From the NCBI GenBank assembly GCA_013215715.1, contig JABSQT010000002.1, forward strand, positions 62,001 to 126,000: a stretch of DNA of 64,000 nucleotides, in the 5' to 3' direction. Position 1 is the first letter of the stretch; the number at the start of each line of letters is the position of its first letter. Positions 1 through 64,000 of the stretch are shown piece after piece. The DNA is from Mycoplasmatales bacterium. GTDB taxonomy: Bacteria > Bacillota_I > Bacilli_A > Mycoplasmatales > Metamycoplasmataceae. A program made the position numbers and the translations under genes. The notes under the pieces were generated by a model, which worked only from the letters and a program-made list of their open reading frames with translations, did no database searches and was not told the origin of the DNA.

Positions 1-1074
1 TTGACCACCAATATATAAATCAACGGGTAATCATTTTTTAAACCTTCTTTTTGCTTCTTCACTATCCAAATCTTCATATGTTCCATCGGAATTTTTCAAT
101 ATATAAGCTAAATAATACCAAGATGAACCAGCTCATTGTGGCATTGTATTTGTATCTCTTCTAAATTTTTTTCCGTCTTTTTCAAAATTAACTCATTCAT
201 TATTGTTTGCTAATGGGGATTCACCTGTTCCCGAAGGTTTAATTTCATCCATTTCTGGTAACTCAACAAGTTCTTCTATTAATAGAACATTATTATCTTC
301 ATCAAATGCAATTGGGAATGGTTCTCCTCAATATCTTTGTCTTGCAAAAATTCAATCTCTAAGATGATAAGTTGCTTTACCCTCTTTAACCTCTTTACCT
401 ATCCAATTCTTTTGGAGTGCTATTAAAGAATTAGGTCATTCAACTTCTTCAAGTCCTTCAAGTAATTTATCGGCATAATTAGTAATTTTAAGAACTCATT
501 GTTTCATTGGTTTTTTAACAACTGGAAAGTCTCCACGTTCCGATATTTTTGAACCATCTTCAGCAGTAAGAACTTCTTCATTAGCTAGAACTGTACCCAA
601 TTCTTCACATCAGTTAACTTCAATATCCTTTATTTCAGCTAAACCTTTTTTGTACATTTGTGCAAAAATTCATTGTGTTTGTTTGTAATACTTTGGATCT
701 GTTGTATTCACTTCTTTATCATAATCATATGAAAAACCTAAAGACTTAATTTGTCTTCTAAAGTTATCTATGTTTTCTTGAGTAAAGTATTTTGGATGAT
801 TACCAGTTTTTATCGCATATTGTTCTGCAGGAAGTCCGAATGCATCCCATCCAATTGGATGAAGTACATCAAAACCATTCAATCGTTTATATCTTGCAAC
901 AATATCTGTTGCAGTATAACCTTCTGGGTGACCCACATGTAATCCTGCTCCTGATGGATAAGGAAACATGTCTAATGCGTAGAATTTTTTATTTGATTTT
1001 TCAGTTGTCTTAAATACTTGATTTTCTTCTCAATACTTTTGTCATTTTGTTTCTATTTCGTTATGTTTATACAT
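1..1074 (-). CDS. leuS: Leucyl-tRNA synthetase, 5' part, CP1 editing domain absent
   Basis: This is a class I synthetase that charges tRNA-Leu in the cytoplasm. The gene runs off the left edge, so only the first 358 residues are visible. The start is the ATG at 1074, followed by the usual LeuRS N-terminus, and the HIGH-type motif HVGH lies at residues 46-49. Residues W224-I225-G226 are followed after only 11 residues by L238-R239-D240-W241 and the RQRYWGEP motif. In normal LeuRS an editing domain of about 190-200 residues sits between these two motifs, so it is missing here. A TATAAT box (1084-1089) lies 9 bases before the start and no Shine-Dalgarno is seen. The identity is certain; the rest of the protein is unseen. 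Confidence 0.97.
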
Positions 1075-1145
1075 GATAAAAGAATTATACAAGAAAACCC
1101 TCATTTCTTTTATTTAACACCTTTTATTTATTAAATAAAAAAAGG

Positions 1146-2693
1146 TTATTCCTTAGGAACACCTTCAGTTTGAACATCATCTAATGCAGCATATTGTTCT
1201 GCTTGAGCTTTTTCATGTGTAATATTTTTAGCTCAATTAGATTTATAGTAAACAACCATAAATGCAATCCCTCTTGGTATATCAGATAAAAAGAATAAGA
1301 AATAAGCAACTGCAAAATTTATATGAGTTGCTGGAACAATTACCAACATAACAATTGCCAATCAACCTATTTGCAATGGTCCAGCCGTTACAACATCAAC
1401 AGTTGAAACAAGATTAACTTTACCGCCTGAAACAGCTGATGATTTAGCTGTTACAAATCATATTCATCATGGGAAAAATAATGCAAGAGGCCACAATGAA
1501 TATTTTGTCCACTTAAGAACTAATTCATCACGGAGAACTGCTGTTTTTCATTCTGGTGTTCCATGTATTTCTTTTGCAGCAGTGTTTTGTAAAAATGTCA
1601 TTTTCACAATAACAAATGAAAATGCAAACAATATTATTGAAGCAAGTATAGCTAGAGTTGTATTAAATCCATGTAATCTTTTTGAATTCTCTTTAGCAAG
1701 TTCAATATTATTCTTACCCAATTCTCCACCAACAAATTTAGAAACAACAACATTAATTGCATTGAATACAACTGAAAATACACCAAACAATGAACCTGTT
1801 AACCCCAAAAAGGCTGCTGAACCTATTGTTTTTTCAATAGAACCTTCCGGATAACCAGCCACATATATTTTGTTTCTTATAGTTATAAAAATCATTGAAG
1901 AAGCAGTAAACAAGAATATTAACCCTCTTGTCCAAAATTGTTTTTGAATTGTTTTTGACACTTGGAATATTGTTCAAGGTTTAAATACAACCGGCAATTT
2001 TTTAATTATTGCATATAAAATAAGTGATGTAAGTACACAAATTCTTGCTGCAATCGAAGCAAAAGCTGCTCCCTTAGCATCAAGTCCACCAGGTACAAAT
2101 AAATCAGTATGCATTGTTAAATAATTAAGTAATATGTTTGCAACCAGACCAAGAATACCAGCATAAAAAGGCACCTTACCTCAACCAGTTTCTCTATACA
2201 TATTACCTAAATTAAATGTAAATGCAATCAACATTCACATGATTGAAATTCATTTGATATAATTTATACCTTGTTTAAGCTGTTCACTGTAAGCTTGACT
2301 ACCAGTTTTTGATTTTTGCAAAAATACTGCAATCATCTCTTCTGGCATAATTCATGCAAAAATAGTAAAAATTGTTGCAACTGTTAAAGTTATTGTTCAA
2401 CGTATCTTGGCAATCTCCCTAACTTTATCATGATTACCTGAATAATAATATTGAGCCACAAGAATAGAACCAGTAGCAGCTGAACCAGCAAAAATACCCA
2501 TGATAATACTTGTTCATGAGTTTGCTGCGAATAAACCAGCTGTTGCTCCATCTATGCTACCAACCATAAAATTATCCACAAATGAATTCATTGCAAAAAG
2601 AAGCGAACCACCTATTACAGGTAATGCAAGATGAAGAAACATTTTTCATTGCCCCTTATTTTTTGGAAAATATTGTTTTATTTTTTCTAACAT
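1146..2693 (-). CDS. MATE-family multidrug/cation exporter (first copy)
   Basis: The 515-residue polytopic membrane protein is read through in-frame TGA Trp codons. It is hydrophobic throughout, about twelve helices in two similar halves, with a MATE-type N-terminal segment (LPVIGGSLL, then a loop with NSFVDNFMVG). MATE proteins export drugs or metabolites using a Na or H gradient; the substrate here cannot be told. The start is the ATG at 2693, with TATGAT exactly six bases upstream, so the mRNA is probably leaderless. It lies between leuS and an ECF-like membrane gene on the same strand. A second, longer MATE gene occurs at 42,835-44,637. MOP-superfamily flippases are the main alternative, but MATE fits better. 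Confidence 0.85.
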
Positions 2694-2731
2694 AGTATTA
2701 TCATAACATACAAATTAGTAGAAAAACATTG

Positions 2732-3268
2732 TTATATTTTAATTGTTTTTGCAATGGTTTTTATAGGGAAATATAATATAAAAATTATAGGTAAACAAAT
2801 GGCCATCTGCACTGTTGTTGCAATAGCATCTTTATAAGCTAACGCTTTATCAAATACTATAATTTCTAATAAAAGATAAACCAAAATAACATAAACAGAA
2901 GCAATTAAAACACTAATGAAAAATATAAATTTATTTTTTGTTAATTGAAATAATCATATTATCATTACTGCACCAATATATGCGATTAATGTAATTCAAG
3001 AAAATGCTATATACCCTGTCGCTCAATCTGTAACAATACAAGAAATAGTTGTTGTTAAAATCACAAAAGGTAATCTTAATAATAATGGGAAAATAAAAAC
3101 TATTGCAGCCAAAAGATATACTCCACCGCCACTTAATTGAAAATGACCATATACACCAACTAATATCGCTAACCCCACCAACATACCAGATATAGTTATT
3201 TGTAGTATTGTATTTTTTTTATCGTATCCTTGATAATTACTTTTTGTCCTATTTCTATCTTTTTTCAT
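2732..3268 (-). CDS. Membrane protein resembling an ECF transporter S component
   Basis: The predicted protein has 178 residues once the TGA at 3023-3025 is read as Trp. It has a short basic, polar N-terminus (residues 1-22) followed by about five or six transmembrane helices. A GMLVGLAILVG-type first helix and a GGGVY loop recall S components, the substrate-binding subunits of energy-coupling-factor vitamin transporters. No riboswitch precedes it, so the ligand is unknown. The start is the ATG at 3268, with TATAAT (3275-3280) exactly six bases upstream and no Shine-Dalgarno, which indicates a leaderless mRNA. The promoter follows directly on the aspS end/terminator on its other side. The family call is tentative; the reading frame and membrane nature are clear. 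Confidence 0.6.
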
Positions 3269-3283
3269 ATAAAAATTATAAAG

Positions 3284-3315
3284 AAAAAAACCTATTTCTC
3301 TTTGAGGATTAGGTT
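3284..3315 (-). terminator. aspS terminator overlapping its last codons
   Basis: The minus strand can form an AACCTA/TAGGTT stem containing an inner CTC-AAA-GAG hairpin, followed by seven T. The stop codon of aspS lies inside the structure. The T-run leads straight into the -10 box of the downstream membrane gene. Confidence 0.7.
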
Positions 3316-4989
3316 ATATTCTTCTAACTGTTCTTTTGTAATATCGGATGGTGATTGAGACATTGGATCTATTCCTTTTGCATTTTTAGGGAATGCAATA
3401 ACTTCTCTAATTGATTCTTCACCAACTAAAATGGTTGCTAGCCTATCAATTCCGAATGCAATACCGCCATGTGGAGGTAATCCATATTTGAATGCCTCTA
3501 AAAAGAATCCGAATTGTGCTTCTGCTATATCCTGAGACATACCAATAGCAGAAAACATCCTCTTCTGCGTTTCAGGGTTATTGATTCTAATTGAACCTCC
3601 ACCAATTTCAAAACCATTTAGTACCAAATCATAAGCTTTTGCTCTAGCTTCTAAAGGTTTTGTATCGAAAAAATTAAGTGTTTCATCAGTAGGACTAGTA
3701 AATGGATGATGTGCTGCAATATATCTTTTTGATTCTTCATTGTATTCAAACATCGGTCAATTTACAATTCAAGTAAATTTAAATCCATCACTTGCTAATT
3801 TAAACATTTTATTTAATTCAACACGAACAGCACCAAGTGCTTGAATTGCATTTTCATATTTATCAGCTACAAATAATAACGTACCTATATTTCAATTGAA
3901 TTCTTTTGAAATAGTTTCTATTTCAGTTTCAAAAAACTTATACCCAGGACCAGTTTTTATTTCTCCATCATAACTAGCTCATGCAAGTCCTTTAGCTTTA
4001 TTCTTTTTAGCTACTTCTTCTAATTTTTTAATTTGTTTCTTAGAAAGAACTTGATCAAAAGCAATCATTTTAATTGTTGAAGCAGTTTTAAATGCATTAA
4101 AACTTGTTTGTTTAAATATTTTTGTAACTTCATTAAGCTTATATTCATATCTTAAATCAGGTTTATCGCAACCATATAAATCCATTGCTACATCATATTC
4201 CATTATAGGGAATTCTAATTTATCTTTAATTCCTAATTTTTTGAATACTTCAATATACATACCTTCTATCAATTCCATTATATCTTCTTGTGTAGTAAAG
4301 GACATTTCCATATCTAATTGTGTGAATTCAGGTTGTCTATCAGCTCTTAAATCTTCATCCCTAAAACATCTAGCTACTTGAAAATATTTTTCAATGCCAG
4401 ATGCCATTAATAATTGTTTATATAATTGTGGTGATTGAGGTAAGGCAAAAAATTTACCATGTGTTCTTGTCGGAACTAAATAATCACGTGCTCCCTCAGG
4501 AGTTGATTTTGATAAGTAAGGTGTTTCAACTTCCAAGAAATCTTTTTCGTCAAGATAATCTCTTACAGCTTTGATTAATTTGTGTCTTAAAATTAAATTT
4601 CGTGTCATTTTTGTTCTTCTAAGATCCATAAATCTATGTTTTAACCTATTTTCTTCTTTAATTTCAATATCATCACGAATTACAAAAGGTGGAACTTCTG
4701 AAGTAGCAAGAACTTTTAAGTTTTTTGCTACAACTTCAATTTCTCCAGTAGGTATCTCTGAATTAACATTTTTCCTTATTGTGACTTCACCTGTAACTTC
4801 AATCACAGATTCCTTCGTTGCTTCTTTTGGTGTTTCACCTTCAAAAACTATTTGCGTAATACCTCATCTATCTCTTAAATCTATAAAAGTTAGAGAACCC
4901 ATTTTACGTCTATTTGCTATTCACCCTTTTAAAGTAACTATTTCTCCTACATTTATTTTCCTTAATTGTCCGTTGTTTATTTTTTTCAT
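3292..4989 (-). CDS. aspS: Aspartyl-tRNA synthetase
   Basis: This class IIb synthetase (565 residues) activates aspartate and charges tRNA-Asp. An N-terminal OB-fold anticodon-binding region is followed by the catalytic core: motif 2 reads FRDEDLRADRQPEFTQLD and motif 3 GIAFGIDRLATIL. A bacterial insertion domain lies between them, so the length is normal. Several in-frame TGA codons encode Trp. The ATG at 4989 overlaps the hisS stop by one base (TAATG), so translation is coupled and both genes depend on the T-box promoter upstream of hisS. A terminator overlaps its end. Whether the enzyme is strictly tRNA-Asp specific cannot be told. Confidence 0.98.
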
Positions 4990-6251
4990 TATTGCTCCAT
5001 TCTTTCATCTAGATAATCAATAATTTCCATAATATCTACAGAATCTTGATTACCATTTTCTTGGTTTTTAATAACCACTTCACCTTGTTTTAATTCATTT
5101 TTACCAAAAATGATAACAAATTTTGCTCCAACAGATTTTGATTTATCAAATGCTTTATTTAATTTCATGGGTAATAAGTTATATTCAACACTAAATCCAG
5201 CAGTTCTCAACATATATGTTAATGAACTTGTTGCTATTGTTGTATCATCATCCATATTAACAACAAAAACATCAACAGTTGGTTTAATCTCATTATGAAT
5301 CATTTCTACTTCATTTACTAATCTTTCAACTCCCAATCCAAATCCTATACCTGAAATTGAAGGTCCGCCAAATTGTTCAACAAGATTATCATATCTTCCT
5401 CCACCAATGATGGTTGACTGAGAACCTGCTGCTTCAGAATCAGAAACAAACTCAAATATTGTTTCTGAATAATAATCTAATCCTCTTACCAATTTGTCTG
5501 AAACTTCATACGGAATCATTACTCCATCTAATAATTTTTTAACTTTTTCAAAATACTGTTTTGATTCTTTTGAATAAAACTCACTTATTTTTGGTGCATT
5601 TTTAACAAATTCTTTCTGACCATCAATCTTATCATCTAAAATTCTTAATGGATTCTTCTCTAATCTACTAATTGACAATTCCGTTAATTCTTCTTTATAA
5701 TTCTCAAAATATTCTCTTAATGCTTTTGAATAATTATTTCTTGTATTAGAGTCCCCTATTGAATTAATTAATAATTTAACTTTCTTAATTTTTAAAGTCA
5801 TAAGCATTTGGTAAGCCATCATAATCGCTTCTGCATCAGCAGCAGGAGATTTTGCACCAATTAATTCAATACCAAATTGAGTAAATTGTCTTTGTCTACC
5901 TTTTTGAGGTCTTTCATATCTAAATATAGGTCCATTATAAAATAATTTAGTTGGTTGAGATTGTGCATACATTTTATTTTCAACATAAGCCCTAATTGTT
6001 CCAGCAGTTCCCTCTGGCCTTAAAACAAATTCCCTTCCTTTTTTATCATTAAATTCATACATTTCTTTTGCAACAATATCAGAAGTCTCTCCAACAGATC
6101 TTTTAAATAAATCAATTGACTCAAAAATAGGTGTTTCTATTTCTTTAAAATTGTAAAATGATGCAATACCTTCTAGTGTTTTTAAAACAAGTGTTCTATA
6201 CTCTTGTCTTTGTCCATATATATCTTTTGTTCCTTTTGGTCTTTTAAACAT
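4989..6251 (-). CDS. hisS: Histidyl-tRNA synthetase
   Basis: This is a class IIa synthetase of 420 residues. Motif 2 (FRYERPQKGRQRQFTQFG), the histidine signature GGGRYDNL and motif 3 (GIGFGLGVERL) are all present, followed by a C-terminal anticodon-binding domain. I chose the ATG at 6251 because GAGGT lies at the right distance upstream and the family begins with a short MFKRPKGTKD-like segment. An open frame continues 19 codons further upstream, but it runs through the T-box terminator and is not coding. The gene is first in a hisS-aspS operon. Expression is expected to rise when the cognate tRNA is uncharged. Confidence 0.98.
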   Translation of the reverse strand: MFKRPKGTKDIYGQRQEYRTLVLKTLEGIASFYNFKEIETPIFESIDLFKRSVGETSDIVAKEMYEFNDKKGREFVLRPEGTAGTIRAYVENKMYAQSQPTKLFYNGPIFRYERPQKGRQRQFTQFGIELIGAKSPAADAEAIMMAYQMLMTLKIKKVKLLINSIGDSNTRNNYSKALREYFENYKEELTELSISRLEKNPLRILDDKIDGQKEFVKNAPKISEFYSKESKQYFEKVKKLLDGVMIPYEVSDKLVRGLDYYSETIFEFVSDSEAAGSQSTIIGGGRYDNLVEQFGGPSISGIGFGLGVERLVNEVEMIHNEIKPTVDVFVVNMDDDTTIATSSLTYMLRTAGFSVEYNLLPMKLNKAFDKSKSVGAKFVIIFGKNELKQGEVVIKNQENGNQDSVDIMEIIDYLDERMEQ

Positions 6252-6277
6252 ACTTACCTCTTTTCTTTTAAAGATAC

Positions 6278-6405
6278 AAAAAGTCCTACATGAGGGCCAA
6301 CGTGCCACCCCATGAACGGACTCTTAAGTCGTTAACGCTGACTTTGCGGTAGAGTTACCTACTGTCTCGGAGATGCCTAACCTCTTCAATGACGTATCTA
6401 TTTAT
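6278..6405 (-). promoter_or_regulatory. T-box leader of hisS-aspS with very short stem I
   Basis: The T-box core GGGTGGCACG lies at 6301-6310 on the minus strand. An antiterminator can form from CAUGGGG and CCCUCAUG around the UGGC bulge. The competing terminator (AGUCC/GGACU, 6278-6325) ends in UUUUU. The promoter -10 is TATAAT at 6410-6415, directly after the secDF terminator, so the leader cannot extend further upstream. The only candidate stem I is about 30 nt long (GUC/GAC base, GAG/CUC helix, nine-base loop 6373-6381 containing CAU). Two further small hairpins follow. The T-box identification is firm; the assignment of stem I and specifier is inference. Confidence 0.88.
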
Positions 6406-6418
6406 AAATATTATATAA

Positions 6419-6441
6419 CAAAAAAAGAGCAAAATGCTCTA
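6419..6441 (-). terminator. secDF terminator
   Basis: An AGAGC-ATTTT-GCTCT hairpin is followed by a run of T on the minus strand, shortly after the secDF stop codon. The hisS promoter starts directly after it. Confidence 0.85.
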
Positions 6442-6457
6442 ATTTAGTAATTATTAT

Positions 6458-9058
6458 TTAACTTTTAAAATCATTAATTCCATCAACTGTTTGTTCTTCA
6501 GGTCCGTTCAATTTTCAGAATTTTTTCTGCGCTCTTTTTTGTGAACGTTTTTGAGAATAAGCTTCAAGATGTACTCATGCATATGTAGCAATAAATATTG
6601 AAGAATATGTCCCAGATACAAGACCCGCAAGCATAGCAACATTAAATGACATTTTTGTAGCATTACCAAATGACATAAGAACAATTACAGCAACTATTGT
6701 TGTGAATGAAGTTAATAAAGAACGTTTTATTGTATCTTTTATAGCTTCGTTTGCAATTTTTCTTAATTTATCTTTTGTTAACTCACCAACATTTTGTTTC
6801 ATTTTTTCCCTAACCCGGTCAAAAGTAACAATTGTATCATTTATTGAATATCCGAGAACTGAGAGTAAACCAGCTATAAAAACTGGCGAAATCTCAACTC
6901 TCGTAATGACGAATACTGCTGTAACAATTAAACCATCATGAACAAGTGCCAAAATAGCTGAAATAGAATAAGTTCATTTAAATCTAACCAGTGTATAAAG
7001 AACAATGGCTAACATTGCAATTGCAATTGCAATCATCGCATCTTTAACTAATGCATTAGCTACATCAGAAGTAACAGATTGACCTTCAAATGTATAATTA
7101 TTTATATCAATTTTCTTATTTGAATTTTTTAAATATTTACTAATAGCTTTTTTGAATACATCACTATCAGGTATTGCTTTTTTAGATTTTATTTCAAGAA
7201 TCGCTTGTTTTTTAGCTGCATCTTTATATAACACTTCAGCATCATTAGTTGAAATAAGTTTCTCATCAACTAATGCTTTTTTCATCAAGTTTGCATCTGA
7301 TGTAGTTAAATTATGATTATCATCTTTACCAGAAATACTCATAATTGTTCCGCCAGAGAATTCAATAGAAGAATTAACACCACCAGATATGCTTCCAGCT
7401 ATACCTGCAACAACAGCAAATATAATTACAGAAGCACCAACAATCAATGAAGAACCAGCAACAAATCATTTTGAACTTTTCATAAAATTAAAATTACGCA
7501 ATTTTTCAGTTTTTGGATTTGGAGTAGATTTTATTTGTTTTTTTCTAACTCCCAATAAATATTCTCTTTTATCAAATACTTTTAATTTAACTAATAATGT
7601 TGAAATTAACCTTGTAAATAATAACATTACCACCAATGTAAATATAATTGAAAGAATTAACATAATTGAAAACCCTTTTACAGATGCCGTACCAAAATAA
7701 AATAGAACAAATCCAACAATTAATGTTGTTACATTAGCATCAAATATTGTTGATAAAGAAAGTTTATTTGCAATCGAATGAGCTTTGTTTGGCGTGGAGC
7801 CACTCATAACCTCACTTTTGAGTCTTTCAAAGGTAATTATATTTGCATCTACTGACATACCTATACCTATAACTAATGCTGCTATTGTTTCTGGAGAATA
7901 TTCTCCACGCATAACTGTAAACATCGTTAAAGTTAAAAACATATATAAAGCAATTGATATTGTTGAAAGAGCTCCCAATAAACCATAATTAACTATCATA
8001 AATATAGCAATTAAAGCAAAAACGATAATTCCAGCTATTAAAGCTTTTTTAAATGCTGAATGTCCATATTCAGCTGTCAAAAAGTGTGAAGATTTAGGAA
8101 CTAAATCATATTCTGCAGAACCATAATTAATACTTGCTGCAAGTTTTTTTGCTTCATCCGCATTAAATTTACCAGTAATTACAAATGATGATCCATATAA
8201 AGGTTTATTAACCGATGCAACAGACACTGCATATGAACTTGCTGGTTGTAATCCTTCATTGATAAATAATTTATTTCACATCGCTCCACCTGAATTAGGT
8301 ATTGTAATTGTTTTAAATAAATTTCCTTGTGCTTGATCAAATTTCTGACGAATTACACCAGTTTTCATATTCAAGATTTTTTTCATTAAACCTTGGTGAT
8401 TTATTCAAACAACCATTCTCTTTTCTTTTTGTTGCGACATTCAAGTTGTTGCTTTACCTCATTCAGTTGTAGCTTGTTGGTTTTTTAATTTTATAGAAAC
8501 TACTCATGAACCATTTTGTTGTACAGCTTTAGCTCCACCTTCTTCAAATGGAACTTTATAATCGTTGTCATTACCATGTAACTTAACACCATGATTTCCA
8601 TTTGGTTGTAAAGGATTTACACCTCCCGGTACAAATAATCCATTTCTAAATAATGATTTATCTTGTAAATTATAAATAGAAAGAGTCGGTTTAGTTTTTA
8701 TCAATTCTTCGAATTCTTGTTTTTCAGCATCTGTTTTAATTGCAGCTTTTGCAATAGTAATATATCCATTTTTACCAATTGATGAAGCTTGAGCAACACC
8801 ATTTATACCCAATGGATCAACACGTTTAACTATATTATCAAAAACCCTTTGAGTTTTTTCTTCATTAGCAGGATTTCCATTACTTTCAATAACTTGAACA
8901 GTAACTGAAGCTCCACCACCATAATCTATAGATGTTTTAACATTTTTACTAGTATAAAATGCCGAACCTAATGTAATAGCTAAAGTAGCCACTAATAATG
9001 TGGTTGATAAAATGGCGATTCGAACTCATTTATTTTTCAATCATTTAAGAAATTTCAT
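6458..9058 (-). CDS. secDF: Fused SecD-SecF protein-export subunit
   Basis: One uninterrupted frame of 866 residues (with TGA as Trp) carries both SecD and SecF. SecDF assists the SecYEG channel by pulling exported proteins using the ion gradient. The SecD half has an N-terminal membrane helix (residues about 9-30), an extracellular P1-like region, and then a helix bundle containing a GMSVDANIITFERLK motif. The SecF half begins near residue 530 (SIEFSGGTIM) and contains the parallel GYSINDTIVTFDRVRE motif. The ATG at 9058 has no Shine-Dalgarno; TATAAT lies ten bases upstream, so the leader is very short at best. The next gene upstream is ruvB. Fusion of SecD with SecF is known in several Firmicutes and mollicutes. 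Confidence 0.96.
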
Positions 9059-9082
9059 AAGTATTTATATTATATATTATTT

Positions 9083-10036
9083 TTATAAATTATAAGTTGT
9101 TAAATAATGTATACCTTTATTAGTTAGCGCTCTACCCCTTGATGATTTGATTAACAAACCTTTCTTTAATAAAATCGGTTCGATATCTTGCTCTATATTA
9201 TCTTTTGAGTCACTTATAACACCAGAAATAGCTTCTAATGATGTTCATTTTCCATTAAAAATATTACCTAATACTTTAATATATTCTATATGCATATCAT
9301 TTAATCCATACTTATAAAGACCTATGAATTTAAAAGTTTTACGAACTATTTTTTCATTGATTTCTTTTTCATTTTCCGATAAAGCAAAATCTCTACATCT
9401 TTTCAATAAATTGTTTGAAGTTCTAGGTATAAAATTGGAATATGATGCTATTAAAGACTTAGCCATTCTTGTAGAATTAATCTTTAGTTTCTTTGATGTA
9501 ATTTCAATTATGGATATTAATTCACTCTCTTTATAATCAATTAATTTACCTATTAAACCAAAGCGCTCACGCATAGGTAGGGAAATTTTATTATATTTTG
9601 TAGTTGCACCAATTAAAGTAAAAGAGGGTAATTTCATTCTGACAATTTTCGATTCACCTTCTATTCCTATTGGTATGTCTATAACACCATCTTCCATAGC
9701 GGAGTATATCAGCTCTTCAACCTGTTTATTCATGCTATGTATTTCATCTATAAAAATAACATCATTCTTTTGAATTGTTGCAAATAAAGATAAAATATCT
9801 GCCTTCTTTTCCATCAATGATCCTTGTGCGAATTTAATATTAGCTTCTATTTCTTTCGCCACTAACATCGCTAAAGATGTTTTTCCAATTCCTGGTTTTC
9901 CATGCAACAAAATATGGTCGCACATAACTTTTCTCTTTTTTGAAGAATCAATCATTATTTTTAAAGTATGCACTAATCTTTTTTGACCAATAAATTCTTT
10001 GAAATTCTCTGGTCTAAGCGACTTTTTGATTGCCAT
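9083..10036 (-). CDS. ruvB: Holliday junction branch-migration ATPase RuvB
   Basis: This AAA+ motor works with RuvA to migrate Holliday junctions. The 317-residue protein has Walker A GKPGIGKT (46-53), a Walker B/DExH-like segment FIDEIHSM, a sensor region SFTLIGATT and the arginine-finger motif RERFG. A winged-helix C-terminus ends in GRALTNKGIHYL. The frame crosses a TGA at 9245-9247, which is Trp. I prefer the ATG at 10036, which overlaps ruvA by 23 bases, because RuvB proteins begin near LRPxxxxxFIGQ. A TTG nine codons further upstream is the alternative. No ruvC is visible in this window. Confidence 0.96.
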
Positions 10037-10604
10037 TTGAAATGAGTTTAATCGCTTCTTCAACCATTATCTCAATATCCTTATTCGGTTTAACTAAGTG
10101 TATACTTGAATTTATTTGTTTTTTATTAAAACCAAGAGTTTTTAACGTTGGTATAATTTCACTAACCATATGTAAATTTTCTTTTAAATTTTTTTGTTCT
10201 TTTTTATTTGAAGTAATTTTCGCATACTTATCTTGAAGTTCAAAAATTAATTGTTTAGCAGATTTCAAACCCAAACCTGGTAAGCGAGCTAAAGATTCTG
10301 CATCTCCGTTTAATAAAAATCCAAGTATGATTTTTATTTTTTCTTTTAATATTTGAATACCAGTTTTTGGTCCGATCCCTGGAACAGTCAATAAATCTTC
10401 AAATAAAATTCTTTCTTTAAAAGTTTTAAAACCATAAAGAGAAGAAATATTTTCATATTTGTACTCATATATAAATACCTTTATTGTTGTATCCGAAGTA
10501 AAATCCTTGGGTTTAGGAACATAAACTATCTCACCTTTTGAATTACTCTCTAATATAATATAATTTTTTCCAATAGAAATTATTTTTCCTATTTTATATA
10601 ACAT
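10014..10604 (-). CDS. ruvA: Holliday junction DNA-binding protein RuvA
   Basis: RuvA binds four-way junctions and loads RuvB. The 196-residue protein has an N-terminal OB-fold (start MLYKIGKIISIGK), two helix-hairpin-helix motifs (TVPGIGPKTGIQIL and RLPGLGLKSAKQL) and a C-terminal helical domain that contacts RuvB. The ATG at 10604 follows a strong AAAGGAGGT Shine-Dalgarno. An ORF that begins 33 bases further upstream has no support. The gene is first in a ruvA-ruvB pair with overlapping ends. Length and domain order are typical of the family. Confidence 0.97.
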   Translation of the reverse strand: MLYKIGKIISIGKNYIILESNSKGEIVYVPKPKDFTSDTTIKVFIYEYKYENISSLYGFKTFKERILFEDLLTVPGIGPKTGIQILKEKIKIILGFLLNGDAESLARLPGLGLKSAKQLIFELQDKYAKITSNKKEQKNLKENLHMVSEIIPTLKTLGFNKKQINSSIHLVKPNKDIEIMVEEAIKLISNGNQKVA

Positions 10605-10696
10605 CTTACCTCCTTTAAAGATTTTTTCAATCTCCACTTATATATGTAGTGTTTTTAAACTTATTCAAATTTATTAATAAAATAAAATTTAAAATA

Positions 10697-10724
10697 AAAA
10701 AAATACCCATCAATTAGGTATTTA
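10697..10724 (-). terminator. dnaJ terminator
   Basis: An AAATACC/GGTATTT hairpin is followed by a T-run on the minus strand, and the dnaJ stop codon lies at the base of the stem. The stem is AT-rich, so the call is moderate. Confidence 0.6.
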
Positions 10725-11807
10725 AGAAAAATCTTTATGTCATTTTGCAAATTTATCATCTTTAACTTTTGACATTACTTTAACAATCTTTTCTTTTTCT
10801 TTTGTAGAAAGTTTCGGAATATAAATGCTTAATTCAATTATTAAGTCGCCTTTTCTACCAGTTCTAACATTTGGCACTCCTGCTTTTGAGATAGTGAAAG
10901 TATCACCCGATGTATATTTAGATGATAATTTAAATGCATGCTCTCCATAAGGGGTAGGAATCATAATTTTATTTGAAGAAATCATATCCAACATCGAAAC
11001 CGGAACTTTCATATATAAATTATTCCCATCTCTCCTATAATGTTTATGTGTTTTTACCTGGATATTTAAATATAGATCACCTGAAGGTCCACCCATTTTC
11101 CCAGCAGCACCATAACCTTCAACAATAATTGTTTGACCATCTTGAATACCAGCTGGTATTGAAATTTCAACATTCTTTTTAATTGCAGTAATTTTATTAC
11201 CATGACATTTTTTACATTTATTTTTAATTGTTTTACCTTGACCCGCACACATTTCACATGTTACTTGTGATTGCATACGCCCAAAAGGTGTATTAACTAT
11301 TCTTGCTGTTGTTCCTATGCCATTACATCCACCACATGTAATAATATCAGATGTGGATGCAGCACCGGTTGCATTACATTCTGAACATTGCTCATACTTT
11401 GGAAGTGTCCTTTCGATTGTTGAACCTAAAATAGAGTCCATAAAATCAATTGAAACAGTTGCTTGATAGTTTTCACCTTTGGTTGGACCTCTTCTCCTTG
11501 AAGAGCCTCCACCAAAAATATCTCCAAAAATATCTCCAAATCCACCAAATCCACTGAAACCACCACCTGAACCCATACCACCTTGTTCAAAAGCTGCATG
11601 TCCAAATTGATCATATTGAGATCTTTTTTCCTCATCAGAAAGAATCTCATAAGCTTCATTTATCTCCTTAAATTTTTCTTCAGCATCATCAGCTTTGTTT
11701 CTATCAGGATGATATTGCATAGCCAATTTTCTAAATGCTCTTTTAATTTCTTGTTGTGTTGCTGATTTGCTAACACCTAGTATTTCATAATAATCTTTTT
11801 TATTCAT
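10722..11807 (-). CDS. dnaJ: Chaperone DnaJ (Hsp40)
   Basis: DnaJ stimulates DnaK ATPase activity and delivers substrates. The order is J domain with the HPD motif (YHPDRNK), Gly/Phe-rich linker, four zinc-binding CxxC repeats (CSEC, CGGC, CEMC, CKKC) and the C-terminal substrate-binding domains. The protein has 361 residues. The last seven, after an in-frame TGA (10740-10742, Trp), end in KDFS. The ATG at 11807 has no Shine-Dalgarno; TAAAAT lies seven bases upstream, suggesting a leaderless mRNA. A CIRCE operator lies directly upstream of that box, so HrcA repression with heat-shock induction is expected. dnaK and hrcA are not in the window. Confidence 0.98.
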
Positions 11808-11826
11808 AATTTTTATTTTATCATAA

Positions 11827-11853
11827 TTAGCACTCTTTTGTTAAGTTTGCTAA
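11827..11853 (-). promoter_or_regulatory. CIRCE operator upstream of dnaJ
   Basis: On the plus strand the arm TTAGCACTC (11827-11835), a nine-base spacer and the arm GTTTGCTAA (11845-11853) match CIRCE, with two mismatches in the second arm. It begins six bases upstream of the dnaJ -10 box. CIRCE is the binding site of the heat-shock repressor HrcA. Confidence 0.88.
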
Positions 11854-11949
11854 AAAATATACTTTTTTTAAAGTTATTATAAAACAACATAAATATCCTA
11901 AAAAGAGTTAAAAACAAATTGCTCATAGTAATTAATGTATAATATTTAC

Positions 11950-12801
11950 ATGAAAAAATTAGGAATCATTCTAGACTCATTTTGCTCTAGAACAAAAACA
12001 GAAATTGAAAAACTTGGTTTTGGGTACCTTTCTTTACAAGTGGTACTTGATGGCCAATTATATAAAGACGGAGAAAAATTAGATTTTAAAGAATCAATGA
12101 AATTGATTGAAAAAGCAAAAGATGCAAAAACTTCTCAGCCTAATGTAGGAGATATGGAAGAACTTTTCAATAAAATGACTAAAGAATATAAGAAAGTTGT
12201 TTACTTTTCATTAGCATCCGGTATGTCTTCTGCTTTCTCAACAGCTAGTGCTATTGCTGCTGATTTTGAAGGAAAAGTGGAAATATGAGATAACTCATTG
12301 GTTGGTCCTGCATATATTGAGATTGCTCAATGAATATCTAATGCTGTTAATAATGAAGATCTATCTATAGAAGAAGCAAGAGTTGTTTTCGATAATTATT
12401 CAAAAAGTTTAATAACATGAATGATTCCCGAAAGAATTGATGCAATTAAAAGAAATGGTCGTGCTAAAAAAGGTGCTGCATTATTACTATCAAAATTCAA
12501 AATTGTGCCGTTAATAAAATATAAAGATCAAGAAATTGAAGTTAAAGGTGTTAGACGTGGATTCGCAAAAGCATCTTCTACAATAGTTTCAAGAATGAAA
12601 GAATCAATGAAAAATAAAATTAATAATTACAATATCCTATTAATGTATTCAAAAGATTCTACAAAAGAAATAATGCTCAGTAAATTAAAAGAAGCTGGTT
12701 TCTATAACATTAGAGTGGAAATGATTTCAAGTGCAATTGGTATTCAAGCAGGCATTGGTTCGCTAGCTATAACAGCATACCCAAAATATATAAAAAAATA
12801 A
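11950..12801 (+). CDS. DegV-family fatty-acid-binding protein
   Basis: The 283-residue protein belongs to the DegV family, whose members (FakB type) bind fatty acids and present them to a fatty-acid kinase for phospholipid synthesis. The N-terminus reads LGIILDSF, followed by the typical TSQPN segment, an SLASGMSSAF motif and the C-terminal AIGIQAGIGSLAI loop. TGA codons at 12286 and 12418 encode Trp. I chose the ATG at 11950 over one 15 bases upstream because TATAAT (11938-11943) lies exactly six bases before it, so the upstream ATG would lie before the transcription start. It is divergent from dnaJ and converges on rarA. Confidence 0.88.
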
Positions 12802-12826
12802 ACATGAAATACATGTTTATTTTTTA
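12796..12826. terminator. Bidirectional terminator between degV and rarA
   Basis: An ATAAACATG-AAATA-CATGTTTAT hairpin is flanked by A-rich sequence on the left and T-rich sequence on the right, so it can terminate both converging transcripts. Both stop codons lie in or next to it. Confidence 0.8.
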
Positions 12827-14028
12827 TTATTCTTAACTGTTTTTCAATATTCTTTTATTCTTCGCTCATTAGCATTGTTACCATATTCAAATATTTGTTG
12901 ACCTTTTAATTCCTTCGGCATGTATTCTTGTTGAACTCAATTATTTTCATAATTATGTGGATATTTATACTCTTGACCTTTATTGAGTTTTTTTGCTGAA
13001 GCATAATGTGCATCTTTTAAGTGAGATGGCGGAGAAAAAACCATACCTTCATCCACTATATTTTTAGCCATATGCATAGCTACATAAGAAGAATTAGATT
13101 TAGGTGATAATGCTAATTCAGTTAATATAGCACCTAAGGGTTGATATGCTTCCGGAAATCCTAATCTTTCCATTGCATTAATTGCTGCATCAACTTTTAA
13201 GCCCATTTGTGAATTAGCTAACCCAATATCCTCATAAGTAAATGCTAACATCCTTCTATAAAGACCTTGAATATCTCCAGTTTTAACTATGATAGCTGCG
13301 TAATATAAAACAGCATCAACATCAGAACCTCTTAAGGATTTATGAAATGCAGATAAAAAATCATAATGTCCATCACCAGTTTTATCAGAGTAAAATTTTA
13401 CTGAAGGTGCAATACTTATTAATATTTCTTCATTTATTTCTTCACCTGGATATATTTGTGTGATTAAATCAATAGTATTTAAAGCAGTTCTAAAGTCACC
13501 AGAAGAGCGTAAAGCAATCATTTCGAGCGTTTTTTCATCAAGTTTAATATCTAACTCATGTTTTTTGATCATATGCCTAAGACCCTTCATAACATCTTTT
13601 GTATCTAATGGGTTTAATTCTAGAATATGCAATCTACTTCTTACGGCAGGATTAACTATAAAATATGGATTTTCAGTAGTTGTACCATAAACAATAATTT
13701 CTCCATGTTCCATATATGAAAGTAATATATCTTGTTTATCTTTATTTAACCTATGAATTTCATCAATGATTATTATTTCTTTGGATGATATAAGATCGAC
13801 TAATGTTGCTTTCGAATCTTTTGAAGCATTGAATATCCCATAGGGTCTTTTTAATTCTTTAGCTAATATTGATGCCAAAGTTGTTTTACCTATTCCAGGT
13901 TTACCATAAAATAAAAATGAGGTCATGATCTTTTTGGAAATAATATTTTCCAATAACGGCATTAAATGTTTTTGTCCAACTACATCATCAAGTGTTTTAG
14001 GTCTTATTTCGTTTGCTAAATTATTCAT
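12817..14028 (-). CDS. rarA: Replication-associated recombination protein A (RarA/MgsA)
   Basis: This AAA+ ATPase of the clamp-loader/RuvB superclass acts at stalled replication forks. The 403-residue protein has Walker A GKPGIGKTTLA (about 42-52), DEIHRLNKDKQD as Walker B, a TTENPYF sensor segment and the RarA-type C-terminus with LRGSDVDAVLYYAA. The N-terminus (LANEIRPKTLDDVVGQKHL) is typical. The frame crosses TGA at 12937-12939 (Trp), which adds 40 residues to the C-terminus. The ATG at 14028 has TATAAT (14035-14040) exactly six bases upstream and no Shine-Dalgarno, so it is probably leaderless. It stands alone and converges on the degV-family gene. Confidence 0.93.
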
Positions 14029-14130
14029 ATATAAATTATAAAGAAAAATACTTATTAAAATATAATTATTTATAAAAGGTTAACTTTTTAAAATTTGTAT
14101 CATAATAACAAAAATATCCATTGTAATCAA

Positions 14131-14157
14131 ATAAAAAAAATAACCCTAAAGGTTATC
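14131..14157 (-). terminator. tuf terminator
   Basis: A GATAACC-TTTA-GGGTTAT hairpin is followed by eight T on the minus strand, 26 bases after the tuf stop. Confidence 0.88.
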
Positions 14158-14182
14158 TTTTTGTAAGTTAATTTAGGTTTAA

Positions 14183-15367
14183 TTATTTAGTAATTGTAAC
14201 AACTGAACCAGCACCAACTGTACGTCCACCTTCTCTAATTGAGAATTTTGTTCCTTCTTCAACAGCAACTGGGTTGATTAAGTTAACAGTAAGTTCAATA
14301 CTATCTCCTGGCATAACCATTTCTGTTCCAGCTGGAAGTTCAATTCCACCTGTAACGTCTGTTGTTCTGAAGTAGAACTGAGGTTTATAGTTTTTAAAGA
14401 ATGGAGTGTGTCTTCCACCTTCTTCTTTTTTCAGTGCATAAATTTGCGCTTTAAATGTTGTATGAGGTGTAACTGATCCTGGTTTAGCAAGAACTTGTCC
14501 ACGTTCAATATCATCTCTAGCGATACCACGTAATAAGATACCAGCGTTATCTCCAGCAAGAGCTTGGTCTAGAAGTTTTCTAAACATTTCAATTCCTGTA
14601 ACAACAGTTTCTTGTGTATCTTTAATACCGATAATTTCAACTTTATCATTTAGGTTAAGTGTTCCACGTTCAACACGACCTGTAGCAACTGTACCACGAC
14701 CTGTGATTGTAAATACATCTTCTACAGCCATTAAGAATGGTTTGTCTGTATCTCTTGTAGGTTCTTCAATAAATGCATCAACTGCATTCATTAGTTCCAT
14801 AATTGAGTCTTCGTATTTAGCTTCTCCTTCAAGTGCTTTAAGAGCTGAACCTTTAATAACTGGTGTGTTATCTCCGTCAAATCCATACTCTGATAGTAAT
14901 TCTCTAACTTCCATTTCTACAAGTTCGATCATTTCTTCTTCACCTTCTAGCATGTCAACTTTATTTAAGAAGACAACCATTTTAGGAACACCAACTTGTC
15001 TTGAAAGTAAGATGTGTTCTCTAGTTTGAGGCATTGGTCCATCTGTTGAAGCAACAACTAAGATTGCTCCATCCATTTGTGCGGCACCTGTGATCATGTT
15101 TTTAACGTAGTCAGCGTGACCTGGACAATCAACGTGAGCATAGTGTCTATTTTCTGTTGCATACTCGATGTGTGATGTGTTAATTGTGATTCCACGTTCT
15201 TTTTCTTCTGGAGCGTTATCGATTGCTGCATAATCTTTAGCTTCTGATAGTCCTTTTTTAGCTAGAACTGTAGCGATAGCCGCTGTTAAAGTTGTTTTAC
15301 CGTGGTCAACGTGACCGATAGTACCAATATTAACGTGAGCTTTACTTCTGTCAAATTTTTCTGCCAT
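14183..15367 (-). CDS. tuf: Elongation factor Tu
   Basis: This GTPase delivers aminoacyl-tRNA to the ribosome. The 394-residue protein has [10 protein letters not shown] (P-loop, residues about 18-27), the DCPGHADY switch-II motif and NKVDML for guanine recognition. Domains 2 and 3 follow and end in GSVVTITK. It contains no internal TGA. The ATG at 15367 follows AAGGAATATTATA, a usable Shine-Dalgarno. It has its own promoter, with TTGTGT and TATATT 17 bases apart, and a structured leader of about 120 nt. In many relatives tuf directly follows fusA; here a phosphate symporter gene lies between them. Confidence 0.99.
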
Positions 15368-15487
15368 TATAATATTCCTTCCGATTTTTTAATAAATCTT
15401 ATATTTTTAATTTTAAATGTATTGCGTTTATTCGAATAAACCACCGATGCTAGGTCTTGCGCCCTAGTCCTATCCATTAATGCATTT
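15368..15487 (-). promoter_or_regulatory. Structured 5' leader of tuf
   Basis: The transcript would start near 15487. It contains a CTAGG-GCGCAAGA-CCTAG hairpin (15450-15467), a GC-rich stretch unlike its surroundings, and a 14-base perfect palindrome TTTATTCGAATAAA (15427-15440) before the Shine-Dalgarno. I do not recognise it as a known riboswitch class. There is no long T-run, so it is not an obvious attenuator; translational control or mRNA stability is possible. Confidence 0.55.
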
Positions 15488-15493
15488 ATGTTT

Positions 15494-15522
15494 AATATAT
15501 ATGCTTAAATATTTTAACACAA
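15494..15522 (-). promoter_or_regulatory. tuf promoter
   Basis: TTGTGT (15517-15522) and TATATT (15494-15499) are separated by 17 bases on the minus strand. This is one of the few -35/-10 pairs in the window with a clear -35. Confidence 0.7.
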
Positions 15523-15560
15523 AAAAAGTGGTATCTCCATAAAAATACTTTTAAAAATAT

Positions 15561-15592
15561 AAAAAAATAACCCATTAGTTAATAAAGGTTAA
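15561..15592 (-). terminator. nptA terminator
   Basis: TAACC/GGTTA arms around a 13-base loop are followed by seven T on the minus strand, about 45 bases after the nptA stop. Some of the T-run merges into AT-rich sequence, so the exact stop point is uncertain. Confidence 0.6.
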
Positions 15593-15634
15593 ATTTTATA
15601 TTAATTTCTAACTTTCAATTTTAATATTTAATGT

Positions 15635-17404
15635 TTAATTTTGAACTTCATTGAATAATTCTTCAGTTAATTCTTGCGATAATTTTATTTGTTCAGGTTT
15701 TTTTCTACCTTTTCTTTGATAGTTGTTAACACGAGATGCGTGATGTGATGTCCTTTCAAACAATCTCACAAGTCTTGCAAAATCAAAATCACCTTTTTTG
15801 TATTCTTTTTTATTAATTCTTGATAAATCATTTTCTATTGCTTGTTTAGCGAATACATCAAATGCTTTTTGAAGAGCTTTAATATCTTTATATCTTTTAT
15901 ATGTATAAGCTTCTATTTGTTTAAATGAGCGTTTAGTCATAGACATTACAGTTGATAATAAATCTCTTGAATCTTGCATTGTTTCTTTATTTATATTGAA
16001 TGTTTTTGTTTTTTTGTTATATTTGTTTTTACATTGAATAAATACTCTATACATCAAATTAGTCATAGCATCAAGTGATCTTAGCGAAAGTACTAGAGAC
16101 ATTTGTTTACTTGATAATGATTCAGTAATATCTTTTGAACCAATTTCAATTAAATAAGTAGAAACCTGTGTTCTTGTTTGGCCAAGAAGGAGATGTAATT
16201 GTTCAAATAATTCAAAGTGTTTTTTATCACCAGTCTTCATATATAGTTTTAATTGGTTTTGTGATTCATAAGACATACGCCCCATTTCCGCAGCAACTTT
16301 TTTAGCAGCTTCATATGCCAATTCAGGAGATTCATGTACCAATGTATCTGGTAAACGTAAATCATATTTGTAATTTGCCGCTGATTTTTTATCAGGAACA
16401 ATTTTATTAGCAACTCATGCAAGTTGTTTTGTAAATGGAATGAATATAATAACAAGAACTGTATTAAATAATATATGTCCTAAAGCTAAATCAAAATTAT
16501 TATGATACATCTTATTATTCACAACTACTCCAGGATTCATTTTTCAAATTAACGACCCATACACACCTGTTGCAATTAAAGGCATAAAGATAATAGCCAT
16601 TGTAATATTAGTTATTAATCAGACTACCGCAATTCTTCTGGTATCTTTTTTAGCAGAACCCATAGATGCAATTAATGCCGTAAATGTTGTACCAATATTA
16701 GCACCAACAATCATCGCTAACGCCGTATCTATTGGCATAGCACCTGCAACCCAAACTCCTTCTACCTTTGCCGCACCATAAAATCCTTGCACTATAGTAA
16801 CAACCGCTGATGATGATTGGAAAGTACCAGTCATAATAATAGAAATAAATAATGCTAAGAATGGGTTTGAAACTTTAGCTATAATAGGTTTCATTTCTGA
16901 TGCTAATGGTTTAAATCCTAGACCCATAACATGAAGTCCTATGAAAATTGCTCCAATTGCAAAGAATAGCATTGCAACCCTTGTTTTCTTTTCTTCAGAA
17001 AGAATAATGAGTCCAAATGCACCTAAAAATGAAAATGAGAATAATGAATACTTAATATATTGAAAGGCAGGCACATCAGCAGAAGCGACAATAATTGAAG
17101 TTGTTGCAGTACCAATATTTGCACCCAATATAAACGCAATAGCAGTTCTTAAATCCAATAATCCAGCCGCTACTAACCCAATAGCTAATGCTACAGCACC
17201 ATCAGATGATTGAATCATAGTGGTAAAAATAATCCCTACAAAACAAGCTATAAAAGGATTTTTCCTTAGCAGTTTCATAGTTTTTGAGATTCTTTTACCA
17301 GTCATTTGCTTAAGTGAAGATGACATAAGTTTAATTGAAACTAAAAACAATCCAAGTCCAGCAAGTCCAATCATAACACACTTAAATATCTCAATAGAAC
17401 CCAT
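15635..17404 (-). CDS. Na/phosphate cotransporter of the NptA/PNaS family with PhoU-like tail
   Basis: The 589-residue membrane protein should import phosphate with sodium. The two inverted-repeat signatures are present: TTMIQSSDGAVA near residue 60 and TGTFQSSSAVVT near residue 195. The first carries QSSD rather than the usual QSSS. The membrane part ends near residue 330. The cytoplasmic C-terminal 230 residues are helical, basic and PhoU-like, as in bacterial NptA relatives. The ATG at 17404 follows AAGGAG. Its own promoter (TATAAA) lies just after two hairpin terminators downstream of fusA. The gene is inserted between fusA and tuf, so the translation operon is split. Confidence 0.88.
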
Positions 17405-17479
17405 TTTGTTCTCCTTATTTGAAATACCCTTTTAGGGCTTACCTTTTATTTATAACACAACAAGATAAAATTAATATAA

Positions 17480-17507
17480 AAAAACAAACCTTTTTTGGTT
17501 TTGTTTT
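17480..17507 (-). terminator. Second terminator-like hairpin between fusA and nptA
   Basis: An AAACC-AAAAAA-GGTTT hairpin is followed by seven T on the minus strand. It lies about 60 bases after the main fusA terminator and is preceded by a TATAAT box, so it could be a back-up terminator or the end of a short RNA. Confidence 0.55.
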
Positions 17508-17555
17508 ATTTTCCCTCATTTTATTATGATTATTAGTTTTAATTATAAAAGTAAA

Positions 17556-17584
17556 AATAAAAAACCACCCTTTAGGGATGGTTT
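17556..17584 (-). terminator. fusA terminator
   Basis: An AAACCATCCC-TAAA-GGGTGGTTT hairpin (one mismatch) is followed by a T-run on the minus strand. It is the strongest terminator of this region. Confidence 0.88.
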
Positions 17585-17595
17585 AAAAGCAATTA

Positions 17596-19668
17596 TTATT
17601 TAGCTCTTTTTTTAATGATTTCTTCTTGCACTGACTTAGGTGCAGCTTGATAGTGATCGAATTGCATTTGGTATGTTCCACGACCTTGAGTGAATGATCT
17701 TAATTGTGTTGCGTAACCGAACATATTTGATAGAGGAACGTCTGCTCTAACAACTTGAGCTCCGTCTGATCTTTCTTCATTACCTTTAATTTGTCCACGT
17801 CTAGATGAAATATCACCCATAACGTCACCAAAGTATTCTGAAGGAACAATAATTGAAACATCCATTATTGGTTCAAGAATTGTAGCTCCTAAATCTCCAG
17901 CACCTTTTTTAAGCGCTTTAGAAGCAGCTATTTTATAAGCCATTTCTGATGAATCGACATCGTGGTATGAACCATCGAATAGAGTAGCTTTAACATCAAT
18001 CATTTCGTAACCAGCAACAATACCTGATTTAAGTGCGTTTTCTAGTCCTACTTTAACTGAGTTGATGTATTCCTTAGGAACTTTACCACCAACGATTGCA
18101 TCAACAAATTCAAATCCTTTGTTTTGGTTAGGTTCAAATTCAATTCAAACATGACCGTATTGACCTTTACCACCTGATTGTTTAACGTGTTTACCTTCAA
18201 CTTTAGCTGATTTAGTAATTGTTTCACGATAAGCAACTTGCGGAGCACCAACATTTGATTCAACTTTAAATTCACGTTTTAGACGATCAACAATGATGTC
18301 TAGGTGTAATTCACCCATACCAGCAATAATTGTTTGTCCTGTGTCTTCATCTGTAAATGTTTTGAATGTTGGATCTTCTTCTGCTAATTTTTGAAGTCCT
18401 AACGATAGTTTTTCTGAAGCAGCTTTTGAAGCTGGTTCTAGTGCTAATGAAATAACTGGCTCAGGGAATACCATTTGTTCTAAGATAACTGGATTAGCCA
18501 TATCTGTAAGTGTATCACCTGTTGTTGTATCTTTAAGACCAACACCAGCAGCGATATCTCCAGCTCTAACTTCATCAATTTCTTCACGAGAATTAGCATG
18601 CATTTCTAAAATACGTCCAATTCTCTCTTTTTTTCCTTTAGTTGCATTGAAGATGTATGATCCTTTTGATAATACACCTGAATAAACTCTAAAGAATGTT
18701 AATTTTCCAACAAATGGGTCAGTCATAATCTTAAATGCAAGTGCTGAGAATGATTCTTCATCAGTTGAAGGTTTAGCTGTTTCTTCACCATTAGGTAATA
18801 CACCTTTAATAGCAGGAACATCAACTGGTGATGGTAAGTAATTGATAACACCATCTAATAATGTTTTAACACCTTTATTTTTAAAGGCTGTTCCACAAAA
18901 TGCTGGGAAGAATTGTGATGTTAATGTCGCTTTACGAATTGCAGTTTTAAGCATATCCGCAGGAATTTCTTCTCCATCAAGCACAAGCATCATAAGTTCT
19001 TCATCAAAATCAGAAACTGCTTCAACTAATTCTTGTCTTTTTTCTGTAGCAATATCCATTAAATCAGCCGGAATATCTTTAATATCTGCTTCTTCATCCG
19101 CTCCACCATCATAATAGTAAGCTTTCATTTCTACTAAGTCAATCAGACCTTCGAAATTATCTTCTGCTCCAATATTTCATTGTACAGCAACTGCATTTCC
19201 ACCTAACCTTGTTCTAACTGATTTAACAGCTTCTTCATAGTTAGCACCAGCTTTATCCATTTTGTTAACGAAAACAATTCTTGGAACATGGTAGTTTGTT
19301 GCTTGTCTTCAAACAGTTTCTGTTTGAGGTTCTACACCTGATTGTGCATCAAGTACAGCTACAGCACCATCTAATACACGTAGTGAACGTTCAACTTCAA
19401 CTGTGAAGTCAACGTGTCCAGGTGTATCAATGATATTAATTCTTTTTTCTTTTCAAAATGCTGTTGTAGCAGCTGAAGTGATTGTAATACCACGTTCTTG
19501 TTCTTGTTCCATTCAGTCCATTTGAGACTCACCAGTATGTGTTTCACCAATTTTGTGAATTTTACCAGTGTGGTAAAGAATACGTTCTGTTGTTGTTGTT
19601 TTACCAGCATCAATGTGAGCCATGATACCAATATTTCTATAATCTTTAATTGCGAATTTTCTAGCCAT
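17596..19668 (-). CDS. fusA: Elongation factor G
   Basis: This ribosomal translocase GTPase has 690 residues. The P-loop [15 protein letters not shown] (about 16-30), the DTPGHVDF switch-II motif and NKMDKAGA follow each other as expected, with domains II-V after them. Several in-frame TGA codons encode Trp in the first third. The ATG at 19668 begins [15 protein letters not shown] and lies 12 bases after the rpsG stop. The AGGAGC Shine-Dalgarno falls at the end of rpsG. It is the third gene of the rpsL-rpsG-fusA operon and is followed by a strong terminator, so tuf is not co-transcribed. Confidence 0.99.
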
Positions 19669-19680
19669 TTTTCGTAGCTC

Positions 19681-20151
19681 CTATCATCTAAAGTGAGCGA
19701 ATGCTTTATTAGCTTCGGCCATCTTGTGTGTGTCTTCTTTTTTCTTAACTGATGCTCCAGTATTATTTGAAGCGTCAATAATTTCTGCTGCAAGTCTTGC
19801 ATCCATTGTGTACTCTGATCTTAATCTTGAGTAGTTAATTAATCATCTTAATGATAATGTTTGCTTTCTTGTTGCTGAAACTTCAGTAGGTACTTGGTAG
19901 TTTGCCCCACCAATTCTTCTTGTTCTAATCTCTAATTGAGGTGTGATGTTCTCCATCGCTGCAGTAAATACTTCAATTGGTTCTTTTCCAGTTTTTTCTT
20001 TAATGATATCAAAAGCTGAATATAGTATTGTTTGTGCAGTTGATTTTTTACCGTCAAGCATAATACCGTTGATAAGTTTTGTAACTATTTTTGAGTTGAA
20101 AACTGGATCAGCTAATACTTCTCTTTTAGGTGCTCTATTTCTTCTTGCCAT
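19681..20151 (-). CDS. rpsG: Ribosomal protein S7
   Basis: This primary 16S rRNA-binding protein of the small-subunit head has 156 residues, the normal length. It begins [12 protein letters not shown] and contains the GGANYQVP motif. An in-frame TGA (Trp) after residue 102 continues into LINYSR, and the protein ends AHFRW. The ATG at 20151 follows AAGGAGATAA. It lies 19 bases after the rpsL stop and 12 bases before fusA, so it is the middle gene of the str operon. Confidence 0.99.
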
Positions 20152-20170
20152 AATTTATCTCCTTATCTTT

Positions 20171-20584
20171 TTATTTCTTTGGTTTTTTTGTTCCGTATTT
20201 CGATCTTGACTGGTTACGTCCATCTACACCAGCTGTATCTTGTGTACCTCTAACTACGTGGTATCTAACCCCGGGAAGATCTTTAACTCTTCCTCCTCTA
20301 ATTAAAACTACTGAGTGTTCTTGAAGGTTGTGACCTTCTCCTGGGATGTAAGCTGTTACTTCCATTCCGTTTGATAACTTAACCCTTGCATACTTACGTA
20401 AAGCAGAGTTAGGTTTTTTAGGTGTCATTGTTGCGACCCTTGTACATACACCACGCTTAAATGGTGCTGTAGTATTTGTAGGTCTTTTTCTTAGTGAGTT
20501 GTAACCTACATTAAGAGCTGGAGCTTTAGTTTTTGAAACTTTTGACTTACGCCCTTGGTTTACCAATTGGTTAATTGTTGGCAT
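20171..20584 (-). CDS. rpsL: Ribosomal protein S12
   Basis: This decoding-centre protein of the small subunit has 137 residues. The conserved [11 protein letters not shown] loop and the [12 protein letters not shown] loop both keep the lysines whose change gives streptomycin resistance in other bacteria. The frame has no internal TGA. The ATG at 20584 follows GAAAGGAAG. It is the first gene of the str operon. Its promoter carries TATAAT at 20673-20678, so the leader is about 85 nt. Two copies of an 11-base sequence lie just upstream of that box. Confidence 0.99.
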
Positions 20585-20672
20585 TTATACTTCCTTTCAT
20601 ATTGTTTTTTAATGTTATTTTGTTTAATGTTTATATTTATCAAATATGTTAGCTACTTTATATAGCAAAAAC

Positions 20673-20736
20673 ATTATACACAACTTTACCTAGTGTATCG
20701 GGTATTTTTTAAATAAACAATGCTCCCTAGTGTATC
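20673..20736 (-). promoter_or_regulatory. rpsL promoter with an 11-bp direct repeat upstream
   Basis: TATAAT (20673-20678) is the -10 box. GATACACTAGG occurs twice on the minus strand, at 20689-20699 and 20726-20736, exactly 37 bp apart. The nearer copy begins 10 bases upstream of the -10. No clear -35 hexamer is present, so the repeats might be activator or operator sites. Confidence 0.55.
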
Positions 20737-20794
20737 AACATAAAGGATATATCTAAAAAAATATTCTAATACCTATTTTTTATAAATCAATAAA

Positions 20795-20818
20795 TAAAAA
20801 AATTGCTAATGCAATTCT
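20795..20818 (-). terminator. Terminator of the 286-residue membrane protein gene
   Basis: A GAATTGC-ATTA-GCAATT hairpin is followed by seven T on the minus strand, directly after the stop. Confidence 0.82.
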
Positions 20819-20822
20819 TTAT

Positions 20823-21683
20823 TTATCCTTCATTAGTAACACGAATAATTGTTGCCACTAATTCATCTTTTGACATTTTATCTGAACCTGAAATAGAAAG
20901 TTTATTTGCAATTTCCCTTAATTCTTCAATTTTAAGTTTTTTTAGTTCCATCACTTCTGGTGCTTCTTTCACTTCTGCTGGCGTTTCTTTTATATCTGCT
21001 GGTTGAGCATTTGAAGAAGGACCATATGCTGAAGATGGTGTTTGACCATTTTGAGCTGCATTAAAAAATGATTTCATTTGTTCTTGCATTTGTTGAAATT
21101 CAGGAGTCTTTTTAAGAGCTTCCATTTTTTCTATTTGAATAAATGTTTTTCTAATTCTTGAAACTTGTCAAGCAAATATCAATAATACTATAGAAAAATA
21201 TTGTGACGCTATTGTTAATAATGCACCTGGATGATTATCTACAATAGAAATTAAATTTCATGAAGATCAAATAGCTCCAAATAATGAGAACATACCAATT
21301 AATTCTGGAAGGAATATAGCTGCTCCTGATAATTTTGAAAATGTTTTTAATTTATATGATTTTACAAGTGTAGCTGCATATAATCCAATACTTACTATAG
21401 TCATAATTATCATTATTGCCGGAGCTGCAATAAAACTTATAATTATTTTTTTAGTTGCAGCTAATGATGGGTCTGAAACTCCATTTGTTTTTGCAGCCGC
21501 TTTTTCAATAGAAGCATGAAGTGTATCTCTATCTGCTAAAACTAATGCCAAACCCGCTATTGTCAATGCTAAGAAAACAATTAATGAAATTCCCAAAAGA
21601 ATAATTCATTGTCTAAATTTATTAGGTTCATTCTTTCACATTTCTTGTGTTGTTGGTGTATTTGCTTGGAAAAATGGATTCAT
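20823..21683 (-). CDS. Four-helix membrane protein with C-terminal SAP/Rho-N-like domain
   Basis: The 286-residue protein is read through TGA Trp codons. Residues about 20-175 contain four hydrophobic helices. A Pro/Ser-rich linker follows, and the last 40 residues (LKKLKIEELREIANKL, then SKDELVATI) form a helix-extended-loop-helix motif like SAP, LEM or Rho-N domains, which often touch nucleic acid. The function is not known. The ATG at 21683 follows AAGGGAGG. Upstream are a TATAAT box and, 17 bases further, a CIRCE-like inverted repeat, so heat-shock control is possible. A membrane-anchored nucleic-acid or protein-binding role is only inference. Confidence 0.75.
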
Positions 21684-21770
21684 TTTGCCTCCCTTATCTT
21701 TATAAAGTATACCACTTTTTAATTTGAAGATATACCTTTGATACTAAAATTATACATCTTTTAACATAAA

Positions 21771-21797
21771 AATAGCACTCCATTAATAAGAGTGCTA
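21771..21797 (-). promoter_or_regulatory. CIRCE-like inverted repeat that is also a terminator
   Basis: The arms ATAGCACTC and GAGTGCTAT are perfectly complementary with a nine-base spacer. They match CIRCE at eight of nine positions per arm; the outermost pair is changed. On the minus strand it follows the YugP-like gene stop and runs into TTTTT, so it can terminate that gene. The -10 box of the next gene lies 17 bases downstream. Confidence 0.7.
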
Positions 21798-21800
21798 TTT

Positions 21801-22577
21801 TTATTTTCCACCTTCGCCTTTTGATATGGTTGCTATTTGTGTCATTAATTCTAATGTTCGATAAATTGCAATTGCAATTATTAAGAATAGTCTAGAAGTA
21901 TAAATTAATTTAAATAATTTAATCTCATTATCTGTAAAACCTTGTTTTTCAAGAATGGGTATTACATGTTTCTTTATGATTGAAAGTTTTACAACATCTG
22001 CTCAAGCCACTAATGTTGCAGCAAATGTGAAACCAACAATAAAAATTACTATTGTTTTTCTTCATTTTGGAGAATTAATTGAAAAACTTCCATTTGAATG
22101 AAAATTTAAATATATATAAATTATCAATCCAATTGAAATAACCAAAGAAGCTATATTAATAATTGTAGGTATTCTAAATATTGTAAAAGCCGTTCTCATT
22201 CGCCCATTATTTTTTCTTCAAGTAGATACAATAGTTTGTTGTGCAGATTCAGTCATTGTTCAAATTGATCTTCGATTCACTGTTCACGGACGTAATCTAA
22301 AAGTGTTTTTACGTTTTGAGTGATTTCAATATTTAATATAAAAATATGATGGTTTAATCTTAACGTTATCCATACCTTCTTCATCTAAAATCTTTCGTGC
22401 TAATTCTCCACCAGTTATATTTTTTGAATTTTCTCTCTCTATTCATGATGTTTTAATATAAATAGCAAAAACAACCAATGACATAATTAAAATTATAGTT
22501 GCTACTACAATCAACATTATTATTAAACTAACTAATAATTTGTCATTCATTATATCTTCTCATTTAATATTTTTCAT
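21801..22577 (-). CDS. YugP/Zn-peptidase-2-like membrane protein lacking HExxH
   Basis: The frame contains about eleven TGA codons read as Trp and encodes 258 residues. It has an N-terminal membrane helix, then NITGGELARKILDEEGMDNVK, which strongly resembles the start of YugP-type zinc peptidases. It then has SIWTMTESAQQTIVS where the family has its HExxH helix, an RMRTAF segment, two more membrane helices, and the family-like C-terminus (VIPILEKQGFTDNEI). The catalytic histidines are absent, so it should not be a metalloprotease. The ATG at 22577 has a weak GAGG upstream. It is divergent from a small conserved-looking gene. Family membership is inferred from motif order only. Confidence 0.62.
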
Positions 22578-22645
22578 TTATACCTCGTTTCCAATTTTAT
22601 TATACATATAAAAAGAGTTATAATTAAATAGAAGGGGTGGTTCAT

Positions 22646-22855
22646 ATGTATCAATATAAAGCTGTATTAAAATCAACAAAAGAAATTATTTCCCAAGGAC
22701 ACACATTAGAAGATGTGGAAAAAGACATTAAAGGTTTTAGAAGGGGACATAAACATGGATTGCATACTAATTCAAATGTTCAAATAGAAATTTTTCATGT
22801 ATTGAGAGACCAAAAAGAAGGTCACGCAAAAGAAAAACTACTTAAAGTAGTTTAA
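22646..22855 (+). CDS. Small soluble protein of unknown function
   Basis: The 69-residue protein is charged and has no membrane segment. It begins MYQYKAVLKSTKEII and contains a GFRRGHKHGLHTNSN stretch rich in His, Lys and Arg. I do not recognise the family with certainty. I chose the ATG at 22646 because AAGGGGTGG lies seven bases upstream; an in-frame GTG nine bases earlier falls inside that Shine-Dalgarno. A TATAAT box at 22619-22624 gives a short leader. It is monocistronic, followed by its own terminator, and divergent from the YugP-like gene. The ribosome-binding site, promoter and terminator make it a convincing gene. Confidence 0.8.
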   Translation: MYQYKAVLKSTKEIISQGHTLEDVEKDIKGFRRGHKHGLHTNSNVQIEIFHVLRDQKEGHAKEKLLKVV

Positions 22856-22883
22856 CTTATAATTATTAAAATTAAATAGCATA

Positions 22884-22906
22884 GCACCACTAAAAGGTGT
22901 TTTTTT
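22884..22906 (+). terminator. Terminator of the small gene
   Basis: A CACC-ACTAAAA-GGTG hairpin is followed by seven T, 30 bases after the stop. Confidence 0.75.
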
Positions 22907-22930
22907 AATCCCAAAAAGTAATAGATTTAA

Positions 22931-24004
22931 TTATTTTTTATCTAAAATAATCAAATTTTCTACGTGGTGTGTTTGTGGAAACATATCGAATGGTTTTGCA
23001 TATGTAATATCGTAATTTGCTTTTAATCTAAAAAAATCTGCTGCTTGTGTTCCTGGATTACATGAAAGATAAATTATTCTTTTAGGGAGTAATTTATTTA
23101 ATGATTGACAAACTTGCTTACCCAAACCTTCTCTTGCTGGATCCACCATAACAACATCAGGATTAATATCTGTTTTATCTAAAAACTTAAGAACATCAGC
23201 TTTTATAAAAGTAACATTTTCAACATTATTCTTTTCTTGATTTAATATTGCTGAAGCATAAGAAGCACTATTTCTCTCTACTCCATAAACATGTTTTGAT
23301 TTTTTTGCAGCGGTAAGTGTAATTGTACCAATACCCGAATATAAATCAAAAACAACCATGTTTTTATCTAAATATTTCATCATCTTGAAATAAGCTGCTT
23401 CTGCAACTTCTTTATTAACTTGATAAAAGGCATTTAATCCAACAATAAATTTAATACCACACATTGTATCACTCGTAAATTTTTTATCTGTTTTATTACC
23501 ACTTATGATTGTATCTAATTTACGAATAATTACATTACCCTTCATTTTAGTTTTGGGTTTAATATCAGTTAAAAGGAAATCATCTAATTCAATAACTTCA
23601 TTTGTTCCTCGTTTGTGGAAACCACCATCATGTAAAGTGATTTTATTTCTATATCTAAATTGTTTTTCACCTATAAACATTTCATCTAATTCAATATTAA
23701 CTTTTGCATTGCTTTTGAATGCCTCAATAATTTTATTATTTTTGAAATTTGTTTGTTCCACCCTATCCATATGTAAAATTTCATATCCACCAATTTCTAA
23801 ATGATTTTTCGGAAGATCTTTTCTTCTATTTCTTGAATATTCGGTAATTCTTATAATTTTTGCACGACCCCATTTTTCTTTCTCTATTATTATTTTACAA
23901 TCTGCTGTTTCACCCACAATTAATCCCGGTATATAGAATACCTTCCCTTTATAAATAGCGATTCCTTCACCATTTGTGTTATATCCTGTTGCTGTTAATT
24001 TCAT
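22931..24004 (-). CDS. SAM-dependent RNA uridine-C5 methyltransferase (RlmD/TrmA family)
   Basis: The 357-residue enzyme should form 5-methyluridine in rRNA or tRNA. An N-terminal TRAM-like RNA-binding region (residues 1-60) precedes the methyltransferase fold, which has VFDLYSGIGTITL (SAM motif I), DPAREGL and the nucleophile motif SCNPGT. The four cysteines of the iron-sulfur cluster found in RlmD are not present. I chose the ATG at 24004 because TATAAT (24011-24016) lies exactly six bases upstream; an ORF start 18 bases earlier would precede the transcription start. The promoter overlaps the folD terminator. The target base cannot be told from sequence. Confidence 0.88.
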   Translation of the reverse strand: MKLTATGYNTNGEGIAIYKGKVFYIPGLIVGETADCKIIIEKEKWGRAKIIRITEYSRNRRKDLPKNHLEIGGYEILHMDRVEQTNFKNNKIIEAFKSNAKVNIELDEMFIGEKQFRYRNKITLHDGGFHKRGTNEVIELDDFLLTDIKPKTKMKGNVIIRKLDTIISGNKTDKKFTSDTMCGIKFIVGLNAFYQVNKEVAEAAYFKMMKYLDKNMVVFDLYSGIGTITLTAAKKSKHVYGVERNSASYASAILNQEKNNVENVTFIKADVLKFLDKTDINPDVVMVDPAREGLGKQVCQSLNKLLPKRIIYLSCNPGTQAADFFRLKANYDITYAKPFDMFPQTHHVENLIILDKK

Positions 24005-24021
24005 ATATTTATTATAAAGCA

Positions 24022-24050
24022 ATAAAAAATAAAAGCATTGCTTTTACCGC
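24022..24050 (-). terminator. folD terminator
   Basis: An AAAAGCAATGCTTTT palindrome is followed by TATTTTTT on the minus strand. The T-run continues into the promoter of the methyltransferase gene. Confidence 0.75.
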
Positions 24051-24054
24051 TTTT

Positions 24055-24906
24055 TTAAATTTCATTAGGTTTATTATCAATTATTTTAACTAAATTATTC
24101 AATAAAGAAACTATCGTCATTGGCCCAACACCCCCTGGATTAGGTGTGATTCAAGAAGCTTTTTGTTCAACATTTTTAAAATCAACATCACCAACAATTT
24201 TTCCACCAATTCTTGAAACTCCAACATCAATAACAATTGCCCCTTCTTTAACCATTTCTTTTTTAATTAAATGTGGATATCCAACAGCAGAAATAACAAT
24301 ATCAGCTTCTTTTGTATATTTCGAAATATCTTTCGTCTTAGAAAAACATATCGTTACCGTTGCATTTTCATCCATCAGCATTTTAGCAAGAGGCTCTCCT
24401 ACAATTTTAGAACGCCCTACAACAACAACGCCCTTACCCTCAATGATAATATTATTATGTTTTAAGAGAGTAATAATCCCCAATGGTGTACATGCTCTTA
24501 AACCCTCTTCACCTTGATACATCTTTATAGAATTATTAGGGTGTAATCCATCAACATCTTTTTTTGGATCAATTGAATTAATTATATTAGTTTGGGAAAT
24601 ATGTTTTGGCAATGGGAATTGGACAATTAATCCATGAATTAATGGATTGTGGTTTATTTTTTCAACTTCCTTAACTAATTTTTGTTCAGTTATATCACCT
24701 GATAAGATTATTTCAGAATATTTTATACCGATAGATTCGCAAGCAATCTTTTTATATTTTAAATAAATTATGGATGCAGGATCGCTCCCAACTCTTATAA
24801 TTGCTAAATGAGGAGTTATACCTTTCTTCTTTATTTCTTCAACCCTAATAGCTAATTTAGCTTTAATTTCTTTTGAAGTTAATTTTCCATCTAGTTTTTT
24901 TGCCAT
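24055..24906 (-). CDS. folD: Bifunctional methylenetetrahydrofolate dehydrogenase/cyclohydrolase
   Basis: FolD interconverts methylene-, methenyl- and formyl-tetrahydrofolate and so supplies formyl groups for initiator tRNA. The 283-residue protein has the YLKYKKIACESIGI segment with the catalytic lysine, GLIVQFPLPKH, PKKDVDGLHP and VVVVGRSKIVGEP (NADP site). The TGA at 24151 is Trp and leads to the family C-terminus TPNPGGVGPMT. The ATG at 24906 follows a strong GGAGGGG. The promoter has TATAAT at 24942-24947. It stands between pepA and the RNA methyltransferase as a single-gene unit. Confidence 0.97.
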
Positions 24907-24983
24907 ATCCCCTCCATTCCATTATTTTTCTAATTGTTTCAATTATATCTTTTTTTATTATTAAATAAAGAACAAAAGAGTAT

Positions 24984-25008
24984 AAAAAAACTTGTTTTCA
25001 CAAGTTTT
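24984..25008 (-). terminator. pepA terminator
   Basis: An AAAACTTGTGAAAACAAGTTTT hairpin runs into further T on the minus strand, just after the stop codon. Confidence 0.85.
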
Positions 25009-25013
25009 AATAA

Positions 25014-26375
<1,362 letters not shown>

Positions 26376-26462
26376 TTTTTCTCCTTTATGATTTTAAATC
26401 TATATTAATTTTAACACTTATTAACATTTGGATTAGTTTTTTTATATTCAAATTTGTATAAA

Positions 26463-26490
26463 TTAAAATAAAATCCATTATGGATTTTAT
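26463..26490 (-). terminator. rluB terminator
   Basis: An AAAATCCATAATGGATTTT hairpin followed by ATTTT overlaps the stop codon of the pseudouridine synthase gene. Confidence 0.75.
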
Positions 26491-27188
26491 TTTACTAATT
26501 GTTTTAATCACTTGATTTCTTTTGATTTCAATTGTCTATATGCACCTTTTTGTAAACCCGCACATGTAAGACCTGCAAATTCAAGCCTTGATAGAGATTG
26601 AACTCTAACTCCAACTAATTCAAATAATCTTTTAATATGATGATATTTACCTTGTGTTAAGGAAATTAAGTATGCTTTAACATCAACTTTTTGAATAATT
26701 TGTTCTGATGTCTCTCCATCAAGAGAAACTCTTTTTGAATTTAGAAAATTTAATTCTTGCTCAGTTAAAGGTCTTTCTAATCTTGCTCTATAAGTTCTTG
26801 GTATTTGACTTGATGGATGCATTAACTTATTAGCTAAATCACCATCATTTGTAAGTATCAATGTACCTGTTGTATTGTAATCAAGTCTCCCAACTGGAAA
26901 AACATAAACATTTTCTTTAATTATGTCTACAACAGTTGTTCTTTCTCTATCATCGCTCAATGATGTGATAGTTTTTAATGGTTTATTCATTATGTAATAA
27001 ACGTGTTGTTGTTTAATTAATGGAATTCCATTGACTAAAATATCATCTTTGAATGTTGCTTTATCTCCTAATGTTGCATATTCTCCATTTACTACTACTT
27101 TACCCTCTTTAATTAATTCTTCAGCTTTTCGACGTGAAGCCACCCCGGCTTGAGAAATAAGTTTTTGTATTCTTTGTTCATTTTTCAT
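26487..27188 (-). CDS. rluB: rRNA pseudouridine synthase, RsuA/RluB type
   Basis: The 233-residue enzyme isomerises a uridine in rRNA. An N-terminal S4 RNA-binding domain (RIQKLISQAGVASRRKAEEL) precedes the catalytic domain with the signature FPVGRLDYNTTGTLILTNDG, whose Asp is the nucleophile. The TGA at 26508-26510 is Trp. The ATG at 27188 has TATAAT (27195-27200) exactly six bases upstream and no Shine-Dalgarno, so it is probably leaderless. It follows scpB, in the common scpA-scpB-rluB order, but here it has its own promoter. RluB (23S) rather than RsuA (16S) is suggested by that neighbourhood. Confidence 0.93.
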
Positions 27189-27235
27189 ATCTGAATTATA
27201 AAGGAATAAATAAAGTTTTAGAAATAAAACGCAAA

Positions 27236-27257
27236 AGAAAAAATGCTTTTAGCATTA
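27236..27257 (-). terminator. Weak terminator at the end of scpB
   Basis: An AATGC-TAAAA-GCATT hairpin is followed by TTTTTC on the minus strand and overlaps the end of scpB. The stem is short. Confidence 0.55.
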
Positions 27258-27821
27258 ATCTTCATTATCATATCTTTGAGAAGAAAATAATTCGAAATCT
27301 CCATTTTCTTGATCTTCTTCAAATTCAGAAAGTTTTGGTAATTCTTTCAATGATGAAATATTAAAATAATCATAAAATTTACTTGAAATTTTATAAAGAA
27401 TAGGTCTACCTGGTGTTTCAGCTACACCTGCTTCTTCAATAAGCCCTTTCATAAGTAAAGTATTAACAACAGCTTCAGAGGCAACACCTCTAATAGTGTT
27501 AACCTGTGATTTTGTGATCGGTTGTTTATAAGCAATTATACCTGCAGCTTCAATAGCGGCATTTGAAAGTCTTTGTTTCTTCTCATTAGTAACGAGTTCT
27601 GAAATTTTATCATGCATTTCTTTTTTAGTAGCAAATTTAAAATAATCCTTATATTCAACAACTACAATACCGTGTTCACTATTATTCCATTCTTCCATAA
27701 ATGTTTTAAGTTCTTTACGAGCCATTGCAGTATTCATTTCTTCATAAATAGATGCAAAAGATCTTGGCGTCAATCCTTCATTTCCTTTTACATATAATAA
27801 AGCTTCTATAATTTTATTCAT
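27255..27821 (-). CDS. scpB: Segregation and condensation protein B
   Basis: ScpB is a winged-helix dimer that joins ScpA and SMC to form the chromosome-organising condensin complex. The 188-residue protein contains KIIEALLYVKG at the N-terminus, the AIEAAGIIAYKQPITKSQ core segment and a TPGRPILYK turn. It ends in an acidic tail. The ATG at 27821 overlaps the scpA stop by eight bases, and GGAGGT lies within scpA, so translation is coupled. It is the last gene of acpS-plsC-scpA-scpB. No smc gene lies in this window. Confidence 0.96.
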   Translation of the reverse strand: MNKIIEALLYVKGNEGLTPRSFASIYEEMNTAMARKELKTFMEEWNNSEHGIVVVEYKDYFKFATKKEMHDKISELVTNEKKQRLSNAAIEAAGIIAYKQPITKSQVNTIRGVASEAVVNTLLMKGLIEEAGVAETPGRPILYKISSKFYDYFNISSLKELPKLSEFEEDQENGDFELFSSQRYDNED

Positions 27822-28548
27822 CTAGACCTCCTTTAATTATTCTGATTGTAGCAAATTGTTCATCTTGTTTTAAAGTTATTTCTTGTAATCTCGCCATATC
27901 AAGTATTGCTAATAAAGTAACAGCAAAATGTTTAAGTGTTGGAACACTAAAAACCTCTTCAAAAGATAATTCATCTTTCGAATCCAAAAGAACCCTTAGC
28001 TCCTCTGCTCTTTCTTCAGGAGAAATATTAATTGAAGAAATGGTTCCACTTCTAAACTTAGCTGCATTTGTTCTTTCAAACATTTTTCTTAATGCCATAA
28101 TTAATTTAATAGGATCCGACGAACCATCAAGTTTCGTTTCATCTATCGGTTTCTCAAACATTTTATATTCTTCATGAATTTTAATATGAAGTTTTTTACG
28201 TTCTTGTTCTTTTTCTTTAAGTATTTCTGAAAATTGCTTAAATTGTTGGTATTCAGCAAGTCTTTGCACAAGTAAATTTTTGTCAACTTCATTTTTTGCT
28301 TCCTCTTTAGGATTTTCTAAAAGCATTCTAGCTTTAATTTGCAATAATGTTGCAGCCATAACTAAATATTCAGAAGCTATATCTATATCTTTTGATTCCA
28401 TCTCATTTATAAGTCTTAAATAATCCGTAGCTAATTCAGCCAAATCAATTGAAAATAAATCCATTTTTTTATCTTTTACTAATTCAAGTAAAAGATCTAA
28501 TGGACCATTATAATTATCTAAATTTAATTGATATTCATTTTCTTGCAT
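27814..28548 (-). CDS. scpA: Segregation and condensation protein A
   Basis: ScpA is the kleisin subunit that bridges the SMC heads. The 244-residue protein begins with the conserved YNGPLDLLLELVKDKKMD segment. It has AATLLQIKARMLL in the N-terminal helical domain, an acidic middle, and a C-terminal winged helix (VTLLAILDMARLQEI). The ATG at 28548 lies 17 bases after plsC with a modest AAAGG. It overlaps scpB by eight bases, so the pair is co-translated, in the family's usual arrangement. Confidence 0.96.
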   Translation of the reverse strand: MQENEYQLNLDNYNGPLDLLLELVKDKKMDLFSIDLAELATDYLRLINEMESKDIDIASEYLVMAATLLQIKARMLLENPKEEAKNEVDKNLLVQRLAEYQQFKQFSEILKEKEQERKKLHIKIHEEYKMFEKPIDETKLDGSSDPIKLIMALRKMFERTNAAKFRSGTISSINISPEERAEELRVLLDSKDELSFEEVFSVPTLKHFAVTLLAILDMARLQEITLKQDEQFATIRIIKGGLDE

Positions 28549-28565
28549 ATTGACCTTTTTTCTTT

Positions 28566-29348
28566 CTAGACTTCTTGTTCTCTTATAGATTTTTGAGTTG
28601 CATCAAATTCTTTATAATTCATTTGAACTTTTGCTTGTACTCTTTCCGCTATTTTTTGATTTGGTTGACTCATAAATGTTATTGGTTTAATCGGCTTACC
28701 AAAAATAACTTCTACATGTGTTTTACCTTTTCTATTGAAATTAGCACCTTTATAAGTATTATTAATTGTTACAGGAATAATTGGAACAAATTCTTTTTTA
28801 GCTAATCTAAAAGCACCTGTTTTGAATTCTTGTAGTTTCCCATCTTTTGTTCTTGTTCCTTCAGGGAATATAACCATTAGAGAATTTTCTTCTTTAGCAT
28901 ATTTACCCATTGCATCAAGTTGTTTCAATGATTCTCTAGAATTCTTTCTATCAATAAAGAAAGTATTTGTTATTCTCCCTCATCCTCTGAAAGATTTTTT
29001 ATCCATAACTTCTTTTTTAGCTAAAAATACAGCTCTTTTATGCTTAACATCTATTTCACTTGTTTGTTTTGCTAATGCAGCTACAATACAAACCGAATCA
29101 ATTCATGATTGATGATTAGGTGTTAATAATGCTGTTCCTTTTGGTAAATTTTCATAACCCTTAATATCTAAAACAACATTAAAACCTTTCAAAGTTTTTT
29201 GCGCTCTTTTAACAGCTACTCCTCATTTAAATTCATTTGAATATCTCTCTGGATCTTTTAAAGATTTTTTATGTATTTTATTTGCTCTATAACCTTTAAA
29301 TAATCAATAAGGTGTAAGTAATCCAACTTTAATTTTTAGTAATGACAT
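28566..29348 (-). CDS. plsC: 1-acyl-glycerol-3-phosphate acyltransferase
   Basis: PlsC adds the second acyl chain in phosphatidic acid synthesis at the membrane. The 260-residue protein has the catalytic NHQSWID (NHx4D) block and the substrate-binding FPEGTRTKDG block, followed by VPIIPVTINNTY. In-frame TGA codons in the first half encode Trp. The ATG at 29348 touches the acpS stop directly (TAAATG), with AAGGAGA upstream. The operon acpS-plsC-scpA-scpB thus combines lipid synthesis with chromosome organisation. The acyl donor cannot be determined. Confidence 0.95.
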
Positions 29349-29648
29349 TTATTTCTCCTTGTTTATAACCATAGCAACAACTAAATCTTCTTCATCAGAA
29401 GTTGAAATTTCAAAACCTTCAAATTCATATCTACCAAGATTTTTTTCAATTTCCATATGAGGATAGTTCCTTAAAGAATTATCTGCTTTAAAAAGAGCTT
29501 CTTTTATTGCTCATCTTGTTGCAATAAATTTTGTTTTATTATTAGATAACTCAAAAAAACCAAATTCTTTTTCTGTTAAAATACGTTTTGCAAATTGAAG
29601 TTCTTTTCCTTCAAATCTTGAAACTTTTGTTAAGTCGATGCCTATCAT
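29349..29648 (-). CDS. acpS: Holo-acyl-carrier-protein synthase
   Basis: AcpS transfers 4'-phosphopantetheine from CoA to acyl carrier protein. The 99-residue protein begins MIGIDLTKVSRF, where the Asp binds magnesium, and contains FIATRWAIKEALFKA, where the Glu is the second ligand; its Trp is a TGA codon. It is shorter than the usual 120 residues. The ATG at 29648 has TATAAT (29655-29660) exactly six bases upstream and no Shine-Dalgarno, so the operon mRNA is probably leaderless. It is divergent from the RNase HIII gene across 69 bases that hold both promoters. Confidence 0.93.
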
Positions 29649-29717
29649 GTTTCAATTATACCTTAAAGACATTCAATAGATATGTATAAAATAGATTTTA
29701 ATCTTTATAATTAAAGT

Positions 29718-30389
29718 ATGAAATCAATATATAAAAATTTAAAAATAATAGGTGCAGATGAGACTGGAGTTGGTGATTACTTAACACCATTAGTTGCAGC
29801 AGCTGTTTTTGTTCCTATACAATACATCCCTAAACTTGAAGCAATGGGAATAACCGATTCTAAAAAACTTACAGATAAAAAGATACTTGAGTTATTCGAA
29901 CAGATAAAACCTATGATTAAATCTAGCGTTAGGCACCTTTCACAAAAAGGTTACAATAAATTAAATACTTCTTTTAATGCACATGAATTGAAAACTTTAA
30001 TACACTTACAAGCTATTAATGCTGTTGAATCAAGGGTTGATGATATTGATTTAATCATATTGGATCAATTTGTTAATGAAAATTCATTTAATAAATATGT
30101 AACAAAATTAGATAAAAGTAATTTAGATGTTTCACCTCTTAAGAAAGAATTGAAATTAGTTACAAAGGGGGAGATGGAACATGTTTCTGTAGCAGCAGCT
30201 TCAATTGTTGCAAGAGCATATTTTTTAAAAATGATGGAATCACAAAATAAAAGGTATGATATGACCTTCCCTTTAGGTACAAACGATCGTTCTGTAGCTT
30301 GTGCTAAAGAGTTTGTGCAAAGATATGGCACAGATAAATTGAATGAAGTTGCCAAATTATCATTTAAAACAACAGAAAAAGTCATTTAA
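29718..30389 (+). CDS. rnhC: Ribonuclease HIII, catalytic domain only
   Basis: The enzyme removes RNA from RNA-DNA hybrids. The 223-residue protein contains IGADETGVGDYLTPL, the HIII form of the first motif (DE-G-GDYxxP), ITDSKKLTDKK and AAASIVARA with a downstream catalytic acidic residue. Bacillus-type RNase HIII has an extra N-terminal TBP-like substrate-binding domain of about 80 residues. Here the protein starts almost directly at the catalytic core, so that domain is missing. The ATG at 29718 has TATAAT (29706-29711) exactly six bases upstream, which indicates a leaderless mRNA. RNase HII is the alternative, but the GDY motif favours HIII. Confidence 0.88.
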   Translation: MKSIYKNLKIIGADETGVGDYLTPLVAAAVFVPIQYIPKLEAMGITDSKKLTDKKILELFEQIKPMIKSSVRHLSQKGYNKLNTSFNAHELKTLIHLQAINAVESRVDDIDLIILDQFVNENSFNKYVTKLDKSNLDVSPLKKELKLVTKGEMEHVSVAAASIVARAYFLKMMESQNKRYDMTFPLGTNDRSVACAKEFVQRYGTDKLNEVAKLSFKTTEKVI

Positions 30390-30395
30390 TAAATT

Positions 30396-30429
30396 AAAAA
30401 AATAACTAAAATTAAATTAGTTATTTTTT
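30396..30429. terminator. Bidirectional terminator between rnhC and rluD
   Basis: An AATAACTAA-AATTAA-TTAGTTATT hairpin is flanked by A-run and T-run, so it serves both converging genes. It overlaps the rluD stop. Confidence 0.82.
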
Positions 30430-31299
30430 AACGTTATCGTAAAATTCTTTAGGTAATGGTGCCTCAAATTTCATTAATTCACCATTAGGGTGTGTTAATT
30501 CTAATTTATATGCATGCAGTCTTTGGCCAAATGAATCTAATTGTGTTCCATATAAAGAATCCCCAATAATTGGGTGTCCAATATATGCTAAATGAACACG
30601 TATTTGGTGTGTTCTACCAGTTTCTAGTTCACACCTTACCAAAGTTGTATTTTCCATAACTTTTTCAATAAATACATGAGTTTTAGCATGTTTTGAATTT
30701 TGTCTTTGAACAGCCATTCTTTGACGATGTTTCACATCTCTACCAACCGGTAAATCAATATGTGTAACTTCATTTGTAACTCTTCCTTTAACTAAAGCCA
30801 TATATGTTCTTTTTACATCATGATCTTTAATTTGTTGAGCTAAAAATTGGTGCGATCTATTATTTTTAGCTACTACCAATAATCCAGAAGTGTCTTTATC
30901 TATACGATGCACAATTCCTGGCCTGACTTCACCATTTATATCTGAAAGTTGACCTTTAAATCTATGCATCAATCCATTAACAAGTGTCCCATTTGGATGA
31001 CCCGGTGCTGGATGAACAACTAATCCCGTTGGTTTATTAACAACAATTAAATCATCGTCTTCATATATAACATCTATTTCCATTGCTTCTGCAACAACAT
31101 TCATTTCTCTTTGAATCACTTGTGTTACTTCTATTTCATCATTCTCTTTAACTTTAAAGTTTGCCTTTCTTACCGAAATACCATTCACGTTAATGGCATG
31201 ACCTTTAATTAATGTTTGAATATCAGTTCTTGATATTGCAGTATTATCTGCAATATATTTATCTATTCTATCTGTATATCTTGCTACTAATTTTTCCAT
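30421..31299 (-). CDS. rluD: rRNA pseudouridine synthase, RluD type
   Basis: The 292-residue enzyme should modify 23S rRNA helix 69 uridines or related sites. It has an N-terminal S4 domain (RIDKYIADNTAISRTDIQTLI), the catalytic motif GIVHRIDKDTSGLLVV with the nucleophilic Asp, and the ETGRTHQIRVH motif. The ATG at 31299 has TATAAT (31306-31311) exactly six bases upstream and no Shine-Dalgarno. The lspA terminator lies immediately upstream of that box. lspA-rluD adjacency is common in Firmicutes, but here each gene has its own promoter. Confidence 0.95.
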   Translation of the reverse strand: MEKLVARYTDRIDKYIADNTAISRTDIQTLIKGHAINVNGISVRKANFKVKENDEIEVTQVIQREMNVVAEAMEIDVIYEDDDLIVVNKPTGLVVHPAPGHPNGTLVNGLMHRFKGQLSDINGEVRPGIVHRIDKDTSGLLVVAKNNRSHQFLAQQIKDHDVKRTYMALVKGRVTNEVTHIDLPVGRDVKHRQRMAVQRQNSKHAKTHVFIEKVMENTTLVRCELETGRTHQIRVHLAYIGHPIIGDSLYGTQLDSFGQRLHAYKLELTHPNGELMKFEAPLPKEFYDNVKK

Positions 31300-31313
31300 G
31301 TAAGTATTATAAA

Positions 31314-31336
31314 GAAAAAGGCGATACTTCGCCTAT
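31314..31336 (-). terminator. lspA terminator fused to the rluD promoter
   Basis: An AGGCGAAGTATCGCCT hairpin is followed by TTTTC on the minus strand, and the rluD TATAAT starts two bases after that run. Confidence 0.85.
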
Positions 31337-31355
31337 TTATTTACTTTATTAGCAT

Positions 31356-32009
31356 TTACTTCTTTTTTGTCTTATTTATTTTTATATTTTTGAAAACATC
31401 TTGAATTCTTTTGAATAATTTAAAATTTTTAACTTTATTATCTTCTGTTGTTTGTTTTTTTGAATCTTTAAATGCTTGAGTAATTAATCCAATCGCAGCA
31501 ATTGGAGAACCAAATACAACTTCTATATCCGCTATGTTATATGTTCCTTTATCATAAAATGGATTATATATTCAATCCCTAACATAATGCCCTCCATTAG
31601 GTTCGATTAACATATATCTATCCATAATATTACCCAATGCTCCTGATGCAATTAATGAAAAACCGAATGCCATAGTTTTATTACTACTAAATAAAGCAGC
31701 AACAATAACTATAATTGCAATTATTGATGTAATAGTTTGAACACCTCAATAAGGCACGGTCCCTTCACCTAAAGAAGAAAACATACCAGTATTAATAACT
31801 AATCTAATTCCAAATAATTTCCCCTCAGAAATTTGTGGTATATGAATTCCATCACCAATTCAACTTTGATCACTTTGAGCAAAAGCATATATTTTTGTAA
31901 ATTGATCAATCCCTATAAAAATAGATAATGTAAAAATAAGAATAATAGCATTTTGCATCATTTTTTGTTTATCAATTTTTTTAATTATTTTTATAAGGTA
32001 TTTTTTCAT
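31356..32009 (-). CDS. lspA: Lipoprotein signal peptidase (signal peptidase II)
   Basis: This membrane aspartyl protease cleaves signal peptides from prolipoproteins, the main surface proteins of mollicutes. The 217-residue protein has about four membrane helices and both catalytic aspartates, in GNIMDRY and YNIADI. It is longer than the usual 160-170 residues because of a Lys-rich cytoplasmic C-terminal tail of about 40 residues. Several Trp are TGA codons. The ATG at 32009 has TATAAT (32016-32021) exactly six bases upstream and is probably leaderless. The promoter abuts the ileS terminator. Confidence 0.93.
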
Positions 32010-32020
32010 AAAAATATTAT

Positions 32021-32050
32021 ATAAGAAAAAAAGTCCTTATTTATTAAGAA
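32021..32050 (-). terminator. ileS terminator
   Basis: An AAGTTCTTA/TAAGGACTT stem-loop is followed by seven T on the minus strand. The ileS stop lies in the structure, and the lspA -10 box follows the T-run. Confidence 0.8.
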
Positions 32051-34685
32051 CTTTATAACATCTTGTACATAACTCTTCTTGAATTTCATCAATAGCTATA
32101 TGATTTCAACATCTCGGACATTTAACAGTTTCAAATGTCTCAACTTTTATTTCTGTTCCAAATTCAACTTTTGCAACTATCAATAATTGTTGTAAATTTA
32201 ATGATTTTAAGAAGCTGTTATTAGTTTTTATAATAACTTTTGCTTCATTCCTACGTCTAATAAGACCTTCTTTTGTTGCATCCTCTAATTTTTTATTAAC
32301 TTCATCCAGTAATTCAAAATATGAATCTCATTGAGTGAATATCTCTTCATTGACTGGTTCTACTTTAAAGAATTCCTCTAAATGAATTGATTCTTTTTCT
32401 GGGTTCATTAATTTGAAAAGTTCTTCTGTAGTGGTTGGTAATATTGGAGCAAGAGTAATAATTAATGTATTTAAAATATTGTAAATATTAGTTTGAATCA
32501 TTCTTCTTTCTTCTGAATCCTTTTCATCTGCATAAAGAACATCTTTTGCAAACTCAAAATATAATGATGAAATTTTAATAATAAAATTATTAACGATTTT
32601 TATCATTTTGTTAAATTCAAATGCTTCATAACTTTCTTTAATTTGATATTTTACTTTTTTGTGTAATTCAGCAATATAGGCATGGAACCCTTTCGGTTCT
32701 ATTGCCATTGTTGCATCAAAATCAAATAAATTACCATGCATAAATCTCATTTTTGTTCTGAAATTTCTGTATACATCAATATTTTGTTTAATTATTTCTG
32801 GTGAAATTGTAACATCAGAAGTAAATTCTGAATTAGCTGCTCATAATCTCAATATATCAGCACCATTTTTACCAATAATTTCTTGTGGAGAAACAACATT
32901 ACCTTTTGATTTAGACATTTTATTGCCTTTTCCATCTAAAACAAATCCATGTGATAATAATTGTTTGAATGGAGAAACACCTCTATAAGCAACTGAATTA
33001 ATTAGTGAAGAGTTAAATCATCCACGATATTGATCTGAACCTTCTAAATATAAGTCAAAAGGAGCTTCTTGACCTTCAGGTTTAACAGCAATAGAAGAAG
33101 ACCCTGAATCAAATCAAACATCCATAATATCCATTTCTTTTGTATAACCTTTACCTTTGAATTTTTCAGGTAATAATTCATCAGCTGTTTTTTCTCATCA
33201 AATATCAGATCCATGTTTTGAAACTAATTCAATAACATTATCAAAGATTTCTTCATTAATAATTGGTGTTTCACCATCATAAAACACTGGAATTGGAACC
33301 CCTCATGTTCTTTGTCTTGAAATTGTTCAGTCATCTCTATTTTCAATCATTTGTGATAATCTAGCTACCCCTCATTCAGGATGTGACTTCACTTTTGAAA
33401 GTTCTTTAAGAATTTGGGATTTTATTTTTGAAATAGATACAAATCATTGAGGAACTCCCCTATAAATAATAGGTTTATGCGTTCTTCAATCATGAGGATA
33501 TGAATGTTTCATGAATTTTAAAGAAAGCATTCTTCCTTCAGCATCCAACTTTATTCCAATATCTTTATTTGCATCTTCATAAAAGATCCCCTCAAATTCA
33601 CCAGCTTCTTTATTAAATTTACCATCACCTTCAACGTGCATTATCATATCCAGTTTAAATTTTTTACCAATAATAAAATCATCTTCTCCGAAAAGGGGAG
33701 CAATATGAACAAGTCCAGTTCCAGATTCTAGTGTAACGTGATGCCCCTCAACAACTGGAGCTGTTAATTCAGTTTTAACTGGACGTTTATATTCAAGACC
33801 AATTAACTCTTTACCTTTGAATGATTTTAGAACTTCAAATTCTTCTCATTTAGCTGATGCAGCTAAGGAATCAATTAGTTGTGTAGCAACTATATAAATG
33901 TTACCATTTGCTTTTACTGTTGAATATTCAAATGACATACCTATAGCAATACCTGAATTAGCAATTAATGTTCATGGAGTAGTTGTTCAAATAACTAACT
34001 TTTCTCCAACAGATATAGTTTCATTACCTTTAACCACATCTAATGCAACAAAGATTGATGGTGATCTATGATCAGCATATTCCACTTCAGCTTCAGCTAA
34101 TGCAGAACGCGAAGAAGGAGATCAATAAACTGGCTTTAATCCTTTGTAAATCAAACCATCAAGCGCCATTTTTTTGAAGAGTTTTAATTGGTTAGCTTCA
34201 AAATTCTTATCTAAAGTTACATATTTTTCTGATAAATTAGATAATAGATTAAGTGTTTTAAATTGTGCTTCTTGTCTTGCTACTTGTGTTAAAGCATATT
34301 TTGCAGCTTCTTTTCTAAGTGCGACAGGATCAAAATCATCAGCTTTTTTATCCATTGTTTCTAACATCTTATTTTCAATTGGCAAACCATGTGTATCTCA
34401 ACCTGGTGTATAAGGAGCATAAAAGCCATTCATTGTTTTATACCTAACAATAATATCTTTTAGAATTTTATTTAAAGCATGACCGATATGTAAATCTCCA
34501 TTAGCATATGGGGGACCGTCGTGTAAAACAAATTTTTGATTATCTTTATTTTTCGACAAAGCTTTTTTATAAATATCTTTTTCTAATCATTCTTGTCTAT
34601 ATTGTGGTTCTTTTTGAACTAATCCAGCTTTCATACTAAAATCTGTTTTAGGCATATTTAAAGTATCTTTGTAATCTTTTTGCAT
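32037..34685 (-). CDS. ileS: Isoleucyl-tRNA synthetase
   Basis: This class I synthetase has 882 residues. It has the LHIGHALNK (HIGH) motif near residue 56, a KMSKSKGN motif, and a C-terminal zinc-binding region with CPRCW and CTRCY. The length is only slightly below that of other bacterial IleRS, so in contrast to LeuRS in this window its CP1 editing domain appears to be kept. Many Trp are TGA codons. The ATG at 34685 follows AAAAGGAAA. Expression is controlled by an Ile T-box directly upstream. Co-location with lspA matches several mollicutes. Confidence 0.98.
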
Positions 34686-34704
34686 ATTGTGTTTCCTTTT
34701 TAAA

Positions 34705-34885
34705 CAAAAAGAGTCCACATCAGGGGCCAACGTACCACCCTAATAGGACTCTCAATGTGTTCGTAACGTGAACAAAGCGCTTTTATGAGACTCGGAAGTG
34801 ATATCCATTTTATATTCTAGTTTGGTTTGCAGCTTACACCAACTCTCTTAGCAAGAATAATAAAGGACGTGTCTTCGTCATTGTT
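34705..34885 (-). promoter_or_regulatory. T-box leader of ileS with Ile specifier ATC
   Basis: The core AGGGTGGTACG lies at 34731-34741 on the minus strand. Stem I has a GAC-GAAG base pairing with CUUC-CGA-GUC, an AGAGAG plus GGUG/GCUGC distal motif, and the specifier AUC at 34800-34802. The antiterminator AUUAGGG/CCCCUGAU competes with a terminator AGAGUCC/GGACUCU followed by UUUU (34705-34752). The UGGU bulge matches a tRNA-Ile with A73. Uncharged tRNA-Ile should allow read-through. Confidence 0.95.
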
Positions 34886-34920
34886 ATATTTATTTATAAT
34901 TTCATTTTAGCATATTTTAA

Positions 34921-34950
34921 AGAAAAAATACTATATTAAATAGTATCTTT
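34921..34950 (-). terminator. HU gene terminator
   Basis: An AGATACTA-TTTAA-TAGTATTTTTT hairpin on the minus strand overlaps the stop codon of the HU gene. Confidence 0.75.
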
Positions 34951-35208
34951 CATATGTTTTGATGGTCTAAAATCAAGAATTTTTCTTGAAGGTATTGTTA
35001 TCATAGCTTTTTTATGTGGATTGTAACATTGTTTTTCTGGCTTTTCAATAATTTCAAGCACACCTAATTTATTTAAGTTTACTTTTTTACCAGTCTTCAA
35101 TTCATAAATTGCTAATTTTAGGAACTCATCAATAATTTTAGTGATTTCAGTCTGCTTGTATTCTAATTTTTTGGCAATATCAGCTGACATCATTTTTTTA
35201 TTTGTCAT
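34936..35208 (-). CDS. HU-family DNA-binding protein
   Basis: The 90-residue basic protein has the HU/IHF fold pattern: helix-turn-helix dimer core (MSADIAKKLEYKQTEITKII), then a beta-arm with NPHKKAMITIPSRKILDFRPSK, matching the family's NPxTGExxxIPA-KxxxFKxGK. HU compacts and bends chromosomal DNA. I took the ATG at 35208, which follows AGAGAGAAG; a second start a few codons later is possible. It is monocistronic between the ileS T-box and pyrG. The arm keeps Pro in NP, the residue that intercalates DNA in this family. Confidence 0.92.
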   Translation of the reverse strand: MTNKKMMSADIAKKLEYKQTEITKIIDEFLKLAIYELKTGKKVNLNKLGVLEIIEKPEKQCYNPHKKAMITIPSRKILDFRPSKHMKDTI

Positions 35209-35332
35209 GATCTTCTCTCTTTCATATTCTTTGTTAATACCCTTTTTGACTTGTTTGACTTATTAGATATTACATAACAATTTTACATTGAAACCATTAT
35301 TTTGTGTAAAAAAGAATTCCAATGCATACAAA

Positions 35333-35362
35333 AAATAACAAAAAAAACACATTAAAGTGCTT
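35333..35362 (-). terminator. pyrG terminator
   Basis: An AAGCAC-TTTAAT-GTGTTT hairpin is followed by T-run on the minus strand, just at the pyrG stop. The stem is short and includes a G-U pair. Confidence 0.6.
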
Positions 35363-36950
35363 TATTTTTGATAGATGCTTTAAGAAATTTAGTGAATATC
35401 GGATTATCTTTAAGTGGTCTTGCAGTAAATTCTGGATGATATTGAACACCAAAGAAGAATTTTTTGCCTTTAACTTCACACACTTCAGCAAGATTTGTTT
35501 TTTCATCAAATCCCGAAAACTGAAATTCAGCATCTTCTATTTTTGAAACAAATTCTGGATTCACTTCATATCTATGTCTATGTCTTTCAATAGCAAAATC
35601 TGATTCATAAATTTTTTCAGCAATTGAACCTTCTTTAATTAATGTCTTAGATTCACCTAATCTAAGTGTTCCACCAATTCCATCCGTTTTCTTTTTACCT
35701 CTTATGAAATCTATTACAAATGTACCTTTTTCTGATACCTCAGATGTTGTTGCATCTTTAATACCCGCTCTTCTAGCTTGATCAACAGTCATAGCTTGCA
35801 TACCATAACAAATACCAAATGTTGGATGATCTAAATCTCTTAAATATTTAGCAGCAATAACTTTACCATCGAACCCTCTTTTACCAAATCCTGGTAAAAT
35901 CATTGCTCCATGTGTACCTTTAATTTTTGAAGCAATATTTCTTGAAGTAATATTGTCTGCCTGAATTCATTTTAATTTAATCTTTGTACCTGTATAATTA
36001 GCAGAAATTTTAAGTGCTTCAATAATCGACATATATGCGTCTTCAAGTTCAATATATTTACCAATCATAGCGATTGTAACTTCTGACTTTTTCTCTTTAT
36101 TAATAAGAGCAACATATTCTTTTCAATCATCAAGTTTTGGTCTTTTAACACTCATACCTAAATGTTTTAAAATTTTATGAGCAACTTTTTGTTCTTCAAG
36201 AGCAAGAGGAATTGTATAAATGTTATCTGCATCAGGAACTGAAATTACATGATCTTCAGGAATAAAAGATGTTCTCGAAATCTTTGTATGAATTTCTTTT
36301 GTAACCGGATTTGTTGATCTCATGAAAACCATATTTGGTTTGATTGAGAGTGATCATAATTCAGACATAGAAAATTGTGCTGGTTTGGTCTTAAATTCTT
36401 TTGAAGCTGTAAGGAATGGAATATATGTTGTATGTATAAAGAAACAATTTTCCGGTTCTTTTAGCAACATACTTGCTAATGTTCTAAAAAATGATTGTGA
36501 TTCAATATCTCCAACTGTTCCACCAATTTCAGTTATAACAAAATCTGCTTTGGATGTTCTCCCACCCAATCTAATTAAATGTTCAATTTCATCAGTCATG
36601 TGTGGGACAATTTGTACTGTTTTACCACCAAAATCTCCTCGTCTTTCTTTATCCATTAATCTTTTAAAAATTTGTGCTGTTGTATAGTTGGAGTGTTTAG
36701 AAAATTTTTCATCAATAAATCTTTCATAGTGTCCCAAATCTAAATCAGTTTCTGCTCCATCAGCAGTTACATAAACCTCACCATGTTCATATGGAGACAT
36801 TGTTCCTGGATCAACATTTAAATATGGATCAAATTTTTGAACAAACACTTTATAACCTCTCGCTTTTAATAATCTACCTACAGAAGCTGCTGAAACACCC
36901 TTTCCTAACCCTGATAATACTCCACCTGTTACAAATATATATTTTGCCAT
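35352..36950 (-). CDS. pyrG: CTP synthase
   Basis: The enzyme aminates UTP to CTP using glutamine. The 532-residue protein has the N-terminal ligase domain ([30 protein letters not shown]) and a C-terminal class I glutaminase with GICYGMQAM (nucleophile Cys) and the VQYHPEF His-Glu pair. The usual Leu after the nucleophile is Tyr here. TGA codons at 36123 and 36354 encode Trp. The ATG at 36950 follows GGAGAAG. The promoter has TATAAT (36995-37000), immediately preceded by a perfect palindrome that may be an operator. Confidence 0.97.
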
Positions 36951-36994
36951 TTTCTTCTCCTTATAATACTTATTTCGCTAATTTCAATAAGAAT

Positions 36995-37016
36995 ATTATA
37001 CACATATTTATATGTG
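36995..37016 (-). promoter_or_regulatory. pyrG promoter with adjacent 16-bp palindrome
   Basis: CACATATAAATATGTG on the minus strand (37001-37016) is an inverted repeat with seven-base arms and directly abuts the TATAAT box (36995-37000). It occupies the -10/-35 spacer, where a repressor or activator would act. The arms are AT-rich, so chance is possible. Confidence 0.5.
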
Positions 37017-37053
37017 TTAAGAATCATTTATTGCGAGGGTTAAAAAAAGATAA

Positions 37054-37109
37054 TAAAAAAGAGTGACATGTTAGTCACTCTCTCTTGTAAAAAGATTCTT
37101 ATGAGAATC
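37054..37109 (-). terminator. Tandem terminators downstream of ftsZ
   Basis: Two hairpins follow the ftsZ 3' untranslated region on the minus strand. GATTCT-CATA-AGAATC with TTTTT (37088-37109) comes first, then GAGTGAC-TAACAT-GTCACTC with TTTTTT (37054-37080). Confidence 0.85.
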
Positions 37110-37206
37110 CAGCTTTCTAAAAAGTTAAATGTTTTTTTAATTAAACTTATAAGTAGATTGCATAAATTTCTATAGCTTCGAAACATCGCCAATATTAAAA
37201 TTTTAA

Positions 37207-38421
37207 CTATCTTCTTAAGAATGCTGGAAGATCGTCATCGTCATCTTCCGGATCGTCAAACGGTGTTGTGTTTGTTAATTCGCGTTCATCTGTTATTGAC
37301 AGTTTATCCTCTTCAGGTAATGGATTAGTAACAAGAATTTCTCTTGTTGCTTCATTTTCAAATGAAATTTCCATTGTTTCAACTGCTTTAGCAACTTCAG
37401 CCTTTATTTCTTCTTCTGATAATTTTGGTTCTTTATCATTAAGCCCTGTAGCAATAACTGAAACATAGATTTCATCACCTAGATTTTCATTTACTGAAAC
37501 TCCAAAAATGATATTTAAATCTTCTCCAGCTGCTTGTTGAATTGTTGCAACAGCTTGGTTCGCATCGTCAAGTGTTATGTTCCCACCAGATACGTTAATA
37601 ATCGCATCTGTTGCTCCTTTAATAGAAGCTTCAAGAATTGGAGATGAAATGGCATGAATTGCGGCTTTGACAGCTTTGTCTTCACCAGATGATTCTTTAC
37701 CAATTCCAATTAATGCAGAACCTCTACCTCTCATAACTGTACAAACATCTGCGAAGTCAAGGTTGATAAGCGCTGGTATAGCAATTAGATCTGTAATTGT
37801 TCTAACTGTTTGTTTAAGAACTTTATCTGCATATAAGAATGAATCTTTGAGAGAGATTCCTCCATATTGTTCTAAAAGTTTATTGTTTGAAATAACAATA
37901 AGTGAGTCTGTAGCGGCTCTCATACCGTCAAGACCAAATTCAGCATTTTTAGTTCTTTTTGTACCTTCAAATGAGAATGGTGAAGTTACGATTCCGACAG
38001 TTAATGCTCCTAGCTCTTTAGCTATTTCAGCAATAACTGGTGCGGCACCAGTACCTGTTCCACCACCCATTCCGGCAGCAACAATAACCATGTCTGCACC
38101 TTTAAGTGTTTCTTTGATTATGTCTTTTGATTGAAGAGCAGCCTTACGACCCTCTTCTGGGTTTGCACCAGCTCCTAAACCACGTTCGTTATTACCTAAA
38201 GGTAAAATTGTTTGTGCAATGGAAGCATTCAATACTTGTTCGTCAGTATTAGCAACGATAAATTCAACACCTTGAATTCCCTCTTTAATCATAGAGTGAA
38301 CTGTGTTGTTTCCACCACCACCAACACCAACAACTTTTATTGTGGCGATATTGTCTATTTTAGGACCAATGTGCGATTCGCCATTATTTAAAATGTTGTC
38401 TGTATTAAGTAGTTCTGACAT
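37207..38421 (-). CDS. ftsZ: Cell division GTPase FtsZ
   Basis: This tubulin homologue forms the cytokinetic ring. The 404-residue protein has VVGVGGGGNNTVHSM, the tubulin signature GGGTGTGAAPVIA, NLDFADV (T7 loop region) and an acidic linker. It ends in the conserved tail DDDLPAFLRR, which in other bacteria binds FtsA. The frame has no internal TGA. The ATG at 38421 lies inside the end of ftsA (17-base overlap), with GGAGGAAAG as Shine-Dalgarno. A 3' region of about 100 bases without a gene precedes two terminators. It is last in the mraZ-rsmH-ftsA-ftsZ operon. Confidence 0.99.
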   Translation of the reverse strand: MSELLNTDNILNNGESHIGPKIDNIATIKVVGVGGGGNNTVHSMIKEGIQGVEFIVANTDEQVLNASIAQTILPLGNNERGLGAGANPEEGRKAALQSKDIIKETLKGADMVIVAAGMGGGTGTGAAPVIAEIAKELGALTVGIVTSPFSFEGTKRTKNAEFGLDGMRAATDSLIVISNNKLLEQYGGISLKDSFLYADKVLKQTVRTITDLIAIPALINLDFADVCTVMRGRGSALIGIGKESSGEDKAVKAAIHAISSPILEASIKGATDAIINVSGGNITLDDANQAVATIQQAAGEDLNIIFGVSVNENLGDEIYVSVIATGLNDKEPKLSEEEIKAEVAKAVETMEISFENEATREILVTNPLPEEDKLSITDERELTNTTPFDDPEDDDDDLPAFLRR

Positions 38422-39637
38422 TCTTTCCTCCTATTTTATTTATAAATCTTGCAATGAAGCTTGTCTTTGTTTTTCTTAATGTATCGATTGTATTTGGATT
38501 AGTCATCACGATTGTATTAAAGTCTTTTCCAATAACTTTATCATATCTTCTAATAAAACTTGTTGTTCCAATTGTTTCTAAATTTTTAGTATTTGACGCA
38601 ATAAACATTAATGGTTTGTATATTGAAACAAATTCAGAACTAAATGATTTACTAGCAAATTCTTTTAACCCTGTGAAGTTTTTAATTTCTCCACTTATTA
38701 CTACTGATAATTTTTTCAGCGACTCATGTTTACCAATGAATGCTTGTGCATATGCAGCCACTCTATTTACAAATTGACCGATAATTGAATTTAAGTTATT
38801 TTGAGTAAATGATATTGATTTTAAACCTTTTTGAGTGGTAAAAATAATATCATCTGAACCTTTATCCAATTTCCCATAGACTTTAATTAAGTTTCTAGCA
38901 GTTTCTGGTGAGCATTCAAAGTACTCGGAAACTTTTTCCACTAAATTAACAAATCCTAATGGAAGGTTAAATGTTGATATAGTTGCTGAATTAACATTAA
39001 CAGTAACATATGTACGTTTCATGCCAATGTGCACAGAGATAGCTCCTTCAGCTATTGCTGAATTAGAGATAGTTGCTTGTGGTATAACATGGGCATCTGT
39101 TAGTATTTGAGATACTGATAGTCCCGCATTTTCAATAATTTCTTTAACATAGTTCTTCACAACTTTGGAAATTGATGAAAGAGCTACCTTCACCTTTAAT
39201 TTTTTTCCGTTTTTGTTGATCGGAGCTTTATCATAAGATTTCTTTTCAACACCAGAGACTACGTATCTAACTGGCTGAACTAGAATCACTTCTTGTTCAG
39301 TTGGTTGATATTGAGCTTCAGCTAATTTAATTACATTATTAATATCATCTTGTGTCACAAATGATGAAGCAATTGCGATTTCTTTATTAAACATTTTGAT
39401 TTCTAAGTTCGTCTTTTTATTAGATTCAACTATAGCAACCACAGATTTAATTTTTCCACCTATTACTTTATTAATTTTTGAAATAGATTCTTTAATAAAA
39501 CGTGTTTGTTCTAAAGGGTTGGAAGTTCATTTTGTATCATTAAATATCTCTACTAATTCAGTAGAAATAGTTTCGATACAAATAACTTGAATTGCACCTT
39601 TGGAAATTTTAACGTTTGTAATTAAATTTCTTTGCAT
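38405..39637 (-). CDS. ftsA: Divergent cell division protein FtsA
   Basis: FtsA is an actin-like ATPase that tethers FtsZ to the membrane. The 410-residue protein lies between rsmH and ftsZ, as ftsA does elsewhere. It shows FtsA-like blocks: VILVQPVRYVVSGVE, ILTDAHVIPQATI, EGAISVHIGMKRTYV (phosphate-loop region), SVVISGEI and a basic amphipathic C-terminus (FIARFINKIGGK) suited to membrane binding. Sequence conservation is low. The ATG at 39637 lies eight bases after the rsmH stop. One Trp is TGA. The 3' end overlaps ftsZ by 17 bases, so the two are translationally coupled. Confidence 0.88.
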
Positions 39638-39645
39638 GATTTCCC

Positions 39646-40548
39646 TTATCTTTCTTGTTCTTTTTTGAGCACCCTTAACTTAGCGCTACGACTTCTTCTG
39701 TTCAATTCGACTTCTTTTTTCTTCGGCTTAATTGTTTTAACAGTGAATTCTTTTTCAAACATAACTGGAAGTTTTCCAGTGGTATCTTTAGTAAGATTAC
39801 CAAATACCCTTTTAACTATCCTGTCTTCAATAGAATGAAATGTTATTATTGCAAATTTACCACCAGGTTTTAACATAGTAATACCTTGCTCTAATACATC
39901 TCTAAGAGAATCCAATTCATTGTTAACTGCGATTCTCACTGCTTGGAATACAGCTTTCGCTGGATTCTTTTGTCTTACGATCTTAGCTGGAAGTGAACTC
40001 CTAATAATATCAACAAGTTCTAATGTAGTTTCTATTGGTCTATTTTCAACGACTGCTTTCGCAACTCTTTTTGGGAGCTTAACATCAGCGTTTTCATAGA
40101 AAATTCTAACCAACTCTTCTTCACTTCAATTATTAATAATAAAATGAGCATCTAAATCCTGCGTTTGATCCATACGCATATCAAGGCGTGCTTCCTTATT
40201 ATAAGAAAAGCCTCTTAGCGCGTCATCCAATTGTGGAGATGAAACACCAAGATCTAATAAAATACCATCTACAGATGTAATCCCGATTTTTTCTAATTCA
40301 TCCTTAAAATATCTGTTGTCTGAATGAATAAGTTCGAAATTATTTGAGATTTGAGAAAGACGATTGCCACTTTCTTTAATGGCTTGAGTATCCTTATCAA
40401 ATGCTACTAATTTTCCATTGGGTATCCTTTTTAAAATCTCTGATGAGTGACCACCACGACCTAAAGTTAAATCGATATAAATACCATTTTCTTTAAGTTC
40501 TAAATGTTCTAAACAGTCATCGAGCATAACAGGAATATGTTTTTCCAC
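39646..40548 (-). CDS. rsmH: 16S rRNA (cytosine1402-N4)-methyltransferase
   Basis: RsmH (MraW) methylates C1402 in the decoding centre. The 300-residue protein begins HIPVMLDDCLEHL. It has YIDLTLGRGGHS (SAM site), ILLDLGVSSPQLD, RLDMRMD and the C-terminal ITFHSIEDRIVKR block. The TGA at 40126 is Trp. The start is a GTG at 40548 that shares one base with the TAG stop of mraZ (TAGTG), an arrangement equivalent to TAATG coupling. There is no strong Shine-Dalgarno, consistent with coupling to mraZ translation. Confidence 0.97.
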
Positions 40549-40988
40549 TATATCTCAACTCCTGACTCAAATAGTGCATTAGCAAGTTCATCATATGAAC
40601 CTTCTGAATCCACTTCGTTTTGGAAATTCTCATATGTAGTTTTGTCTCAAAGTTCTACTTTGTTACCAACCCCAACAAATGAAACATCCTTTTTAATGGC
40701 AGCTTTAAGAATGAAATGATCTGGAATATTTATACGTCCAAGTTTATCAACTTTCAAGTCAACAGTATTACCAAAGATTTTTCTTACGAAAATTCTTAAG
40801 TTTTTGTTAAGCATGTTGTTTGACATAAGTTTTGCACGCATTGCTTCAAACTCGTCCGCGGATCTTAACTCTAAGATTCCATCTGGTCCGAAAGTCGCAT
40901 AGACAACATCGCCCAGTTCCTTACGAAACTTAGCGGGTAAAACTATACGTTTTTTGTCATCTAATGACCTGTGAAAATGTCCAAACAT
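40548..40988 (-). CDS. mraZ: Transcriptional regulator MraZ
   Basis: MraZ is a ring-forming AbrB-like DNA-binding protein that controls its own division operon. The 146-residue protein starts MFGHFHRSLDDKKRI, followed by LPAKFRKEL, and contains the second copy KVDKLGRINIPDHF. The TGA after residue 116 is Trp and adds 30 acidic residues. I chose the ATG at 40988, with AAGGAG eight bases upstream; a GTG three codons earlier overlaps the Shine-Dalgarno. Repeated GTGG boxes lie between the -10 box and the start, so autoregulation is strongly suggested. Confidence 0.96.
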
Positions 40989-40993
40989 TATTT

Positions 40994-41067
40994 CCACTCC
41001 TTTCCACTACCAACCACATTATAACATTTTTATTTATAATAATGCAAATTTTTTCCACTTTTTTCAC
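40994..41067 (-). promoter_or_regulatory. mraZ promoter with MraZ boxes at 10-bp period
   Basis: GTGG occurs at 40994-40997, 41004-41007 and 41014-41017 on the minus strand, exactly 10 bp apart and directly downstream of TATAAT (41018-41023). A further GTGG (41055-41058) and GTGA (41064-41067) lie upstream. Repeated G-rich boxes with helical spacing are the known MraZ operator architecture. Here they cover the transcription start and Shine-Dalgarno. Confidence 0.85.
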
Positions 41068-41093
41068 ATATTTTTCAGACTAAAAAAAGACAA

Positions 41094-41122
41094 AAAAAAG
41101 AGCCGTATAGGCCCTTTTAATA
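41094..41122 (-). terminator. rpmF terminator
   Basis: An AAGGGCC-TATAC-GGCTCTT hairpin is followed by six or more T on the minus strand. It separates rpmF from the mraZ operon. Confidence 0.82.
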
Positions 41123-41164
41123 AAAGATTTATCTTTTACATAAGTTTTTGAATTGTATTAAATT

Positions 41165-41353
41165 CTATTTGTCATTAATACCTTCAATAACTTGTCTGTC
41201 TTTGTAAAATCCACAGAATTTACATGCTCTATGTTGTTGGATTTTTTCTCCACAATTTTTACATGCAACTAAGTTTTGAGGTGTTAGTGCGTCATGTGCT
41301 CTTCTTGTTCTCTTACGTTGTTTGGATGTCTTTCTCTTTGGTACTATAGCCAT
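41165..41353 (-). CDS. rpmF: Ribosomal protein L32
   Basis: This zinc-ribbon protein of the large subunit has 62 residues. It begins MAIVPKRKTSKQRKRTRR and has the two zinc pairs CKNC and CKFC, so this is the cysteine-containing, zinc-dependent form. The ATG at 41353 follows a strong AAGGAGG. The promoter has TTGCTA and TATAAT (41390-41395) with an 18-base spacer, overlapping the region upstream of the divergent tmcAL gene. It precedes mraZ, as in related mollicutes, but a terminator separates them. Confidence 0.98.
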   Translation of the reverse strand: MAIVPKRKTSKQRKRTRRAHDALTPQNLVACKNCGEKIQQHRACKFCGFYKDRQVIEGINDK

Positions 41354-41447
41354 GATGCCTCCTTATAAGTTTATTAATTTAGTAAAAGAATTATAGCAAA
41401 ATATTTAGCAAAGTAGCAATTAATATTTAAAATGTTAAAATTATTTT

Positions 41448-42344
41448 ATGACAATAGCAATAATAGCAGAATATAATCCATTCCATAATGGGCATATATT
41501 TCAATTGAAGTATGCAAAAAAAACTTGACCAAATGCAAAAATCATAATAATAATGTCTGGTAAGTATGTACAAAGGGGAGAATTAGCTGTAGCATCTTTT
41601 GAAGAAAGAGCCTCCATAGCCAAAGAGTATGGAGCGGATGATGTATATGAATTACCTTTTGAATTTGCAACTCAAGCAGCGCATATATTTGCAAGAGGTG
41701 CTGTGCTAACGGCCGTAGAACATAATGCAAATATATTGTTGTTTGGTTCTGAATCAAATAATGTAGATAACTTATTATTAATTGCTAAAACAATAAAAGA
41801 AAATAAATCTATATATAATAAAACTCTTAAAAAATATTTAAAGCAAGGTTTTTCATTTCCTAAATCAGCAGCAGAAGCCTTATCAGAATTAAGTGGTCAA
41901 AATATAACTCTTCCAAATGATATCTTGGGATTGGAATATATTAAAACAATTGTAGAGGAAGACTTGAGTATTAAACCACACTCTATAAAGAGAACAGTAG
42001 ATTTTCATTCAAATGAAACAAATAACGAATTTGCATCAGCTTCTTTTATTAGAAATGAAATTATGTTAGGTAATGATATTTCTCAATGAACACCTATGAA
42101 ATTTAAAAATATTCCAGAAAGAATTGAAGATCATTATAAAGAATTTCAAAAAATAGTAAATGAAAGTACGCCTGAAGAAATTGCAGAATGCCCTTTAATT
42201 TCTGAAGGAATGGAAAATTTATTTAAAAAACATATAGATGCTGAAACATATGAAGAATTCGTTGACAGAACAAATTCTAGAAGATATACCTCCTCTAGAA
42301 TTAAAAGAGTTATGTTATATGTATTGTTGCAAATAAAAAAATAA
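41448..42344 (+). CDS. tmcAL: tRNA-Met cytidine acetate ligase TmcAL, C-terminally short
   Basis: TmcAL (YlbM family) uses acetate and ATP to acetylate the wobble cytidine of elongator tRNA-Met. The 298-residue protein has the nucleotidylyltransferase motif EYNPFHNGH and the SGKYVQRGE block, and ends at RRYTSSRIKRVMLY. Bacillus TmcAL has about 415 residues and continues for roughly 100 more after the equivalent motif, so the C-terminal domain is missing. TGA codons at 41526 and 42087 are Trp. The ATG at 41448 has TAAAAT six bases upstream and no Shine-Dalgarno, so the mRNA is likely leaderless. Confidence 0.9.
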
Positions 42345-42363
42345 CCTTTTGAGTTATTTTTTA
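42336..42363. terminator. Bidirectional terminator after tmcAL
   Basis: An AATAAC-CTTTTGA-GTTATT hairpin with A-run and T-run flanks serves tmcAL and the convergent small membrane gene. Confidence 0.78.
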
Positions 42364-42714
42364 TTTCCCAACTGTATAGTTTGCATAGTCTACAGCTATT
42401 GCACCAAAGATAATTACAATCAATAATAATATCGTTGATAAAATTAATAATACTTTTGTTGATAGCATTTCTGGTTGAACAACCATTAATATAATCAATG
42501 CAAGTGAAACAAGCCCAACTATTAATGTAATAATTGCTAAAGCCATAGTTGCTTTACCATGCTCAGCTAGTTTATATACATCTGTAAAGCTTCAAATTCC
42601 ATTTTTTGCTGCAAGCGCTGCCGCTCCTAGAGCAATACCAAGAATCATAGCAAGAACTAGAGCAATAAAACCACCCAAGAATAATTTATCTTTTTGTAAT
42701 TTTTTTATTAACAT
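42361..42714 (-). CDS. Small membrane protein of unknown function (117 residues)
   Basis: The protein is read through one TGA (Trp) and has three hydrophobic helices: residues about 12-36 (rich in Ala, Gly and Leu), 56-77 and 83-105. A short soluble segment (NGIWSFTDVYKLAEHGK) lies between the first and second. I recognise no family. The ATG at 42714 follows AAGGAGA. It is a single-gene unit between convergent tmcAL and the MATE exporter. A structural or accessory membrane role is possible, but nothing in the sequence shows one. Confidence 0.75.
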
Positions 42715-42813
42715 TTTTTCTCCTTATAATTTAAAATTCTTTTCAAATACTTTAATAAGCTTATAAATTATACATTTTATCGTCATATAAGTGCTAAAAT
42801 TAGCAATAATACA

Positions 42814-42841
42814 AAAATAAAAGTAGCTTTATTGCTACTTT
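42814..42841 (-). terminator. Terminator of the second MATE gene
   Basis: An AAAGTAGC-AATAAA-GCTACTTTT hairpin followed by ATTTTT overlaps the stop codon. Confidence 0.82.
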
Positions 42842-44637
42842 TTATTATTTTTTAGAAGTTTCTTATCTTTTTTAAATTGTTTATACTCTAAATCTTTTTG
42901 TTTTTTAATTTCTTGTTTAAATAATTTATTTTCAAGTTTCTTATCTTTTTTATTTTGGATAATCTCAAGTTTTAACTCTTTTAAGTCTTGTGCATGTTTT
43001 TCATCAAGTTCTTTCTTAGAATATTTTCCACTTGCTTTATCAGTTTTATATTTCTCTTTTAAAGCTTTCTTAGATTTTCTATTTACTTTTATCACCTCAA
43101 TAAATGACATGATTGTCTTGTCGACTATTTCAATTCTTTCATCAAGAGTTGTATGTCTTTGTTCAAGTTTTCTCATAGTAATGATCATCATTAAACCAAT
43201 TACTGCACCAGATGCAAATGATAATGTTGGGAACATTCATCAAAATGCATCATCATACTGTGGATTTGCAATTGCTATTGCTTTAAATATATATATTACA
43301 GGGAAAAATAATATAAAACCTCTACATGTTGAAGAAATAAATGAAAATGCTACACGGTCAGTTGAACTAAATAACACCATACCTGCGATTGCTATAGCAA
43401 ATAATGGAGCACCCAGCATTAAAATCATAATTACAACTTTAATTTTATCTCTATCATGTTCAACGCCTAACGCTTCTAGAAGGGGATTAATTAATACTAC
43501 TGAAGCTAATAATCAAACTATAACACCTAATATTAGTGTATATATAAAAGACCAAAAAACAGCTTTTTTAACCCTTTTGGTTTCACCAGCACCATAATTA
43601 TATGAAGCAACAGGCGCAGCACCTTGGACTATACCAAATAGCATTGGAAAGAATAAACCAAATATTGGAAATGCTGATGTAAGGATGAATGTCATATATG
43701 CAGGTTGTTTAGGATATAAGTGTTGTGTAATATCTGCAATTATATTCATTTGAGCTGTACCTGTGATTGATTGCGCTGCATTCCTAAAGAATGGAGCCAT
43801 ACCAACTAATAAAATACCTACTAATGATATTGCAGCGAATTTAAATCCAAATAAATTTTTAAATCTTATATTTGATTCTTTAACTCGAACAATACATATA
43901 ACTAATACAATCGTTGTTATAACATCAGCTATTGCAGTAGCTGTTGCAGCGCCTTCAATACTCATTTTACCTGGACCCATCAATAAATAATCAGCAAGTA
44001 AGTTAAATATAACCGGAATAAACATTGCTAATGTAGCTTCTTTCATTCTTCCTTCAGTTCTTAATAATGAAGAAATCATATTATTAAAGAAAAATACTCC
44101 TTGAAAACATAAAATAATAGTTGAATACTTAAAACCTTCATCTTGTATTAAATTAACCATACGCGGATCCGGCATATCAGGTAGTTGTGTAGCAATCCAT
44201 GATTTTGACACCGCAATAATAATCGGTGTAGTAATAATCATAATCCCCATACCAATCATCATTCCTGTTTTTATAGTATTTCTAGCTCTATCGATATCAC
44301 CCCTACCTAAATTAATAGAAACCCGAGTAGAGACTCCGACCGTTATCATCATAACAAGAGCTAAACTTATATTCATCATAGGCATAATTGAAGCCATAAT
44401 AACTTTTACTATACGTTTTGCATTTTGAGTGGTACCAACTATATCTAAATATGAATCATAAGCAAAATTAATTGCCAAAATATTATCGGAAAAGTTATAA
44501 ATCCCCATAATAGACATAATAATTACACCAGGTAAACACATTTTTAATAAAAGTTTTCACATCGGTGTTTCTAAAAACATTTTCCTTCTTTTTTCTTTTA
44601 TAGAAAGGGTTGAATTATTTTGTGATTGAGTTTTCAT
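42835..44637 (-). CDS. MATE-family exporter with Lys-rich C-terminal extension
   Basis: The 600-residue protein has twelve predicted helices with MATE-like segments (GIYNFSDNILAINFAYD, GVSTRVSINLGRG, and in the second half PMLFGIVQGAAPVASYNYGAG). After the last helix it continues for about 110 charged residues, dominated by Lys, Glu and Asp and likely coiled-coil. Ordinary MATE proteins of about 450 residues lack this tail. The ATG at 44637 lies inside the marR-like gene (23-base overlap), with AAGGAGAAAT as Shine-Dalgarno, so the two are coupled. Regulation of an exporter by a MarR-type repressor sensing its substrate is the natural reading. Confidence 0.88.
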
Positions 44638-45028
44638 ATTTCTCCTTTCAAATAACTTGAACTTTTGTTTCCACTTCTTCTATAATTTTTTGGCCTTTTG
44701 AAGTAACGTAAATTCTATGAGTTCTTTTATCTTGTTTATCTTGAATAGTTTCAATTAAACCTAATTGCACATATCTTTTAATTGTTTTTGATATTTTTAC
44801 TTTAAAGTTATTTATATCTTTATCAGTACGGATACCAATACATTCGTTTTGCATTTTATATGCAGCCATTTCTGATACACTTTTACCTTCAGCAAATTCT
44901 TTTATATGAACTAAAAGAAATATATCTTTTACACGAATTCTCATCTCTTGTAAATTCATATCTCTAATAGCTTCATGATAAGCTTTGCTTAATTTAGCAT
45001 ATATTTTTTGTGCTTGTTTTAATTTCAT
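44615..45028 (-). CDS. MarR-like winged-helix regulator
   Basis: The 137-residue protein has an N-terminal helical region, a winged-helix core and a typical MarR wing (DKQDKRTHRIYVTSKGQKI). TGA near the end is Trp, and the last ten residues are encoded inside the start region of the MATE gene. MarR proteins repress neighbouring transporters and release DNA on binding a small ligand. The ATG at 45028 has TATAAT (45035-45040) exactly six bases upstream and no Shine-Dalgarno, so the regulator-exporter mRNA is probably leaderless. No clear operator palindrome other than the AT-rich TATATTATATA promoter itself is visible. Confidence 0.8.
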
Positions 45029-45081
45029 AGATATATTATATAGTAATAATTACCTTTGTTTAACCTTTAATACTTTTCAAA

Positions 45082-45111
45082 ATAAAAAAAGACCAGTATT
45101 TATGGTCTTGA
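45082..45111 (-). terminator. Terminator of the 52-residue membrane gene
   Basis: An AAGACCATAAATACTGGTCTT hairpin is followed by seven T on the minus strand, overlapping the stop. Confidence 0.85.
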
Positions 45112-45258
45112 AATAATACCTTGTGATTCTAAAATTACCAATGGAACAACTAATGCAACCATAAGTATCATGCATGAAATGAATACTATTAAAAGTGTTT
45201 TTCTTCTTGATTTAATTTCTTCTGATGTTAATTTTTGTTTCTTTTCTTTTTTAGCCAT
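45100..45258 (-). CDS. Small single-span membrane protein (52 residues)
   Basis: The protein has a strongly basic N-terminus (MAKKEKKQKLTSEEIKSRRK) followed by one hydrophobic helix (residues about 21-43) and a short tail ending ISRP. The basic end should stay in the cytoplasm. The ATG at 45258 lies two bases after the stop of the upstream gene and follows CGAGGTAATT, so the two genes form an operon. I recognise no family; SecE is similar in size and topology, but the characteristic motif is not evident. The ribosome-binding site, operon position and terminator support it as a real gene. Confidence 0.72.
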   Translation of the reverse strand: MAKKEKKQKLTSEEIKSRRKTLLIVFISCMILMVALVVPLVILESQGIISRP

Positions 45259-45260
45259 AA

Positions 45261-45776
45261 TTACCTCGATGATTCCGCTACATAATCCGAAAGAATTTCT
45301 CTTGTGTATGCAGCTATTGTTTTGTGATATTTAATTAATTGTTTTTTAACTAATGCAGGAACTTGTGTTTGCGATGAAAGCATTTTTAAATCTACTTGTT
45401 CAATAAATTGTTGATCTAATAATTTTTTTAAATCTATATACTTTTTCGTTAATTCTGAATAATCTGTTTTTAGAAGAACTTTTTGAGAAACTTTAGGTAT
45501 TATTTTAAATCTTGTATGCGCCGAATATGTTGCATAGGTTTTATATGTTAAATCACCTTCTAATTTAGCTATTGCCTTTGTATTATGTTTTTGAAGTTCT
45601 TTAATTTGATCGAAAAATAACTTAGCAGTTTCATTTACCACTCACTCTGCTGAAATGGTATCCCTTAAGCGAGTATTAGCTCTACTTGATGAATAAGCCG
45701 CTCAACCAGCAAAGGTAATTGAAAAAACACTAAGTGTTATTGATATCGATCATAAAATAATATCTGCTAATCCCAT
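45261..45776 (-). CDS. Membrane-anchored helical protein of unknown function
   Basis: The 171-residue protein is read through three TGA Trp codons. A hydrophobic N-terminal helix (residues about 3-26) is followed by a soluble, mostly helical region rich in Lys, Leu and Gln, probably coiled-coil. I do not recognise the family. The ATG at 45776 has TATAAT (45784-45789) seven bases upstream and no Shine-Dalgarno, so it is probably leaderless. It is followed after two bases by a 52-residue single-span protein, suggesting that the two act together. It is divergent from the YigZ-like gene. Confidence 0.72.
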
Positions 45777-45805
45777 AATTAAAATTATAAAACAAAATTG
45801 AAAAT

Positions 45806-46171
45806 ATGTATGAAATTGATAAAATTAATTATATGTTCATGTATGAAATTAAAAAATCAAAATTCATAGCTTACTCATTTGAAGTACACTCAAAAGTAGA
45901 AGTAGAAGAAAAATTACGCTCAATAAGACAGGAATATAGTTCTGCTAGTCATGTTTGTTATGCCTACTTAATCAATAATGGCTCTGAAATGGCTGGAATG
46001 TCAGATGATGGAGAACCTAGCGGAACGGCAGGAAAACCCATTTTCAACATTATTAGACTAAAGAAGAAAGAGAATATATTAGTAGTAGTTATTAGATATT
46101 ATGGTGGTAAAAAATTAGGTGCTGGAGGATTAATACGTGCTTATGTTACTGCTTCAAAGGAAGTTATATAA
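45806..46171 (+). CDS. YigZ/IMPACT N-terminal domain protein, short form
   Basis: The 121-residue protein matches the IMPACT N-terminal domain: KKSKFIAYSFEV, ASHVCYAYLI, the hallmark SDDGEPSGTAGKP and VVVIRYYGGKKLGAGGLIRAY. Bacterial YigZ has about 200 residues, with a second ferredoxin-like domain. Here translation stops just after the first domain, so the C-terminal part is missing. The biochemical role of the family is unsettled; links to translation are proposed. The ATG at 45806 has no clear Shine-Dalgarno, and another in-frame Met occurs at residue 10. It is divergent from the membrane-anchored gene and convergent with pyk. Confidence 0.88.
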   Translation: MYEIDKINYMFMYEIKKSKFIAYSFEVHSKVEVEEKLRSIRQEYSSASHVCYAYLINNGSEMAGMSDDGEPSGTAGKPIFNIIRLKKKENILVVVIRYYGGKKLGAGGLIRAYVTASKEVI

Positions 46172-46197
46172 AAAAAATACCCTTATGGGTATTTTTA
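46172..46197. terminator. Bidirectional terminator between the yigZ-like gene and pyk
   Basis: An ATACCCTTATGGGTAT hairpin is flanked by a run of A on one side and a run of T on the other, so it can stop both converging transcripts. Confidence 0.85.
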
Positions 46198-46222
46198 TTA
46201 ATGTTTTTTGCGTTTGTTTTAA

Positions 46223-47647
46223 TTAGAATACGAATTCTGTTGTTTTTTCGTTTTCTACTACTAGGAATTTATCTCCTGCTTTAGCACCATAAGCTTTTAA
46301 TGCTTCTTTAGCTTCTGCTGGATTTGCTTTGATTTTATCAAATAGTTCTAATGAATCTAATGATGGGAATACTGATGAAGTAATACCAAATCCACCAATC
46401 ATTTTTTCATCATTTAGAATACCAATTACAGCTGTGTTCGGTCTAAATTTAGCTACTTCTCTTAATAATTCACCTGTTCTTGAAAGAACAACTGCAAATT
46501 TATATTCACCATCTTGAGTTTTTTTAGCAACATCAAAAGCAATATCTGCTCTAGCACCTTTTGAAACTTTTCTAATTGTTTCTAATTGTACTGGGTAGTA
46601 TAGTTTGTTGTAAAATTCTTTTTCTGCTGTCATATTAATAAGTGACATAACTGCTACTGATTCTTCTGGGAATTGTCCAAGTGCTGATTCCCCTGAAAGC
46701 ATTGTTGCATCTGCTCCAAGTTCTGTAGCAAAATAAACATCAGTAACTTCAGCTCTTGTTGGTTGAGGTGATGATTCCATTGAATCTAGCATTTGTGTAG
46801 CAACGATAACTGGTTTACCAGCTTCTCTACATTTTCTAATGATGTATTTTTCTCAGAAAGGTACATCTTGGAAAGGAATTTCTAATCCTAGGTCACCACG
46901 AGCAACCATGATTCCATCTGATACTTCAATAATTGCATCAATATTTTTGATACCAAGTACTGATTCAATTTTTGAAATTAATTGAACGTGTTTTCCGCCA
47001 GCAGCATCCATTAGTTCTCTTAATTCAATAACATTTTCTCTTGTGTTAACGAATGATGCAGCAACATAGTTAATACCTGCTTCAACACCAAATTTAACAT
47101 CATTCTTATCTTTTTCAGCTAGGAATGGAAGTGAAAAATCAATTCCTGGAAGGTTAATTCTTTTGTTTGATTTAAGTTTATGGTTATTTATTGCTTTAAC
47201 CATAATGTGACCTTCATGAACTTCTTCAACGAAAGTAACTAATTTACCGTCATCAAATAGAACTTTGTCTCCTTTTTTAACATCTAAGTGCATTTCATAT
47301 GAAACTGAAAATTCACCCTTAACACCAACATGGTTAGCGAAATCATCTTTACCAGTCATAACTTTAACGATTTCCCCTGTTTCAACCATGATTGAACCTT
47401 CACCAATTTTACCAACACGGATTTCTGGTCCTTTAGTATCTAATAATACTGAAATTGGTCTTTTTAGTTCTTCTTGAACTTTTCAAGCCTTTTTCATTTT
47501 ATTATGTTGTTCTACTTTATCACCATGTGAAAAGTTTGTTCTAATTGTAGTCATACCAGCTTGCGCTAGTTTTGTAAGCATTGCTTCACTATCTGATGAT
47601 GGTCCGATAGTTGCAACAAGTTTTGTTCTTTTGTCTGTAATTTGCAT
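46223..47647 (-). CDS. pyk: Pyruvate kinase
   Basis: This enzyme performs the last ATP-forming step of glycolysis, central for a fermentative mollicute. The 474-residue protein has KLVATIGPSS at the N-terminus, RTNFSHGD, LLDTKGPEIRVG, the active-site segment LISKIES, MVARGDLGLEIP and MLSGESALGQFP. The C-terminal domain ends in EKTTEFVF. The ATG at 47647 follows CAGGAGAC. A TATACT -10 box lies about 80 bases upstream, so pyk can be expressed apart from pfkA, whose terminator lies between the two. The gene order pfkA-pyk is the common one. Confidence 0.98.
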
Positions 47648-47743
47648 TTTGTCTCCTGTTTTTATAAATAATTAGTAGTTTATCCTATTAAATATTCATT
47701 AAAAGTATAACACTTTTTTCATTTATTAGGAGATAAAGTTAAT

Positions 47744-47773
47744 AATAAAAAATAGCAACAAGCTATTTAATAA
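47744..47773 (-). terminator. pfkA terminator
   Basis: An AAATAGC-TTGTT-GCTATTTTTT hairpin on the minus strand overlaps the pfkA stop codon. Confidence 0.8.
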
Positions 47774-48749
47774 TATTCATCTTATTAGTCATATCAATTA
47801 AATCTTTTCTTGATTTTCTTGGCATATTAAATGATTCCATTATTTCAAAATCAGTTATCTCATCCCCTTTATTACCAACAACTCTTCCACCAATACCGTT
47901 TGTTAGTAACTCAACAGCGTGAACTCCCATTCTTGTAGCTCACACTCTTTCCATAGCAGTTGGAATACCACCACGTTGTTGATGTGCCAATACAGATACT
48001 CTTGTCACTTTTCCAGTTTGTTTTTCAACCTCTTTGGCAATTTCCTCTAATGAAGGTCTACCATCAATTCCGTATGTTAATTCAGCAACCATAATAATCA
48101 CAGATCTTTTACCAATTTCTTGAGTTTTTTTAACTACATCAACAAAATCTTGTGTTGAAAAAATATTTTCTGATGTAACAACAGCTTCTGCTCTTGCAGC
48201 AATTCCACCAAATACTGTTAAGTCAGGACAGTGACGCCCCATTACCTCAACAATAGCAACACGATTATGTGATCTCATTGTATCCCTAATTCTATCAACT
48301 GATTCAACAACAGTATTAAGTGCTGTATCAAATCCTATTGTTGTTTCAGAAGAAGCGATATCATTATCAATTGTACCTGGTATACCGATACAGTTGATTC
48401 CCATTTCAGTTAATTTCTTAGCTCCCATGTAAGAACCATCTCCACCAATAACAATAACCGCTTCAATTCCTCTATCTTTTAGATTTTTAACGGCGATTTC
48501 TCTAACTTTTATATCAGCAAATTCTGGTAGACGAGCAGAATAAATAAAAGTTCCACCATTTCTATATTGTTTATCTACATTTGTTTCAGATGCAGGTATT
48601 ATATTATTTTCAACTAAACCTTTATATCCTTCAATTACTAAAAATGGCTCTATACCTCTTGCTTGTGCATGTTTAACAACGGCTCTAACAGCATTGTTCA
48701 TTCCAGGAGCATCTCCTCCTGATGTTAAGACAGCAATTTTTTTAATCAT
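47763..48749 (-). CDS. pfkA: ATP-dependent 6-phosphofructokinase
   Basis: This enzyme commits fructose-6-phosphate to glycolysis. The 328-residue protein has LTSGGDAPGMNNAVRA (ATP site), IGGDGSYMGA, the catalytic PGTIDNDI, EVMGRHCPDL and LAHQQRGGIPTAMERV. The TGA at 47940 is Trp and leads to the family C-terminus. The ATG at 48749 follows AAGGAAAA. It is divergent from deoB across 122 bases and is followed by pyk. All catalytic residues visible to me are present. Confidence 0.98.
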
Positions 48750-48871
48750 TTTTTCCTTCTTTCTTTATGTATTGTTATTTTAAACCTTTTTTATAAATAA
48801 TTTGTATTAATTTAGGTAATAACACATGTGTGTATATTATAATATAAATATTCAATAAAGGAAGGTAGAAA

Positions 48872-50062
48872 ATGAAAAAATTTAATAGAGTATTTTTTAT
48901 AGTTACAGATTCATTAGGGATAGGTAATTGTCCAAGAGCAAAAGAATTTGGAGATTTTGGAGCAAATACATTTGCATCAATTTCTAAAACAAAATTACTA
49001 AATATCCCAACATGAAGAAAAATGGGTATTAATAATATCGTTAATTTGGAAGGGATGCCACCTACAAAAGAACAAAATGCTTTTACTATAAGACTTATAG
49101 AGTTAGGAAATGCTAAAGATACATTGGCAGGACACTGAGAAATGATGGGTATAAAAACAGTTACACCTTTTCCAACATTTACAGAAACAGGGTTCCCTCA
49201 AGAAATGTTAGATGAATTATCAAAAGCATTTGATGGAAAGGAAATCATAGGAAATAAAGCAGCTTCAGGCACTGAAATAATAACTGAATTAGGGGAAACT
49301 GAAATCAATGAAGGTAAAGTAATTGTTTATACATCAGCTGATCCGGTTCTACAAATTTGTGGAAATGAAGAAACTATGGGTTTAGAAACTCTTTATAGAT
49401 ATGGAAAAGCAGCTAGAGAAATTTGTAATTCAAGACCAGAATGAAATGTTGGACGTATTATTGTAAGACCTTATACTGGAACAAATAAATCAAATTTTGA
49501 AAGAACTGCAAATAGACATGACTATGCAGTTGAGCCATCTGAAAGATTGGTGATGGATGATTTAGCAGCAAAAGGTGTTAAAGTTACTTCGATTGGAAAA
49601 ATTAATGATATTTATTCAGGACATGGTATCGATGTCGCTATCCACTCAGAGTCAAACAATGATGGAATGGATAAATTGATTGATTTAGTTTCTCAAGATA
49701 CAAAAAATGAATTTATTATGACTAATTTAGTAGAATTTGATTCACACTATGGTCATAGAAGAAATATCGATGGGTATGCTGAAGCCATCAATGATTTCGA
49801 TATTAAATTAACAAAACTTAAAAACGCAATGAAAGAAGATGATTTATTAATTATCACTTCAGATCATGGTAATGACCCTTCTTGACCAGGTTCAGATCAT
49901 ACAAGAGAAATGGTACCTGGAACAATTTTTTCAAAATCATTCAAGAAACCAATGAAACTTGATGATGCAAAAGGGTTCGGAACACTAGGTAATATAGTTG
50001 CTAAAAACTGAGACGTTAAACTTACAGGAACAGGTGAAGATATCACTGATAAATTAATTTAA
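48872..50062 (+). CDS. deoB: Phosphopentomutase
   Basis: DeoB interconverts (deoxy)ribose-1-phosphate and 5-phosphate, allowing nucleosides to be used for energy. The 396-residue protein of the alkaline-phosphatase superfamily has the metal-binding [17 protein letters not shown], the DTLAGHWEMMG segment, [14 protein letters not shown] and [19 protein letters not shown]. Several Trp are TGA. The ATG at 48872 follows AAGGAAGGT. The promoter has TATAAT a short distance upstream. It is convergent with lon through a shared terminator. Confidence 0.97.
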
Positions 50063-50092
50063 ATAAAAAAACGCAAAAGCGTTTTTTATTTT
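50060..50092. terminator. Bidirectional terminator between deoB and lon
   Basis: An AAAACGC-AAAA-GCGTTTT hairpin is flanked by A-run and T-run and overlaps both stop codons. Confidence 0.88.
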
Positions 50093-52395
50093 TGTTTCTT
50101 AGTGAATAACACTTTATAAATTTGTGAGTAATCACTTACTGGATGAATTTTAAGTTTTTCTTTTGATTCTTTTGGTAATTCAGCTATATCTTTTTCATTT
50201 GCTTTAGGAATAAATATTTCTTTAACTCCCATTCTAACAGCGGCTAATGATTTTTCTTTTAACCCACCAATCGCAAGAACTTTACCTCTTAATGTAATTT
50301 CACCAGTCATAGCTCAATCAGGTGAGATACCACGTTTTGAAAGCGCAGAAATTAATGCAGTAGTGAATGTTACACCTGCAGATGGCCCATCTTTAGGAAC
50401 AGCTCCTTCTGGAACATGAATATGAATACTATTCTTTTCAAAATCAAAATCAATTCCAAATTTTTTAGTATTTGATTTTACAAATGCTAATGCAATTGCA
50501 GCAGATTCCATCATCACATCTTTTAATTGACCTGTAAGCCTTAATTCGCCTTTACCAGGGAATGTAGTTACCTCAACTGGTAATGTAGTTCCACCATATT
50601 GTGTATATGCTAAACCTGTCACTTGACCAATAATTGGTTCTTTTTCTTTTTTATCATCAACAAAACTTTTTTGCCCTAATAATTCAATCATTTTAGATTC
50701 AGTAATTGTATATGCACCTTTAATTTCACCCTTAATTTTTTTAACGACAATTTTACGAGCTAATTTATCAAATGCACGTTTTAATCCACGAACACCAGCT
50801 TCTAATGTATAGTGTTTTGCAACTTTTTCAATTATTGAATCACTTATTTTAAATTGTGATTTTGTTAAACCATTTTCTTTAATAACTTTTGGTATTAAAT
50901 GACTTTTAGCAATCATAACCTTTTCTTTCATTGTGTATGAAGAAAGATCAATTATTTCTACACGATCAAGTAATGGTGCAGGAATATTTTCATAATAGTT
51001 AGCAGTTGCTATAAACATAACTTTTGATAAGTCATATTCAAGTTCTAAATAATGATCTTGAAATTTAGCATTTTGTTCTGGATCAAGAACTTCCAACATT
51101 GCTGAAGTAGGATCACCTTTATAATCTGATGCCATTTTATCAATCTCATCTAAAAGAATGACAGGATTAGAAGTTTTGGCTTTATTTATTGCTTGAATTA
51201 ATTTACCAGGCATTGAACCCACATAAGTTCTTCTATGACCTCTAATTTCAGCTTCATCTCTAACACCACCAAGTGATACCTTTATAAATTCACGATTAAT
51301 TGAATCAGCAATAGAGCGAGCTAAAGAAGTTTTACCAACACCAGGAGGACCAACCAAAGCAATAATTGGTGCAGTATTTGATTTTGTATTTGCTTTAACA
51401 GCTAAATACTCAATAATACGTTCTTTAACTTTTTTAAGTCCATAATGCCCTTTATCTAATACTTCTTGAGCTTTTTCAATATCTGAAGAATCATTAGAAT
51501 AAGTTTCTCAAGGTAATTTAATTAATCAATCAATATATGCTTTAGAAACGTTTGCCTCAGCAGAAATAGGTGGCATCGCCTCATATTTCGCCACTTCTTC
51601 TAAAACTCTTTCTTTAACATATGCAGGGTATTTTTTATCTTGAATCGCTTCTCTTCATGAGTCTATTTCTGAAGATTTAGAAGTCATTTCTCCTAATTCT
51701 TCTTTAATAGCTTTCATTCTTTCTCTTAAAAGATATTCTCTTTGTTGCTTATCAAGTGTAGCCCTAACATTAACATCTAAATCTTTTTCAATTTCAATAA
51801 TTTGTGCTTCTTGTTCTAAGATTTCAATAACAATTTCAAGACGCTTATTAATGTTTTTTGTAGCAAGTATCTTTGCCTTCTTTTCTATTGTAAGAGGCAT
51901 ATAATGTCCAACAACATCCGCCAATTCACCAGCAGAAATTCCTGAAGCTAATTCTTGAAGAACATGTTTAGGCATATTGATCAATTTACCAAGTGATTTC
52001 TCTATTTCTGAAGAAACTTTTCTTACTAACGCTTGTTCTTTTAGTTCATCACCAGAAACACTTTTAACCATTTTAACATCTGCATAAATTGCATCATCAA
52101 TTGTTATTTCCGATATTTTAACTCTACTTAGTCCGGTAACCTCAATCCTTTTACCACCACCATCATATGCTTCTTGAACTTCAACTGTAGCTAATGTACC
52201 CATTGTGAATATATCATCAATTGTTGATACTTTATCTAACATAGCTGATTTTTGAGAAACTATGATAATTTGATTTTCATATTTAATCAATGATTCATTA
52301 ATGGCGATTAATGATTCTGGTCTTCCTATTTCTATAATATTTTTGTGCCCAGGGAAGTTTGCAATCCCTCTAGTGGCTAAAACTGGATATTTCAT
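50086..52395 (-). CDS. lon: ATP-dependent protease Lon
   Basis: Lon degrades misfolded and regulatory proteins in the cytoplasm. The 769-residue protein has the N-terminal substrate-binding domain ([12 protein letters not shown]), Walker [23 protein letters not shown], and the protease domain with catalytic Ser in [11 protein letters not shown] and catalytic Lys in [13 protein letters not shown] codons at 50314 and elsewhere are Trp. The ATG at 52395 follows AAAGAGGT. The promoter has TATAAT (52424-52429) with a CIRCE inverted repeat starting 18 bases further upstream, so HrcA should repress it. It is convergent with deoB. Confidence 0.98.
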
Positions 52396-52447
52396 ATTAA
52401 ACCTCTTTTTCTATGTTTATATAATTATACACTTTTATATAAAAAAA

Positions 52448-52473
52448 TTAGCACTCTTTATTTTGAGTGCTAA
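52448..52473 (-). promoter_or_regulatory. CIRCE operator of lon, doubling as ribU terminator
   Basis: Perfect CIRCE arms TTAGCACTC and GAGTGCTAA are separated by eight bases instead of the usual nine. The element starts 18 bases upstream of the lon -10 box. On the minus strand it also follows the ribU stop and runs into seven T, making a good intrinsic terminator. Confidence 0.88.
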
Positions 52474-52510
52474 TTTTTATTTATCGTACTTTATTTATTT
52501 TATCTTAGGT

Positions 52511-53197
52511 TTAATTCCATGATTTATTATTACGTGTAATATGTGACCTTAATACTTTTGACATTGGAATATAACATATAAATATAACACCATATTTAAT
52601 CAAATTACCTGCTAAATATGTCGCAAATGTCCCAGCTCAATAATTCGAAATCATAAAGAATTTAGCTTTTATAATTGGATTATTATAAAGTTTGACAGAT
52701 TGCCTTAAAGAAAAACCATCAGTAAATTTGAATGCGCTTCAATATAAGGGTGTAAAAAATATTTGATTTAAAAATGTAAGTATTAATGAAGTAGATATTA
52801 ATGTAGAAATAACTATTAAAATTACTTTGATATTATGTGACTTCATTCCACTAAATAAACTAGAATATATATACATCCATCCAATAGTTACTATTGAACA
52901 TATAAATAAAATGAAATGCCCTGTAAATTCTTGTGTTGTGTACCCCAAACCAGAAATAGCTGGCCCTAATATTAATCTTAAAAGTAATACTAAAATCCCT
53001 CATAATGGTCCTGCATAATAAAAAATTGGCAAAATGAATAATAACGAAAAATTTAATTTTATATAAGTATCTGCAAATGGCATAAATTTTGAAAGGAATT
53101 GCAAAAGCAATACCAAACCAAAAAATACACCAGTAAATGCAATCTTATGAACAATTCCCCTACCCTTAAAATTATGGAAAAGATTGGTTGGTTTCAT
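52511..53197 (-). CDS. ribU: Riboflavin ECF transporter S component
   Basis: The 228-residue membrane protein is read through several TGA Trp codons and has about six helices. An FMN riboswitch directly upstream identifies the substrate as riboflavin. The protein has S-component-like features, with a GVFFGLVLLLQ first helix and a YIKLNFSLLFILPIFYYAGP segment typical of RibU-like folate/riboflavin binders. It should work with the shared EcfA-A'-T module, which is not in this window. The ATG at 53197 follows AAAGGAG, which the riboswitch can mask. Its C-terminal helices are followed by a basic tail. Confidence 0.9.
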
Positions 53198-53346
53198 AAA
53201 AACTCCTTTTATTTAAAATGAGTCTTTAATCAAAAATTTCTTTTTTACCATCTGGACTTTACCATCGGTGTTGGAATTTAACCAACTCAGCTTTCGCTCG
53301 CGGACTTTACCGCCGGTACAGAATTTCACTGTTCCCAAAAAGACTC
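53198..53346 (-). promoter_or_regulatory. FMN riboswitch controlling ribU translation
   Basis: The RFN hallmarks are present on the minus strand: GTGAAATTC, ACCGGCGGT, AGTCCGCGAGC, TTAAATTCCAA, CCGATGGT and AGTCCAGATGG. The transcript starts near 53346, after TATAAT at 53353-53358. Downstream, AAAGACTC (53220-53227) can pair with GAGTCTTT at the very 5' end (53339-53346). Alternatively its last four bases pair with GAGT (53202-53205), forming a hairpin (53202-53223) that hides the Shine-Dalgarno. Confidence 0.96.
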
Positions 53347-53360
53347 GAATAAATTATATG

Positions 53361-53387
53361 ATAAAAAAACACCTTAAGGTGTTTTGA
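53361..53387 (-). terminator. Terminator of the DUF2188 gene
   Basis: An AAACACCTTAAGGTGTTT hairpin is followed by TTTT on the minus strand. The ribU -10 box follows within ten bases. Confidence 0.85.
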
Positions 53388-53392
53388 TTAAA

Positions 53393-54250
53393 TTATTTTT
53401 TCTTAATAACATCAAAAATAGCTCATGATCATTCTTTTCAATCAGCTACAAATAATATTGCAGTAGTTATAACTGCGATAAATAATACAATACCTAAGGC
53501 TAATATGATTTTTTTAGATGTTTTACTTGTTTTTTTCTTTTCTTTTTTAGCAACAACTTTTTCTTCTTTAGGTTCTTCTTTTGTTTCTTCTTTTTCTTCT
53601 TTTACAACAACTTCTTCTTGTGAATCTTCTTTTGTTTCTTCTTGAACCTCTTTTTTAGATTCTTCTTTAGGTTCTTCTTTTACTTCTTCTTCAGAAATAG
53701 TTTCTTCTTTTTTGTTTTTTTGTTTTTTAGCAACAACTTTTTCTTCTTTTACTTCTTCTTTAGACTCTTCTTTTACTTCTTCTTTAGTAATTTGTTCTAC
53801 TTCTGAATTTTCTTTTGCTTCGTTTTCTTTTTCAAGTTGTTTATCTAAAGCATCATTTTGAGCTTTAAGTTCTTGAATCACTTTTTCTTTTGTTTCATTT
53901 TCTTTTGTTTCATTTTGAATTTGTTTTTCATTAGATACTGGTTTAGTTTTTACTGAAGCAACTTTTTTAGTTGTTGTTTTTTTAGCTGTTGTTGTTTTTT
54001 TAGCTGTTGTTGTTTTTTTAGCAACTGGTTTTTTTTCTTCTTTTTGTTTTTTTACTCCATCTCAAGTAGATACTTTTCTAAATTTACCTTCTTTTGATTG
54101 AACCATAATTGAAGTAGTTGACTTTAGTGAAGCTGCATATTGAATAGCTTCCTTTTGTGTAGAAAAAACTCTTGTGACTTTTGAAGCCTTAGCGTTTTTA
54201 ACACATCATTTTTTATCTTCTGCTCTTCTTGTAACGTATTTTACTGACAT
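53393..54250 (-). CDS. DUF2188 protein with Glu/Lys-rich region and C-terminal membrane anchor
   Basis: The 285-residue protein has an N-terminal DUF2188-like domain (residues about 1-60: KKWCVKNAKASKVTRVFSTQKEAIQYA). A basic linker with three AKKTTT repeats follows (residues about 78-95), then a long acidic Glu/Lys-rich coiled-coil-like stretch, and one membrane helix near the C-terminus (residues about 246-268) ending in a Trp-rich, basic tail. The function is unknown. Most of the protein should face the cytoplasm, anchored by the C-terminal helix. The ATG at 54250 follows AAGGAGACAT. The repeated DNA in the linker and acidic part could vary in length between strains. Confidence 0.8.
53968..54026 (-). 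repeat. Short tandem repeat encoding AKKTTT
   Basis: About three copies of an 18-bp unit (GCTAAAAAAACAACAACA on the minus strand) lie in the linker of the DUF2188 gene. The unit length is a multiple of three, so copy changes keep the frame. Confidence 0.75.
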
Positions 54251-54333
54251 AATGTCTCCTTAGTTTCCTATTTGTTTCCCTTAAATTATCACTTACTTGT
54301 TAAGTGAATGCAATAATATTTTATCAAAAAAAC

Positions 54334-54366
54334 AATAAAAAATACCTTATCGTAAGTATTTTTTTA
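54334..54366 (-). terminator. Terminator of the lysine permease gene
   Basis: An AATACTTA-CGA-TAAGGTATT hairpin with one G-U pair is followed by TTTT on the minus strand. A-run and T-run flanks could allow both directions. Confidence 0.7.
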
Positions 54367-54386
54367 CAAGGTTTCGTTTTTTATTA

Positions 54387-55874
54387 TTAATTTATACTTT
54401 CAGAAATTTCTTTTTTGGTTTTAATTTTAAAATATATCACTTCAAATATTCAAGGAATAAATGACAATGTTAACGTACCTAATAATACACAAAATGTAGT
54501 TATAGATGATATTTTATCAGCATGATTAAATCCCGTCATATCCACAATAGATGCAACCAACATATAAATAACGGGTATTGCTGTAAATAATATTGCAATG
54601 ATTGCAGAAGGAATAAATAATTTTGACTTTTCAACTTTAACTTTGTTTGTTTTTCTATTTATAAGTGCTCCAACTATTGAAAGAACAATTACACCAAACA
54701 CCAATAGTGAAGATCAATTTGTGAGCAAATCAACAAAATTATACAATGCTGCTGTTTTAGTATATTTATAACTAGCAACATAATTAGGGATTGTTTTATA
54801 TGCATATGCTCCAACAACAGCTGAAATTATAAAGAATATAATAGTTAAAATAACTAAAATTATAAATCCAGGTGTAAACCCCCTTAATGAAACTTTCTTA
54901 GTTATTTTTATATCTTTAGTTTTTCATTTTTTAAAATAATTTGAAAATATAAAATTATCTTCTTCAATGTAATCGTCATATACATTATAAGAACCCATTG
55001 CAAAACCATTAACGATTCCAAGTACAGCCATAAATATACAAGAATTCATTATAACTTTAAATGTTTCATTATTAAAAACATTCGCACCACCATGTTTAGA
55101 ACCAACAAGTACTCCAGACGTAATTAATAAATACATTGAAGTGATAGCTCCAATACCAATTGCTAATGCTAATGGCAGTAATTTAGGTTTAGCCATTTCT
55201 TCTTTAATAGAAGACACAGTATAGAAACCATCATATGCAAAAAATATAGCAGGAACAGATGCAACAACACCTAAATAAGGAGACATACCGGTTAATCCTT
55301 TAACTGGAGAGTCAGCAGTAGGATGGTTATGCTCTACATTTATAAAACCAAATATAGGTATTAAGATAATAGGCAAAAACTTCAAGATTGTGAAAACTCA
55401 TTGAAGTTTTGTACTTGCTTTTAAATTTCAAAATGAAATTAATGAAATTCAAAGAAATATAGCAAATGCAATTAATGTAACAGCTCATCAATCCATAGTT
55501 CATCCAGTTGCATCTTGCAATGCCATTACTGCATATAAAGGAATTGTTACAAATGTAATGGGAAAGAATAATAATAACATATACCCTTTTGATCATTTAA
55601 ATACAGATATTTTAGTAAATTTTTGTGCTCAACCTAGAATACCCTTATCCTTTTCTTGTGTGGAAGCAACCTCAATTAAAGCTAATCCAATCGCAAGAAT
55701 CCCTATAGCTGCAACAGCTCATGAAGAAATCGCTAATCCCATATTACCATGTGTATTATTTAAAATAGAGTTATTTTTAAAGAATATACCTGCACCAATT
55801 GCTGAGCCAATTACCGTGATGATAACTGATAAGAACCCTATTTTTTTAGCGTTATTTTTTGTTTTCGTAGCCAT
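54387..55874 (-). CDS. Amino-acid permease (APC superfamily), probably lysine
   Basis: The 495-residue protein has about twelve helices and the APC signature GSAIGAGIFFKN in the first one. Most Trp are TGA codons. A lysine riboswitch directly upstream points to lysine or a related basic amino acid as substrate. AspAcid/polyamine-type APC members are alternatives if the riboswitch acts as a general sensor. The ATG at 55874 follows CAAGGAGAA. It is monocistronic, with a terminator after the stop and a transcription attenuator before the start. Confidence 0.9.
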
Positions 55875-55895
55875 CTTTTCTCCTTGTTTAATTTT

Positions 55896-56115
55896 GTAAA
55901 ATAAAAGCCCACATTAAGAGGACTTTAACTTAATCTACTATTAAAGTAGACTAAATAAAGTGCTCCTCGTAATTCTACGGACAAAAGTAAGTATTTCTTA
56001 AGTTTGCATGTAATATATATGACTATATATTACATTCGGCTTTAACCCTTTCATTCACTTCATTGAATTCCTTCTCCATGAATTACTATTGCTTCAAGCA
56101 CCTCACTGTTATTTC
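55896..56115 (-). promoter_or_regulatory. Lysine riboswitch with transcription attenuator
   Basis: The L-box hallmarks are visible on the minus strand: GTGAGGTGC at the 5' side (near 56100-56107), AATAGTAATTC, GGAGAAGG, GTGAATGAAAGG, GCCGAATG and GGAGCAC at the 3' side (55961-55967). The 3' strand of P1 continues into ACTTTA (55956-55961). This can pair with TAAAGT (55922-55927) to form an antiterminator. The alternative is a terminator AAAGTCC/GGGCTTT (55904-55926) followed by TATTTT. Bound lysine should therefore switch the gene off. Confidence 0.93.
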
Positions 56116-56136
56116 TAATAAATATATTTTACTATA

Positions 56137-56160
56137 AAAAAAATAAGAAATCGAACTTAT
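56137..56160 (-). terminator. Terminator of the 151-residue membrane gene
   Basis: An AATAAG-TTCGATTT-CTTATT hairpin is followed by six or more T on the minus strand, next to the stop. The lysine riboswitch promoter follows it. Confidence 0.75.
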
Positions 56161-56612
56161 TTTTTGGCTTTTCTATTTTTATCAACTTTACGTTCAATAT
56201 ATCTTATTGTAAACATGTTTACTGGTAATGCCGTAAATATTAATGAAATAACAATTAATGCTCTACCTCATATTACAACATTTTGTGAAAGTAGTATTGA
56301 CATCAAAACTATTGCAACAGGCAATGTGAAGTTCATTGTGTCAATTCATATCAATTGTATTCATATTAAAAATAAGGTTATTAATAATGCATAACCTATA
56401 AACCCAATTGCCACTCCTCATAATTCTCCAAGATTCAACACTTGTTTTACATTGAAATCTTTCGAAAGAAATATTCACATAATAATAGCTGGTATCAATA
56501 TAAAAATTAATGTTACTAATGCTTGTGTTCAAGCACCTGTTCTTTTTTCCATTATTTCAGGATTTTTAACAGGATTCTTTAACTCTCTTTTTGTTAATGG
56601 TTTTTTACTCAT
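56157..56612 (-). CDS. Membrane protein of unknown function (151 residues)
   Basis: With eight TGA codons read as Trp, the frame gives a 151-residue protein. It has a basic N-terminus (residues 1-24, KKPLTKRELKNPVKNPE), four hydrophobic helices (about 28-48, 63-83, 92-107, 112-130) and a basic tail ending KNRKAKK. I do not recognise a family. Both ends should be cytoplasmic. The ATG at 56612 has TATTAT exactly six bases upstream and no Shine-Dalgarno, so it is probably leaderless. It lies between uvrA and the lysine riboswitch as a single-gene unit. Confidence 0.75.
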
Positions 56613-56625
56613 GTAATAATAATAA

Positions 56626-56650
56626 CAAAAGAAGCCTACATGACTTCTTT
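56626..56650 (-). terminator. uvrA terminator
   Basis: An AAAAGAAG-TCATGTAGG-CTTCTTTT hairpin on the minus strand overlaps the stop codon. Confidence 0.75.
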
Positions 56651-59470
56651 TTCTAATATTTTTTTAAGATATTTACCCGTTTCTGATTTTACATTTTTAG
56701 CAACTTGCTCTGGAGTTCCTTTAGCAATTATAGTACCACCATTAACTCCACCACCAGGTCCTAAATCAATAACATAGTCAGCTGTCTTAATAACATCTAA
56801 GTTATGTTCAATCATCAATACAGTATCTCCATTATCAGTTATTCTATTCAATACTTTTAATAAATGTCTAACATCATATGCATGTAAACCAGTAGTCGGT
56901 TCATCAAGAATGAATAAAGTTTTACCTGTCGATCTTTTTTGTAAGAATGTCGCAAGTTTAATTCTTTGTGCTTCTCCACCAGAAAGTGTTGTTGCATTTT
57001 GGCCGAGAGTTATGTAATTAAGGCCAACATCCATTAAAGCTGCTAGTTTAGTTCTAATTTTCACAAAGGATTCAAAAAACCTATAAGCTTCCGATACTCT
57101 CATATTAAGAATATCAGAAATATTTTTACCTTTAAATTTAACATCAAGTGTTTCCCTATTAAATCTTTTTCCACCACAATGATTACATTCAATATAAACA
57201 TCCGGCAAGAAATGCATCTCTATTTTAATTGATCCATCACCCTTACACTTATCACAACGTCCACCATCTACATTAAATGAGAATCTACTTTTTGTATATC
57301 CTCTTGCTTTTGATTCAGGCGCCATTGAATATAATTCTCTAATATCATCAAATAACGAGGTATATGTGGCTGGATTAGAACGTGGAGTTCTCCCAATGGG
57401 TGATTGAGAAATTTTAATTACTTTATCTATATTCCCATTACCTGTCATGCTCTTATATTTACCAGGAACAATTAAAGGATCTTTAATCTTTTGCTCAATT
57501 GCTTTTGCAAGAACTTCATTTACTAATGTTGATTTACCAGAACCAGATACACCTGTTACAGCAATAAGTTTTCCTAATGGGAATTTTACATCAATATTTT
57601 TTAGATTATTTTCTTTAACACCTTTTATTTCAATGACTTGACCATTACCCGAACGTCTAAAAGTAGGCACTTTTATTTTTTGTTCACCAGATAAAAATTG
57701 TCCAGTAATTGATTCTTTAACTTTCGCAACCTCTTCAGGGGTACCAGCCGCAACAACATTTCCACCTTGATCTCCAGCAAGCGGTCCAATATCAACTAAA
57801 TAATCAGCTGCTTTAATTGTTTCTTCATCATGTTCTACTACAATTAATGTATTTCCTATTTCAACCATTTTTCTTAATGTTTTAATCAATTTATCATTAT
57901 CCACTTGGTGCAACCCAATAGAAGGTTCATCAAGAACATATAAAACTCCTGTTAAATTAGAACCAATTTGTGTTGCTAATCGAATACGTTGAGATTCTCC
58001 ACCAGAAAGTGTTTCAGCTTTTCTATCCAGAGAGATATATGTAAGTCCTACGTTTAATAAGAATGAAAGTCTTTCGTAAAGTTCATTCACTATCATTTCA
58101 GATACCTGTTGTTCCTCAACATTTAATGAAAGGTTTGTAATCTTATCAAATGATTGATCAATTGGTAGTTTTGTAAAATCATAAATTGTCATATCATCTA
58201 TTTTCATAGAAAGGGCATATTTATTTAAACGTGAGCCTTTACATACCTCACACTTAACATCAGTCATATATGATTTGTATCATTTTCTTATTTGTTCTGA
58301 TTTAGTTTCAATATACCTTCTCTCAATTAGAGTTGCTACACCTTCGATATATTCATTTTTCTTGTATTCATTACCATTTCTTGAAGTGATTGTATATTCA
58401 ATAGGTTCTATAGAACCCTCAAGAAGTATTTTCATTTCTTCTTTTTCTAAATTTTCAATAGGAATATCGGCATTAATATTGTAATGCTTTAATAAAATAT
58501 TAAATTTTTGTCATTCTAAATTCTCAGATCCAACCAAATTAGCAAAATATGCAATTCCACCTTCAGAAATAGCTCTTTTCTTATCAGGAATTAATAATCT
58601 TTTATCAACCTTTAATTTAATCCCAATTCCTTTACATGAATCACACATACCTGCAGGTGAGTTAAATGAGAATAATCTTGGTTCAATAAGAGGCATATCA
58701 AAATCACCTTCAGGACATGAAAAATTTCTAGAGAAAGAAATTTTTTCTCCATCATCAACCGTAATTTCAATAAGTCCTTTTGCATGTTCCAATGCAACTT
58801 CAACAGCATCAGAAACTCTTGAACGATTTTCTTCATTTAGAATAATACGATCAACAACAATAGAAATTGAATGTTGTTTTGTTTTAGATAATTCTATATC
58901 ATCATCTAATCTCATAACGGTTCCATCAACTTCAACACGTATAAATCCATCAGATCTAAGTGACTCTAATAAATTCATGTGAGTCCCTTTTTCTTTTTGG
59001 ATAACAGGAGATAAAATAACCAATTTAGAACCTTCTTTATATTTGAAAATCGTATTAATTATGTCTTGTGTTCTTTGTGCAGAAATAGGCTTTTTATGTC
59101 TAGGACAATAAGGGGTACCAATTCTTGCATACAAAAGACGTAAATAGTCATAAATTTCAGTTACCGTTCCAACGGTTGATCTAGGATTATTGTGTGTTGT
59201 TTTTTGTTCGATTGAAATTGCAGGTGATAAACCTTCTATTGATTCAACATCAGGTTTTTTTGTTCCACCTAAAAATTGCCTTGCATATGAAGAAAGTGAA
59301 TCAACATATCTTCTTCTACCTTCTTCATAAATTGTATTAAACGCAAGAGAAGATTTACCAGAACCAGATACACCAGTAAAAACAATCAACTTATCCTTTG
59401 GCAATTCAATATTTATATTATTTAAGTTATTTTCTTTTGCACCTTTAATTTTTATTGTTTTAATATCCAT
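56636..59470 (-). CDS. uvrA: Excinuclease ABC subunit A
   Basis: UvrA recognises DNA damage and loads UvrB. The 944-residue protein contains two ABC modules, with Walker A motifs [11 protein letters not shown] (about 31-41) and [11 protein letters not shown]. It has two LSGGExQRIxLA signatures and zinc-binding pairs such as CDSC, CEVC and CDKC. TGA codons in the middle third are Trp. The ATG at 59470 follows GGAGGAAT and lies one base after the uvrB stop, so translation is coupled. The order uvrB-uvrA behind uvrC places the whole incision complex together. Confidence 0.98.
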
Positions 59471-59471
59471 C

Positions 59472-61433
59472 TTATTCCTCCTGCATTTCTATTATTAAAT
59501 CTCTTAATCTTGCTGCTTTTTCAAATTCTAATGATTTTGAAGCCTTAAGCATTTGATCACGAAGATCATCAATTATTTCTTTTTTAGCTTTTTCATTATT
59601 ACCTTTTTTATTGTAAAGATCTATTGCACCTGTTATTTCATTATCATTTAATGGATCTGCAATCTCTTTAATGATTGTTGTTGGTGTAATTCCATGTTCT
59701 TTGTTATATTCGTCTTGCATTTGACGACGTCTTCTTGTTTCATCAATTGCAATTTCCATAGAATTTGATATTTGGTTTGCATAAAATACTACTTTACCAT
59801 TTGAGTTTCTAGCTGCACGTCCTGCAATTTGGATTAATGATTTTGAAGTACGCATAAATGATTCGATATCAGCATCAATAACAAGTATTAATGATACCTC
59901 AGGTATATCAATACCTTCTCTTAATAAATTGATACCAACAACAACTTCATAAATACCTTTACGAAGTTTACGAAGAACTTCTGCTCTTTCAAAAGTTTTT
60001 AATTCATTATGTATATAAGCTGTTTTGATTCCTTTTTCTTGAAAATAACGCGTTAATTCTTCAGCCATTCTAATTGTTGTAGTAAGAACAAAAGTTCTTT
60101 CATTATTTTTAATTTGACCTTTTATTCTGTCATACATATCTTCAATTTGACCTTCTTTAGGTACTACTTCAATAATTGGATCTAATAATCCTGTAGGTCT
60201 AATAATTTGCTCAACAACTATACCTTCAGCCTTATCTATTTCATATTCATTAGGTGTTGCTGAAACATAAATCTTTTGATATGGCAAACTTTCAAATTCT
60301 TCAAAATTTAAAGGTCTATTTTCCATAGCTGATGGCAATCTAAAGCCATAATCAATTAATGTTGTTTTTCTTGAACGATCAGCTTTAAACATACCCTTAA
60401 TTTGAGGTATCATCATATGTGATTCATCAATAACTATTATTGTATCTTTAGGAATATAATCAAAAATTGTATATGGTGTTTGACCATATTCACGACCATC
60501 CATATAAAGTGAATAGTTTTCAATTCCTGGACAAACCCCAAATTCTTCAAGATGTTCTAAATCTTGTAAAACTCTTTCAGATAATCTTTGTGCTTCTAAA
60601 AGTTTGTTTTCATCTTCCAATTCTTTAACTCTAACTTTTAACTCAGCCCTAATTTTTATTGTGGCTTCTTTAACAGTTTCTTGCCTTGTAGTATATGAAT
60701 CAGCAGGGAATAAAAGAACTCTATTGACAACCTTATTTACTTTTCCTGAAAGTGTATCAATATATGCAATTTCTTCAATTTCATCGCCAAATATATCAAG
60801 TCTTATAATATATTCATCTGTTCATCCGGGAGCGATTTCTATAACATCACCTTTCGCTCTAAAATTACCAGGTCTTAATTCAACGTTATTACGTTTATAA
60901 TTCCTTGCAACAAGATTTCTAAGTAATTCTTTCCTAGGAATTACATCACCAGTTGTAATTACATAAAACATCTCTTTATATTCTTGAGGATTTAAAGCTC
61001 CATAGATTGAAGCAACAGAAGCCACAACAATGGTACCCCTATCACTTAATAAAGAATTAAGCGTTGCCATTCTCATCATATCTAAGTCTCAGTTTGATTT
61101 AGATGTCTTATCAATATAAGTATCTGTTCCAGGTTTATATGCTTCTGGACGATAATAATCAAAGTGAGATACAAAGTATTCAACCTTATTTTTTGGGAAA
61201 AATGTTTTTACCTCTGAGTAAAGTTGTGCAGCAAGAGTTTTATTGTGTGAAAGTATAATTGCTGGTCTATCTACTTGCGCCAATACATTGGCAATAGTAA
61301 ATGTCTTACCAGACCCGGTAACACCTAATAATACTTGAGAGTCATCTCCATTATTAAGACCAGCCACCAAACGTTTGATTGCTTTTCCTTGATCTCCAGC
61401 TGGAGAATATTCTGATTCTAGTTTTAATGCCAT
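59472..61433 (-). CDS. uvrB: Excinuclease ABC subunit B
   Basis: This helicase-like damage verification subunit has 653 residues. Walker [13 protein letters not shown], the beta-hairpin region [42 protein letters not shown] and [10 protein letters not shown] (motif VI) are present. The C-terminal UVR motif ([15 protein letters not shown]) binds UvrC. TGA codons at 61089 and 60822 are Trp. The ATG at 61433 follows AAGGGGGG. The uvrC stop is 83 bases upstream, where an AT-rich stretch may hold a promoter, but I cannot pick a clear -10. Confidence 0.98.
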
Positions 61434-61516
61434 AGAGACCCCCCTTTTAAAAAATAATTAAATTATGTTAACTATTATTAATTTTACTCCAATATTCTTC
61501 TTTTTTTAAAAAAACA

Positions 61517-63190
61517 TTATTTCATTTTTTTCTTAATATTCTTTGCTATTGTAGTTGAAACAACTTTTTCTAGTTCTTCTTGAGATGCATTATAAATGTT
61601 TGCATACGTTTCAAAAATACCCAATAGTTTTTTTAATGTTTTTGGTCCTACACCAGGTATTGTTTCTAATGAACCTTCAAGAGTTCCTTTTAATCCTCTA
61701 CTTCTATGTTGGACTTTTGCAAATCTATCAACCTCCGCTTGCATTGATCTTAAGAAATTTAATAATATAGAATCTTTTATTTCAACTTCTACACCCTCCA
61801 AGTTAATTAAACTTCTAGTAATATGTTTATCATTTTTAACTAAACCAATTATTCTTAAATCTACCCCTAATTTTTCAACCACTTCCTTAACCTCATTAAC
61901 TTGTGCTTTACCACCATCAACAATAAATAAATTAGGAATTGGATTTTCTTTTTTAGAAAAATATCTCATCGTTGTTTGTCTCATATATTCAACATCAGCT
62001 TTTCTTGATAAAGTTTCCAAGTTATATCTTTTATATTCAGATTTTTGTTTAACTCCATTTTTATAAGATACAATAGCTGAAACTGGATTTTGATTAGCTG
62101 AATTTGAATTATCAATCATTAAAATATGTCATGGTTTTTCAATATTCAATAAATAACCCAATTTTTCAATTGCGCCAGATGTTAATTCAACTTGCCTTTT
62201 ATGTTTTCTTAATTTTTGTTCTTTATTATTATCAGCATTCATTATTGCTATTTTCAACATCTCTTTATATTTACCTTTTTCTGGATAAATAGGTTTAAAA
62301 GAATGATAAAAATCATTTGCATAGACTTCATCCAATATTAATTCTTTTGGAATTAAATTATTATTATAATAACTAGTGATAAATTGACGAATTGTTTCAG
62401 ACGGATCATTAATAATTTCTAAAACTTCATTAGTCATAGAAAGTAATGATCCATTTCTATAAAACATAATTGAAACAAATAAGAAATCATTTTGTTGAGA
62501 AACGCCAACAACATCTATATCTTTATCGTTATCAAGCTGTACAACTTGTCTTTGATCAAATATATTTAACGCCTCTAAAGATTCCTTATATTCTTGAGCA
62601 ATTTCAAACATCTCTTTATCTGCAGCTGCGAACATTTTATTAGACAATTCTTTTTTATAAAAATTATTATCCGCAGATAAAATTCTCTTTACTTTTTTAT
62701 ATTTTTCTTCTCAAAATTCTTTTGAAATATCAGTAATTGGTAATCCATTTTCATACAAAGCTTCCCTTTGTAGAGTTTTCAATAATTGCCTCGACTTAGA
62801 ACCAACTGGTAATGGACCAAAATAAAATGCATTATCTTTAAGAATTCTTCTAACCATAGTAATTTTTAAATTCTTTCCAAGTTTTACCTTTATATATGGA
62901 TATCTTTTATCATCAATAAATTGAATATTAAAATATGGAGCATGTTCTTTGATTAGATTTCTTTCTAAAATTAATGCTTCTTTTTCATTCTTAGTTATTA
63001 TCAAATCATATGTTTTTGCTTCTTGAATCATTTTATGAGTTTTAAATGAATTAATGGAACCTTTTTTATATTGATTAATTCTAACTTTGAGATTTTTCGC
63101 TTTACCTACATAAATAACTTTATCCATTTTATCTTTATAAAGATAAACTCCAGGTTTTTTTGGTATGTCTTCAATATTTCAATTTATCAT
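61517..63190 (-). CDS. uvrC: Excinuclease ABC subunit C
   Basis: UvrC makes both incisions around the lesion. The 557-residue protein starts INWNIEDIPKKPGVYLYKD and continues YVGKAKNLKVRINQY (GIY-YIG nuclease). It has a UVR-like UvrB-binding region, the RNase H-like endonuclease domain (IDNSNSANQNPVSA, FIVDGGKAQV) and a C-terminal helix-hairpin-helix (TIPGVGPKTLKKLL). TGA codons in three places are Trp. The ATG at 63190 has TATAAT (63197-63202) exactly six bases upstream and no Shine-Dalgarno, so it is probably leaderless. The length is slightly below the usual 600. Confidence 0.97.
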
Positions 63191-63267
63191 ATTTAAATTA
63201 TATATTGTTTAGATTGTATATGTTTATTAGCTATAAAACAAACAATTTTTCTTATTAATATTTAAAA

Positions 63268-63299
63268 GAAATAAACACTATGATGTTAGTGTTTATTTC
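63268..63299. terminator. Perfect 13-bp hairpin between the tRNAs and uvrC
   Basis: The arms GAAATAAACACTA and TAGTGTTTATTTC are separated by six bases and flanked by A-rich and T-rich sequence. It is probably a second terminator for the tRNA transcript that also insulates uvrC. Confidence 0.75.
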
Positions 63300-63310
63300 T
63301 TTATTTTTGG

Positions 63311-63333
63311 TAAAAAAACATCCATAAGGATGA
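63311..63333 (-). terminator. tRNA operon terminator
   Basis: A CATCC-TTAT-GGATG hairpin followed by seven T on the minus strand lies directly after the tRNA-Lys CCA end. Confidence 0.88.
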
Positions 63334-63335
63334 TA

Positions 63336-63411
63336 TGGTACGCCCTAGAAGATTCGAACTTCTGACCCAATGGTTAAAAGCCATTTGCTCTACCAACTGA
63401 GCTAAGGGCGC
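63336..63411 (-). tRNA. tRNA-Lys (anticodon UUU)
   Basis: The 76-nt cloverleaf is complete. The acceptor GCGCCCT pairs with AGGGCGT, the D-arm is AGCTCAGTTGGTAGAGC, the anticodon stem-loop ATGG-CTTTTAA-CCAT has TTT in the loop, and the T-loop is GTTCGAATC. The CCA end is encoded. It lies three bases after tRNA-Leu and shares its transcript. Confidence 0.97.
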
Positions 63412-63414
63412 ATA

Positions 63415-63501
63415 TGGTGCCCAGGACTGGACTTGAACCAGCACAGTATTGCTACCGGGGGATTTTAAGTCCCCTGCGTCTACCAATTTCGCCACCTGGG
63501 C
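63415..63501 (-). tRNA. tRNA-Leu (anticodon UAA)
   Basis: This 87-nt class II tRNA has a long variable arm. The acceptor GCCCAGG pairs with CCTGGGC, the anticodon stem-loop GGGGA-CTTAAAA-TCCCC gives TAA, and the T-loop is GTTCAAGTC. CCA is encoded. The promoter -10 (TAAAAT, about 63526-63531) lies directly after the metG terminator. Confidence 0.97.
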
Positions 63502-63534
63502 AGGTGTTTACTTTGTTGCTTTATTATTTTATCA

Positions 63535-63562
63535 AAAAAAATAGCATTTGTTGCTATTTTGT
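63535..63562 (-). terminator. metG terminator
   Basis: An AAAATAGCA-ACAAA-TGCTATTTT hairpin is followed by T-run on the minus strand, just after the metG stop. The tRNA promoter follows at once. Confidence 0.85.
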
Positions 63563-63564
63563 TA

Positions 63565-64000
63565 TTATTTTATTCTTTGAAATAGAACATCACCTTTTTT
63601 AACCATTATTTTATCGAATTTTTCAAAGTTGGTTATTTCATTTAATGATAAATTTTCGACTTGTAATTGTTCCATAGCTAATGATGTTTTATTTGGAATA
63701 ACTACTGATAAATATGTTGTAACAGCATAAATACCATTTAATAATATATTCAATACTTGTGATAATCTTTCTTTATCTTCTTTTAAAGTTCATGGTTGCG
63801 TTTTATCAATATAACCATTTAAAGATTTCGAAAGTTTTGTCGCTACTTCAAAAGCTTTATTGATTGAGAAATTATCAAAATGTTTTATATATTTTTCTTT
63901 TGAAGAAATTATTTCATTTATTATTTCTCTATCAAATTCATGTTCTGTTTTTGTAAATTTAATCGGTTTATCAAATGATTGTAATGTCATAGCAATCGTT
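63565..64000 (-). CDS. metG: Methionyl-tRNA synthetase, C-terminal part
   Basis: Only the last 145 residues or so are in the window; the 5' end lies beyond the right edge. The visible part is the helical anticodon-binding domain of MetRS, with FSINKAFEVATKLSKSLNGYI, DKTQPW (the Trp is a TGA codon) and a short NILLNGIYAVTTYLSVVIP helix. It ends with the family-like MVKKGDVLFQRI, matching KVxKGExLFPRI. No C-terminal tRNA-binding (EMAP-like) extension follows. A terminator sits directly after the stop. The identity rests on this C-terminal domain alone. Confidence 0.85.

Follow-up and report, generated by a model that had tools for sequence, protein, structure and literature searches.

The actinobacterial ileS leader is an example of a translational T-box with an ultrashort Stem I. 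Elements with an ultrashort Stem I have been assigned to translational control (Sherwood et al. 2015, reviewed in PMC7583486). According to the same review, T-boxes that act on transcription as a rule depend on the distal part of Stem I, which speeds the capture of tRNA before the polymerase arrives at the terminator, and the tRNA elbow-binding module is essential to them (PMC7583486). In Mollicutes, an earlier survey counted no more than two T-box elements (PMC2494555). Here we analysed a window of 64,000 nt from a mollicute that is close to Mycoplasma todarodis and reads TGA as Trp. On the minus strand of the window, the end of secDF is followed by a terminator, a TATAAT element, a leader of ~125 nt (~6402-6278), hisS and aspS (table below). 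Comparison with related genomes suggests, with a probability of roughly 0.7, that this leader is a transcription-terminating T-box of the hisS-aspS operon that has lost Stem I beyond the specifier loop and senses uncharged tRNA-Asp.

The leader resembles the class I transcriptional T-boxes (RF00230; Bacilli hisS) in its K-turn, putative specifier followed by A, IIA/B-type pseudoknot and UGGN, and in the U-tailed terminator preceding an aminoacyl-tRNA synthetase operon. The canonical hisS leaders of Bacilli precede the same gene and mostly have the GAC/UGGC pair kept by its clade relatives. Unlike class I elements, leaders of the window type have neither a distal Stem I nor a Stem III, keep little of Stem II and are without helix A2, and their terminator 5' arm is usually upstream of the T-box. 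The reduced Stem I and the loss of the elbow-binding module are features of the ultrashort translational T-boxes. However, those act on translation, whereas the hisS leader ends in an intrinsic terminator and has no evident Stem II with an S-turn, and the elements of its clade serve Asp, Ala, Gly and Met. Sequestration of the ribosome site, as expected of translational control, was not found in the hisS leader, where a hairpin is followed by a U-run instead. No earlier description of such a set of T-boxes was found in the open literature searched, the scope of which was open rather than subscription journals.

Table. Features of the hisS-aspS leader and its surroundings, in window coordinates.
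Feature	Position	Strand	Basis or remark
secDF terminator hairpin	6440-6426	-	terminator scan
-10 element TATAAT	6410..6415	-	read from sequence; expected transcription start near 6402
Ultrashort Stem I	6364..6393	-	descriptor and shuffles, strand-swap test, homologues
Stem I C-stem GUC/GAC	6393-6391/6366-6364	-	
Stem I K-turn	6390-6388; 6387-6386 with 6368-6367	-	AUU bulge; GA with GA
Stem I 4-bp helix GAGG/UCUC	6384-6381/6373-6370	-	
Stem I hairpin loop UUAGGCA	6380-6374	-	holds specifier
Specifier register GGC, then A6374	6375..6377	-	loop comparison, tRNA matching; GAC-A in relatives
Small hairpin GUAG/CUAC	6349..6362	-	present in G000-G002 leaders
IIA/B-type pseudoknot	6326..6348	-	read by eye; F-box consensus from Rfam alignments
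Pseudoknot S1 CGC/GCG	6348-6346/6338-6336	-	
Pseudoknot S2 AAGUC/GACUU	6344-6340/6330-6326	-	
Intrinsic terminator AAGAGUCC/GGACUUUU	6278..6325	-	fold energy and arm-pairing comparison
Terminator 5' arm AAGAGUCC	6318..6325	-	may double as antiterminator strand, UCC 6320-6318 with GGG 6310-6308
Terminator upper helix, CAUGGGG/CCUCAUG region	6314-6308/6295-6289	-	
T-box UGGC	6304..6307	-	complementary to G73-CCA of tRNA-Asp
Terminator U-run	6282-6278	-	
hisS	4989..6251	-	420 codons, code 4; start 6251; from translation
aspS	3292..4989	-	begins at hisS stop; low end from code-11 ORF list

Stem I of the hisS leader is 30 nt long. The preliminary description had placed its base at 6367-6393, with a nine-base loop containing CAU. 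The small stem is real but its extent is 6393-6364; the nine-base loop forms under an alternative GAG/CUC closure, and the main form has the 7-nt loop. Folded as a single sequence, Stem I is unremarkable (z -0.59), so the case for it is comparative. An identical order of elements (C-stem, 3-nt bulge, GA, helix, 7-13-nt loop, helix, GA, C-stem) was found in the hisS leaders and in leaders before alaS, glyS and trmN6-metG, where the helices covary. Each loop carries a codon followed by A, namely GAC for hisS-aspS, GCA for alaS, GGA for glyS and AUG for trmN6-metG; the alaS leader of G012 appears to read GCU. An exhaustive descriptor recovered the compact Stem I in 19 of 22 leaders, missing those of M. 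marinum hisS, G009 glyS and G008 glyS. In 18 of the 19 the descriptor score was reached by 0-12 of 200 dinucleotide shuffles (5/200 for the window hisS leader alone, 0-2/200 for most hisS and alaS homologues); the G000 metG leader was non-significant (67/200). The chosen helices pair in 144/144 cases within sequences compared to 64-65% after strands were swapped between sequences, a figure that is descriptive since the strands had been picked for pairing. Within the source genus, helix changes compensate each other (GAGG/UCUC versus AAGA/UCUU). At the level of sequence, comparison thus establishes the compact architecture, its covarying helices and the cognate codons of the sister leaders, and all four kinds of leader look like transcriptional T-boxes with an ultrashort Stem I. 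The homologues, sister operons and covarying helices lend good support to the ultrashort T-box first proposed in the preliminary description.

To detect such elements, an Infernal-type check with the standard T-box model, RF00230, was of no help: the hisS leader was below the gathering score, and no match was reported there in the window up to E 10. We trained a covariance model on the hisS leaders of G008, G009, G020 and G021 and four alaS leaders. The hisS leaders of the source genus (G000-G002) were left out because a MAFFT alignment of all hisS leaders misplaced their Stem I. The window leader, thus outside the training set, scored 49.7 bits (E 4.6e-7), and the model also picked up the hisS leader of a new genus, G012 (73.8 bits), and the trmN6-metG leaders. 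The T-box core of the model is common to all T-boxes of the clade, so the score alone is no proof of a short Stem I. Of the 298 genomes in the order, only five had matches, and in two of these five the sole match was of the ileS type. At higher sensitivity, a run on 32 relatives gave matches in 6 genomes, with eight elements in the source genome. The same T-box motif was found by a pattern scan of named genomes in Mycoplasma todarodis, M. marinum and Candidatus Mycoplasma mahonii. With at most one mismatch allowed, a variant core, GGTGGNACGTTGGCC, was present in 8 of 58 relatives, with seven copies in the source genome, and the reversed control pattern gave zero matches. Other mollicute families of the order were compared via a different motif, GGATGGNACC. 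RF00230 favours a long Stem I, so the class-wide search with this model says little about ultrashort forms elsewhere.

Several further elements were observed. The pattern scan of named genomes also gave matches in an actinomycete and in a planctomycete MAG. An RF00230 match (L085/L163) and a motif match (L127) had no T-box anatomy and are probably chance. An ultrashort Met T-box precedes trmN6 in L182, L146, L139 and L181, with metG next in the operon in the first three. The pheS leaders L147, L187 and L183 have UUC in a loop of ~25-28 nt and a Stem I that is longer but reduced; these are possible evolutionary intermediates. The G008 glyS leader (L134) has UGGG in place of UGGA and a poor K-turn. 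The window itself also contains, on the minus strand, an ileS T-box with a long Stem I (34890-34704) that scored 57 bits with RF00230 against a gathering score of 93, and which standard annotation would therefore miss. A lysine riboswitch (56114-55952, minus strand, 68 bits) precedes a 495-codon gene resembling those of amino-acid permeases, and an FMN riboswitch (53346-53236, minus strand, 99 bits) is followed by a gene for a membrane protein resembling a riboflavin transporter.

To assign the tRNA ligand, we compared specifiers and T-boxes with the tRNAs of the source genome. Among 28 distinct tRNAs, the discriminators are G73 for Asp, C73 for His, A73 for Ala, U73 for Gly and A73 for Met, and the T-box sequences of the leaders (Asp UGGC, Ala UGGU, Gly UGGA, Met UGGU) all agree with their cognate discriminators. 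The proposed pairing of UGGC with G73 of tRNA-Asp is borne out by this inspection, and the suggestion of a His tRNA with an unusual discriminator is rejected, as tRNA-His (GUG) has C73. The canonical Bacilli hisS leaders, whose Stem I is long, show GAC-A in the specifier loop and mostly UGGC, in some cases UGGU, and the hisS leaders of other marine clade members keep GAC-A and UGGC. This indicates an Asp T-box as the ancestor of the element and, judged from these leaders, aspartate as its ancestral specificity. In GAC-bearing leaders, CAC arises solely from the last base of GAC and the A and C after it. The mixed His/Asp signal reported earlier is thus mostly explained by Asp ancestry, apart from the GGC with CAU/CAC seen in the source genus. 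There alone has GAC become GGC, which overlaps CAU/CAC (CAU at 6375-6373 in the window leader). Consequently, the loop has no perfectly matching tRNA, and whereas the sister leaders match with GAC, GCA, GGA and AUG, tRNA-Asp reads GGC with one central G-U pair. tRNA-Ser GCU likewise makes one G-U pair with the loop and has G73. T-boxes prefer strict Watson-Crick pairing (PMC7778990). A weakened Asp reading is the likeliest in the source genus.

An unlikely alternative, although one with some weight, is that the same architecture senses tRNA-His, or both tRNAs, through CAU/CAC. Two species have CAU and M. marinum has CAC, both His codons, hisS is the first gene of the operon, and the pairing of GGC with tRNA-Asp is imperfect. 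Furthermore, TBDB disregards the discriminator in the case of His, given that an internal pair can engage C73 (PMC7778990). However, UGGC mismatches C73, and with the 7-nt loop the last base of CAU falls inside the helix, whereas nearly all sister leaders have the specifier and its A before the helix. The ancestral and sister state, GAC with UGGC, also argues for tRNA-Asp.

Between Stem I and the T-box, the small GUAG/CUAC hairpin of the source genus may be a remnant of Stem II. The pseudoknot that follows contains an F-box-like GCGUUA, and its S2 varies on both strands across homologues (AAUC/GGUU, AUCU/AGAU, CUC/GAG; by eye). No evident pseudoknot was found in the glyS leaders or in the G012 hisS leader. 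The terminator is stable (-21.8 kcal/mol, z -3.2 for 6333-6278) and holds the T-box in its apical loop. The preliminary description had considered antiterminator and terminator to be normal. In contrast, helix A2 is nearly gone, the terminator 5' arm is upstream of the T-box, and the leader shows no antiterminator of the canonical A1/A2 type, the GGG/CCC helix being in the terminator. Comparison indicates that this nesting is a property of the clade: in 32 of 34 clade T-boxes the arm beside the U-run has its best pairing partner 5' of the T-box, compared to 2 of 13 canonical Bacilli hisS leaders, the other 11 pairing downstream. Most leaders in other mollicute families of the order show the canonical terminator form.

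In 40/40 clade leaders, base-pairing is possible between the region of the terminator 5' arm and the purines immediately before UGGN. Overall, this pairing exceeds that of composition shuffles, with a mean p of 0.17 for the clade and 0.74 for canonical controls, values to which sequence relatedness and terminator composition may contribute, and for the window leader alone the antiterminator hairpin was non-significant (p 0.40, from the G001 copy, identical in this stretch). Pairing of the 5' arm with GGG is the likeliest antiterminator. Alternatively, the AAGAG purines could dock beside the bound tRNA end, by analogy with docking reported for a purine motif around Stem III (PMC7778990). A long-range GUUAACG/CGUUGGC antiterminator, good in the window leader, was rejected since by inspection it is lost in homologues.

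For tRNA binding and the switching step we infer the following, with tRNA-Asp as the ligand in the source genus. Uncharged tRNA-Asp would be gripped at two points, by its anticodon on the specifier in the hairpin loop and by its G73-CCA end on UGGC. The K-turn would set the anticodon/specifier contact at an angle and the pseudoknot would act as a spacer between the two grips. A tRNA with a free CCA end would keep the 5' arm (AGUCC) unavailable, most likely by its pairing with the GGG just 5' of UGGC, so that transcription continues. With charged tRNA, GGG would pair with the downstream CCC and AGUCC with GGACUUUU, and transcription would stop.

It is improbable that the T-box has instead degenerated, leaving a Stem I in decay and a leader that acts constitutively as a partial terminator. 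The loss of GAC in the source genus, genome reduction and the weak C-stem of the M. marinum hisS leader would fit such decay. However, the compensatory helix changes inside the source genus and the conservation of the pseudoknot and of UGGC argue against it, as do the compact versions found intact, with their cognate codons, in three other operons.

The genomic setting bears on the 5' end of the leader. The preliminary description had the coordinates and strand of the leader right, and correctly bounded its 5' end by the secDF terminator and promoter and assigned both synthetases to the operon. The positions of the terminator and TATAAT leave little room 5' of the small stem. A promoter scan of the leader region found no sigma-70 -35/-10 pair above threshold, and TATAAT is equally placed in homologous hisS leaders. 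These are present in eight genomes (G000, G001, G002, G008, G009, G020, G021 and G012), directly before hisS in the first seven, with secDF reading frames immediately 5' in those inspected; the G001 leader is 91% identical to that of the window. Of 119 family genomes, 118 have a homologue of hisS itself. In G008, G009, G020 and G021, only TATAAT separates the secDF end from the leader, which speaks against a longer Stem I. A conventional Stem I encoded further upstream, within or before the secDF terminator, is thus very improbable, given the terminator and -10 element immediately 5' of the leader and the abutting secDF coding end in these four genomes.

Collectively, the leaders raise the possibility, which we put forward tentatively, that marine mollicutes rebuilt the whole T-box into transcriptional sensors of ~100-130 nt that dispense with elbow contact, Stem III, A2 and, for the most part, Stem II. 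The GGG/CCC antiterminator helix beside UGGN would now be part of the terminator, and the 5' arm with GGG would form the antiterminator. RF00230 misses or underscores such elements in mollicutes. Terminator-type T-boxes without a distal Stem I, with at least four specificities and in some cases without an evident pseudoknot, would mark the least that tRNA sensing requires, and such a compact T-box family would offer a small, testable system.
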